DNA of 64,000 bases, taken from Nymphaea colorata. Taxonomy: Eukaryota > Streptophyta > Magnoliopsida > Nymphaeales > Nymphaeaceae. The stretch is taken from positions 19,523,002 to 19,587,001 of the forward strand of contig NC_045148.1 of the NCBI RefSeq assembly GCF_008831285.2, in the 5' to 3' direction. Numbering within the stretch: position 1 is the first letter of the stretch; each line of letters opens with the position of its first letter. This document shows positions 1 to 64,000 of this stretch, piece after piece. The notes under the pieces were generated by a model. It was not told the origin of the DNA. It was given only the letters and a program-made list of their open reading frames with translations, and did no database searches. Position numbers and translations under genes: made by a program.

Positions 1-1470
1 TCAATTCACTGTCGTGAACTTATTCATCTTCAATGTAATCGAGGCAGTTTTTGTTTGCTCTTTTCTGTTTGATTTCGATGCATTAATTTGTGCTTATGCA
101 TATATAACTTGCTTACTTTCAGATTATGTTGATTAAAACTCATATACTTGTTTGCTTTCTGATTAGGCTAAGCATCATGAAGGAAAGAATCCTCTTTAAG
201 ATTTTTCTTTCCAAAAAATATCGTGCTCAGGAAAGGAATTCCAAGTTCTAAAGATGTGTGGGTGTCAACATAGTTCATTTTTATATTATGAGAAGGCCTT
301 TAAACTTTTGTGAGAACATAATTGAAAAGATTACGAAATGTTGCTCCCTTGTAAATGAGATCACAGTAGAAGTTAAGTTATCCCCATGTTTATATGCAAA
401 ATTTTTTACTAAGTCAATCTCTCCCTCAAATCGCAAAGCAATCAAATAATTAGTTCCAAAACATAGAAAGAATTTTATATTGTTTTGCAATGAATATCTC
501 ATCTATTTGCAAAGAATTAAGAATAGTCTTGCATAGTTCATTTTGAAAAATCTTTAAGGGGCCATTTGATATATCCCGAATCATGAAATTTTAGAAACAA
601 GTACTCATTTTTAAGAAATTTAAATTATTAAACAAACAAAGTATTTTGTTTATGAAATTAAGAAACTCTAAAATTTTGATTCCATTCGGGTTTGAGGAGG
701 GCTTATGATTCTGGAATCTCCAATAAATTATTGAATCAAAATTCCAAACCATCAAACATACCATATGTATTTACTACTTTGTATATAACATCGGCAGTTG
801 TTTGTCAAAATTTTGTCTTCGAAAAAAAAAAAAAACTTGCACAAGTTGGGTTTAAACTGATCATCAACATATGATCCTGAGAGAGATAACAAATGCTTTG
901 AACGCTTGGATTTCAACCTCAATATAGGTGAAGTTTAATTACCATCAAAGAAGTTGGTATAGCTGGTCGACTTTTGGCTACAAAAAATGGTCAGAGTCAA
1001 AAGTTCGAGACTCCAGCCATCTTCACAAGACTAAGCAAGTAACTGGATTCAGATTTATAGTCAGATTTGGACTTTATTTTTTAAACACAAGTTGTATATA
1101 TTCAACTAGCATAAGAACTGACGTTTTATATGTAACTAGGTAAGTGTTCATTTAATTCCATTCAAACGTTAGATTTGATTTAAAATTCTACTATGGAACT
1201 GTATAACTGATTTCAAATCCAAATAGTAATTGCATTTGTATACAACAGATGATCCTCGCCATAATCCGACTAACACTTGGTTATGTAACAGTGCTTCCTT
1301 CTTGAGCCAAATGCTAGCCTCTCTACCTGTAATGATATTGATTTTAGATCTGGATTTTATCCATCTAAGTCGAGAAGCGTGCGGGTCCACGTTCTTCAAA
1401 ATTCCCATGAGACAGAGGTAAACTCCTTGAGCCGGATCCGGATCGCAAATTTGTGCTACTAAATCCGAAA
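1..1470. other. Intergenic, AT-rich, no gene seen
   Basis: No open frame here shows a recognisable domain or a run of plausible exons. The only structured piece is a MITE-like segment near 556-762, listed separately. The GC-richer sequence starting near 1430 is taken as the start of the first gene's untranslated leader. Confidence 0.6.
556..762. mobile_element. MITE-like element with degenerate inverted ends
   Basis: The left edge reads GGGGCCATTTGAT and the right edge, reverse-complemented, reads GGTATGTTTGATGGTTTGG. Both are followed inward by AATCATGAAATTTT- or AATTTTGATTC-like sequence. This end type (G-rich, then TTTGAT or TTTGGT) recurs at 18897 and 61483, which supports a repeat family. 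No target duplication is visible, so the class is uncertain. Confidence 0.35.
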
Positions 1471-1479
1471 ATTTCAGTG

Positions 1480-2515
1480 CCCTCGTCCGCTCTCCCGGAG
1501 TTCTGCCTTCGCACTTCGGTTAACTCCAGGAAACTTTTCTCCCGCCATACGTCCTCCTCCTCGCGCTTGTGCGGCGCTCCATTTTTCTCTTCCGTGGGTT
1601 CTCAGGCTTTGATTCATCGCATAGGAGCTCTCGTGGTAAACCATCTGTTTTTTCCCCAATTTTGGAAGGCTTTGATGTGCGAAAAATCTTGGTACCAACT
1701 TCAATTTTGTTTTGTTTTGTTTGTTGTTTTTTTTTACGGCCTGTTGCTTTTCCTCTTCTTGGCTGTTGTTTTAACCCTTCTAGGCTTCTTGGTCATGTTT
1801 GAATATGGCGTTTGACCCATTTCCTTGATGGTTTTTTTTCTCTTTCACTATGGCGGTTGAATCGTCGTTTTCTGTAAATGGGTATAGCGTTTGTAATCGA
1901 GGCATGCGTCAGTATGGTTAGATAGTTATTTTTATGATTAAGATCCTTTTGACTTCCCGCTCTTGGGTTTTCCTATTCAAAAAGTAGCGCATACACTTAT
2001 TCTTGTTTTATCTTTCTTCTAGTTCTGGAAGAAACAGTCTCCAGATAGGAACTATTGACCGGGCAGTTCATTTATCCTCCCCCTCCTATGTGCTAGACTT
2101 GATTCTTCTTTTCTTCCTTGCTTCATATTGGACCTTGGTGGATGCAGATAATATGACATGTAGCTCTGTCTGTCTTTCCGGCCTTTCTTTGCTGATTTGA
2201 CATCAGAATGTATTAACCGGTTTCTCTTTGACTTCTTCGGCTTGTCCATACATGTATCCGTTCTCCCTTGTTGGGTTATTTTGGGTGGAGGAGAGTGGGG
2301 TGGTTCGATGGTTGGGGTTATGCATTATACAGTTTCCTTCTCTTTTATCGTTTAAAAGACTACATTTTCCCCAAATTTTCTTTCCTTCCCGTTGAATTAT
2401 AATTTTTTCCTTCCTTGGTTGATTTGAGACGTTTTTTCCCCTTTTTGTTGTAATTTCATGTTCTATTTTTCTTCTTTGAGATATCAATTTGTTGATTATC
2501 TCCATTTCTTTTCAG
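1480..2515 (+). other. Probable 5' leader exon and leader intron of the CCCH gene
   Basis: A GC-richer stretch (about 1480-1634) ends in CTCGTG followed by gtaaac, a usable donor. A pyrimidine-rich tract ends in tttcag at 2515. Together they suggest a non-coding first exon and a leader intron of about 880 bp before the exon that carries the start codon. This is inferred from splice signals only; the transcription start is not known. Confidence 0.4.
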
Positions 2516-2519
2516 GGAG

Positions 2520-2636
2520 ATGCCATTTCTGATCTAGGTCTTTGAAGGATTTGATCTAATAATTGGAGCACGTGATTGTTTAATGTTGCAAGTTCTCATT
2601 CCAAACCAGGATCCTTTTCTTCTATTGTGGCTTTGA
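2520..2636 (+). promoter_or_regulatory. Two short upstream ORFs in the CCCH gene leader
   Basis: If the exon begins at 2516, the leader contains ATG at 2520-2522 (5 codons, stop TAG at 2535-2537) and ATG at 2583-2585 (17 codons, stop TGA at 2634-2636). Both end before the main start at 2667. A CACGTG palindrome lies at 2569-2574. Such upstream ORFs can lower translation of the main frame. An additional intron inside this leader would remove them. Confidence 0.3.
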
Positions 2637-2666
2637 ATTTTCCAAGTATTGCACACTTATTTCAAC

Positions 2667-5600
2667 ATGGTGGAACGCAAGTTATACAAAACCAAGTTAT
2701 GCATCCTATTTCAAAGAGGCCGCTGTCCGCGCGAGAGCTGTACATTTGCCCATGGAGAAGCTGAACTTAGGAGGTTCTCTGGTGGTGGTGAGTTTCTGAT
2801 AAGAACCATCTGCAATACTATTTTGTGCTTGTCATTGTGCTGCTAGATTAACTAGTTTATAATAAACGATTTCCCTCTGAACAAAATTATGCCACTTTTA
2901 GAAGATAATAAAACTCGTTGTATTGTATGCTTTGATCAGTGGAAAATTGCAATAAATAAACAAGATTTTCTGTTATAGTTTGTCAACCTGTTATTGTCTT
3001 TTCAGTCCAGTATGATGCCCCCATAAAGGTAAATACCCTTTGCCTACTTTGTTGCCTGCTGATGTGCATGTCTCACAATTTTCAGAATGGCCATAATGAA
3101 TGCCTGATGTTGGACATAAGGAAGTTAGACAGAAAGAGGTAGATAATGATACTAGATGTCCTGCATTATAATTCTACATGTTGTTCAGGGTTAATTAATC
3201 ATTTGTTCTGATGTGCTGGAGCTGGATAGTCCGTTTAATTAGGTCTGTTTGAGCTTGTGCTCATGTGTATGTTCTTGCTCTAGCTGCTGACAATGCAACC
3301 AAATCAAGTTGGTGATTTTATAAATCCTAATAGTGTTTCAAGGTTTCCCCACATTTTTGTGTGAGATTATCTATTCCTATGATAATGCTCTAACCGCTGA
3401 GAATGCGACCAAATCAAGTTTGTGATTTTATAATTCCTAATAGTGTTTTAAGATTTTCCACATTCTTATGTGTGTTTCTCTATTCCTGCAACAATTGGTA
3501 GATGGCTTCCAACAATTGGAAGATGGATTCCAAAGAAAATGGGTAGAGTGTAAACGCCAGTATGAGACCACAATCTCAAACTAGGTCCTTATTCAAATCA
3601 CAATAGAGAAAGTAATAAAAATACGTAGAAGCCTTATTTGTGTCTTAGTCCTTATATTTGTTTCTAATGTATTCACCAATTGTGTAAGTGCATCTACTTG
3701 CCTAGCATAATTGCATAAATGCTTCTTTCTAGTTATGCTGATCTCTGTTCTATGCATTTATCAAAGGTCACTCCTGCAACATATTGTCACATGGGTTGAG
3801 TTCTGTTCTTAAGTTAGACATTGTACATCTCTACATCCAAAAGGTCTTTGCGCACCTGGCTAGGTGAACTAGCTTAAGCCTTAACAAGTCCAAGTTCAAT
3901 TAGATCTAATGTTGAGTACACTGGGTCTGCATTTTTTCACTTGAGTCAGTTTGACCAAAACAGGGTGATTTTCCTGGTGGGAAAGAGAAGGGTTCATGGG
4001 GATTTTGTAGTGATTAATATCTGGACGAGGGCATAAAAAAAAATGCTTCTCCTGGGTAGGCAAATCAAGATATGTCCAAAATTGAATAGCTTGCCTTGTC
4101 ATTAAGAAAATATTTGAATGCTTAATGTTCACTTTACTAGTCATAGATACTCTTTGGTATCGTTCTATCCTGAAACTGTGGTTGTTGGATTCTCTTTAGT
4201 GCACACAGGTCTTCTTGTCTTGGATGACGATTTGCATGTTTAAACAAATATCATTTTCTTAAATGCTTTTAGTGATGAGCTTGAAGAGGGCACCATGCTG
4301 TCCAGTGAATGAAATATACATGTGATTACAGGGGATATCAAATTATGAAGAGTTAGTGGTTTGTATCAAAATCTAATATTCTCTTTTCAACTGTTGTTGC
4401 TTGATACTGAAATTAGTTGGCTGTATTTACTTTCTGTGGAATGTTATTAACTATATTTCATCTGCTAATGGTTCTCTAAATCTGGTGACAATACAAGTTC
4501 TAGCTGCTGGTGATCACTGCAATGGCTTCTCTATATGGTTGGCTTTTCATTATATACCAATGTTTCTGACGTGTGATATTATCTATGTAATATTGAGGAG
4601 ATTGTATCCCAGCAAAAGCTCCATCTTATATATATCATGAATCGACTCCACAAGCTGGCAATATTGTCGATTATAGTGGAATTCTGCTCAACAATACATC
4701 TATATCTTGCTATAATGGCAGCTCCTTTGATATAGTTCATGACAGTGGGAGCTCATTTTGTAAATTCAACCTGTTTACAGAATCAGGCAGAGATCTGTAT
4801 GGTCCAGATTTTCTTGTTTTCGTTATTTCTCAAGAAGGAAGGCTTGCTACTCTTCGTCTATTATTTGCTCCTTTGTCAAAAGGGTTGTCTCAATCTTAAC
4901 ATGGCAACTTCTGTATGTTATTGAATTTTATAAGGACATTATATATGATCGTGTTGTATCCTATGTGGCAACGAGGAACATTACTGTCCTTATTTCTTTT
5001 CTCATAGTACTTACTGTAAGGGTAAGCTTTATGTAAGGCTAAGCTCAGTGCATGTCATGCTCTTTATGGTTTTCAAGCCATCCCTTAACACAAATTGGAA
5101 GTAACTCTTCAGTCAAATGTATATCATTGGTTACAGTTAAGAGGGATTTCCGAGGTAGTGACTTGAGGGAGAGACTTGACAGGCGACAATCACCTCGTGG
5201 AAGGTCTACCTTGAGACGATACCCTAGAGGAAGACATGCATTTCATGATCAGAGACATGATAGGGGTAATCCATGCCTCCTTATTACTGCTATATTTTAT
5301 TTTCTGTCCTATTCTGAGCCACAGGGAAGATGTTGGAATGCTAAATCATTGGTCATTTTTGTCTTCACTAAGAAAGCATCATAAACATGCCAATTTGTGG
5401 GGAGTGAGATACTATTCTCTAATATTTAGATGTCTTGACTGCTTGAGAATGATAGGAAGAATGGGAAAGGTTTGGGTAGAAAGATGTATAAAAAGCATTT
5501 TTAGATTCATATTTGAAATTCTGACATGCTTAATTTCACAAGATTTTAATATCCTAATTAACATGCAGGGTACAGTCCTTCTCGCTCGCCTGGAAACGAA

Positions 5601-7520
5601 AGGTATATAGATAAATCTGATTGTTTGCTTTATTTCATAATTTATTTGCAGTTTCAAAGTTCATGCTATGATATCTATTGCACTGTTACAGATCAGAGAT
5701 AAATAATTAGTTTGTCTTCTTTTTGATGCACATCTTTTGAGAAGTTAACTGAACAAATAGGACCATTGTTCTCATTTCAATTTTTTACCTCTTGTGTATT
5801 CAGATTTCCATCTTTTTGGGTATGCTCATATTGTTAGTTATGAGCATCTTAACAAAAGCACAAACTTATGAACTGTTAAACAAAACTGCCAAACATTTGA
5901 CCTTCTTTGCCACAACGATTTCAAGGTAGATTTGAGATGGAGAATGACATTTTTCTCTTGTATGATACAAATATAAATAGTGAGGTTTTCTAATTGTTGT
6001 CTTACAAAGCAAAAACTATGTCATTGGTTTTAGGTTCAAATCTAACTTTGAGGCATACACAAGAAAGGCAATGAGATAAACTGAATTTCTAAATTGTTGA
6101 CCTGCTCTTCAAGTAACTGACAAATTGGTTGATTTTGTTAAATCCTTTACAAGCCATTCCCCTGCATTTTGATGGTTTTCAGGTTATTATTGTTTGTCTT
6201 ATAACTTATGAGTATATTATTATTGTACTAATATTGTTGTGTTGGGGGAACAAGGGGTTGAATTTGGATCTAGGAACATCTGTGTACCTCCATTAATAAA
6301 CCTGATGATCAGTGCTTAGTCAGCTTTCTGTCTGACGCTTCTATAGTTTTGGGATCTCATTATTATAATGAAGCTGTTTTGGTACCCTTCCTCCAAACCT
6401 ATCTTTGAAGATCTGAGGTGTTCTGACCAATGTTCTTGTGCAGTGAGAGGAGAAACTCAAAACGGCAGCATCTGAATAGCCATAGTGATATTTCTGATAG
6501 CGTAAATTCATTGGATGATGATGGGGATCAAAGAAAGAAAACAAACATTTACCCAAATGATGACAAAGATATTTTGGAAGTACAGGTTTGGTTTGGTCAC
6601 TGGCTACTATCATTTCTTAGTGCATTACATGCTGGTCAAAGGTTCTGTATATCACTATGTTGCCAACTTCATGACAGAAAGTCATCTAAGCTATATTCTT
6701 GCTTCAGCTGACAAGTTGAATCTTTATTGCAGTTAAAGCAAGCTCAATTGGATATTGAAATGCTTGATGATCACAAATGTGAGCTAGAGGTATGCTTAGT
6801 ATGGTGTGAAAGAGAAATTCATATGTACTACTGATTTAGCTAGAACGTTTTCATTTACATTTTTATTCATTGCTTCATTACTTTGAGCTTTTAATCTTAC
6901 CATTTTTGTCATGCAAGTAAATGTTATTCATGTTTTCTTGTTGGACTTGAAGGTATTTTCAGCGATTGATATTATCTTTTACCAAAGTAGTATTTTTCTT
7001 ACTGTAACTGAAAGGTAGATCTTTGAATCATATATACTTGTAATTTTTGTTGGGTGATACGCTGTGTTTTTGGAATTTGGTTTTCTTACAGAGATTTGTT
7101 GGGGAACTTGGATAATTTGTATAAAATATTAAATACTCTTTGTTTCGAGGTCATGACATGGAATCTACATACCAGGCTATGTTTGTTAGCTCAAGGTTTT
7201 CAATTTGAACTTGAAGAATGTTAAATTTTGATATTGGGGTTTTTCAATCCAGGGTTGAGGATTTGGGTCTCTTACCTAAAGTAACATCATGCTTTTGGGG
7301 AATTCCATTGTCATACATATTATATTTGTACTTGTGATACACCGCATTGGTGTCTGTACATATGGCACAGGCTCACAGATGTGGGGTTTTGAGGGCTTAA
7401 ATGCTGTTAACATGTTCTGCTTGGTTATGTATATTTGTGCCTGTGTCACATAGACCTGATTGCAAGGGCATCATCCTTGTCTATTATAACTTATAAATGA
7501 AGTTTGTTTGCTTGAGTCCT

Positions 7521-7559
<39 letters not shown>

Positions 7560-8361
7560 ACATATCTATATCTATATAGATGTATCTCGAAATGTTTGGT
7601 TCATGAGTAGATTTTAGCATAGCTAAATTGTTATGCATATTCTTGATTCATTGACAGCTAGACAAAAAATCTTATGTTAGTGTAGCTGATTTTGGTGTCT
7701 GTCCATGAATTACTTGTTTGGTGCATTATGTTAGGTATCAAGGAAAATCAATTATGGCTTCAAGGTGTACTAATTTACTGATGAAGAGATGAATTATCAT
7801 ATAGTATATGCATAAATATCTGCACAAACATACAATAGATTTGGCATGGTTGATATCTTCCTTAACTTAAAGCCGTGCATTTATATGCTTAATGGTATAT
7901 GAGTCTATATTTACATGGCTGGATGAGATAGTTTAGATAATCTTTTATGATCATGCTTTGATCACATGTTTTGAGTATCCTGTAACTATTTGACTATCTT
8001 GTGTATGATTGAGCTACTCCTAGCAAGAACTAAGTTAAGGTTATAAGCTAGACCAGAATTATATCTAAACATGTCAGTCAGATTATATCATATCATAGTG
8101 ATTGATCTGTTACATATATATAGGAAAAGTCAATGCTGCCATGTGCTGCACAGTTGCTGGATGGTTAAAATTTAAAAATCCTTCGCTAGAAAAACCATAA
8201 ATCATAGCTACAGCCATCATAAACCATAGCCACACCATAAACTGTGGCTAATGCCAATTTAGTGACTGTTCTTTCAGCGACACTTAACTATCCGGCAACG
8301 TTCAGCACTCGGCAGCATTGAATTCCCCTCTATATATATGTACACACACACACACACTATA

Positions 8362-8448
<87 letters not shown>

Positions 8449-11400
8449 TTGATTATATTGGATGGTTTTATATGAACCTTGTACTAATGAATCTTCTCCG
8501 AGGACATCAAGGGGCTGTTCTAACAACAGCAAGAAAGGGGCTGCTGGAGGTGCCCTTTTCTGGCGGTGCAATATCAGAGAGAGAGAGAGAGGTGGGCTGC
8601 CAGAGGCACTCCGAGGGCATCAACCTTCTCTTTTATATATATGTATATGTATAAAAAATGGCTGTGTTTGCACATCCAGATTTTCTGAAATTGCTCTGTG
8701 ACCACAACCGCATCTGCACCTGTGCCTGCACTTGTGTGACATTATTTTGTGCTTATTATCTTGCTAATCTGGATAACTGCTTTATTTAAAGGATTCCTTG
8801 AAGAAGACAAAAGAAGAAGCTGACAGACTTGCTACAAGAAATGAGGAACTTGAAAACCAACTGAAGCAAGTGCATGAAGATTGTAAAAGGTATGGCCCAC
8901 CAATGCTGTCATACATCAGTTAAATCGGTTATATTGGGGAACTGTAGTGGGAGCAGCTTTGTAGGTTCTCTTCATTACAAATGAGGTTTTAATACTGGTT
9001 ACTGCTTCAAGACAATATGATTTTATCTACCATTTTGATAGTAATCATGATATAATTACCAATACATTTCCTTTTCAGGATTACTTCAAAAATAAAAAAA
9101 TTCGTGAAAGCTCAGAGCCGTTATGCAAGCGCCCAAGATGAATTGAAAAGGTTTGCTGTATGTTTAGTTATAATATTTTGCTGTATGATTGCATTGTGCT
9201 AAAATTTGGTGAACTTCATTACTTGTTTTCTTGAACTTGTCAATTGTAGATGGATTACGTAGATCCTGGAGGAAGATGCATTCTGTTATGTCATCTATTT
9301 ATATCTGGTGGAATAATGTTTTGTCTTTTTCGTGTATGACTTCTCAGGGCGCAAGCGCGGCTGGAAAAACTGGGAGGTCAAATGGCGTCAATCATTGCAA
9401 AACCTATTCCAAATGAGGAAGATTCAAGTATTGACATCATCAGTGATGAAGATGCAGATAATCATGGTCAGTTGAGCCCTGGAATCAAGCAGCAGAATAA
9501 AGTCTCTCCATTCAAGAAAAGGTTGTGTATCAGCCATCCTTCTGGCGAAGAAACTAAATCTGGTAGCTATCAAAGCCAACTTCCCTACAATATTGGAAAA
9601 ACATGAATCATGAAATTTTGCATGTTGTTGGATATATTATGTATATGTAGACATATCTTCAAGCCAACGTCATGTCACGAGCAAATTTCAAAGTCAAGGT
9701 CAGCGTACTTGTCATTCAAAGTTGCGCAAGTGTCAATCTGATTTGCTTTGCTTGTTGCTGTGATGATGCCAGTGGACCTACAAGACTTTAACTAGATAAG
9801 ATAAGTTTATACGGAACATGACACAGTGTTATGATATTTAAATATGCGTTGCTATTGAACCAAGTGCTTGGTTTGGTACCCCTGTGGTATTTAACAGAAG
9901 TTGCTTTGTTTCAGCTCCTACCAATGCAAGAAAAATGTTAACAGACACATATCATGTGGTGCCTAAGCCAACCTAGGAATCCTACTGTAAATGTTGCAGG
10001 CAAGCCACAAACCATCAAAGATTTTCATCAAGCAACCACATCCTCTAAACCACTTAAAATCTGTGAATTTATGTACAATAGAATAGCAATATTTTGCATC
10101 CCAGGAAACAGATATGTTTCTAACAAAAATCTCTGCTTAGTATTTTTTTTTATGACCTCTTCCAGTTAATGGACGATCTAAGAGTATTCACTCAGGAGTT
10201 AAATTAACCAGTGAGGAAAGGTACACCACATATGTCAATGTAGTTAGACTGCACTTACGTTTTCAGCATTTCCTTTTCCATGTTTATTGGGACAGATAAT
10301 GCCTGGTCTGATATTACTTGACCTGGCTAGGGTTGACTGAGGACATGACCAGGTCATGTTTCACATTAAATCTCATCTATCTTAACTAAGTTGAACCACG
10401 AGTCTGCGAAGTTTTCTGTTATTTGCAAAAGATAGCTAGGCTGCAAAAGGCAGGAGATATAGAAGATTTAAGCTATTCCATGCACTCATTTCTTAATCTC
10501 CAAAGGCTAAGTAAAACTAATTCGCCTTGTAGATGCTTTTATGATTCTGTTGTCTAGAGCAATCCTTTTGGTTCTCTCTTCTTCACTAAAGTTGTTGATA
10601 TCTTGTTTGTGTTGCCTTGTGGCAAGTCTTAAGAATTAAGAATGCCTATCGTTGCCTTTCCAGCAAATCCAAGGAAACAAGAAGCCAATGATAGATTGGT
10701 GCTGCAGTCTGAGAAAAGTGGCAAAGAAGCTCAGGGAGGATCATCATCTCTATCTTTGAGAAAAAAAAATTATAAACATTCAGTAGATCTAAACATACCT
10801 GCTTGGGAGAAACTCACGCTTTCTGCTGTTCCATCTCAAGATAAGGTAGATGATAGTTCTTCCCATGAATGTAATGACATTGAAACTGGAAAACTTATGC
10901 ATCAGTTATTGATCATTGCTGATGAAATAGGTATACTTTCTGGTTTGTGGTGTTGGTTTTTTAGGTTGATAACTATCCTCTTCTTGTTTCTCATGTTGTC
11001 ATGCAATTGGTTAACTGATCTGTTGGGTAATGACTCCCTAAACAGCCAAAAGGATCAGATTTAGGGCATGGACTACCATCAACTGGTATGGCTGCGAACG
11101 TGGAGGATGAACTCGTTGAAGCAATTGAGGTTGATGGAAAACCTGAATTAACAGATTCTATAAACATTTCAACAACCGGTTCAGTTGCCTCTCTGGACCC
11201 TGCTTCTGCTAAGCATGGTCAAGGCAGTCTCTCACATCTTCAATTACCAGCAAATCCTCAGAATGCCTATGACAAGGTTGAGATCTCTTTATGCTTCAAG
11301 GTCCTTGGATTTAATTTCTGTTGACGTTGGTATTGCTATTCTCTTGAGTCTTCATTCTAAAGATCGTCTACTTTGATATTAGGTAACAAGAATCTCCCTT

Positions 11401-11903
11401 TATAGTTGTGCAATGGTACTTTCCCAGAGCAAATGGAGACCACTCCTATTTATCGTCCTTTATACTTTATGAATTTAGAAGAAACAGAACACTTGTCCAT
11501 TGTGTCTTTGGTAGCACTTTCTCATGTTCCTTTTCATAAATCCATTATGCATGTTTTGACAGTTCAAGTACTTTTTGTGCGTAGACATGTAATCTGCAGG
11601 ACTGAAAAGTTTTGCAACTTAAGGCCACCTCAAATTGACTGTTCTGGTGATCTTATCTAATTTTGGATCCTTAGTAGTCAACATTACCCCTTCTATACAA
11701 TATATGCAGATTACGTCTAATGGTGGTTTGCTGCTGTATATTTGTGGGTTACCTAATTGGGCTCTTTTGATGGTCTCTTGCAGTACAAGAGGGATGATGA
11801 AGATGATGAAGATGTGGATGTGGATGGTGACGAGGATGGCGGTGTTGTTCATAATGGTGTAGGTGGGATCGATCTAAATGCCAAAGTTGGAGTTGTTCAC
11901 TAG
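2667..11903 (+). CDS. CCCH zinc finger domain-containing protein with coiled coil (plant C3H13/C3H40-like)
   Basis: Likely an RNA-binding nuclear protein. The start is ATG 2667; the first residues are MVERKLYKTKLC. Residues about 11-29 form a single C-x7-C-x4-C-x3-H finger. An Arg/Ser-rich stretch follows (DLRERLDRRQSPRGRS, YSPSRSP), then an acidic linker, a heptad-like coiled coil (from LKQAQLDIEML to about ARLEKLGG), an SDEDAD acidic motif, and a C-terminus rich in Asp, Glu and Val. Exons read with compatible phases: 2667-2787, 5137-5265, 5569-5602, 6444-6585, 6733-6789, 8792-8889, 9079-9150, 9348-9562, 9651-9698, 10166-10210 (or 10220), about 10664-10930, about 11053-11276, 11784-11903. 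The product is about 520 aa. Exons between 9563 and 11276 are less certain because alternative splice sites fit. Family placement comes from recognised similarity to plant single-finger C3H proteins; its function there is poorly defined. Confidence 0.8.
3270..3490. repeat. Imperfect tandem duplication, two copies of about 110 bp, in the first coding intron
   Basis: The string AATGCAACCAAATCAAG near 3291 recurs as AATGCGACCAAATCAAG near 3401. The following 80 bases (GATTTTATAA, CCTAATAGTGTTT, CCACATT) also match with scattered changes. The period is about 110 bp. It lies in an intron and no function is apparent. Confidence 0.75.
7526..7562. repeat. (CA)n microsatellite
   Basis: An uninterrupted run of CA dinucleotides with one CAAA variant near its end, in the intron between the coding exons ending at 6789 and starting at 8792. 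Likely length-polymorphic. Confidence 0.9.
8122..8329. mobile_element. MITE of about 208 bp with inverted ends, in an intron of the CCCH gene
   Basis: The perfect inverted repeat TCAATGCTGCC lies at 8130-8140 and, in reverse complement, at 8311-8321. Similarity continues outward (AGGAAAAG against AGGGGAAT) and inward (TGCTG on both sides), giving arms of about 27 bp. TATATA flanks both sides, consistent with insertion at a TA site, but the AT-rich surroundings make a target duplication hard to prove. No coding capacity. Confidence 0.6.
8330..8443. repeat. Compound (TA)n/(CA)n/(TA)n/(GA)n microsatellite
   Basis: Directly abuts the MITE. A TA tract with an embedded CA run is followed by about 40 bp of pure GA. 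A short second GA run lies near 8576-8591. Confidence 0.9.
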
Positions 11904-13431
11904 CCAGAACGCAGCAAACGAGTAAGGGAACTGAAAGAAGAAAAATGAATCTATGCAATAACTGCAATCCTTTCTGGCTTGTTAAGATGTTATATAGATA
12001 ATGATACTAAACACCATCAATTGCTGATTAGGTTCATACGTATTGAAGTGGTTCTTGTATCTCTTTGCTTCTGATGGTTGGTAAGGATATGTTTCAGCTT
12101 CCTTAGTGTGAGGATCTTGTAACGTCGGAACAGATGATAGCAACCCTATGACAATGCTTCCGCACTTTATTTCTAGCAATTATTTGAGCAGCCAGAAGAC
12201 GATCCTGTAAGAATTATAGCCAGGTCAAATTGCATGTCCAGCAAGGTGCATGCTTCTGAAGTTGTGACCGCATCAATTGAACAATTTTGTTAGATTCCAA
12301 ATTGTGATGCTCAACGTTGTAGGTAATTGTAAGATCCGGGTATCAATCATTTACTAATCCGAAATAGGTAAATTTACTTCATCATGCTGAGTAAAATTGA
12401 CAGATTTGAAACCTTCTACACTAAAATTCCTGGCAAATGTACCTGAATGAACGGCCTAGTTTTTCATGGTAGAACTGGGGAACCTGCTTAGCGTGGTGCA
12501 GAGACCGAGAGGCGTCAGACTAGCGGCTAGTAGGCTGGCAGTCAGCAGTTCAAACTCCAAAGGTGATGCCTCCTTTTGCAAGTCAGAAGTATGTATCTTT
12601 TAGAGTTGAGCAAGTACATTCAAGAGGTCTTGCTGCCGTTCGTAAAAAGGTCTAGCACTGAGTTTCCCTTTAATAACACAAGCAGTTAAAAGTAGGGAGG
12701 TGGAACGACTATCCAATCCGACAAATATTTACCAAGCAAGCAACAGCACTATTTGTAGTCAAAGATTGCAGAAAGAATATCCATTCGATTGCGTGAAAAT
12801 TTGAGTTGTCTCAAAACGTATTCTGTTCGTCATCCCTGAATAGTTATCAACTATAAACTAACCGGATACGATGCTTTCGCCCCATATTGAATTTGAAAAG
12901 ATTTGGTTTTTGACATGAGAGAGCTCTGTGATGAACTTGCATGGTTGGTTCAACAAATTAACTGGATATACTTTAGAACAGTTCATATCGGTCCTGTACC
13001 AGGACCTCCAATGCAGATCCTGGTCGTAGTCCCGGTCTGCCAGTTCTATCGTGCTTCCAACTTTATCAAGAAAGGTCGGAGTGCCGGGGATAATCTGGAC
13101 CTAAATTTCAGTGAGACGATCAGATCTCTGCTTAGATTGACTTTCATTGCAGATCCTAAATTGAAATCCAACCCATCCATGCGCTACTGCATCTAAAATA
13201 ATTTCACTAATTCACTTGCTAGTCTTTTATAATTTTATTTGACATATAGTTATTATATATTCATTAGACCCGAGTTCGGCAGTACCTTGCCAGATTTGAT
13301 CCCGAGTTTAACTAATTAAGGTTATCTGATTCGGATCCGGTTTCAAATTCGAAATATTCCCGTCTCGTTCTCTCATTTCCTGGAGCCGCCAAATACGGCA
13401 GCCGGAAGAAGGAGCTCCGTCGAACCTCGCC

Positions 13432-13433
<2 letters not shown>
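11904..13433. other. Intergenic between the CCCH gene and FIE
   Basis: Holds the 3' untranslated region of the CCCH gene, a SINE-like segment (12485-12665) and the promoter region of FIE. The open frame at 12903-13196 has no recognisable domain and is not called as a gene. The GC-rich CGCCGCGAG segment just before 13434 probably belongs to the FIE leader. Confidence 0.5.
12485..12665 (+). mobile_element. Possible tRNA-derived SINE remnant
   Basis: TAGCGTGGTGCAGAGACCGAG resembles an RNA polymerase III box A. About 50 bp later AGCAGTTCAAACTCC resembles box B (GGTTCAAATCC). The spacing fits the tRNA-like head of a plant SINE. The 3' part and any target duplication are not clear. It could also be chance or a decayed tRNA. 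Confidence 0.35.

Positions 13434-13464
<31 letters not shown>
13434..13464. repeat. (GA)n tract immediately before the FIE start codon
   Basis: About 15 GA units run straight into ATG at 13465, so the tract forms the last part of the 5' leader. GA/CT tracts are frequent in plant leaders near start codons and can bind BPC/GAGA-type factors; any role here is inference. Confidence 0.85.
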
Positions 13465-13468
<4 letters not shown>

Positions 13469-16400
13469 AGATGGTGAAGACGGGGTTCGGGTGCGAGCCC
13501 GTGGTGGGATCAGTATCCCTGTCGAAGAAGAAGAAGGACTACAAGGTGACTAACAAGCTCCAGGAAGGGAAGCGGCCCCTCTACGCCATCACCTTCAATT
13601 TCATCGACTCCCGCTACTTCAACGTCTTCGCTACCGTTGGGGGCAACCGAGTAAGCAGCTGCCATCTTTCCCCCCTCCTTCCTCCTCCTCCTCCTCCTCG
13701 TTCTTGTCTTTCCTTTTTCTTCTTCTTTCTGTCTTATTCTTTCTAGTGTTCTGGAACTGTGCGTTGAGGCTTTTTGACATCCGACTTGAGGACAAGACAC
13801 GAAAAATTTTGTGGGAGCGAAGAACGCCCATTAGTTGTGGTGCTTCTGTAGAGCTTTTTGGTATTCCCTCGGTTGCAAATAATTGCCATGCCGTGCATAG
13901 CTGTGGTGATTATGAGAAACATATTAGTGTCAGAAAAGATAATGATAATTACGGTCGTGGCGACTCGGATAAATTATCTAGTTTTGGTTGGTTTTGTGGT
14001 TTGCTTTGGTGGAAATTGTTTCTCTTGCTGTTCACTGTGTCCGTAGAGTGTATCTTCATGGTTCTCAGGCCTGGATTTTATGGATGACCTGGTCTTAGGC
14101 GAAATCATGGATAGACAGTTTGATCTTGAGAAAAAAAAAACGCGGAACTTTGATAAATGGAAAATGAGAAATTTCGTCGAAGCTGTCGCTGAAAAACATA
14201 CACTTACCGCAAGCCTGTCTGAGATACAGGAAAGTACTCTATTAGGCTGCCGTTTCTTTATGTTGTGTTCATGTGGGCGGCTTCTGCTGTTTGTTTTATT
14301 GACGGGTGTCTCTAGGTCACCGGTTTCTGTTTACCAGTCTGTTGTTTTTGTTGGTTCGACTTCTAAAGGGTTTTTATCGCTAGTGAATTTGTTCTCATCG
14401 ATACTGGGTGTCATATAGGAAATTGTTCGAGTTTAAGTGTTTATGGGAGTATCAAGCACATTAGATCACTGATAATTTTTTTGATTGTTTGTATGTTGTG
14501 GACGTCACTGCTGTAGGATAAAATTTAATTCTTGAATGCTGACGGTCATTTTACTTCAAAAATTAACGTTAGAAATAAGTTAGAATTTACATACCTTACT
14601 AATGGGAATTTATTTTGAGCATGTTTGACTATGTAAGAAGATCGAGAATGCCATTAAATTGCAAATGCAGTTTCACCATACTACATACTTCTAATGTTGT
14701 GTTGACTGTTCCATACTTGCGATGACTTAAATGCGGTATTTATAGTTTAACTTCAAATATGATGTGCTATTTCTCAGGTAACTGTTTACCAATGCCTGGA
14801 AGGAGGTGGTATTTCTTTATTACAATCATACGTAGATGAAGATGTATGTGAAAGTTTACTTCTTTTTATTTTAAATGACAAAGTTTACTGTCATTTATAT
14901 GGATACCCTCCATGCTCTAGTTAAACAATTTCTGCCTATCTTGTAGCTCAGAAGGACGAGTCATTCTATACTGTGAGTTGGGCTTGTGATGTTGATGGCA
15001 CCCCCTTCCTAGTTGCAGGTGGTAGCAATGGTATAATACGTGTTATTGACACTGGGACTGAAAAGATACACAAGGTCTAGCATCATTTCTTCCTGCAGTT
15101 TTGAAATGTATCACTATCATTTCTTGTCAAAATTTTTGACATTATTTAAAATGCTGACCCAATGCAGAGTTTTGTGGGCCATGGGGATTCAATTAATGAA
15201 ATTAGGACTCAATCACTTAAACCTTCCTTAATAGTTACTGCAAGCAAAGTAAGTCTTGTTCATCTTGGTTCATGTGATAGAAATTTGGTCGATTAAATTT
15301 TGATGTAACTGATTATTTCACTAGGATGAATCTGTCCGCTTGTGGAATGTGGATACTGGCATTTGCATTCTTATATTTTCTGGAGCTGGAGGTCACCGCA
15401 ATGAAGTTTTAAGTGTTGTAAGTGCAGTTATCTTTGCAGAAATTTTCATTGCAATATTTGTGTCATGGTGTAATTTATTACTTGATAGGCTCAATATGTA
15501 AAATCATGTCAAATTAATTGGAAGTGTTGAATTTTCTAGGATTTCCACCCATCAGATATTTACCGTATTGCAAGTTGTGGTATGGACAACACTGTGAAAA
15601 TTTGGTCAATGAAAGGTACACACACAACTCTAATGTTGTATTCTAATGCTGCACTTACTAGTGTGAGTTATTAGAGGGTTAATCTTCAAAGGGTTGTCTG
15701 ATTTACAAACTAGAATGTCAAGTTTTCCCCTCTGGTTATTCTAGTAGATGCTACTCTTTGATTCATTGAGGAGAACTTTGGACCAACAAAGTGGTTGGTT
15801 TCTGAAGTTTTTGGTGATTCTTCTCTGGTTTAGTGTTTACTGTGCACACAGGCATGCTGGAGAGTGGAGACGTTTGATATGGCAGGAAACACTATTTTGG
15901 TGCTTGGTTTTATTTTTTCATTGCAGAAAAAGTTTGTGAAAAATGAAAATAACTGAAAATTCCAATGACTAATATAAATTCTGGATCACAGTTAGCTTTC
16001 TTGTTCATGTGCCTCAGGACGGTGTTTGTCAGTAATCAAAATAAAAGTATCTATAAAGTTATAAACCTATTCAAAAAAGAAAAAAAGGGCAACCATCTTT
16101 CTTTTTCTTTGTTTTTGAAATGGAAACATTATTGCTTATGGGACCAGACCAAAAACAAGAAGATGCTAGAATTATTAAACCAGAGTGCCAAAAGATACGG
16201 GATGGAACAGTACATGTTTGTGTGATATCATTGTTTCTACATGAGATTAAGGCAAATAGGCTACTTTGTGAATATTTTCTCGTATTATTGTGCTTTTACA
16301 TAATTGTGCATCATCTTTTTAATTCTATGTATCATGCAGAGTTTTGGACCTATGTTGAGAAGTCATTCACGTGGACTGACCTGCCATCCAAGTTTCCTAC

Positions 16401-18673
16401 AAAATATGTTCAGTTCCCTGTAAGTTTCTTATAATTTCATTCATTGCTCATTTATCTTTTGTCTAATATGTCCATTAATGCTTCAGGTTTTCATTGCCGC
16501 TGTTCATTCAAACTATGTTGATTGCAATCGCTGGTTTGGTGACTTCATACTCTCAAAGGTAAGGTTGTGCGAAATGGCTTTTCAGGAATTCTTTTTTTTT
16601 TTCCAATTAGCTGCTGTCCTGTGAGATCTTTAGGCAAACTAAATCATATTTTGGAAGACCATGAAAAATAAATTTGTCCATTCTAAGAGTATTCTAGTAG
16701 TTACACGGCATGAAAAATAAACTCCAATTTGCTAGTGACTGCTTCATGACCATAGACATTGGGTCACACCTTTATGAACACCTTACAGGCAAATGCATCT
16801 CTAATTTTGTGGCAACATCTTTCAAAAAATTCAGATGTTTTTTTCTCCCTTGCAGTCTAGGACTGGCGTTCTACCATCTTGTCCTGAGTCCCAACTTGTT
16901 GAATAAAAATGTCCACCTGTATGATGAAAAAAGACAAAATTTCATCAGGAGATGCTTGTGGACCTTTAAATTTTGCTCCAAAATTTGGTTGGTGTGCTTA
17001 ATCTTGGTTGACTTCTCACCTTCTTTATCTTATTTACTTGGTGATGATTCTGAAATGAATTTTTGAGACGTGTTTGAGTAGTGGAGAAAGTTGTTTGAGG
17101 GAAATTCTTCTCCAATCCATATTCTTCCTCACTGGAATACTCCACCAGAAACACTCATTTTTGTATGGTTATTTCTGTTTACTGCATCTTCTCCCTATCT
17201 GAATGCTTCACGAGAAAAAACTCATTTTTGTATGGTTATCCCTCTATTCTGTCAAACCCGATATTTTTCTCGCTGGAATGATCTGCCTGAAAACCTAATT
17301 TTTGTGAGGGCAGTGTGAAACAGCCACTCTGCCTTTGAAAACATGCCCTTACACCAAGTTAAGGGGTTAGGATAGTTAGTCATCACACTGAAGATGCTGC
17401 ATTTCAGGTCATTGAATTATTATTTCTTTAGGTTGCTAGCTAATTATATTATCTGTCTCTTGTCCTGTGTGGTTGAACTGCTATTTTAGTGGTGGTTTTA
17501 GTTTGGATCTCAGGACGAAAATTTACTTCAAATGCTTATATTTTCTTGAGGTTTATGCAAATGCAACCAGTATAATTTGCAGGGACTGATTGCTCTTGTC
17601 AAACACTATTTTGTGAGTGCAGAGTGTTGATAATGAGGTGGTCTTGTGGGAGCCCTTGATCAAGGAACAAAGTGCTGGGGAGGTACACTTGTTTATCTTG
17701 CTATCCACTTTACATTTGGCATCCAGTATCTGTGTACAGTGTCTGGGAATATGGCGTGTAGAAGATCAAAGCATTGGTGAATTGAATTCATGTTTTGATC
17801 TTTTTCTGATCATCGAGCTAAATTCTTTTCCATTAAGGTGTCATAATGAAAAGAAAAAGGAAATGATCATCATTTTAAGGCCAACAGTAACTGGACATCT
17901 AACAATTCATTTCTCTTTTCTCATTTTTCCTTCTTTTTGTCTAGGGCATGGTTGACATTCTTCAGAAATACCCGGTGCCTGAATGCGATATTTGGTTCAT
18001 CAAGTTTTCCTGTGACTTTCACTACAATTCTGCCGCAGTAGGTAATATCTAATTCATTTTCCTTTTCTTGAAATGCATTGAGTGGTCATAGTTCAAGCAT
18101 TTAAAATATAGAGAAGAATGCGATATTTAAATGAGTTGCATTATTATTATTATTATTATTTCACCACATGAGATTCTAGATTTCACACAGAAACGTGGAG
18201 TTCGGAGCCTAAGCACTCAAAGGAAACTAAAATTTTGTTAACTAGGGATGGGATATAAGGACTAAAATCCCTCATGAATAATCATCAGGAAACAGGGAAG
18301 GAAAGATTTATGTTTGGGAACTGCAAGCGAGTCCACCTAATCTCATAGCAAGGTTAGGGCACTCTTGTTCCCATCTTCATTTTTTTTTGCTTAGCGAACT
18401 TCTTCAAGTGTATTTCTTGAGAGCCCACTTCATTAAATTGCCTTGCAATATGCTTCATCAGGCTATCGCACGCTCAATGTAGGTCACCAATCAGACAGAC
18501 AGCAATGTCCTTTGATGGAAGGTGCCTGTGCCTCTTAAATTGCTTCTCTTTTTCCAACCCATTTTGGATAGAATATTTTGGTGAAAATTGTTTTGTTTCT
18601 TTGTGTCCTGTGCAGCACCATACTTACCTGTTGCGAGGATGGGTCTATATGGCGCTGGGATGTTGTTAACTGA
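13465..18673 (+). CDS. FIE: FERTILIZATION-INDEPENDENT ENDOSPERM, Polycomb WD40 protein (EED/ESC homologue)
   Basis: FIE is the WD40 scaffold subunit of Polycomb repressive complex 2, which deposits H3K27 methylation with an E(z)-type methyltransferase in the nucleus. Thirteen exons read with conserved phases: 13465-13650, 14778-14843, 14952-15074, 15168-15248, 15325-15417, 15540-15615, 16340-16419, 16487-16558, 17623-17682, 17945-18041, 18289-18352, 18462-18521, 18616-18673. They encode 371 aa, close to the usual length of about 370. Hallmarks include [17 protein letters not shown] near the N-terminus, [101 protein letters not shown] and the C-terminal [10 protein letters not shown] second in-frame ATG (13471) could also serve as start. 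No disruption is visible; it looks like a functional single-copy gene. Confidence 0.96.
17105..17315. repeat. Degenerate tandem repeat (about three units) in a FIE intron
   Basis: ACTCATTTTTGTATGGTTAT occurs near 17152 and again near 17220, with a diverged third copy (CCTAATTTTTGTGAGG) near 17294. Each is preceded by a CTGGAAT..TCC..C.AGAAAA-like stretch. The period is about 70 bp. It lies in the intron between exons 8 and 9. Confidence 0.6.
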
Positions 18674-18896
18674 CCACCTTTAAAGCCATTTTCCTATTGC
18701 CATCGGCTTCTTGTAAGATTATTTATAAGAATTGTTTCTGTATGATCAATAGAAATCTTTTCCATTATAAAAGCAGTCGCCTTGGAAGAGCAGAACATTC
18801 ATCTCTCTCTCTCTCCCCCACCCTCCCTCTCTCTCAAAAACTTGTTTGGGGATATGAAATTACAATACAATTGCACTAGATAAAGTTAGCATCTTT

Positions 18897-19036
18897 TAGG
18901 GACCGTTTGGTAACAGAAACAAGTTGTTTCGATTCCTAAAGAATCATGAAATGCTGTCGGTTCCGTGAAGCTACCATAACTTTTGGGACAAATTCGAGTA
19001 ACAGAAGCAACTTGTTAGTGTTCCAAACACCCTATT
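18897..19036. mobile_element. MITE of about 140 bp downstream of FIE
   Basis: The left end is TAGGGACCGTTTGGTAACAG and the right end in reverse complement is TAGGGTGTTTGGAACACTAA. Both are followed inward by ACAAGTTG. This gives imperfect inverted ends of about 30 bp. The G-rich then TTTGG start is common among hAT-type MITEs in plants. No clear target duplication. Confidence 0.5.
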
Positions 19037-19642
19037 AGAGCTACATGAAATGCGAAGGCGCCAACTTCTTAACTCTAAGCAGGTATCCTAAGTTGAAGAA
19101 ACACGAAAAGGCATATACATTTGGGATTGATTCATCTTAGAAAGGTGACCCCAGTTGGAACAACCTTGGTTCAGTTTGTTGAGGAGCTTCCTTACCATTT
19201 TATGCATGACTCACGTTTCTCTTTCAACCCCCATGGTAAAATTGAAGGACACGGATTAAAAACACGAGGATCCGACGTCACATGGATTTGTTGATGTGGT
19301 AAACTAATGAAATAAATAAGCTACGAACTTACCATTCACTTTAATAAATTTAAGCACCTCAATGAATTAGAAACACAATGTTATATATACACACACACAC
19401 CCCATCACTTTTTTGTGATGAACGGTCACCATGACGAGTGGTTCGCATTTGGGACAGACGTCTAAAACTTTGCCAAGTTAACTTGATCAGATTTTATGTA
19501 ATTAGATTCAGATTTGGCAAGAGCTAACCCAGTCATACAAGTGTTACAAAACACGAAAAACACATCGTTTAGTTTCATCTTTCTCATTTAAAACGGCCGG
19601 AAAGCAGAAACGTACGGAAGCGTGCATCATCTTTATGCAACC

Positions 19643-19786
19643 ATGAAGCTCAAATTCGGTATTACGCTGCTTCTGTTGTCTTCTATCATTCATGCAGTGG
19701 CAGTCACGGTCGAGGCCAAGTCCTCTCAGCGGAAACGAGCACATCGCCAGCGAGTATTGAATTCTAGAGAGCCTTTTTTTCGGTAA
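19643..19786 (+). CDS. Possible small secreted peptide or first exon of a secreted protein
   Basis: ATG 19643 opens 47 codons to TAA at 19784. Residues 1-25 look like a signal peptide: MKLK, then a hydrophobic core (GITLLLLSSIIHAVAVTV) and a small-residue exit (EA). A very basic tail follows (KSSQRKRAHRQR). CG|gtaagc at 19782 is a good splice donor just before the stop, so this may instead be exon 1 of a longer gene whose remaining exons I could not identify. I recognise no family. Transcription is unknown and chance cannot be excluded. Confidence 0.3.
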   Translation: MKLKFGITLLLLSSIIHAVAVTVEAKSSQRKRAHRQRVLNSREPFFR

Positions 19787-19789
19787 GCA

Positions 19790-21811
19790 ATTTCTATGAT
19801 CTCTTTCGTTTTAAAAATTTAGCGAATATTGCAAATGGGGTTAGTTAGAATTCTGCTCAAATTTAGCCAGCCGCTATGCTGGATCGGTATATTGCTCAAT
19901 CCGGTACTGTAGATTTAACTATGATCATACTATCATCATCATCAAACGCATTAATTATAAATTTGTTTCGAAAATCAGATATAGACTTTTGCTGTTTATT
20001 TGATCACAAGGAAAGTTCTAGCGAAGATAATTTCGTCAGCACACAGTAGCATTGTTTCAACAGTTGTTCTTTGTCCTTTGATAAATAAAGAACATTCATC
20101 TGAAGCGGCATGCTTGAAGCATGGCCTTCTAAATTAGTGAGGGTATGGCATGGCTTAGCTGAAACCCTTGATGGATTTTCTAAGCCTAAATATAATTCGG
20201 ATTCTTAATTTTCTGAAGATTAATGTATTGATATTTGGAGTTTCGCATGGGTTTCTTCTCCAAGGAATATGCCTATAAATGCAAACTAATCAGAACTTCC
20301 ACTATTCTCACACAACGATACAGTGATATATGCAAGTTGCAGGTTATTTCCAAACAAAGGTGTAGCACAAGGAGGATGTGCATGAATCAACTAGGCAGCC
20401 TTTCTTGCCTAGATTTAAACTTACAGAATCTAGAAAGAATCAACTGCACAATTTTTTGTTATAAGCTTTGAATATGGTCCAAAAGACAGGCGGGAAAATA
20501 GTTCAAGGAAGACAGAAAACTGTTTCCGCAAGAGCTTACTTGTAGCTTCCAATAATTTTGATATGAAAAGAAATTGCATTACTTTAGCTAGAGAATTTGT
20601 ATGTTGCGTGGGTGCCATTTTCTGAAAGTAACATATCTGCTCCTGTTGAATGTGATAATGATCTTACTATTTCATGCTCGCCCAAGAAGATTCGCCTGTT
20701 GAATAGTTTAACTCATTAAATGCCCCCTTACTTGAACTAGAAGAATTATGACAATACTGAAAAGAGCCCCCTACCATAAGCATAAAAGAAAATTAGAAAG
20801 TCGTAGGCCTCTTTTGCTGTGGTAATGTGCATTGCCTCATCATCTGCTGGCTTCTCCGTTTGACTCTTAAAAGTCAATCACATTGGTTACTAAACAACAG
20901 AGGAAACTCTAAGAGGGTTGACAGGCACGACCATAACTTGAGATTATGGTCGGCATTATTTGGCAATAGTAATAATTTGCCCTAAAGATTAGGGCAGATT
21001 TATTGCCAAATATTCCCATCAATCCTCTGGGGCAAAATAAGAGGGGGTGGGGGTCAAAGTAGTAGATGGCAGTCCAATCAACTGGCACATGTAGTTGCAG
21101 GCATGCTTGATTAGCTTACCTCATGCTTGAGTACACTTCTTCAAGGAACTTTCAACTCGGCATTCATCTTGCACTTTTGAGGGCTAGCTAGGATGTGAAA
21201 GCATCTCAGTCCATTTTTAAGGCACCGGTCTTGTTTGTTGGTCATCTTTATGAACTCACACGCAATGGCTGAATATAGTGATTGCAAGCCCAATTAAGGG
21301 CTGGTTGCGTTTTAGTTTTGGGTATTCTCACGTCATCGGGAAAATTCTTTTTGCACCTTTTTGATTCTGCCCTTATAGGTTTTCCTTTTCTTTTTTTTTT
21401 TCTTTTTTTTTTTAAAAAAAAAAAACCTGCTGATTGAGTTCAATCCGCTCAAATATGCTTTGGCACAAAAAAAAAAAAGCAAAGCAAAAAAAAAAAAGAT
21501 TTGATTTTAGCTGTTGGTTTTGTACATACTGCCATGCCTGCAGACCGGAGGAAAATCTATGGATCTTTTCCCTTTCAAAGAGTAGACTCAAGTGACACGG
21601 GCATTTTAGCGAAGTTCCCATGCTTGGACCATCCTACGTTAATCCAAATACTTGGACGAACATGCTTCAAACTCATCAAGCTTATTAATTTTATTTTTTT
21701 AATTTGTTTTTAACTCAGGTTCTTCATTATATCAAAAATTTAAAGAATTATATTTTGATCTTTGTTAAAATTTTAAAACCATAATTCAACCCTAACAACA
21801 AAAAATTCTTA

Positions 21812-21842
<31 letters not shown>

Positions 21843-22325
21843 CTTCTATTTTGTCATGCTTGTGCCTTCATCTATATACGCATACTCAAACCTGTACTTA
21901 TAAGTTATAACTATGGTCAGTGTTATTGGTGCATGATCCTTAGGAATCCTAGATACTATGTTATACCCGGTACGCATCAACCGACCTGTACCGGTCGTGT
22001 CGACAAAAGAAGGTTAAGAATAAAATTGGATTTCCTAATATCGACTGATAGAGGAACAGAGAGAATCGATCAGCGGGTACACTCGTATCAGCCGATATTT
22101 TAGAGGTGGTCATTTCATGTCCGGTTGAAGTTTGGAAGCGCGTGAAATTTGCCGTTTCGACCCCATCCGATCCCCGAAGCTGGTTATCCCCACCAGATTA
22201 GCTGCTGATCACGTTGTTCATCGGGCTGCGGTCAGATCTTGTCTTTAATATCACAAATCTGTGGGCTAATGTCAAATTATTACAAGGTTATTCACAGTCG
22301 TACTGGCATAGAAGGGTGCCGCAGC
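19790..22325. other. Intergenic, no gene recognised
   Basis: Contains poly-A and poly-T runs near 21385-21500 and a (TA)n tract at 21817-21842. I see no domain-bearing open frame, RNA gene or clearly bounded transposon on either strand. Confidence 0.5.
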
Positions 22326-22327
22326 TA

Positions 22328-22336
22328 TTATATAAG
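22328..22336 (+). promoter_or_regulatory. Candidate TATA box of the DUF26 gene
   Basis: TTATATAAG lies about 32-40 bp before ATG 22368. If used, the leader would be only about 10 nt, which is short, so a different promoter may operate. The frame is open far upstream of this ATG, but only through non-ATG codons. Confidence 0.3.
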
Positions 22337-22367
22337 TGCCGCCCAAGGAAAAGAAGGCAAAGATTCG

Positions 22368-23208
22368 ATGGCGATCATGGTGCTGAAGCTCGTAATCTTG
22401 CTTCTTCTTTTCTCGTGCGCTGCTGCGCAATTCACCAACCGTTATCTCAATAGCCGCTGCTCCAACACCTCCAATTACACCACCGGAAGCATGTTTGAGA
22501 ATAACATGAAGGTCGTCCTGGCCAGCTTGACGACGGACGCCCCTCCCTCTGGCTTCTCCAACAACACCACCGGCGAAAGGCCCAACCAAGTCTACGGCCT
22601 CGCTCAGTGCAGAGGCGACATCACCGGCGAAGGTTGCACGGAATGCATTTATAACGCAACCATCGACGTCGTCAAGGAGTGCCCCCATTCATCTGATGCC
22701 ATCATATGGTACGAGCACTGCCAGCTGCGGTACTCGAGCGCAAACTTCTTTGGTGTACTCAACATGAAGGATCTTGCTGCCTGGTGTTACAAGCAGGAAG
22801 CAAAGAACCCTCTCATCTTCAGCCAGAAGCTGAAAGTTCTGCTAAACTCTCTGGGTTCTGAGGCAGCCATGAATGCTTCATTTTTTGCTACGGGGAGCAT
22901 GGTGTATGAACAACCGGAGACGATATATGGTTTGACTCAGTGCACAAGGGACACTTCCGTAGTTGATTGTAAAAGCTGTTTAACGGCTACGATTGAAGCG
23001 ATGCTGAAATATTTCGGCACCAATGTGGGCGCTGAGGTGGCTTCAGGGAGTTGCCGCGTTAGGTTCGGTTTGACTTCGTTCCTTGACACCGCACCATCTG
23101 GAAGTCCGCCACCACCTCCATCTCCACCTCCACCTCCGCCATCGCACTCATCTCCACCTCCACCTTCATCATCACATCCACCACCGCGACCTCCAAATAC
23201 AGGTCAGT

Positions 23209-23246
<38 letters not shown>

Positions 23247-23377
23247 TATGTAGCTAAATGCAAGTATTTCTGAATGCAGACAAGGCGAACCACTCAAGCG
23301 CAACATCTGCGGCTATGATCACTGTCATCACTCTTGCCTGGATGTCTACATATTGGCTGCTCATGGTGACATCATAG
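22368..23377 (+). CDS. Cysteine-rich repeat secretory protein, two DUF26 domains, hydrophobic C-terminal tail
   Basis: Exons 22368-23202 and 23280-23377 join in phase 1 to give 310 aa. A signal peptide (about residues 1-21, hydrophobic VLKLVILLLLFSCAAA) precedes two DUF26 (Gnk2-like) domains with C-x8-C-x2-C motifs CRGDITGEGCTEC and CTRDTSVVDCKSC. A Pro/Ser-rich linker (PPPPPSPPPPPPSHSS) follows. The 98-bp second exon encodes NHSSATSAA followed by a hydrophobic stretch (MITVITLAWMSTYWLLMV) that ends the protein, typical of a GPI-anchor signal or a short membrane anchor. There is no kinase. DUF26 proteins of this type act outside the cell or at the plasma membrane or plasmodesmata; the ligand is unknown, although Gnk2 relatives bind mannose. 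The 77-nt intron carries a (CT)n tract. It is paralogous to the gene at 53953. Confidence 0.85.
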
Positions 23378-25180
23378 TTTATAAAATAGGGCTGATCATG
23401 TTCGGTTTCTTCGTGCAGACAGCAAATCTACACGGTCTGCTTCTTTCATGTGTGATCTCTGAGTTTATTTTGTTGATTTGTTCTTCTTCTTTGTTGTTGA
23501 CGACAGCACTTTGACAGACTCCAGTTGTTCAGAATTGCTTCTCGCCAGAACCTCCTCTTCCTCCGATCTAGTTATAACTTGTTCCAAATTTTAGTTCACA
23601 AAAGTATGCGTGTAAGAATTGTTTCTCCTGTAGTAGTCACTGTTTTCCAGAACGACATTGAAGGAACCTCATGTTGTTGACCCTGTTGCTGGATGCGGTT
23701 AAACCCCTTAGGCTACATCTATAGTTCGTCGGTCTGCATAAAGAGTGACTTCCATGGGAATCGAATCATGACTACCAAGATGAGAGCCGATGTCAATCAT
23801 CACAGTTAGGCCCCAGAACGAGACTATTGTTAGGGATCCGAAATAACAAAATAAAATAAAAGAAACCGCAGAAGAACCCCTTTCTATAAGGGAAAATGTG
23901 CAATGCAAGAAAGATAACTTCTTGAAAAAGACAAAACTTGCCCTCATGTTGAAAAGAGTGGAGTCATAAAATAAGGACATGTAACTAAAGACATCTATTT
24001 TCAGGCCTGTAGGGGTGTCAATGGTTCGGATCCAGTAATCAGTTTGATTCAGAAAGAAACTATCAGTTTTACTAGTTAGTCAAGCAAGTTTCGGATTTGC
24101 TAATGGATATTTTTACCAAGCCTGACATTGTCCAATTGGGGAGGACATCCGAAACTAACTACTGGTAAAAGCTGAAATCCGACTTTCATTTTCCTACGAG
24201 TCAAAATTAAGCAAGTCCTATTGGTTTGATATGGATGGTACGTAGTTACAATATTACATTCTCTATATATACCTACACGCAGGGATTATTAACCATATTA
24301 TGTAGAGAACAAATATGTAAAGCACGTTATCACAATAACTGACAAAAAGGAAATCATTACGTTATGTCAACGAAAAGAAGAATATGCTAAGCAATGATTG
24401 ACATAAGATCAGTTAAATCGAGAGGAATTGCGGTATGCAGTAAACGAGAGAATGACATTTTGGCAATTTATTAAAAAGAAATGTCCTTCGTAGCTTGTTT
24501 ATCTTGTTTCGTTTTCAATTTTGTCTTCTTCATTGTGAATTAAGAGTTCTTTAGTTATTAACCATAAAATTCTTGCACCAATATAGTGCATTCAAAAAGC
24601 TTGGAGTTTATTTCCCACTTGTCATTTTGTTGACTGAGCTTTTCCACGGTGTTGTTTTCTTATACAGAATTGTCGTTGAGCTCACCCTTTTTTTTTAAAG
24701 GAAAGGGGCATTTATTAAAAGAATGAATGCTTTCAAAAAAAGGAAAATTTCAAACTAAGGGGTGCGCATTATACTTTATTTAACTATATTAATGACGTGC
24801 GGTTGTGGGGCTTCTACTTTCGTGTATTCAATAAATTAGATTTAAGAATAATTAATTACTCGTTAATTTATTTCTTTGACGATATGCTAGACTAATTTGT
24901 CTTATTTAAATTAGGTTTTACCAAAAGTCAGAATTTGGAACCGAAGTTTGTAGAGTTTGAACCAAGTGAAAAATTACATGAAGGTAAAATGCTGAAACCG
25001 GATTCTTAATTTGTAATCGTTACTATGCTAAATGTGGTTGGGACAGAAAACTACGGCCAGAATATGGTAGTAACCCATGATTGTTTTCTTCTTGTGGAAC
25101 TAATATCAATTGCTGTCAATTAATGCAAAAATCAAGAGAAAGAGATGACAGGAGTTGAGCATGCATGACGGGGCAAGAAA
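23378..25180. other. Intergenic, no gene recognised
   Basis: Holds the 3' region of the DUF26 gene, then AT-rich sequence. A TAGGGGTGTCAATGG string near 24009 resembles an Ac-like hAT end, but I found no matching opposite end, so no element is called. Confidence 0.45.
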
Positions 25181-25294
25181 GGCTGAGTGACATCATCCAC
25201 CAAACATATATATATAGATTATGACTTAAAGCTATTGACAAACCGATCCAATGGATCCGCTTGTATTGTAACAAGTCTCTATTACGAGCTGAAC

Positions 25295-25376
25295 TGGAGA
25301 TAAGCGGACTCGAACCGCTGACATCTGCCACAGGGTAAACCACCGCCTCTGAGGCCTCCCCGACTGATTCTACCAT
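25295..25376 (-). other. Plastid rRNA-operon spacer-derived segment with tRNA-like fold (NUPT)
   Basis: Read on the minus strand, ATGGTAGAATCAGTCGGG, GAGGCGGTGGTTTACCCTGT and CAGCGGTTCGAGTCCGCTTA, followed by TCTCC, match the tRNA-like stretch I recall from the chloroplast 16S-23S rRNA spacer. GGTTCGAGTCC is the T-loop-like core. A few substitutions (for example near GGGAGGCCTCAGAG) separate it from the plastid form as I remember it. It is best read as plastid DNA transferred to the nucleus, not a functional nuclear tRNA gene. Confidence 0.6.
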
Positions 25377-25396
25377 ATATATATATATATATATAT
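25376..25396. repeat. (TA)n microsatellite
   Basis: Pure AT dinucleotide run between the plastid-like segment and the right inverted-repeat arm. Confidence 0.85.
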
Positions 25397-25789
25397 GTTG
25401 GGTGGATGATGTCACTTACCTATTTAAGTCAGACTGTTCACCTAAACCATATAGGTCGTTGACAAGAAAATAATGAAAAAAATGTATGAAGTAATAATAT
25501 ACGACGAAAATACTTAATCACCATTGTTCTTCTTATTTTTCTATTAACAGTCTACTATATTATTAGATCATGGTTGGAGGACGAAAAAAATTAGGTTCCA
25601 CCCAAAGCTGGTTATATGCACAGGCCTGTGTACAAAAATTCGTGCAAATTGGTAACTAAAAGGTTTTAGAATTCAATAATAAAATTAAATTGAGAACAAT
25701 AGCCAACGAGCAACAAATGCCCAAGGTGTGAATGATTGTGTCAGTCTATATATGCAGGCCATTATGACTGATATAGTCCTCTAAATGGC

Positions 25790-26170
25790 AAAGAAGCGTC
25801 TTTGTTTATTGGTCATGCAAAGAAGCGTCTTTGCTTATTGGTCATGTCCCTTTCGTTATTCTATACCCTTTTGTTATCTCAAACACAACAAATATTCATT
25901 TGGTTGTCTCGATGCGTTATTTGGTCATGCCCCTTTCGTTATCTTAGACCACTTTCGTTAAGACCTATTTCATTGTTGTATGCTTCTGTCGTTGCCGTAG
26001 ACGCTACAAGACCTGTTTAATTATCTCATACACATTTCATTTTCTTTCAAACACTATAGGGCGTCCCACCCATTTCATTATCTTAGACACTATAGAACGC
26101 ATTATTTGGTCCCGCTCCTTTTGTTATCCGAGTGGCTATTTGATTATACCCGTCCCTTTATCTCAGATGT
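25790..26170. repeat. Degenerate short-motif repeat region
   Basis: CAAAGAAGCGTCTTTG followed by TTATTGGTCATG occurs twice in a row near 25791-25846. The motifs TTTGGTCATGCCCCTTTCGT, TTATCTTAGACC/ACTATAG and CATTTCATTATCT then recur with changes to about 26170. It looks like a decayed minisatellite of variable period. No coding potential. Confidence 0.45.
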
Positions 26171-26324
26171 TACAGGACACATGTTAAGATTGTCTGCGTT
26201 CGTGTAATGTTAGAGGATAAGTAAATATGTATATTGTATATTTTTTTACACCAATATCAATATTGAAAGTTTATATATTGATAGTAAGATCCACTCTCTT
26301 TTGTAAGCTCGTTATGTGTACAAG

Positions 26325-26955
26325 GTGGTAAACAGAACTCTCTCTCGGTCTGACCAAGATGAAGCCGAGAAGCTCGGTAACCATTATTGTAAATCTCCGT
26401 CTTTGTTCCATCAGTATTGGTTCTACGCTTTCTGGCTGCGTCCTTATTGGTCAGGAAAAGCGAATGAGGAGAAGAACAAGAAGTTTACTAGCAAACTCGG
26501 TCGGGTGATGGCACTGAAGTCACTGGCATAAAAGAGTCAATAATTTTCAACCTGGACAGCAGAATAGCGGCCACCACCCACTTCTCCGAGGCAAACATGC
26601 TTGGGCGTGCAAGGTGGGTTGGGTGCAGTCTACAAGGTAATCTTCTCAGTATCCTTCATAACTAAGCTAGCTCCCTTTGATATACAAGTGACCACATGTG
26701 GTAACGACTGATAGCGAGCACTTTTTAGGGCCGACTGGAAGATAATCAAGAAATTAATCGCTGTAAAAACGCTTTCTTAGCAATTTTAGGCAAGGAGCAA
26801 ATGTTCAAGAATGAGGTGAAGTTGGTAGCCAAACTTCATCTCTGGAACCCGGTTCTTCTTCTTGGGTGTTTGCCTTCAAGCAAATGAAAAAGATACTGGT
26901 CCATGAATAAGTGCCTAATGGGAAACTTGACTACTTTTCATTTGCTCAGATCACT
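26325..26955 (+). pseudogene. CRK kinase pseudogene (juxtamembrane and N-lobe exons only)
   Basis: 26325-26636 aligns with CRK-A exon 2 (membrane helix, then TCAATAATTTTCAACCTGGA and the glycine-loop region ending TCTACAAG|gtaatc). 26728-26955 aligns with CRK-A exon 3, from GGCCGACTGG to TTTTCATTTGCTCAG. Frameshifts and stops interrupt both: a TAA before the CRK-A-equivalent FDLDS, a broken glycine loop (GGGCGTGCAAGGTGGGTTGG), and a TGA after AGCAAA. The HRD, DFG and C-lobe exons and the ectodomain are absent. It is a decayed tandem copy upstream of CRK-A. Confidence 0.7.
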
Positions 26956-27435
26956 GAAGATTCTGTTCTCTCGAGGAGTCGAGAGTACCATCTGAAATTA
27001 TTTCTGTTCTTTCTCTAATTCGTTTTGATACCTCACCATCCTAGTATGTCCAACCGGTTTCTCTTTTCCTGCATAATACTTGCACTGATCATGACCAAAG
27101 GCGATCAAACAACAGCAACCACGTCCGCGAGAATTTTGGATGGATCTAAACAATAAGGCAAAGAAAAAAAAGTCATGTTCTGTTTCGTTACGAAAACAGA
27201 AAATGAAGAATGAAAGAAGAGTAGGTGAGAGAAGTCGAGAAAAGCGGTGGAACTCGAGGGGAAAAGAAAAAGGAAGGAAAAAGCAAGCGTCCTACCATGG
27301 GGAAGAGCAGAGGGCCACGCGACGACTTGACTTATTGAACTTTAGGTCTTCCCTGGTGGCTTATCATGGAGAAGAGCGGGTGACTGCCTGTTGGCTTTCA
27401 GTGGACGGCAATGTGAATGAGTTGTAGACGCATGT
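26956..27435. other. Spacer upstream of CRK-A
   Basis: No gene seen. The purine-rich stretch near 27150-27290 (AAG/GAA-rich) keeps an open frame at 27140-27427 by composition only; its translation is lysine/arginine-rich with no domain. Confidence 0.4.
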
Positions 27436-27460
27436 TTGACCTCAAGAGCGACGTTTGACT
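27436..27460 (+). promoter_or_regulatory. Two W-box elements upstream of CRK-A
   Basis: TTGACC at 27436-27441 and TTGACT at 27455-27460 lie 14 bp apart, about 350-375 bp before ATG 27811. W-boxes bind WRKY factors, which commonly control CRK genes during pathogen response. The short motif can arise by chance, but paired boxes are more suggestive. Confidence 0.45.
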
Positions 27461-27810
27461 CCGCATGTAATTTTTTTCAAAGAAAAAATCACGCACCCGT
27501 CTGCATATATACGCCTCTACGCGTTTATGCATTCGGCCGACATCAACAATTTAAAATTTTTGACTACTTTTGATTTGCTTTTTCGTAATTTCTCTGCGAT
27601 GCGGAGATAAGATAATGGAGCATATGGGCCGACTCCGCCTCATCTCGACTTCGGCGTCCAGCTTCCACCGTTCCAATGACAATAAATTTTTCAAGTGGTG
27701 TAGCTGTCTGCAGACCATAAACTGCGAATTGCTCAGCCTTTAATTCCTCCCGTTCCTTCACCGCCCGGTACGCTGCTCTTAGCCAAGAAAGAAACTCGTG
27801 ACCTGCTCTC

Positions 27811-34589
<6,779 letters not shown>

Positions 34590-36500
34590 CAATGCTGTTT
34601 GTGTATGTACCTGTTTTTGTTTGAGCAAATCTTTCGTTAATTTTCTAGACATGCAAATACGGATTGAAATAATTTGGTGGGCATGTTCCATAGAAGAATG
34701 TACTGATACGTGGCTCTTGAATCGAGTACAATTGTTTGATTCGAGTTCTGATAACAAACACAGCCAAAAGCTCTGTTGGAGGCCGCAGTAAATCCCCTTA
34801 GCGAGTTAATTAGATATATTTGCCTGAACTTCAAGTTAGATACTACTTATGGCTTTGCATGTTATGAGATAATACTCATACAAGTGGAATCATGATCGAA
34901 CATTCCTGCCCTGCTAAATATGTCAGCCGCTGAACGTAGTACCGACGCAGTTGAGTTCAGTTTGGCTACTAAATTCAGTATACGACAGGTTTTGCGTTTA
35001 CAAACGAAGCAGTTAAGCTTTTGTCAATACATTGAACAAATTCACAAGAGATTGATTAACAACTAAATGTTGTTCCGTTAACTGGTTTCTACAAAATGGG
35101 GGAAAAACTGATTGCTGAAATAATTTTCGTTTAACAAATGATCGAAAGGGTGCCAACAATGTAACATCCAGCAGTATGTTCGCTTTCAATCTTGCCAAAG
35201 ACGAAGTTCAATCCCAATATGTCGTGTCAGCTGCATATTAAGTACACTGGCAATGACCTAAAAAGATTATAAAGATGTAGCGAGGCATGTGGAGCCCTTG
35301 TTCCATCAAATGTTGCCGAAAAAGTTTCAGAAATCGCATATCTTTTCTGAAATTTATAGAAAATCTGAAAGATAGGACCCGGCCAGCTCAATGCAATTAC
35401 TTCTGCAAAAGCAATGCCACTTTCCAGGAATAAAGAGAAAAGCTGACTTTAGGGAGGACTCCCCCTCAACTAAAGACTAGCTGGGTGTTCCCTTGATCTG
35501 CATGGTTCTACTCATCATAATCCCAGATGGGACCCGTTTCTCCTTACATGATGCAGTGCTTCCTGGTGACATCTCCATGACTCATTAAATTAAGAACGCC
35601 TGTCGGTGATGCAGTTTGAAGACTACCGAAATCCCGTCTATCTAACTCGGAGTAAATTAATTTTGCGACTTTACATTGATTTGTTAATTAGTAAACAATA
35701 AGCCTGAGATCTTTTGTGCTAGTATCGATTCTATTTAACAGAATGAAGACCAGTTTGGTCAGTTATACAACGCTGGGATTTGATCTGAGGCTAATATCAC
35801 TGTGATTGAATGAATATTTCCAGATTTTACTAAAATCAGATATTGACAAAAAAAAAAAGTGAGCCTAAGTGGCATTCTTGTGGACAGAAGCAGGACGACA
35901 TCCAATTGATCACTCAATGGATGTGCTGCTGAACCAATGAACTCAATGGGTGTCCTAGCGTATCGATATTGATCCAAGAATCGTGACTTGGGCTGTGAGG
36001 CAAAATCTGGCAGCTGACTAATTTCAAATTTTCATAGCGCTTTAGGCATTTTCAGATCGAAGAATGTCCAGCTATTGGACAAGTCTCTATAAGTGGCGTA
36101 TACCACGTCATGGCGTTCCTGATTATGATGTTCATAGAGTTATTAACTTAGATTTAGTTTCAAAGTTCTTCCTTACGAACCTTAACAAAACGATGAACTG
36201 GTAATGTCCATGTTTGTCCATTAAGGCTCCCTCTCATCTTTGCAATAACACATGCATCTGAGATGGATCGTGCCGTCAAGGTCAACATTTCTTTCTCAAG
36301 ACGTAAGCAGCTCGGTTTCTCATTGTTGTAGCGAGTATGCAAATTGAACACCTCTTGGTAAACCTAACAAATTAATTTCTTTGGCAACTCAAATTAGTTA
36401 ACCTCCTTGTAATTTGTTTTCACAGGTTTAGTCACAGTAAAAAATCTTGTGATGTTCTGTGAATTTCTCCAGCCACCCGACATCATCCAAGGAATGGGAT
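34590..36500. other. Spacer downstream of CRK-A, no gene recognised
   Basis: Carries the CRK-A 3' region and AT-rich sequence with poly-A runs (near 35850). No domain-bearing frame was found on either strand. Some stretches resemble CRK intron sequence (CCCTTGATCTG near 35492, also in CRK-B intron 4), hinting at an old duplication. Confidence 0.4.
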
Positions 36501-36519
36501 GAACGGTTCGGATTTTGCG

Positions 36520-36685
36520 AATCCGAGCCCATTTTTCAGGTAAGGTCAAAAGACGGAGATGGACAGTCTAGAATTCCGAGCTCATTTTTCCGGTAAGGTC
36601 AAATGATGAAGGTGAACATTTGAGAATTCCGAGCCCATTTTTCAGGCAAGGTCAAAAGATGAAGATGAACATTTCCGCAAGAAAC
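36520..36685. repeat. Three-copy tandem repeat (period about 52 bp), each copy with a W-box core
   Basis: TCCGAGCCCATTTTTCAGG (36522), TCCGAGCTCATTTTTCCGG (36574) and TCCGAGCCCATTTTTCAGG (36627) are each followed by the sequence (T/C)AAGGTCAAA. GGTCAAA, a W-box on the minus strand, occurs at 36544-36550, 36597-36603 and 36650-36656. The array lies about 1.4-1.6 kb upstream of the CRK-B start. A regulatory role is inference. Confidence 0.75.
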
Positions 36686-36689
36686 AAAT

Positions 36690-37510
36690 TGCGGAAGAAA
36701 CGAAGGGACCGTAAACTACCACGTCTGATGCCAAAAAAGATTCACGTACGGCATTGAGAATGAATCAACCAGTAAAGTATGTCTTAAAAGATAACCTTGA
36801 CAACATACAGCTACCTGCTCAGTGGCGACGTTTTACCGCGCTTAGCCAGGTTGGGTCCCTTTTGGCCTCCAAAACGAGGCCTGCGCTTCAAGCATTCCTT
36901 TTGGGACAGTGGCTCAACTCGAGCAACATGTTCTTGGCTCCAGTCTGACTGAGTATAACTTGAGTTGGAGCCAACTCTTCCGACACTCGAGACGAGTTCG
37001 AGCGGGCCAAGCTCAGCTTGAACTTGGCTCTGGCAGTGGCGGCAGCGGTGATGTTGTTCGTGTGGACCGAAGAAACAAGAAAACCTCCACCGGTTGAGTT
37101 TGAGTGTTCAGTCTCTTGTTAATAGTTTCAGATGTTTAAACTGATCTCATTTGCATTTCTAGCTTGAACTGGACCTAATTTTGCTCATGAAAGGCCATGG
37201 CGGCATTTATCTGGGACTTGGTACTCCACCTTGTAGGGGATCCTGATTTGGAATTGCTCCCTACAAGGTCTATAGATCAAGTGGCTTACGCTTTCGTGGG
37301 ATCATATCATTCAAGAGTTTACATAAAATGACAAATGAGTCGCAAGAGGAAGGCAACTGGCAGCTTCATTATGACCCCACGGTGGCGGCTCGGTAAAATT
37401 TCAGGCTCTACCATCGTTGGTGATATAGAAGAGAAAGTCCAACCTTTTTTGTTAGCTCTGGGTAAGAAAACAATATATAGTGGCCCAAACTAGCAGGTTA
37501 TATGTTTGGT
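36690..37510. other. Spacer, no gene recognised
   Basis: Contains GC-richer sequence (36830-37080) with small open frames of no recognised domain. It may be an old transposon remnant, but no ends were found. Confidence 0.35.
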
Positions 37511-37526
37511 TGTGCTGTCAGTTTCG

Positions 37527-37670
37527 TTATGGGTCATTTGGCAGTATGGACACCTTAAGAAATTTGCCTTAGTAATTGGGGTAATGGAACATTAATTTTA
37601 GTGTTTTATGAATCTGTCTCAACTATTAAAATACATTTATGTGATATCACTGGTGCCAAATGACCCATAA
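37527..37670. mobile_element. MITE, 144 bp, perfect 17-bp inverted ends
   Basis: TTATGGGTCATTTGGCA at 37527-37543 is repeated exactly in reverse complement at 37654-37670. The interior is AT-rich and non-coding. No certain target duplication, so the superfamily is open. It lies about 420 bp upstream of CRK-B and could contribute promoter sequence. Confidence 0.7.
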
Positions 37671-37913
37671 TCTTCTTTAATTGATATTATGCTCAGGGCC
37701 TTGACATTACGAGTGGATATGGCTATAGATATCCCTATTATCGTTGCTAGCAATGACGAAGCCAAGTATACAAGGAGTCTAAGACCGTTCAGAAAAATAC
37801 CCATTACTTGTTAATTTAGTTCCTAAAGATAGCCATTTGTGTGTGTGTTTTTTTTTTCCATGTTGTAGTTCAAACTCTGCTTTCACACGCTTCTTCGCCC
37901 TTTGAAGCTCAAA

Positions 37914-37960
37914 GGTCAAGTCACTCTTTATCTTCAAAAAGTGGTGTTCTTTTAAGTCAA
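37914..37960 (-). promoter_or_regulatory. Two W-box cores just upstream of CRK-B
   Basis: GGTCAA at 37914-37919 and AGTCAA at 37955-37960 are reverse-orientation TTGAC cores about 130-180 bp before ATG 38092. This agrees with WRKY control suggested for CRK-A, but the motif is short. Confidence 0.4.
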
Positions 37961-38091
37961 CTAAGACTGCAGATTCGTTGAACTGTTGAGGCTACCGAGG
38001 TTCGGGTTTTGACAAAATTAAAAACAAATTGCTCCTGGCCTCTTCCTTCTCTACCTGCATTCCTTCGGCCGGCCACGCAACAGATGGTCCC

Positions 38092-42258
<4,167 letters not shown>

Positions 42259-43370
42259 AGTGCTTCCCCACATCTACGCCTATTACTCATTCGAACCTTT
42301 TTATTTCAAATTTGTTGTTTCTAGCAGAGCAAGAGATAACTTGACGAGTGTATTTGTTTGACGTTGTATTTTTTTCCTTAAATTGGTTATAACGTACCAC
42401 ATAATAATGATAAACAGTATTTTCCAGTAGCTAATTGGTACGTCTTTTAAACCTTTGAATCTGCTGATACTAGAGGATGTAGAATCCTTCGTTACAGAGA
42501 TGGTGACTGAGAAGCGGCCGTGGTATAGGTGTTTATCATCATGCAGCGTCAATGACAACGTGTATTCAACACAGAAATTATGACTAAATCTGCGACTAAT
42601 ATCAAGCGTCATATTACTTGCTTCAAAGTTCCCTTGGGAGCTGCTTGGCAATAGGAACTGCTTGTCACTGTTCCATGAATCCTATCATAAGAATTGGGAC
42701 ACGTTCATAGAACATTGTGCAGATTCATGTTGCCATATCACGCTTGAGAAATAGAAAAGCACTAAGAAATCATCTGCCTGATCTGCCGGCCAACCGAACC
42801 ATATAGGAGTGAATGAGAACTCTGCAGGTAATTTGTAGGACAGCTGTAGGAGCTGAAAAAGTTCTGCCCCTTGAAAGGCCACTGAAGTGCTGCTCAATCA
42901 AGTGCCACGTACATGATAGTCAGGTGTTCAGCACGATCGAAAGTGTCATCTGTGAACCCACAACAGATTGAAGTAAAAATTGATTGTGGCATGTATTGGC
43001 GTACTGATCAACAAATTTAATTCTACGTCACTAAAATACTCCAAGCTTTTCTAAATAATCTACAAAGGCATATATGCTATATTAACAAAAGACTCTGTAT
43101 TCCTCTCAACCGTCTCCTCAGAGTTTCGAGTTAAAAAGAATTTGTGAACCACTAGAGTTGAAAAGAGCGATTCATGGAGTGGAAGGGAATGAGTTGGGGG
43201 CTGAACCCACTCAGATAAGGGCATGCCAAGTGCCACTGACGTACCTGATTTTAGGTTAGCTTTTTTCTTCCTTTGAAATTTGCCTTGACTGCACATTCAA
43301 TCAAGCAAGTTTTGTGATTACCAAGCTTTGTGATTACCAAGGATCGGCTTTGACAAAATAAAAAAACATT
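42259..43370. other. Spacer between CRK-B and the CRK pseudogene
   Basis: No gene recognised. The last part (from about 43340, TTTGACAAAATAAA onward) is similar to the CRK-B promoter and leader, so the duplication unit includes promoter sequence. Confidence 0.45.
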
Positions 43371-43371
43371 T

Positions 43372-43873
43372 TGCTTTCGGCCTCTTGCTTCTCTACCTGC
43401 ATTCTCTAGCCAAGCAACAGATCGTCCCGGCGAGATGGGGACTCTGTTTTGTGATACTTCTTGTTGCAGCTTCAGCTTGCCTTTTTGCAAGACTACCAAT
43501 CCTTTCTACACGCTGTGCTGTGCCCAACGACTTCCAATTACACTGCCAACAGCACCTTCCAACGAAGTCTGAGCACTCTTTTCCTCTCCCTCTCCAGCAA
43601 CGCCTTCATAAACGGCTTTTAGCACCGCCACGGGGGCCGAAAGCTCTGTTCAAGGCTATGGTCTAATCCTCTGCCGCAGCGAGGTCTCCATTGCCGACTG
43701 CGCAAACTGCATCTCCGATGCAACCACCCAGATCGTCCAGGCGATGCCTCAGCGGCAAATCATCAACCATATGGTTGGACAACTGCTTGTTGCTATTTTC
43801 CGATCAAAGCTTTTTCGGAACCGGGACATTGGGTTTAGGTTGTACACATATGTGGAACTCGACGAATCCCACG
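43372..43873 (+). pseudogene. CRK pseudogene, DUF26 ectodomain 5' part, split by a hAT element
   Basis: Closely follows CRK-B from the leader (GCTTCTCTACCTGCATTC) through the signal peptide and first DUF26 domain to AATCCCACG. The equivalent of the start codon is lost: CCCATGGCGAG in CRK-B is CCCGGCGAG here. Frameshifts occur near 43484 and 43520. An in-frame TAG lies in GGCTTTTAGCACC, and extra bases lie at GGGGGCCG and CCAGGCGATG. The copy is cut at 43873 by the transposon; about 45 bp of the continuation (CACGCTCTTCAATTCACAGC) reappears at 51938-51980. No kinase exons follow. It was probably already dead or decayed after insertion; order is unknown. Confidence 0.88.
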
Positions 43874-43879
43874 TAGGGA

Positions 43880-44305
43880 GGTAAACGGATCGGATTCGGA
43901 TCAGATATACTCTTTATTATATTCGACTTTTCGGATATACATATTTTCGGATTCGAATTCGGATGAAATAAAATCTAAAAAATATCCGAATCCGATCCGA
44001 ATCCGACTTTTAAATCAAAATCTGGTTCCGAATCCGAATCCGACTTTAAAAATCCGAAATCCGATTAAAATCCGAATCCGACTTTTTATTTCAATATCCG
44101 ATTTCAATCCGAATCCGATTTTTTATTTCATTATCCGATTTCAATCCGAATCCGATTTTTTATTTCATTATCTGATTTCAATCTGAATCCGACTTTTTAT
44201 TTCATTATCTGATTTCAATTCGAATCCGACTTTTTATTTCATTATCCGATTTCAATCCGAATCCGACTTTTTATTTCATTATCCGATTTCAATCCGAATC
44301 CAAAT
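43880..44305. repeat. Left subterminal repeat array of the hAT element
   Basis: Dozens of overlapping ATCCGAATCCGA/TCGGATTCGGAT words. Between about 44070 and 44300 they settle into roughly six tandem copies of a 37-bp unit built from TTTCAATCCGAATCCGA plus TTTTTATTTCATTATCCGA. hAT transposases bind subterminal motifs (AAACGG in Ac), so these are candidate transposase sites. Confidence 0.85.
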
Positions 44306-45082
44306 TTTATATTTAAAGATCCCATTCTGATGTAAAGACTTTCAAATTTGACATCCAAAACTAACTTTTAAATTGCTAAAAAAATTCATTCCACCACTTC
44401 TTTCTCACAGCTCAAGTAAGGGCCCACAAGGTAATATCTAAAACATTATCACTACAATAGCTGCACATTCTACCTACCTAGCAAAATATCATGTATTTTT
44501 TTACCAAGTGCCTCCATGGATGTTAATTACCAATGTTCTTTTAAAAACAAAAAAGAAAACAAAAAAATGCCTAAAGCATAAAGCATAAAGGGCGACGAGC
44601 CAGACTGCCTAATAAGTTTCCATTAAATATTTAGGCATCTGCAAAAAACTATACAGTCTGAAGCTTTCAATATATACACTTGAACTGTTATAACATACAA
44701 ATGAAAGTAATTGGTGAGAAAGACACAAAAACCTTAATTCTCAAAACAAAACTATGATATGAATACAAATTTCAAAAAATTGTACTTTGTTGTTTGTTGA
44801 TGCAACAAGAGACTAGACCTTCACATCTTCAATAATAAAAAAAAAATCATCATATAGTTCAAGCTTACAAAATTTTTCTTTCAATGCCTTCATTTGTGAC
44901 AAAGGATATGACTTTTCTGTTTGGATATATTAAGGTCCTGAGGATAATGATATCAAATTAACCTGCATTATGCAAATGAAAACTTTAATTAAATAAACAT
45001 CTTAGACTCACTTGACACATAACTCTAGGTTTTAATTGATTTAATGAAAACAGATAAATATAAAAGAATATATATCTCTAAT

Positions 45083-47187
45083 TTACGATTCAGTTTCAAT
45101 GTATGCAGATGCAAATGGTGCTTCCTCTTCAGGTAAAGGTGTAGGCAAATCGAAATCATCTAACAAAAGAATAAAATAAGCAACACAAAAATATGTTTAA
45201 AAACATTAATAATAAGTAAATTACCTTCAGCCTTATCTCGCAACCAAGCTTGTGCACAAATCAAAGCCTCCACGGTCTTGCAACCTAATCTACTTCTGTA
45301 TAAATCAAGAATACGTCCACCTGTACTAAATGTTGACTCTGATGCAACAGTTGATATAGGAAGAGCCAAAATATCACATACCATTCTAGATAACACAGGG
45401 TATTTAGGTGCATTGACTTTCCACAAAGTCAAAATGTCAATTGGATTGTTTTTTGGGTAAATGAGCTCTTCCAAATACAATTCCAAATCTGATTTTCTAT
45501 GTTGGCTTTGTGATGATTCTTTAAGAAAGTCATCTAATGCACTTGTTCTAGGCTTCTTATTGAAAGAAACCTCAATCAAAGAAGTCGAAGTAGATGCTTC
45601 ATTATCCTTCTCAACATCAACAATGTAACCAGTACCAGCAGAGAATGTCTTGAATGCATAAGTAGCTTTATATTCATCATAAAGATCACAAAGATAATTC
45701 TTAATTGCAGAAACAAGTACATATGCTTCATCTTTATAAAATTGCCTATAGTAAAACTCAATTATTTTCATCTTATAATGAGGATCAAATACCACTGCAA
45801 CTGCTAAAATTAAATTGCATATATCCTAATACTTGTCAAACTTTGTTTTCATCCTCATTGCCATATTTGAAAGGCAAATATCTGAACTTGAACACATTTT
45901 TTCAATTTCTAACTTTATCTCACAAAACTCTTTAAAGAAGATATTGGAAGTTGGACACTTGACTGCAGAAATGACATTAGTAGCATCATAAAATACCTTC
46001 AAACTGTTATGGATAATAGTAGCCTTCTTCCACTCGTCCTTTGTCGGTCTGAAATGATAGTGACGATCAAGTTCTTCAAAACGACCAAAAGCTTTTTTAT
46101 ATTGTAAAGCTACATCAAGCATAAGAAATGTTGAGTTCCATCTAGTTGAAACATCAAGGCACAACTTTTTTTCACAAGTAACTTTGACATGACGCACTGC
46201 TCGATCAAAAATTTCACAGCGAGCTGGAGATGCCTTAATATATTTTATGTTTTCTTTGATCTTGTCAATCACATCATTTATTTCTTTGATACCATCTTGC
46301 ACAACCAAATTAAGAATATGAGCAGCACATCTAAGTTGAAAAAATTTTCCATTACAGACAAGTGCATCCTTTTCAAGAAGTCACTCTATCAATTTTGTAA
46401 CCATGATATCATTTGTCGAACAATTATCTAATGTAATTGAAAATAACTCGCGATCAATATTCCATTTTAGTAAACAATCTTTGATGACTGATGCAAGTCT
46501 TTCTCTTGTATGAGGTGTTTCAACCATAACAAAATTGAGAACTTTCTTTTTTATTTCCCAACTATTATCAATATAATGTGCAGTCAAACATAAATAACCA
46601 CATTTTTGACAAGACGAAGTCCACATGTCAGATGTAAGACTAATCCTCCCATTAGTCTTCTCCAAAATAGTACGTAATTTTGTCATTTCATCTTCATAAA
46701 TATGTATGCAATCTGATCTAATAGTGTTACGTGACAATAACTTAAACTGTGGTTGTAATCCTTTAACAAATTTCTGAAATCCAGAATGACCAACTATACA
46801 AAATGGATATTCATGAAGAATAATCATATTGGCTAAATCCTGTCGATTTTTATCTGAATCAAACTTGAAAGTACCAACAGTACATTTTTCATTCTTTTCA
46901 CAAAAAACCAGACGTTGTTGACATGATTCTAAGTTAGGCCTTTTAGGATATAATTTTAAATTATTCTTCAAACGTGAGGTGCCCATCTTACTATTGCAAT
47001 CCATAGATACTTTACAGTGTTGACAAATAGCACGTTGAATACCTGATTCATTTATTGTCCTGCTGAACTCTTTCCATACCGCTGATCTTAGTGACTTGGT
47101 TTTCGTAGATATGTCAACTTCTATATTGTTAGCAGAGACGGAACTAGAAGCATTGGCACCTGATGTTGTAGAATCCATAATCTGCAT
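45083..47187 (-). pseudogene. hAT transposase (BED finger, RICESLEEPER/Ac type), disrupted
   Basis: Coding parts 47187-45225 and, after an intron with donor AAG|gtaatt, 45159-45083. N-terminus: BED-like region with CQHC but the expected histidines and final cysteine are replaced (TSRLKNNLKLYP). Middle: ISLTSDMWTS, DNCSTND and LRCAAHILNLVVQDG, the hAT catalytic-core landmarks. C-terminus: hAT dimerisation domain with YPVLSRMVCDILALPISTVA, SESTFSTGGRI and LICAQAWLRD. Two in-frame stops break it: TGA following the codons for TKLIE (near 46379) and TAG following KFDKY (near 45826, where relatives usually have Trp). It is therefore not expected to produce active transposase. Confidence 0.88.
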
Positions 47188-47574
47188 ATAAAAAATAGAA
47201 AACTTTAACTAAACCATTCGAAAGCAAAAAAATGGGAAGAAAAAGGAGAAGGAGGCACAAAACCATACCAAAAGTACTAGAGAAATGCAAATGCCAAAAC
47301 AACTATTTGAAACTACAAAACCATACCAACAAGTGCAGCCAACCAAAAGCAGGCACATGCATAAAAATAGAAAGTGACATGTCATATTTTGCATATTTCA
47401 TAAACAACAAGTTTTCCTTTCATAAACCCTCGGTCATATAAGTCAGTATTTAAGTTGGAAACTGAAGATGCCGCATAAGTGACTCCTGCTATGGCAGATA
47501 GGAGAAAATGTGGAACTATGGAAACTGCATATATGATTGCACTTTACTTCTAACAATAAAGCATCATTTAGCTC

Positions 47575-47655
47575 CTTGGGAATTGGGAAGTAAGTTCCAT
47601 CCATTGGGATCCCACGTCATCATCCACGACCTTGCTGAGACCAAAATCAGTCACT
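47575..47655 (-). pseudogene. TOUSLED-like kinase fragment (DFG region) inside the hAT element
   Basis: On the minus strand the frame reads KVTDFGLSKVV, DDDVGSQWMELTSQ, matching the activation segment of plant TOUSLED kinases (KVTDFGLSKI..VGSQGMELTSQ as I know it). It stops shortly after. It is a captured or inserted exon piece, not a gene. Confidence 0.7.
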
Positions 47656-47890
47656 TTTCAATTAGCTCCATCTCGCCTTTCACTAGTTTTCACTGCAAGC
47701 AAGTGTGGAATTATCAAGGCATAAATGAAACGCGTCCCTATGAACACTACCTATGTGGTAAATACACGTGGTCCAAAGTCTCCGTGTGTAAGAATCCATC
47801 ACCACTCCACCACTCCACCACTCCACCACGCTCTGTTCAACAGATTAATAAAAAGAAAAGAAGAGAGAAAGAGAGAGAGAGGAGAAGGAC

Positions 47891-47998
47891 CGTGGGTTGG
47901 AGAGAGGCTGAAGCAGCTTTGGCATGTGATACGCCACCATCCCCATGGGTTGGAGAGAGGCTGAAGCAGCTTTGGCATGTGATACGCCACCATCCCCG
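47891..47998. repeat. Tandem duplication, two copies of 53 bp
   Basis: GGGTTGGAGAGAGGCTGAAG and the following AGCTTTGGCATGTGATACGC, then CACCATCCCC, occur twice head to tail with one base difference at the end. It lies between the two TOUSLED-like fragments. Confidence 0.95.
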
Positions 47999-48267
47999 TG
48001 GGTTTCTGCGTCGCCATTTCTTTCTTCCTCCCTCTGTTTCTCTTTTCCCCTTTCAGATGAAAGTGTGAATGGAAGGAAGCACGCCAGCACCAATGGTCCC
48101 CTTCTCCTCTCTCTCTTTTCTGCTGCTCCAACTCAGAGGCCCTCACTGTCGTGTATTATTAACTTTATATCTATCATCGGTCACTAAACTATTTTGAAAA
48201 GGATTGTGTATAAATTCATTTGAGACGATATAATGCAGGCTCATAACTCATAAGCAAGTTTGCATCC

Positions 48268-48452
48268 ATTGGGATCTAAGTTCCATCCATTGGGATCCCA
48301 CATCGTTGTTGGCAGTAGAGCAGAAAATTTGAGTTATGAGCACATCATTGGGATCCCACATCATCATCCTCATCAAAAAGAACATTTCCAGGGTTCAAAT
48401 CATAGTGAATAATCTTTTGTTGGCAGTAAAGCAGAAAATTGACTGCAGAACG
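48268..48452 (-). pseudogene. TOUSLED-like kinase fragments (catalytic loop), rearranged
   Basis: On the minus strand, 48452-48349 reads KIIHYDLNPGNVLFDE followed by DDDVGSQ. The catalytic-loop motif IIHYDLKPGNVLFDE is characteristic of TOUSLED kinases; here Lys is replaced by Asn in the HxDLK position. A partial extra copy of VGSQWMEL lies at 48310-48268. GGCAGTARAGCAGAAAATT occurs twice (48310, 48422). Fragment order on the minus strand (loop, then DFG at 47655) matches the source gene, but joins are scrambled. Confidence 0.65.
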
Positions 48453-48839
48453 AATGACCAAAAAAGGCAGATTATGCGATGAAGATATTTTAGGGAAAAA
48501 AGGGTATCAGAGGATCACAAAGAAATTGAGGTGGAGAGGAGAGATGTAATCGGTGGGGAAAATGAAAATCATTATACTGAACGTGCGTCTTTCAAGAAAA
48601 TGAAATCATATATTCATGAAAAGGAACAAAACCTGGAAATGTTCTTTTTGATAGAGAGAGTGGGAACCAAATCTGATACATTATTTTTTATTAATCGTAT
48701 ATATGGTTTTTTTATGAGCTAAGAAAAGCAAATGCAGGACAAGAAGACCTACGAAACAGAGATAAGGCTTTCATATTTCTAGCATGACAGTAATCTCAAC
48801 TTCTCAACGTTGTTGACAAGATAATAAACATGTTACTTC

Positions 48840-48995
48840 ATCATCAGTGCCAGCGAGTGGTAGAACATCACCAGCCATGGAGTTCCAAGCAACCACATCC
48901 CTCTGCGGCATCTTCTCAGACACTTGGTATGCACTGTCCAAGCATCCACATTTGCTATACATATCAATCAGTGCAGTTACAACAAATACGTTGTT
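48840..48995 (-). pseudogene. Pentatricopeptide repeat (PPR) protein fragment inside the hAT element
   Basis: The minus-strand frame reads [38 protein letters not shown], the classic plant PLS-type PPR consensus ([10 protein letters not shown], AxxVFxxMPxRDVVxWNSMI). About 45 residues are recognisable; flanks are not PPR. It is a captured fragment. Confidence 0.75.
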
Positions 48996-49197
48996 CATTT
49001 GTAATCAAATAAAACCAAAGTGCATCATCTTCCGACTTCAAACAAACATCTCGACTAGAAGAAAGAATGCCACAAGCAAACAAATCAAAACCAGAGGCAA
49101 GAAAAAGCTTTAGGGGAGAGCAGCATTACCTTAGTGAGTTGGCGATGATAAGGGCGAGCACTTTCAGGACGAAAAGGTCGAGTCTCCTCCCTTTTGG

Positions 49198-49338
49198 TAC
49201 TGCACCGATTACACTGTGGACAACAACTTCGACCACAACCTGCGCCGCCCGTTCGCCTCCCTGCCCCTGAAAGCCAATGTTTCCCTCACCAGCTTCTACA
49301 ATGCCACCGAGGGAAGGAAAGCCGACCAAGTCACCTGA
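49198..49338 (+). pseudogene. DUF26 domain fragment inside the hAT element
   Basis: The frame reads YCTDYTVDNNFDHNLRRPFA, SLPLKANVSLTSFYNATEGR, KADQVT then stop. This matches the N-terminal half of a DUF26 domain (C..YT.NS.F..NL...L..LP..A....FYNAT.G..PDQV). It is more diverged from CRK-A and CRK-B than they are from each other, and GC-richer than the surrounding AT-rich element, so it likely came from another DUF26 gene. Confidence 0.7.
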
Positions 49339-50039
49339 CTCACCTCAAAATTTTTTTGTTTTGATCCTGAACGCAGCGTGAGAGAGCGAGAGGGAGAAGA
49401 AAAGAGGGGAAGAATGGCAAGGGTTATTCTTCGAAACTTTGGTGCAGGGAGGAACGGTGCAGGGAAGGAAGAACGTCAAGCAATTCTTTTCTTTTTTTTG
49501 TTTCCATTTTTGTTTTTCCTTTGAGCCGTAGGAAAGAAGAAACGACACCCACCAATCATCTTCAATAACGTTCATTTAACAACCAATAAAAACGATTGCT
49601 TTTACAAGCAAACAAAATGGGCCGGAAGCTTCATTTTCATTTTAAATTTGATCAACTTAAATTGAACTTCAAGGAAAAACTATGGTTTTTTAATTTCGTC
49701 CAACCTATAGATAGTTGAAAATTGTAATATAAGTAATTTAAAAAACTATGGTTTTTTAATTTCGTCCAACCTAAACAAAGTTGAAAACTTCAGAACATAT
49801 ACTATATAAGTAATTTAATAATATGACATTCTAACTGGACTCGGGTGTAAGTCGGAGCCGCACCCATGTTCGGTGCGCACCCGACTTGATGCGACGCGGG
49901 TGCGACATCAAAATAAAAGAGTTCGGGTGACTCACTGCTAAAAAAAAATTTTAAAATTATTTTTTGGCTTCATTTTAAATTTTAAAACTATAGTTTGACT
50001 TTGGCAAGGAAACAACTTCTAAGCATATAGTATATAAAA

Positions 50040-51305
50040 AAGCTATTATTTGATATATCAGATAATTTATTAAATCGAACAATTTGTTATTTTGCTACTA
50101 GTTAAAGTTTTTGTTTTCGAATTTGTAAATTATGTATTATATATCAAACACCTACGACTTTTGGATAAGAATTTATTTGATAAATAATTTTTTTATGAGT
50201 ATAGCAGATTTTTTATATTAAATATATTTATTTGCGATTATGCAAGTGGAGAAGCTTTCAACTAAAATGAATATCATAATGCGTTTAAGATTTTCTATCA
50301 ACTTCTATTATTTTACGAGTTTAGCAGTTTATTTGCTATCAACTTTTTTTTCATAAGTGACATACATGCCAATAGTTTTTCTTGAGACCTTTACTTTCTT
50401 AAATATATAATATAGCTATACTTGAAACCAATTTGACATAATAGTCTATTAAAATTTATAGCTTTAAAAAATGTCTTTTTCATATTTTAAAAATTCTCAT
50501 TTTTTGAATTTTTTGATTGAAGTTTTTTTTATTATTTTTAATTAAATAAATATATTATTTAAGATTTCCTGCTAAAATACACGATGAAGAACCTTTCCTG
50601 CTTTCGTTATCAAAATTGTGAACATTGAACATTAATTGGTTTATTTGTAACGAATTATTTCAAATAACAATGTCCGATCGGATAATACTTGTTAAGATTT
50701 CCTGCTTTGGTGTAACGAATAACATATTTTAAATTGACTAAACTATTATTTCATGATGATCAGTTGATCACTTATTGTCAATTATTAAATCGTGACACCC
50801 ATATTATTTATCATTAAAAAATATTATTTAACTTCTCTTTTTTCTCATTTTATTGAGTTAATTAAAATAATTTGTGTTACACCCGTAAAAAGAGTGTTTA
50901 ATAATATAAAATAATTTATTAATCCTCTTAACTTTATTACTATAATTATTCTTTACATAAAATTTTATAATTACTCCAATGATATGTAAGATAGTTTATT
51001 AAATCGAACAATGTGTTGTTTTCTTAATAGTTAAAGGCTTTTGTTTTTAAATTTGTGAATTATGTGTTATATATGAAATATCTAAGACTTTTGGACATAT
51101 TATATGATTATACAAAATGATTTACTTGATTAATTGAATAAATAATTTTTAATTTCATAAATTAAAACTTTTTTATGTGTTCAAGACTATTTGTGATTAA
51201 TTTTCATATTTTTTAAACTACTAATTTTATTGAAATTTCCTTATAAAAGTTTTTTTTATTATTATTATTAATTAAATAAATACATTATTTAAGATATCCT
51301 ATTTA
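50040..51305. repeat. Internal imperfect direct repeats in the right part of the hAT element
   Basis: TTTATTAAATCGAACAATTTG near 50068 recurs as TTTATTAAATCGAACAATGTG near 50996, each followed by about 90 bp of similar sequence (TAGTTAAAG, TTTGT..ATTATGT, ACTTTTGGA). A further pair is TTAATTAAATAAATATATTA near 50539 and TTAATTAAATAAATACATTA near 51269. Spacing is about 730-930 bp, suggesting an old segmental duplication in the element. Confidence 0.6.
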
Positions 51306-51589
51306 GTTGATGCCTTAACTATAATAGTTTGCTTGTTTACAGAAAAACGTTTAATTAAATATAATATTAATTATTATTTTATTAGTTTTATATGATATAG
51401 TTTTAAATAGTTTAAGTTAAATTTCATAAATAGTTTATATCATTATATGCAACTTCACAAAAACAATCAGCTATTAATCAGATTATATCTTCATATAAAG
51501 TTTATAATATATATACATCATAACTTTAAGTTGGTGCGCTTGGTTAAACCTTTTGGCTAACCATTCACAGGTCTCTACTTCAAAACGTG

Positions 51590-51915
51590 GGGTCACCAAC
51601 TCAATCTTAGATTCGGATTCAGATATCATCGGATTCGGATGTTGGAGTCACCAACTCAATCTTAGATTCGGATGCCAGCACTTCACTTGCGGATTCGGAT
51701 ATATCACGGTTCGGATTCGGATATACTTGTTAAGATGGTTAAGTGTCCGATCGGATATTTACTTAAAACCGAATCCGAATCCATATCCGATCGGATAAGA
51801 TGGTTCAATATCCTTAAAACCGAATCCGTATCCGATCGGATGTTACTTCTTAAATCCGAATCCGATCCGATTTCTCAATCGGATGTCAAATTACTAACCA
51901 TATCCGATTTTTTAC
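51590..51915. repeat. Right subterminal repeat array of the hAT element
   Basis: TTCGGATTC, CCGAATCCGAATCC and CCGATCGGAT words are repeated densely up to the right end. GTCACCAACTCAATCTTAGA followed by TTCGGAT occurs twice, 56 bp apart (about 51591 and 51647). They mirror the left array and support a single element spanning 43874-51934. Confidence 0.8.
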
Positions 51916-51934
51916 AAGCGATTTGACATCCCTA

Positions 51935-51980
51935 GATTCCCACGCTCTTCAATTCACAGCTCCTGAACAGCGTCACTTAT
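51935..51980 (+). pseudogene. Continuation of the CRK pseudogene right of the hAT element
   Basis: GATTCCCACGCTCTTCAATT and the next bases CACAGCTCC match CRK-B exon 1 at 38526-38555 (CCCACGCTCTTCAATTCGCA). Similarity fades after about 45 bp, so the rest of this copy is lost or deleted. Confidence 0.75.
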
Positions 51981-53950
51981 ATCAGCATACTTTTATAAGG
52001 CTTGGAGAAAAGAGTCCTAAAATTAGTATTCCTTAATAATGAGCATGCTTTACTTTTTATCGATCCAAAAGCAGATGAAATTGCACTGCAAACTCACCAT
52101 TAATGTTTCAGATTAAGGTAGTTGAATATTAAAGACCCTAATTTAATGTATAATGCTTCAAATTCATTCTCAACATACATTTTTTTTTTGCTTTCCGGCT
52201 CATTCGTAATAATTTTAAAGATTACATTCATCATTAATTTAACTGGTCATTAATGTGGTCATTCTAGACGTAGGTCATCCAGATTTGGTAGATCCAAAAA
52301 GAGGGTGTTCTTATCCTTTTATCATCTTAAGAAAATTCTTATTATTTTCAAATATTATTGGTAGACAAACAATGTTTTCACATTGTGTAACGTTGTCTTC
52401 CAACTGTAGATAATTTATTTTTGAATAACCATCCGTTAAGGACCTTTGGTCTGGTCTACCTTCATTTTTTGTCAGGTCTACCTTTATTTTTCCCTTGGTC
52501 CACTTTTGGTGAGTCAACCCAATCTGAAACAAATTGTAAGTACTCTAGATCGTAAAAAAGCAGCTCATTCTTGAATGTGGATCACTTGATCTTATTCAAA
52601 TACAAAATATGTCCCACAACCATACACATAAATTAATACAAATATAGTGCGTTCGGCATGTTTCCCATTTTTTTGAAATTATTCGTTTATCTAACCAAAG
52701 TTTTTTTTTTCTTTCAATTGAGGTAAGCTCAAACCCAACCTGTCCTCTATAATTAGAGGACAGCACCATGTGAAGTATCAGTCGAGAACATAGCAGGACG
52801 GGATCAACTTCGGGGTTTGGACTTTGAGTAGGGCCACCCGGCACTATTCGATTATTTTTTATAATTTTTTATAATTTTTATTTGATAATAATATATATAT
52901 TATTATTAAAAATATATTTTATTTAAAAACTTTTATTTTATATTTAAAAAATATTTTTTATTTTAATCAGACCGACTCAAGCTTGGGCTAAGGTTTTAGG
53001 CGTTAGGCCAATCCAAGCCCGACCCTTTATCAGGCTGGGCCAACCTGATGCCTAGGTCTAGTTATTTCTATACCATACTTCTTCTTTTCTTGTAATATAG
53101 TATTTTTTTTTCTTTACGTATTTTTCATGCGATAATGTGCATAACATATTTACTCTTCGTTTTAGGATATAATCATAGTTCCTTTATTTGTGAATATTTT
53201 TGGAGAGAGTCTTAGTCCCATAGATGCTTTATGACTTGCATATTGTCACTGAAGTGTCACTGAGTGTAGGCCGGGATATAAAAGGATGGGATTTAATTAT
53301 TATTATCATATCAAACAATTAATACTTGCTTGCTCTTGGACACGTACCAAAATGCAAATCGGACTTTAGCAAATCCAAATTTGATGTCAGAGCACCGATC
53401 CGAAATATCATACTGATAATCGAACGAATTAGATTCATAGCGGAATAATATTCCAACTTTTGCAGTATCCCTAGGTGCCCACAGGACTAAACTTCGATCT
53501 GTTTCATTGTCCTTACCTTATCCGATATCCAGGGGCCGTTTGGCGTATACAGGTGGATTTTGGATCTCGTGATCTGGGTAGTCATTATCTCGTTCCCGTG
53601 GACTCTTTAGGCAGACGAAAGAGATGTATGTTACGTATTTGATCCCGAGACGATTATGTCATGGACTGACTTCAACTTCGACTTAACAGCAATAATCATA
53701 TAGCTAAACCAACGCTTGCAGGAATTTATTTCACCAACTGAAATGAAATGTGACAAAACCATAACATTGGAGGAAGAGGAGGTTCTGGTGAGAAGCAATC
53801 GTGAACAACTGGAGTCCGTCACAGTGCTGTCCACAACAACAAACAAGAAGAACAAACAAATGCACTCGCAGAACACATATGAGAAAAACGAAGAGTTTAC
53901 TTTCGCAGTCTGCACATAGAAACCGAACATGATCTGCCCTAGCTATTTGT
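51981..53950. other. Spacer, no gene recognised
   Basis: AT-rich with poly-T and poly-A runs. Near 52960-53055 a GC-richer stretch ending ATGCCTAGGTCTAG resembles the end of an hAT-type repeat (reverse complement starts CTAGACCTAGGCATC), but no partner end was found. GGGGCCGTTTGGC near 53532 resembles another MITE end. Confidence 0.4.
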
Positions 53951-53952
53951 AA

Positions 53953-55132
53953 CTACGACGGCATCATTAGCAGCCAATATGTCGACACCAAGGCAAGAGT
54001 GATGACGGTGATCATAGACACAGATGTTGCGCTTGAGTAGCTCAGTTTGTCTGCATGGAGAAATTCTTGCAGTTAGCTAGAGAAAGAGAGAGAGAGAGAG
54101 AGAAGGCTTTAACCAAACAACAAGTAATAAAAAAGAAAGGTAAATGCAGCAAAAGAGAAAAATAACAAAAGAAACCACGAGCAAGAAACATGCACAAACA
54201 AAAAACTGAAGCAAAAACAAGAGGAAGAGGGACTAGCCTGACGTAGTGTTAAATGACCCATTTGATGAAGGACTTGGAGGTTCCGGAGGGGGTGAGTCGA
54301 ATGGAGGAGATGGGCTTGGGCTTGAATTTGATGGGGATGGCGAATTGGACGGAGGAGACAGGCTTACAGTTGGGGTGCCAGCATAAAAGAGCTGGGTATC
54401 ATACCTCACACGGCAACTTCCAGTGACAATTTCACAGCCGTGTGCATTCTTGCAAGTAGTTTGGATTAGGGAGGTGGTGTTATCCAAGCACAGCTTGCAA
54501 TCGGCAAGGCTGGTGTCCCAGGTGCACTGCACTAGCACGTATATCGTCTGTAGATCGCTATAAGGGATGTATCCCGTCACAAACATGAGCCTTGAAAGGT
54601 CTATTGTTGCTAGATAGGTGAGATTCTTCAGCAGACTCCCCAATTTCTCGTTGAAGACTTTAGGGTCAATCACTTTGTCAGCAACCCAATACCAAAAACC
54701 AGAATCCTCAACATTGAGGCGAGCAAAGAATTTGGTGTTGGAGTAGCGGAGCTGGCAATTTTCATACCATATGATGGCATCGACTGCGCTGGGACAGTAT
54801 GTGTCGACGACTGCTTGAGTGGAATTGTGGATGCAAGCCTTGCAGTCTTCCTGATCAATGTCGCCCCTGCACTGAACCAGGCCATACACTCTGTCCAATC
54901 CTTGGCCCCAGGTGGCAAAGCCAAAACCAATGGGAGGAGCAAGGTTTGTCAAGGTGAAGAAGACCCTGCGCATGTTCGCTTCAAACTTGCTTCCTGCCGT
55001 GTAATTCACAGCGGCGTTGCAGCGGCTGTTGATGTAGTCATTGCTGCTTATTGCACGGTCGACAAGGAAGAACAGGAGGAGGAGGGTGAAGCCAACCTTC
55101 AACAACCTTTGCCCCATGACAGAGTAAACCAT
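53953..55132 (-). CDS. Cysteine-rich repeat secretory protein, two DUF26 domains, hydrophobic tail (GC-AG intron)
   Basis: Exon 1 is 55132-54238 and exon 2 is 54050-53953, giving 330 aa (325 from the inner ATG at 55117, which better fits a signal peptide: MGQRLLKVGFTLLLLFFLVD). DUF26 motifs CRGDIDQEDCKAC and CTWDTSLADCKLC, a Ser/Pro linker (SPSPSNSSPSPSPP), and a 98-bp exon encoding SYSSATSVS then a hydrophobic end (MITVITLALVSTYWLLMM). That exon is about 84% identical in DNA to exon 2 of the gene at 22368. In the same position where that gene has CAG|gtcagt, this one has CAG|gctagt, so the intron would be GC-AG. If unspliced, translation stops at TAG 54233-54235 and the protein loses its tail. 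No kinase. Probably extracellular or membrane-anchored. Confidence 0.82.
54082..54103. repeat. (GA)n microsatellite in the DUF26 gene intron
   Basis: On the coding strand this is a (CT)n tract shortly before the 3' splice site, matching the (CT)n in the intron of the paralogue at 22368. Confidence 0.9.
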
Positions 55133-55217
55133 ATCTATTTCCGCCTGTTAGGGACAGTGGGAAGAAGTCTTCGCTAGATGGAGGGGAGCTTTGGTTATGT
55201 CTGTGTATCCAAGGATG

Positions 55218-55480
55218 CACTGGCGGAGGCAGAAATTTTTGGTTAATGGACACTATTTTAGAAGTTCTCATTCTTTTAAGCGGCACATGGTTACATATAA
55301 ATAAGCATATGCGATTGCAAGACAACTAGATAATATGTCACAATAAAATCCAGTTGAATTATAAAAATCAGTTTTTGAATCGGCAAGGCTGAACAGGTCG
55401 TTGCGAATGGGTTAAAAATATTCAGAAGATCATTTTGCAAAAGTAAATGGAAAACATATAAAAATTATTAAAATAACGAA
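55218..55480. mobile_element. One-ended hAT-like remnant
   Basis: CACTGGCGGAGGCAGAAATTTTTGG at 55218-55242 is close to the left end of the CRK-A intron element (CAGTGGCGGAGCCA then AAAATTTTTGG). I found no matching right end, so it is likely truncated. It lies about 90 bp upstream of the start of the DUF26 gene on the minus strand. Confidence 0.45.
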
Positions 55481-55488
55481 TTAAAAGA

Positions 55489-56256
55489 TTAGTTAAAATT
55501 GAACGGATGGCACTCTTCAATTAGCCATGGAATCAAATGCCAGCTTAAAAGGAGAAATCTAATGTAAAACGATGTAAGGAGTGAAATATTGCAATAATCA
55601 TCGCCCAGTAATCTCTCGTTAATCAGAACAAGTTTCTGCGGCAGAATAACAAAGAGGTCTAAGAAGCAGCACCGAAGGGTGTTTAGCTGCCTGCGCGCAC
55701 GACTCCTCCAGCTAATAGGACTGATAGATAGGAAGACAGTGCGTCCCTTGAGAGTAGGCACCAAACCGATGACTTGCTTGATATGAATACCAAAGACCGA
55801 CTTCCTCGTGTCATTTAGATTGTGAGTGGCCTTGGATATCATTCGATATAAATCCACTCACCATCGCCGGGCGGCGGCGGAACTGTCTCACCATAAAAGG
55901 CCTGGTTCCTCAATTTCCAGACCATCCCCACAACCTTGGGGAATAGACTGCCAAACTGCCGCGAGCCATCCTCTTTTAAAGCTTGCAGTCTTCCATTTAA
56001 TGGAAGCCTCTTTCAGATCTGGGGGCATTTGGATTTCTTTCTTAAATTTTCGGCCCAACCACTTCCATAGTTTCATTGAGTAACTACATTGAATGAATAA
56101 GTGCGGTGTATATTCCTCGTCTGATTTACAGAGAATGAACAGATTCGCCAACGACACTTGAAATCTTTGTGTGTTGTTTAAAAGTCGGTTTAAGTGCAAT
56201 ACTTGGTCACATGTCATTGCCTGCTTTGGCATTCAGTGTCCTCCATCTAAAATTTT
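55489..56256 (-). mobile_element. LINE (non-LTR retrotransposon) remnant, zf-RVT region
   Basis: The minus-strand frame 56232-55888 contains FQVSLANLFILCKSDEEYTP, HLFIQCSYSMKLWKWLGRKF and ASFKRGWLAAVWQSI. This matches the zinc-binding reverse-transcriptase C-terminal domain (C..C..E...HLF..C......W, then the Trp-containing region) of plant LINEs. The frame breaks after 55888 and resumes in another frame. No reverse transcriptase core is present. Confidence 0.6.
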
Positions 56257-56669
56257 GTTATGTTGAATTCTTATGGTGGTTGGGAAGTCGGTTTCCTTAT
56301 AAGGAGTTATAATCTTGCTGGTTATTAGGTTTCAATTATGGTGATTTGGAGTGCTATAATTCTCCATCGACTGGAAAAAGGTTAATGCCACCTCTATCAG
56401 AGTTCAGTTGCAATCGGTATATAGTTGTGATGAGTGGGTATTTCACCTTTAAATAGAGAGATTATCACTTGCCTCCTTAGGTTAAAATACATGTTTCTTA
56501 CATATTTTAAAGAAAATGACGATTATTTTCTTGAAACGTTGCTAGCTAGATTGTACTTTGTCAGAATGTTATTCTCTAACAGTAGGACGCGAGAAGATGA
56601 ACCGTTGAGTGGTTGTGCAATCTAGCAGTGTTTCAAGAACCTTTTCCACTTAGCATTGCAATAAGGTAG

Positions 56670-56716
56670 CATGTCATTGCCTGGTTTGGCATTCAGTGTC
56701 CTCCGTCTAAAAGTTT
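56670..56716 (-). repeat. Second copy of a LINE-derived 47-bp segment
   Basis: CATGTCATTGCCTGSTTTGG followed by CATTCAGTGTCCTCC.TCTAAAA occurs at about 56210-56256 and 56670-56716 with two or three differences. On the minus strand it reads as LINE coding sequence in both, so the remnant was partly duplicated. Confidence 0.7.
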
Positions 56717-57800
56717 TGTTGTTTGTTTGTGTGGGAAGTAAAAGTTGAGGCACGAGTGAAAGTTGTACAATTGGTTTACATAAAAGAAGCTGTCTAGTTG
56801 GAAGGCAAAACTGGTTATGTGCAAAGGAGTGCAATGGGGAATGTGCAAGCGCGAAAAATTGGTCCACAGGAGTGGCAATGATCAAACTACTCCCATAAAA
56901 ATAATAATTTTTTTTTTTAAGGGAATAAAAACGGATTGTGAAAAGTAAAAATGTTTAAAATGTCTATTTTTATAAAAACAAATTAAAAATACCTCCACCC
57001 TCATTTGTCTGTGCACGCAACTGAATCTGGCTGGAAGGTAGCAGACAGGAAAGCTGTCAATCCACAAAGTATTTCTTTGAATATTTTTTCCCAATTGTTA
57101 AATTTATTCTTGACAAGGGCAGGTGGCCAGTTGCTAAATTTATTTCTTCATTTATTTATTTTTTCGTTTTGGCCAAGGAAAACTCATCTAATAGCCTTTC
57201 CATTGGCCAAAATCTGATGAAGGCCACAAGAACATATCATTTTACATGCGGTTTACAGTTGAGTGCGTGCACACTCCATGATCGTGATGCAGCAACGGAA
57301 ACAATATTTCGCTCTTTTACGTCATTTTGGTACAAATTGGACTCTTTTTTTATTTGGAACGACATGACGTTTTGGGAGATCTCCTTTTTGCTGTTCAACA
57401 TTTTCATTTTTTTTTTCCTCTCACTAATATATAAATTTAATTTTTGATGGTTCTGATTCTGATTCGATTCAGTTGATTCTTAGTTTTTTTTTTTTTGTTG
57501 ACCAAATGTGTAGTGATCGTCCTACTCTTTTACTTCCTATGCTAACTGCTTCACGTTGCTAGACGTTACCTCTTCTATCATTTGCTTGTCAATGGCATGT
57601 TTGGCTGTTATTGCTCTCAATGTTCTTGGCCACATCTTGGCCAGCATGCTTTAGGGGGCATCGAGGTACTAAATGAAGTGAATTTGGAGCATGCAATGGC
57701 CGAGATGTGAATTTTTTAACATTGCTGATATTTGATTTTATAATTAGAAGGAGCGTCCTCGAAATCAAATAAAAAAGTAATTTTCGTATCTCAAAATTCA
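56717..57800. other. Spacer, no gene recognised
   Basis: AT-rich with homopolymer runs (56907-56917, 57485-57497). No domain-bearing frame or bounded element seen. Confidence 0.45.
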
Positions 57801-57804
57801 ATAT

Positions 57805-58960
57805 GTTGTGCTTCAGCTTCTTGGGTGCTTGCTGCCTTGAAGGAAACAAAAAGATTCTGGTCTAAGAATGTTCTGGTCTAAGAATGTGTGCCCAACAGAA
57901 GCCTTGACTACTTTTTACTTCGTAGTCAATTCTATCTTCGCTGCTGAGTCAATTCTATCCGTCATATAAATTTCAAATCCGGGTTATGGTGCTCATATGA
58001 TGGCCGGCGATAGTTGAGTAAAGATTTTAAGTGGATCCGCTTGGACTATGTTACGAATGAATAATAGCTTATATTTCATAAAAGATCTTGGTCCTTAACC
58101 GGTCCTTGGTCCTTTATTTATAGTTCTTGCATTAACTGGTTCGGAATTAGGTCTAGCTATATCACAAGCTTAGAGTAGATCAAAGTAATCAAAGGCCCCA
58201 ACAAAGGGCGCAAATAAAAATGATGGAGCATGCGCATTGTTCCTTTTTTTGATATCCTTAGAGTATTTGTTATTATAGAGATGCCATAACTTTTTTTGCA
58301 GAAATAACGAATAGCTTTTCTCCAGTCATCAGCAGTAGCCAGGTCTGCAACCTAGTGAATAGCTTTTCTCCAGTCATCTAACTTCTTCGTTAATGACAGT
58401 CTATGCTGCGTCGACGTGAACATAGATGTGGACGTTATCAGATAAAGCAAACCTTAAAAAATTATATATATATATATAATATATAACGCTAATTTATAAT
58501 CTGCTATATAATTAATTAATCAAGTATTTAATAGGTTTATTATTTTAAATAGAAATTTAATTTAATAAACAAAGTCTTTTTAGAAAAATAACTTTTAAAA
58601 GATGAATCATCAATTTTTTCAAAGAACGATAGGTCTCTTGTAACGAGGTTTAGCCTTGTATTTAAAATTGTGAAAATTCTTAGAGGATTTTTAAAAGATA
58701 TTATTAAATGGTCAGTTGTTTGGATTCCTAGTTTTTTAGAACTAAAATGGAAATTTGTTGGGGGTAGAGTTGGGATCCGCCAAACTGAGTCGGTGACATC
58801 CCTGGCATCTTTCTAAATGTCATCTTTATAAAGAAGAATAAGAGTACATAATAAGAGACAGAGAGAACATTAACCCCATGTCCACCGTTTTAAAATGACA
58901 ATAGGTTTTTTTCATCCTTCTCAAAGAATGATAGGGAGCTTGAGAGAGAGGCGTGAAAAT
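57805..58960 (+). pseudogene. CRK kinase pseudogene fragment with retained intron sequence
   Basis: 57810-57925 matches the end of CRK-B exon 4 (CTTCAGCTTCTTGGGTGCTT, GCCTTGAAGGAAACAAAAAG, CTTGACTACTTTTTA) with an internal duplication of TTCTGGTCTAAGAATG and a TAA. Beyond it, intron 4 similarity continues: GAGTCAATTCTATC, AAGTAATCAAAGGCCCC, GATATCC.TAGAGTATTTGTTA, ATAGAGATGCCATAAC, CTTTTCTCCAGTCATCTAAC, and near 58890 AAATGACAATAGG and CAAAGAATGATAGGGAG. No downstream exon follows. This is a DNA-level duplicate of CRK-B, interrupted by AT-rich sequence around 58440-58790. Confidence 0.7.
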
Positions 58961-60470
58961 GAGGGCAGAAACGAAAAATGAAAGTGAAAGAAGGAAAAAA
59001 AGAGAGAGAGAGGGATAAAATATGTCATTTGGACACTGTCATAGTTAAAAAATAGAGTTTCAAGTGTCATTGCCAATGTTGGACACGGCCAGATTCTGAC
59101 TCTGCATATTTTTTTGAAGTGACCATGCAACATAGATGAAAGTGTGACCACTCCTATGATAGCCACCTAGTTACTCAGTTCAGGACTATTGACATACCAT
59201 ATACGACTTCCATCCAGCAAATACCGCAGCTTTTTAGTGACTGATTAGTAAAAGGAAAATAGCCCGCTGATCATCTTTTGTTTTTTCTAACTATTATCTG
59301 TGTACGATTGTCCATGCTATTACATATTTTGCATCTGACTATTACATATTATAATTATTATATGTTAATTACCAATAGGGCAAACGAACTACTGCTATTA
59401 GAAAAATCTTACAGACAGACAACACATTATATTCTATTACAAAAGATAGAAGACTTGAAGAATAAATAATTAGAACATTAAATAATATATTGAACTTCAC
59501 AATGGAACTGGCTATTAGCCAACACCAAGTCAATTAAGATTTGCAGACGTAATATGTCTATGAATAGCTATAGATATTTTCCCTGAGACTTACCACCTTG
59601 AAGGCATGACATGTCTAAACATTTCAAAAGAAATATGAATTATCACTAATTATTTATCTTGTTTGATGTTAACCTCACATGACCCGTAAAATCTTCCATT
59701 TTTCCTATACGTAAGCCTAATTTATGGGGTTTTGACCAATATCAGAAACAAGTCACAGTATTCTAGCTTAAATATACACAAATTTGGCAAGGTAAAATTA
59801 AAAGTAATTTCCATGTTAATGCTCATTTCCCGCGCGGTATTTGGCTGCCGTCAGGTCCTAGTGTCAACATTGATTCGCCCCTTGCCCCGCGGCCATATAC
59901 AAATTGTATGTTAACTCTACCTCATGAGCTTCCCAACCTTTTTTGTGCTTCAAATAAAGAAAATAATCAAAGTTCATATACAGAATAATGTATAAATAAA
60001 TATGCAGTGTGCACTTGCTTGAGGACCATCCATCTTCATGGTGGTAAAATCTGTTGGAACATGTTAACATTAGATTAACTTGAATGGATCCAAACGAGCA
60101 AGTGGACGGTTTGTCCTACCCAGACTAAGAAGGTATACAGTATTGATCTCTTCATCAGACTATAAGCTTAGACATTGTACTACACAATATTGAATAACAA
60201 CTTATGTATACATGGAGACATCCCACATTCCACTGAGAACCATTATAAACAAAGAACACGACTGCGAAAAAACAAAAAAAGAAAAGAAAGGGAGGTCAGA
60301 GATGAATGCACCAGAAGAAGGAGCCGTATTTTGAAAGGCACGGAAGAGATGCCCATCTCAACTTCCTCCTCTCATGAATCGTTCAAAGCTTCGCTAGGCA
60401 GACGAACCGAACTCTGAACTAATCCCTGACCTAGTTGAGCTCGTTTGCTGTCCCAAAGGAATGTTTCTGC
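58961..60470. other. Spacer, no gene recognised
   Basis: AT-rich. Several short open frames have no recognisable domain. It separates the convergent CRK pseudogene and the minus-strand kinase below. Confidence 0.45.
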
Positions 60471-61482
60471 TTTTTTCAGGTAGGAGGAGCAGGGTTCATA
60501 ATGGATGGAAGGATCAAGGAGCTGTTTTCAAGCATCCCAACAACCTTGGACATTCTGGGCCTGCTTGATGCATCTTATTGGATACATAGCAGGCCAATAT
60601 GGATGCATCTTAATACCTCATTTTCCTCATATGTTCCTACCAGTATTTGATCCACAACTTGCTGTGCGTTGTTCTCCCCCCAAAGTTTCCATACCTACAC
60701 CATAATAACATATTTTTTTTTGTTATTTACTCTGTAAAGCTGTGATAACACCTAGACCGATCAATATGGCGGAGGGTGTCTATTAGGTCTGGAAGCAGTC
60801 CAACAGAGTACATTTATATTCATCGTAATGAACGTGCTCTTTCCTTGAGAATGGTTTAATTAGAAACAAGTTGCCTTTAAAATATGGTGCTATTTAAACA
60901 ATAATACCAGTAAGACACAAAATTTACTCAACAGCGTTAAACGCTCACATAATTTAGTAGACCTTCGTCTGTTTCTCCTTGACTTGAGGAGAACCTCCTT
61001 CTTTCACTTATGATCTCCAGCAGCAAAACACCAAAGCTGAAAACATCTATCTTGACCGATACCTTTCCTTCAAGAAGATATTCTGGTGCCATATATCCGC
61101 TATAGAAAAAAATGAAAATTTGAAAAAGAAAAACTATTAAAGCTAAAACAGACTAGAATGCATAGATATCGACGGTGTTGCTTACTTGTTAGTACCATGC
61201 TCAAGTTCGCTTTGTAGTAAATGCATAATTGGTAGAAGGACGAGAGACAGGATCTGTTGCCCCGTCTTTTCTTTCTTCATTCTTGAGGAGAAACCCTTGG
61301 GTGGAGGCTGAAGGTTTTCCATCTGCTTTTATCCCTTCTTATATCCTTCTTTTTCTTTCTATCGTGTCCGACAGAAAAGGTTGATATGATTTCAGATCTT
61401 CATTAAAGCAGACCCGACCGTAAAATATGTCATAGGCCATCCAATATAGCCATTGGAAGGTTGTAAATAACAAGACTTTTTA

Positions 61483-61897
61483 GGCGGCGTTTGATGGCCT
61501 TGAATTTTGTTTAAGAATTAAAATTTTCGAAACAAAATTTCATCACAAACTGAAATTGGAATGAAAATTCTAATGCTAGTTTCCCTATGTATTTGATAGT
61601 TTAGAATTTTGATTCCAAAATTGAAAATAAGGAATTTGATAAAACATGAATTAAAATTTTAGAATTGACAGAATTAAACCATCACAACATATGTCCTAAT
61701 GAGATGGAAAAATTCAAAAATTTTATAATTATAATTCCACCCTTATGATAGAATCACAATTGCAGAATTTTGATTTAAGAATAAGCCTATAATTCTGGTA
61801 TCAAAATTCTTTGTTTGATAATATAATTTCCATTTCATCAAAAAAGTGTATTTTAATTCTGGGATTCCACAATTCCGGCCTCATTTAACACCCCCTT
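61483..61897. mobile_element. MITE of about 415 bp in an intron of the minus-strand kinase
   Basis: The left end GGCGGCGTTTGATGGCCTTG, then AATTTTG, pairs with the right end in reverse complement (AAGGGGGTGTTAAATGAGGC, then CGGAATTGTG). Ends are imperfect, about 28 bp. The interior is rich in AATTTT/AAAATT. Same style as the elements at 556 and 18897. Confidence 0.5.
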
Positions 61898-62692
61898 AAT
61901 GTGGTAATGACTTTGGAATAAACTTTCAATCAGTTCTAAACAAAAATTTGTGGATATATGTAATTTAACATTACTATTACCTTCTGATATTGTCCATAGC
62001 TCTTTTTGGTGTCAATATGAAGCAAATTAATGGGCAAGTTGGTACCTAATATGCTTGCTATATATCAGGCCAGGTCTTCACATGATAACCCATATTTTTG
62101 TTGGAACTAATTGAAACAAAGTGGGTAACATCCAGATTTACAAGTAGCTAAATCATGAAGACAGTTTAGTAGCAACCAATGGCCTGGGCCTTAGCTAATC
62201 TATTCGAGGAATTCTTGCTAGCTAACTGTTAATGCCACTGAAATAATCAACTTTGAGAAAGCCATGCATTAAATGGCGGTTAAATTGATGCATAAGCACT
62301 TAAGTATTTGCATTTTTTGCAAAGGCAATCTTTTGGAAGTACAACAAGCAAGCAACAACCAACTTACCGAGTCCCCATGATCTGCAAAGTGTCTACTTGT
62401 GTTTGGTCTGTGTCAAATATCTTTGCATTACCAAAGTCTGAGATCTTGGGAATCATGTATTTATCTAATAAGATATTGCTTGCTTTTAGATCCCTGTGGA
62501 CAATTCTCAGCAAAGAATCTTCATGAAGATATAAAAGCCCCCTAGCTATGCCATTTATGAGCGTAGACCGTGCTGCCCAGTCCAATTGCATGCGCATTAT
62601 TTCCTCTCCTTTCAAAGTAAAACAAAGTTAAAAGTAATGACCTGCGCTTATTCTTTCTAGCTAGTAATGTTAACCAAATAAGTCACAATTAA

Positions 62693-62722
62693 GTACACAC
62701 ACACATATATATATATATAATC
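62693..62722. repeat. (CA)n(TA)n microsatellite
   Basis: ACACACACAC followed by TATATATATATA in an intron of the minus-strand kinase. Confidence 0.85.
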
Positions 62723-62847
62723 AACATCTATGGTTGAATGAGTATATTTATATTTTGCAACACTTAAACACTAATAACATTCACAAATGGAGCATTATGC
62801 AACAAAAATTCATTCGCTACAGTTTGTAGCATATTTCAGTTTGCTAT

Positions 62848-62851
62848 ACAT

Positions 62852-62887
<36 letters not shown>

Positions 62888-62888
62888 T
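62848..62888. repeat. (CA)n(TA)n microsatellite
   Basis: A second compound CA/TA tract about 150 bp from the first, in the same intron. Confidence 0.85.
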
Positions 62889-63123
62889 AATTGATTTTCC
62901 TTATTAAATTAGTGTTGTATTAAACAAAGTATATATGTAGACCCCACCCATGCATGACATTGTTTTTATCTGGGTCTAAGACAAGCTACGTCACAGGGGT
63001 AGGTGGAATGTGCCCTCCTACCAGTACCAGAGCCTTTCTCAAAACAGTACACAGCCAATCGCAGAGCACCTTCATTGGAGCTCTTCTCTGGCCATGAAAA
63101 ACAAGAACCCAGGCTTCAACATG

Positions 63124-63295
63124 CACTCCCGGGCGGAGGGAGTTGTGGGCTACAGCCTACACGGATCCCAAAAGTTTTCTTAATTTTATATTGACATTTT
63201 TGAGTAATTTTTTTTACTTACATTTTAGTGCCTCTTAAATTTTAAATTTTATATCTGGTACCTCTGGCTAGAATTTTCAGGGTCCGCCCCTACGT
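63124..63295. mobile_element. Possible decayed hAT-type MITE
   Basis: The left side GGGCGGAGGGAG and the right side CAGGGTCCGCCCCTAC (reverse complement GTAGGGGCGGACCCTG) resemble common hAT ends with a GGGGCGGA core. ACTCCC flanks both sides at unequal distance. The pairing is weak, so the call is tentative. Confidence 0.3.
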
Positions 63296-64000
63296 GGACT
63301 CCCTTCTCACAAAATCTCTTATCCCACCAGTGAAACATAAAAATCTCCCTTATTTAATTAGGATAAGAATAACAAGGCAAAAGTGAAACAAGCTCACCGA
63401 ACAGAAAATTATCGAGACTGCCGTTGGCTGCATACTCATAGACGAGTATCTTTTCTTCACCTTCCAAAAGGCCTCCCAAAAGACGGACAAGATTTCTGTG
63501 CTGAAGAGTAGCGAGTGCCTGTACCTCATTGATAAACTGCTTTGAACCTTTCCCTGTATTCCGTGATAATCTCTTCACAGCTATTTCTCGATCATCTGGG
63601 AGTTGGCCCTGACTAATGAGTGTTAATTAAGGATGCAGATATGGTAACTCAGTTTCAACAGCAGCACTCTCAATTCTTCAATTGATGCTTCAGTATATGC
63701 CGTATTTTTGCAACAGAGGAAAAGACTGAATACCCTGTAAACTACACCGAATCCTCCCTCGCCAAGCTTATTTCTCAGTGCAAAATCCTCGGTGGCAGAT
63801 CTGACGGTAGCGAGGTCAAGCGTTCCATCCATCGCATCTGCTCTCTTAAAAGCTGAAACGAACAACTTAACAAAGTCAACAAAGTACTAAAATTGGTAGT
63901 AGATGGAAGGTTTCTGTTCTCAGGTCCGCCAGCTTCTACCCCATTACCTTTGAAGGTAGTTTGTCTTTCAAAATTTTGACCTCACAATTGAGGCCGAATT

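Follow-up and report, generated by a model that had tools for sequence, protein, structure and literature searches.

The element analysed here is a hAT element of about 8 kb at positions 43874–51934 (strand of the transposase, minus), delimited by its ends, its empty site and its sister copies. It sits within a DUF26 pseudogene in a window of Nymphaea colorata NC_045148.1, the window being the whole 64-kb stretch of DNA that was analysed. The left part of the interrupted pseudogene (43334–43873, plus strand) was 82.7% identical to 37993–38511, and its 25-bp right remnant (51938–51962, plus strand) was 96% identical to 38529–38553. When the element and one copy of a 10-bp flanking repeat were removed in silico, the DUF26 reading frame was restored, and the restored frame resembled the intact paralogue at 37990–38949. 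These observations suggest that the window copy would have landed in the pseudogene; the copy itself is now decayed. Sequence comparison placed the flanking repeats at 43864–43873 and 51935–51944 (GAATCCCACG and GATTCCCACG, respectively), with matches at 9 of 10 positions. The near-identity of these repeats given in the original prediction was correct, but they do not form a clean hAT duplication: a perfect 8-bp target site duplication is seen in 7 of 14 sister copies, and the window copy has the imperfect 10-bp repeat instead.

Both ends carry subterminal arrays of CGGAT-type repeats, as had been predicted. A repeat scan showed that the left end and its array (43874–44340) consist mainly of 37-bp tandem units, while the right subterminal repeats and end (51560–51934) lack approximately 30 bp adjoining the terminus relative to the sister copies E13 and E15. 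GGATTCGGAT and ATCCGAATCC occurred 4 and 10 times in the window, respectively, every occurrence being inside the element. The terminal inverted repeats (TIRs) are of the TAGGGATGTCAACG type (C/TAGGG type), with agreement at 12–14 of 14 bases in seven sister copies. The label 'Ac-like' would describe the look of these ends alone.

The transposase frame (45160–47208, minus strand) was identified from its ORF and from Pfam and PDB matches, namely, PF14372 (2.9e-29), PF05699 (2.8e-26) and Hermes chains. It is interrupted by stops at codons 276 and 461, and the window copy lacks the intact transposase gene of an autonomous hAT element. The hallmarks of hAT elements were all present: 8-bp duplications in sister copies, C/TAGGG-type TIRs and a transposase with RNase-H-like and C-terminal dimerisation domains. 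Transposase sequence was kept in the window copy, E09, E11, E14/15, E16, E18, E20 and E26, and DNA comparison detected none in E17 and E24. The whole 682-codon frame was open in none of the eight copies examined; E09 has 654 open codons, followed by a stop.

The AT-rich right arm (49384–51560) is common to the wider family, based on copy comparison. The GC content of the fragment block differs from that of the AT-rich arms, as predicted (0.34–0.49 versus 0.16–0.36 in 400-bp windows). Within the block, a piece of a TOUSLED-like kinase (TLK) gene, comprising an exon and adjoining non-coding sequence, lies at 47269–47658 (minus strand; 76% identity to L028:4125–4590). A spacer (47659–48267) separates it from a second TLK piece at 48268–48420 (minus strand), which contains the second copy of a 76-bp duplicated part and the remainder of the tract; its middle is lost, and 48268–48304 and 48368–48420 align. 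The right part of a host piece, designated A, follows at 48421–48669 (matching C2:28907876–28908189) and is broken by a patch private to the window copy. This 24-bp patch (48629–48652, plus strand) is an inverted copy of 48372–48395 and replaces approximately 80 bp. Next come a PPR gene fragment at 48872–48991 (minus strand) and a DUF26 (PF01657) fragment at 49144–49329 (plus strand), both with the predicted strand according to donor-gene alignment.

Window-only Pfam scores fell under the curated cut-offs (Pkinase 0.014, PPR_2 0.0064, Stress-antifung 0.041), and the identities of the fragments therefore rely on donor-gene alignments. A genome search, as the original prediction had proposed, located sources for all three. 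The TLK locus at C1:20.03 Mb showed 76%, 89% and 92% identity by piece, and for the two or three minus-strand TOUSLED fragments that had been predicted, the comparison gave two minus-strand TLK pieces plus the 24-bp inverted scrap. In the copies compared, the TLK pieces lie in order inside one 858-bp stretch of a single gene, non-coding sequence included, although no one copy contains the full stretch. Since both the exon and its adjoining non-coding sequence were captured, TLK was taken as DNA, and capture from cDNA is ruled out. The PPR donor at C2:14.45 Mb (C2:14449661–14452246) was 95% identical, and the captured tract lies inside an unbroken 862-codon frame. The DUF26 piece resembles genes at C11:19822938 and C11:19833364, with 81% identity to a DUF26 gene over 78% of the piece; its donors are genes of a C11 array that also contains the window. 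A DUF26 donor within the window itself was rejected, its best matches being just 33% over 42 residues and 40% over 20 residues. The predicted capture from three host genes was incomplete, however, in that the block contains at least two additional foreign pieces (47659–48267 and 48421–48669), and the places that they match are without a recognised gene. The sole other genomic place for the spacer (C4:15443769–15444351) was only 74–85% identical by piece and was therefore not taken as its direct donor; this spacer-related locus, L027, has weak matches to the family subterminal arrays (44 bits). A Pfam search of six frames of 4.8 kb each of L021 (see below) and L027 gave nothing at E 0.01.

Sister copies with the whole block, or with some of its pieces, were found elsewhere in the genome. 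E09 (C4:7558350–7566491, 8142 bp) and E11 (C4:12069933–12077918, 7986 bp) carry the whole block between perfect 8-bp duplications (GTGTTAGC and GATGCAAG, respectively). They are 99.1% identical over 7.8 kb, with different target duplications and with flanks that showed no match to each other. Because these independent insertions share both ends and block, the block moves with the element. Other copies carry subsets: E25 and E26 have DUF26 but neither TLK nor PPR, E22–E24 have PPR but no DUF26, and E16 has TLK but no PPR. The spacer is absent from E19 and E20, taken as the spacer-free state, in which part of TLK and of A is also lost. Three further candidates were set aside. L039 (C7:16.5 Mb) is merely a truncated right arm, and the match between L022 and L023 extends over 8.4 kb, so that they belong to a larger repeat rather than being two clean hAT insertions.

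Several junctions retain traces of the order of events. By alignment, L021 shows an apparent pre-TLK state, in that it has matches to the sequence flanking the TLK tract on both sides and 87 bp are missing at the TLK position. Rather than having donated piece A, L021 could itself be a family relic; it has one weak match to the family left end (39 bits). On one side of the spacer TLK sequence ends at 4590 and on the other it resumes at 4515, giving a 76-bp duplication. The private patch matches the inverted copy at 23 of 24 bases (the best of 40 shuffles reached 18, and the same region of E09, 16) and was absent from all five sister copies aligned. Together, the pre-TLK state, the 76-bp duplication and the deletion patched with an inverted copy point to break repair with template switching.

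The PPR tract is also present in a second hAT subfamily with more diverged arms, suggesting transfer between elements. Independent capture of PPR in the two subfamilies is disfavoured: E22 and E24 have the same two outer PPR breakpoints, and the window lineage has a PPR-to-i joint resembling a deletion of an E22-like tract. In addition, the PPR hAT tracts with data (five to six, depending on the column) share the same difference from the gene at three columns, although these could instead be changes in the gene.

With common ends, the TLK, PPR and DUF26 donors, intermediate states and movement of the block with the element shown by DNA comparison, we consider it very probable that fragments of unlinked host genes were collected stepwise by a transposase-bearing hAT family, which then spread them by ordinary transposition. 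The DUF26 piece would have been acquired first. In an order that is less sure, it would have been followed by the 620-bp piece A, in which no gene is recognised, by the TLK tract within A, by the spacer within that tract, and by the PPR tract common with the other subfamily. Each piece may have entered as DNA during repair of a break in the element, with copying that jumped to another locus before returning; the break would most simply be the gap left by the element's own excision. The loaded element would then have spread through hAT transposition.

It is conceivable, although we regard it as the less likely course, that the captures occurred during repair of breaks unrelated to excision. In its favour, the copy in which the window-private patch arose has damaged ends and may by then have lost its mobility. 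The traces seen fit repair of excision gaps as well, and from the spread of loaded copies it follows only that captures took place in still-mobile lineages. A Pack-TYPE route, in which two hAT copies flanking a stretch of host DNA give a hybrid element enclosing it by aberrant excision, is improbable; the model is set out in PMC8903248 and PMC13317346. This route is known for Pack-CACTA, and the hAT family has many copies. Against this route, the donors are spread over C1, C2, C4 and C11, the PPR donor frame is unbroken, and the positions of TLK inside A and of the spacer inside TLK require internal events. Moreover, no TIR-like ends were found around the TLK, PPR, DUF26, L021 and L027 places (9.0, 4.0, 2.0, 9.9 and 9.0 kb examined, respectively), and the TLK, PPR and DUF26 donor stretches had no family match beyond the captured part, although the donor loci could formerly have had neighbouring hAT insertions that are since gone.

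That a nested transposon, as raised in the original prediction, or one filler event delivered all fragments together is very unlikely. The GC content and texture of the block are in its favour, but the presence of pieces in different copy subsets (E25/E26, E22–E24 and E16) rules out a nested transposon as the origin of the block and, like the unequal divergence from the donors from piece to piece, argues against a single filler event. Transposon target duplications are far shorter than 76 bp, and the 76-bp flanking duplication is further evidence against a nested transposon. The repeat scan of the element found no inner terminal-repeat pair around the block. Pack-MULEs are recognised by long TIRs with a 9–11-bp duplication and Helitrons by ends of their own; the ends of the present element are those of hAT, and the scan listed no long inner inverted pair around the block. 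Finally, the two ends of the window copy have the same base at just 10 of their 14 terminal positions, but that 43874 and 51934 belong to two different elements is hardly credible, since the empty site is intact and one scan found the same two ends joined, with perfect 8-bp duplications, in E09, E11, E17, E18 and E19, as expected for the single element predicted.

In maize, the Ds2 and Ds-l4 classes consist of Ds elements that have no working transposase. As described in PMC3260210, they have hAT ends, 8-bp duplications and intron-bearing gene pieces from other chromosomes, in which they resemble the Nymphaea family; the cases described there each contain a piece of one gene, whereas the Nymphaea family has pieces of at least three genes, bears transposase and includes intermediates. 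The same text agrees with the earlier view that gene capture is less common for hAT elements. Grapevine Hatvine-6 similarly combines a common transposase and TIRs with a variable region made up of host sequence, both genic and non-genic, but the portion of PMC2528002 available gives neither an order of acquisition nor an exchange between subfamilies. Maize Pack-hATs likewise have coding DNA between hAT TIRs, and target duplications (PMC8903248). There, Pack-TYPE elements are defined as non-autonomous, and the pipeline files any transposase match as autonomous. The Nymphaea family has host coding DNA (from the TLK, PPR and DUF26 donors) between its TIRs, but most copies examined keep transposase sequence; having such a match, the window copy would not be called Pack-TYPE by that pipeline, as described in PMC8903248. 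Reported template switching into TIR elements is also alike, with hAT the commonest class (208 of 370), but nearly all of those cases are single-copy (four multicopy), in contrast to the multi-copy Nymphaea family with serial captures. Gene capture by plant hAT elements is thus already in print, and the Nymphaea element is an unusually readable new case.

A 2026 review leaves room for DNA transposons acquiring unlinked genes by a route yet to be discovered (PMC13317346). Tentatively, hAT subfamilies may trade host fragments and serially assemble unlinked pieces by template-switch gap repair, and the pieces, which lie upstream of the transposase frame, may have become its leader or promoter. 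The Nymphaea family presents an apparent pre-capture state, intermediates, donors and breakpoints within one genome, and this combination makes the template-switch model testable junction by junction. Gene fragments in transposase-bearing elements such as these would be missed as capture by pipelines that file transposase matches as autonomous.

Genome-wide comparisons were performed on the 407.8-Mb assembly (783 contigs), in which the window corresponds to G000:C11:19523002-19587001. The hAT element at 43874-51934 has the ends TAGGGAGGTAAACG (left) and TAGGGATGTCAAAT (right, inward reading) and, as the original prediction had claimed, near-identical 10-bp flanking repeats, the two copies of which differ by one mismatch. 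A flank scan for an 8-bp in-register repeat with at most one mismatch detected none at the window copy. The element interrupts a DUF26 gene, and joining the flanks restored a reading frame like that of the paralogue at 37990-38949. Since the frame of this host copy shifts left of the insertion point and similarity to the paralogue stops within about 30 bp to the right, it was probably already a pseudogene at insertion. Four more DUF26-like open frames are present in the window, at 22209-23270, 27802-28686, 37990-38949 and 54236-55147 (minus).

A genome search with the block of captured fragments (47450-49400) gave at least 70 matches (best 40 of 41 candidates scored). The 20 stretches retrieved represent 18 places; 15 of these places were oriented as copies, and the remaining three (L021, L027 and L028) resembled donors. 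E14 and E15 are two halves of a single copy, about 23.4 kb apart, with TTTGTACC at both outer flanks; with these merged, the sister copies number 14. A perfect 8-bp duplication was detected in seven of the 14, by three successive methods, the second and third less strict than the first: E09 (GTGTTAGC), E11 (GATGCAAG), E14/15 (TTTGTACC), E17 (CCACCAAC), E18 (GTTGCAAT), E19 (TTAGCAAT) and E24 (ATGATGGG). None was found in E13, E16, E20, E22, E23, E25 and E26, a null limited for E13, E16 and E20 by the absence of one end from the stretch examined; E22 and E23 are parts of one larger repeat. The check on other copies with and without the block found it entire in E09 and E11, and E18 lacks 47594-49006. 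Since E09 and E11 share 99.1% identity over 7.8 kb and their flanks do not match, the block moves together with the element.

Several further features of the family were observed. The insert splitting E14/15 (23.4 kb, C14 between 2879036 and 2902490, L014 and L015), at the equivalent of window 48096, has ends resembling imperfect inverted repeats and flanks overlapping by about 3 bp. L022 (C13:11.06 Mb) and L023 (C4:4.95 Mb), 99.4% alike over 8.4 kb, carry a PPR-bearing hAT-like left end inside a larger, recently copied repeat. The right arm also occurs in close opposite-orientation pairs (C5:5003199/5004338, C9:6578522/6579666, C6:25585317/25586573, C10:17104557/17105512 and C1:773381/774583 in G000), as if these were palindromic (foldback-like) relatives. 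Window 49886-49966, in the right arm, is missing from the relative L039; its start falls in a GC-rich run that stands out from the neighbouring sequence, and it is possibly another small insert.

The search for the source genes of the TOUSLED-like kinase (TLK), PPR and DUF26 fragments located the first two on C1 and C2, respectively, and likely DUF26 donors on C11. The TLK donor, C1:20029227-20031652 (minus), is 86-92% identical to the query, exon by exon (best 150 of 1095 candidates scored). In the same set, C402 and C458 gave higher single-stretch scores, yet 54% identity, and C464 gave 62%; these TLK-like matches lie outside the large contigs and may stem from a different organism included in the assembly. 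The TLK pieces of the copies lie in order, with internal gaps, within 858 bp of the TLK locus (L028:3796-4653; C1:20030795-20031652), extending over 3796-4590 in E14 and E16 and 4515-4653 in E09 and E15. The PPR donor is C2:14449661-14452246 (minus; 862 codons open), and the hAT-borne tracts all lie within 883 bp of it: 189+479 bp in E24, 551 bp plus smaller pieces in E22, 305 bp in E13, E17 and E19, and 120 bp in the window. Outside hAT copies, the best DUF26 genes are C11:19822938 (frame of 527 codons, 87% protein identity) and C11:19833364 (497 codons, 85%). Both are situated some 260 kb away from the element, in a region of C11 that is rich in DUF26. The window itself lies in this region.

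In a segment survey of 15 copies, window included, TLK was carried by the window, E09, E11, E14/15, E16, E18, E19 and E20; PPR by the window, E09, E11, E13, E17, E19, E22, E23 and E24; and DUF26 by the window, E09, E11, E13, E16, E17, E18, E19, E25 and E26. Substitutions relative to the donor were 6.7-10.9% for DUF26 (rough ends) and 5.8-9.6% for TLK. For PPR they were 2.5-3.3% across 305 bp, and 5.0-5.8% across the 120 bp that the window and E09 retain. E25 and E26 differ from the window by 9.8-12.2% in the arms and by about 12% in the DUF26 piece. On its presence in these two copies, whose arms and DUF26 piece have diverged alike, DUF26 is placed as the oldest of the three captures.

The arms that carry the PPR tract appear to have split before the tract arose in them, a pattern suggestive of exchange between hAT subfamilies. 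E24 (C15:435812-439421) and E19 differ at 12/301 PPR sites and 53/342 sites of the arm at 50050-50660 (Fisher p 7e-7), E24 and the window at 5/120 and 57/521 (p 0.025), and E13 and E19 at 2/312 and 40/1267 (p 0.01), these three p values being uncorrected. The contrast may be due in part to mutation rates that differ between coding sequence and the AT-rich arms. A further caution is that segment i, adjoining PPR, gave 94% in E22 but only 85% in E24.

L021 (C2:28.9 Mb) matches the two sides of the TLK tract, and 87 bp of its sequence is missing at the TLK position. Of the 14 matches to L021 in a genome search, one was L021 itself, 12 lay in known copies of the family and one, of 94 bp, was at C1:20836147. 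Together, these results suggest that L021 is either the donor of piece A, a 620-bp stretch without a recognised gene, or a relic of the pre-TLK state. A spacer inserted later (47659-48267) divides the TLK tract; in E09 and E14/15 it is flanked by a 76-bp duplication of TLK sequence. The spacer is missing from E19 and E20, which have also lost adjoining TLK and A sequence. In the window only, about 80 bp kept in all five sister copies aligned is replaced by a 24-bp inverted TLK copy, which agrees with a TLK piece 233 bp away at 23 of 24 positions (at most 18 in 40 shuffles; 16 in E09). The spacer duplication and the inverted patch are marks expected of template-switching copying in break repair, the inferred process by which new pieces would enter the element.

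The original prediction described gene capture as less common for hAT elements, in line with PMC3260210, which describes capture of gene sequence by Ds elements and terms it rare for hATs. Related accounts include Hatvine-6, an earlier gene-capture-related hAT case (PMC2528002), the occurrence of Pack-hAT in maize (PMC8903248) and gap filling in Pack-TIRs of animals (PMC8277862); a 2026 review treats capture of unlinked genes as still an open question (PMC13317346). No paper on the hAT family of 43874-51934 was found in the capture, gap-repair and Nymphaea literature, covered at title level beyond the works cited.

The hAT transposase frame lies at 47208-45160 (minus; PF14372 2.9e-29, PF05699 2.8e-26) and matched Hermes chains. 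It is broken by stops at codons 276 and 461 in the window; the whole 682-codon frame was open in none of the eight copies examined, and E09 has 654 open codons before a stop. The TLK and PPR pieces lie upstream of this frame in the same orientation, and we conjecture that they may serve as a transposase leader or promoter.
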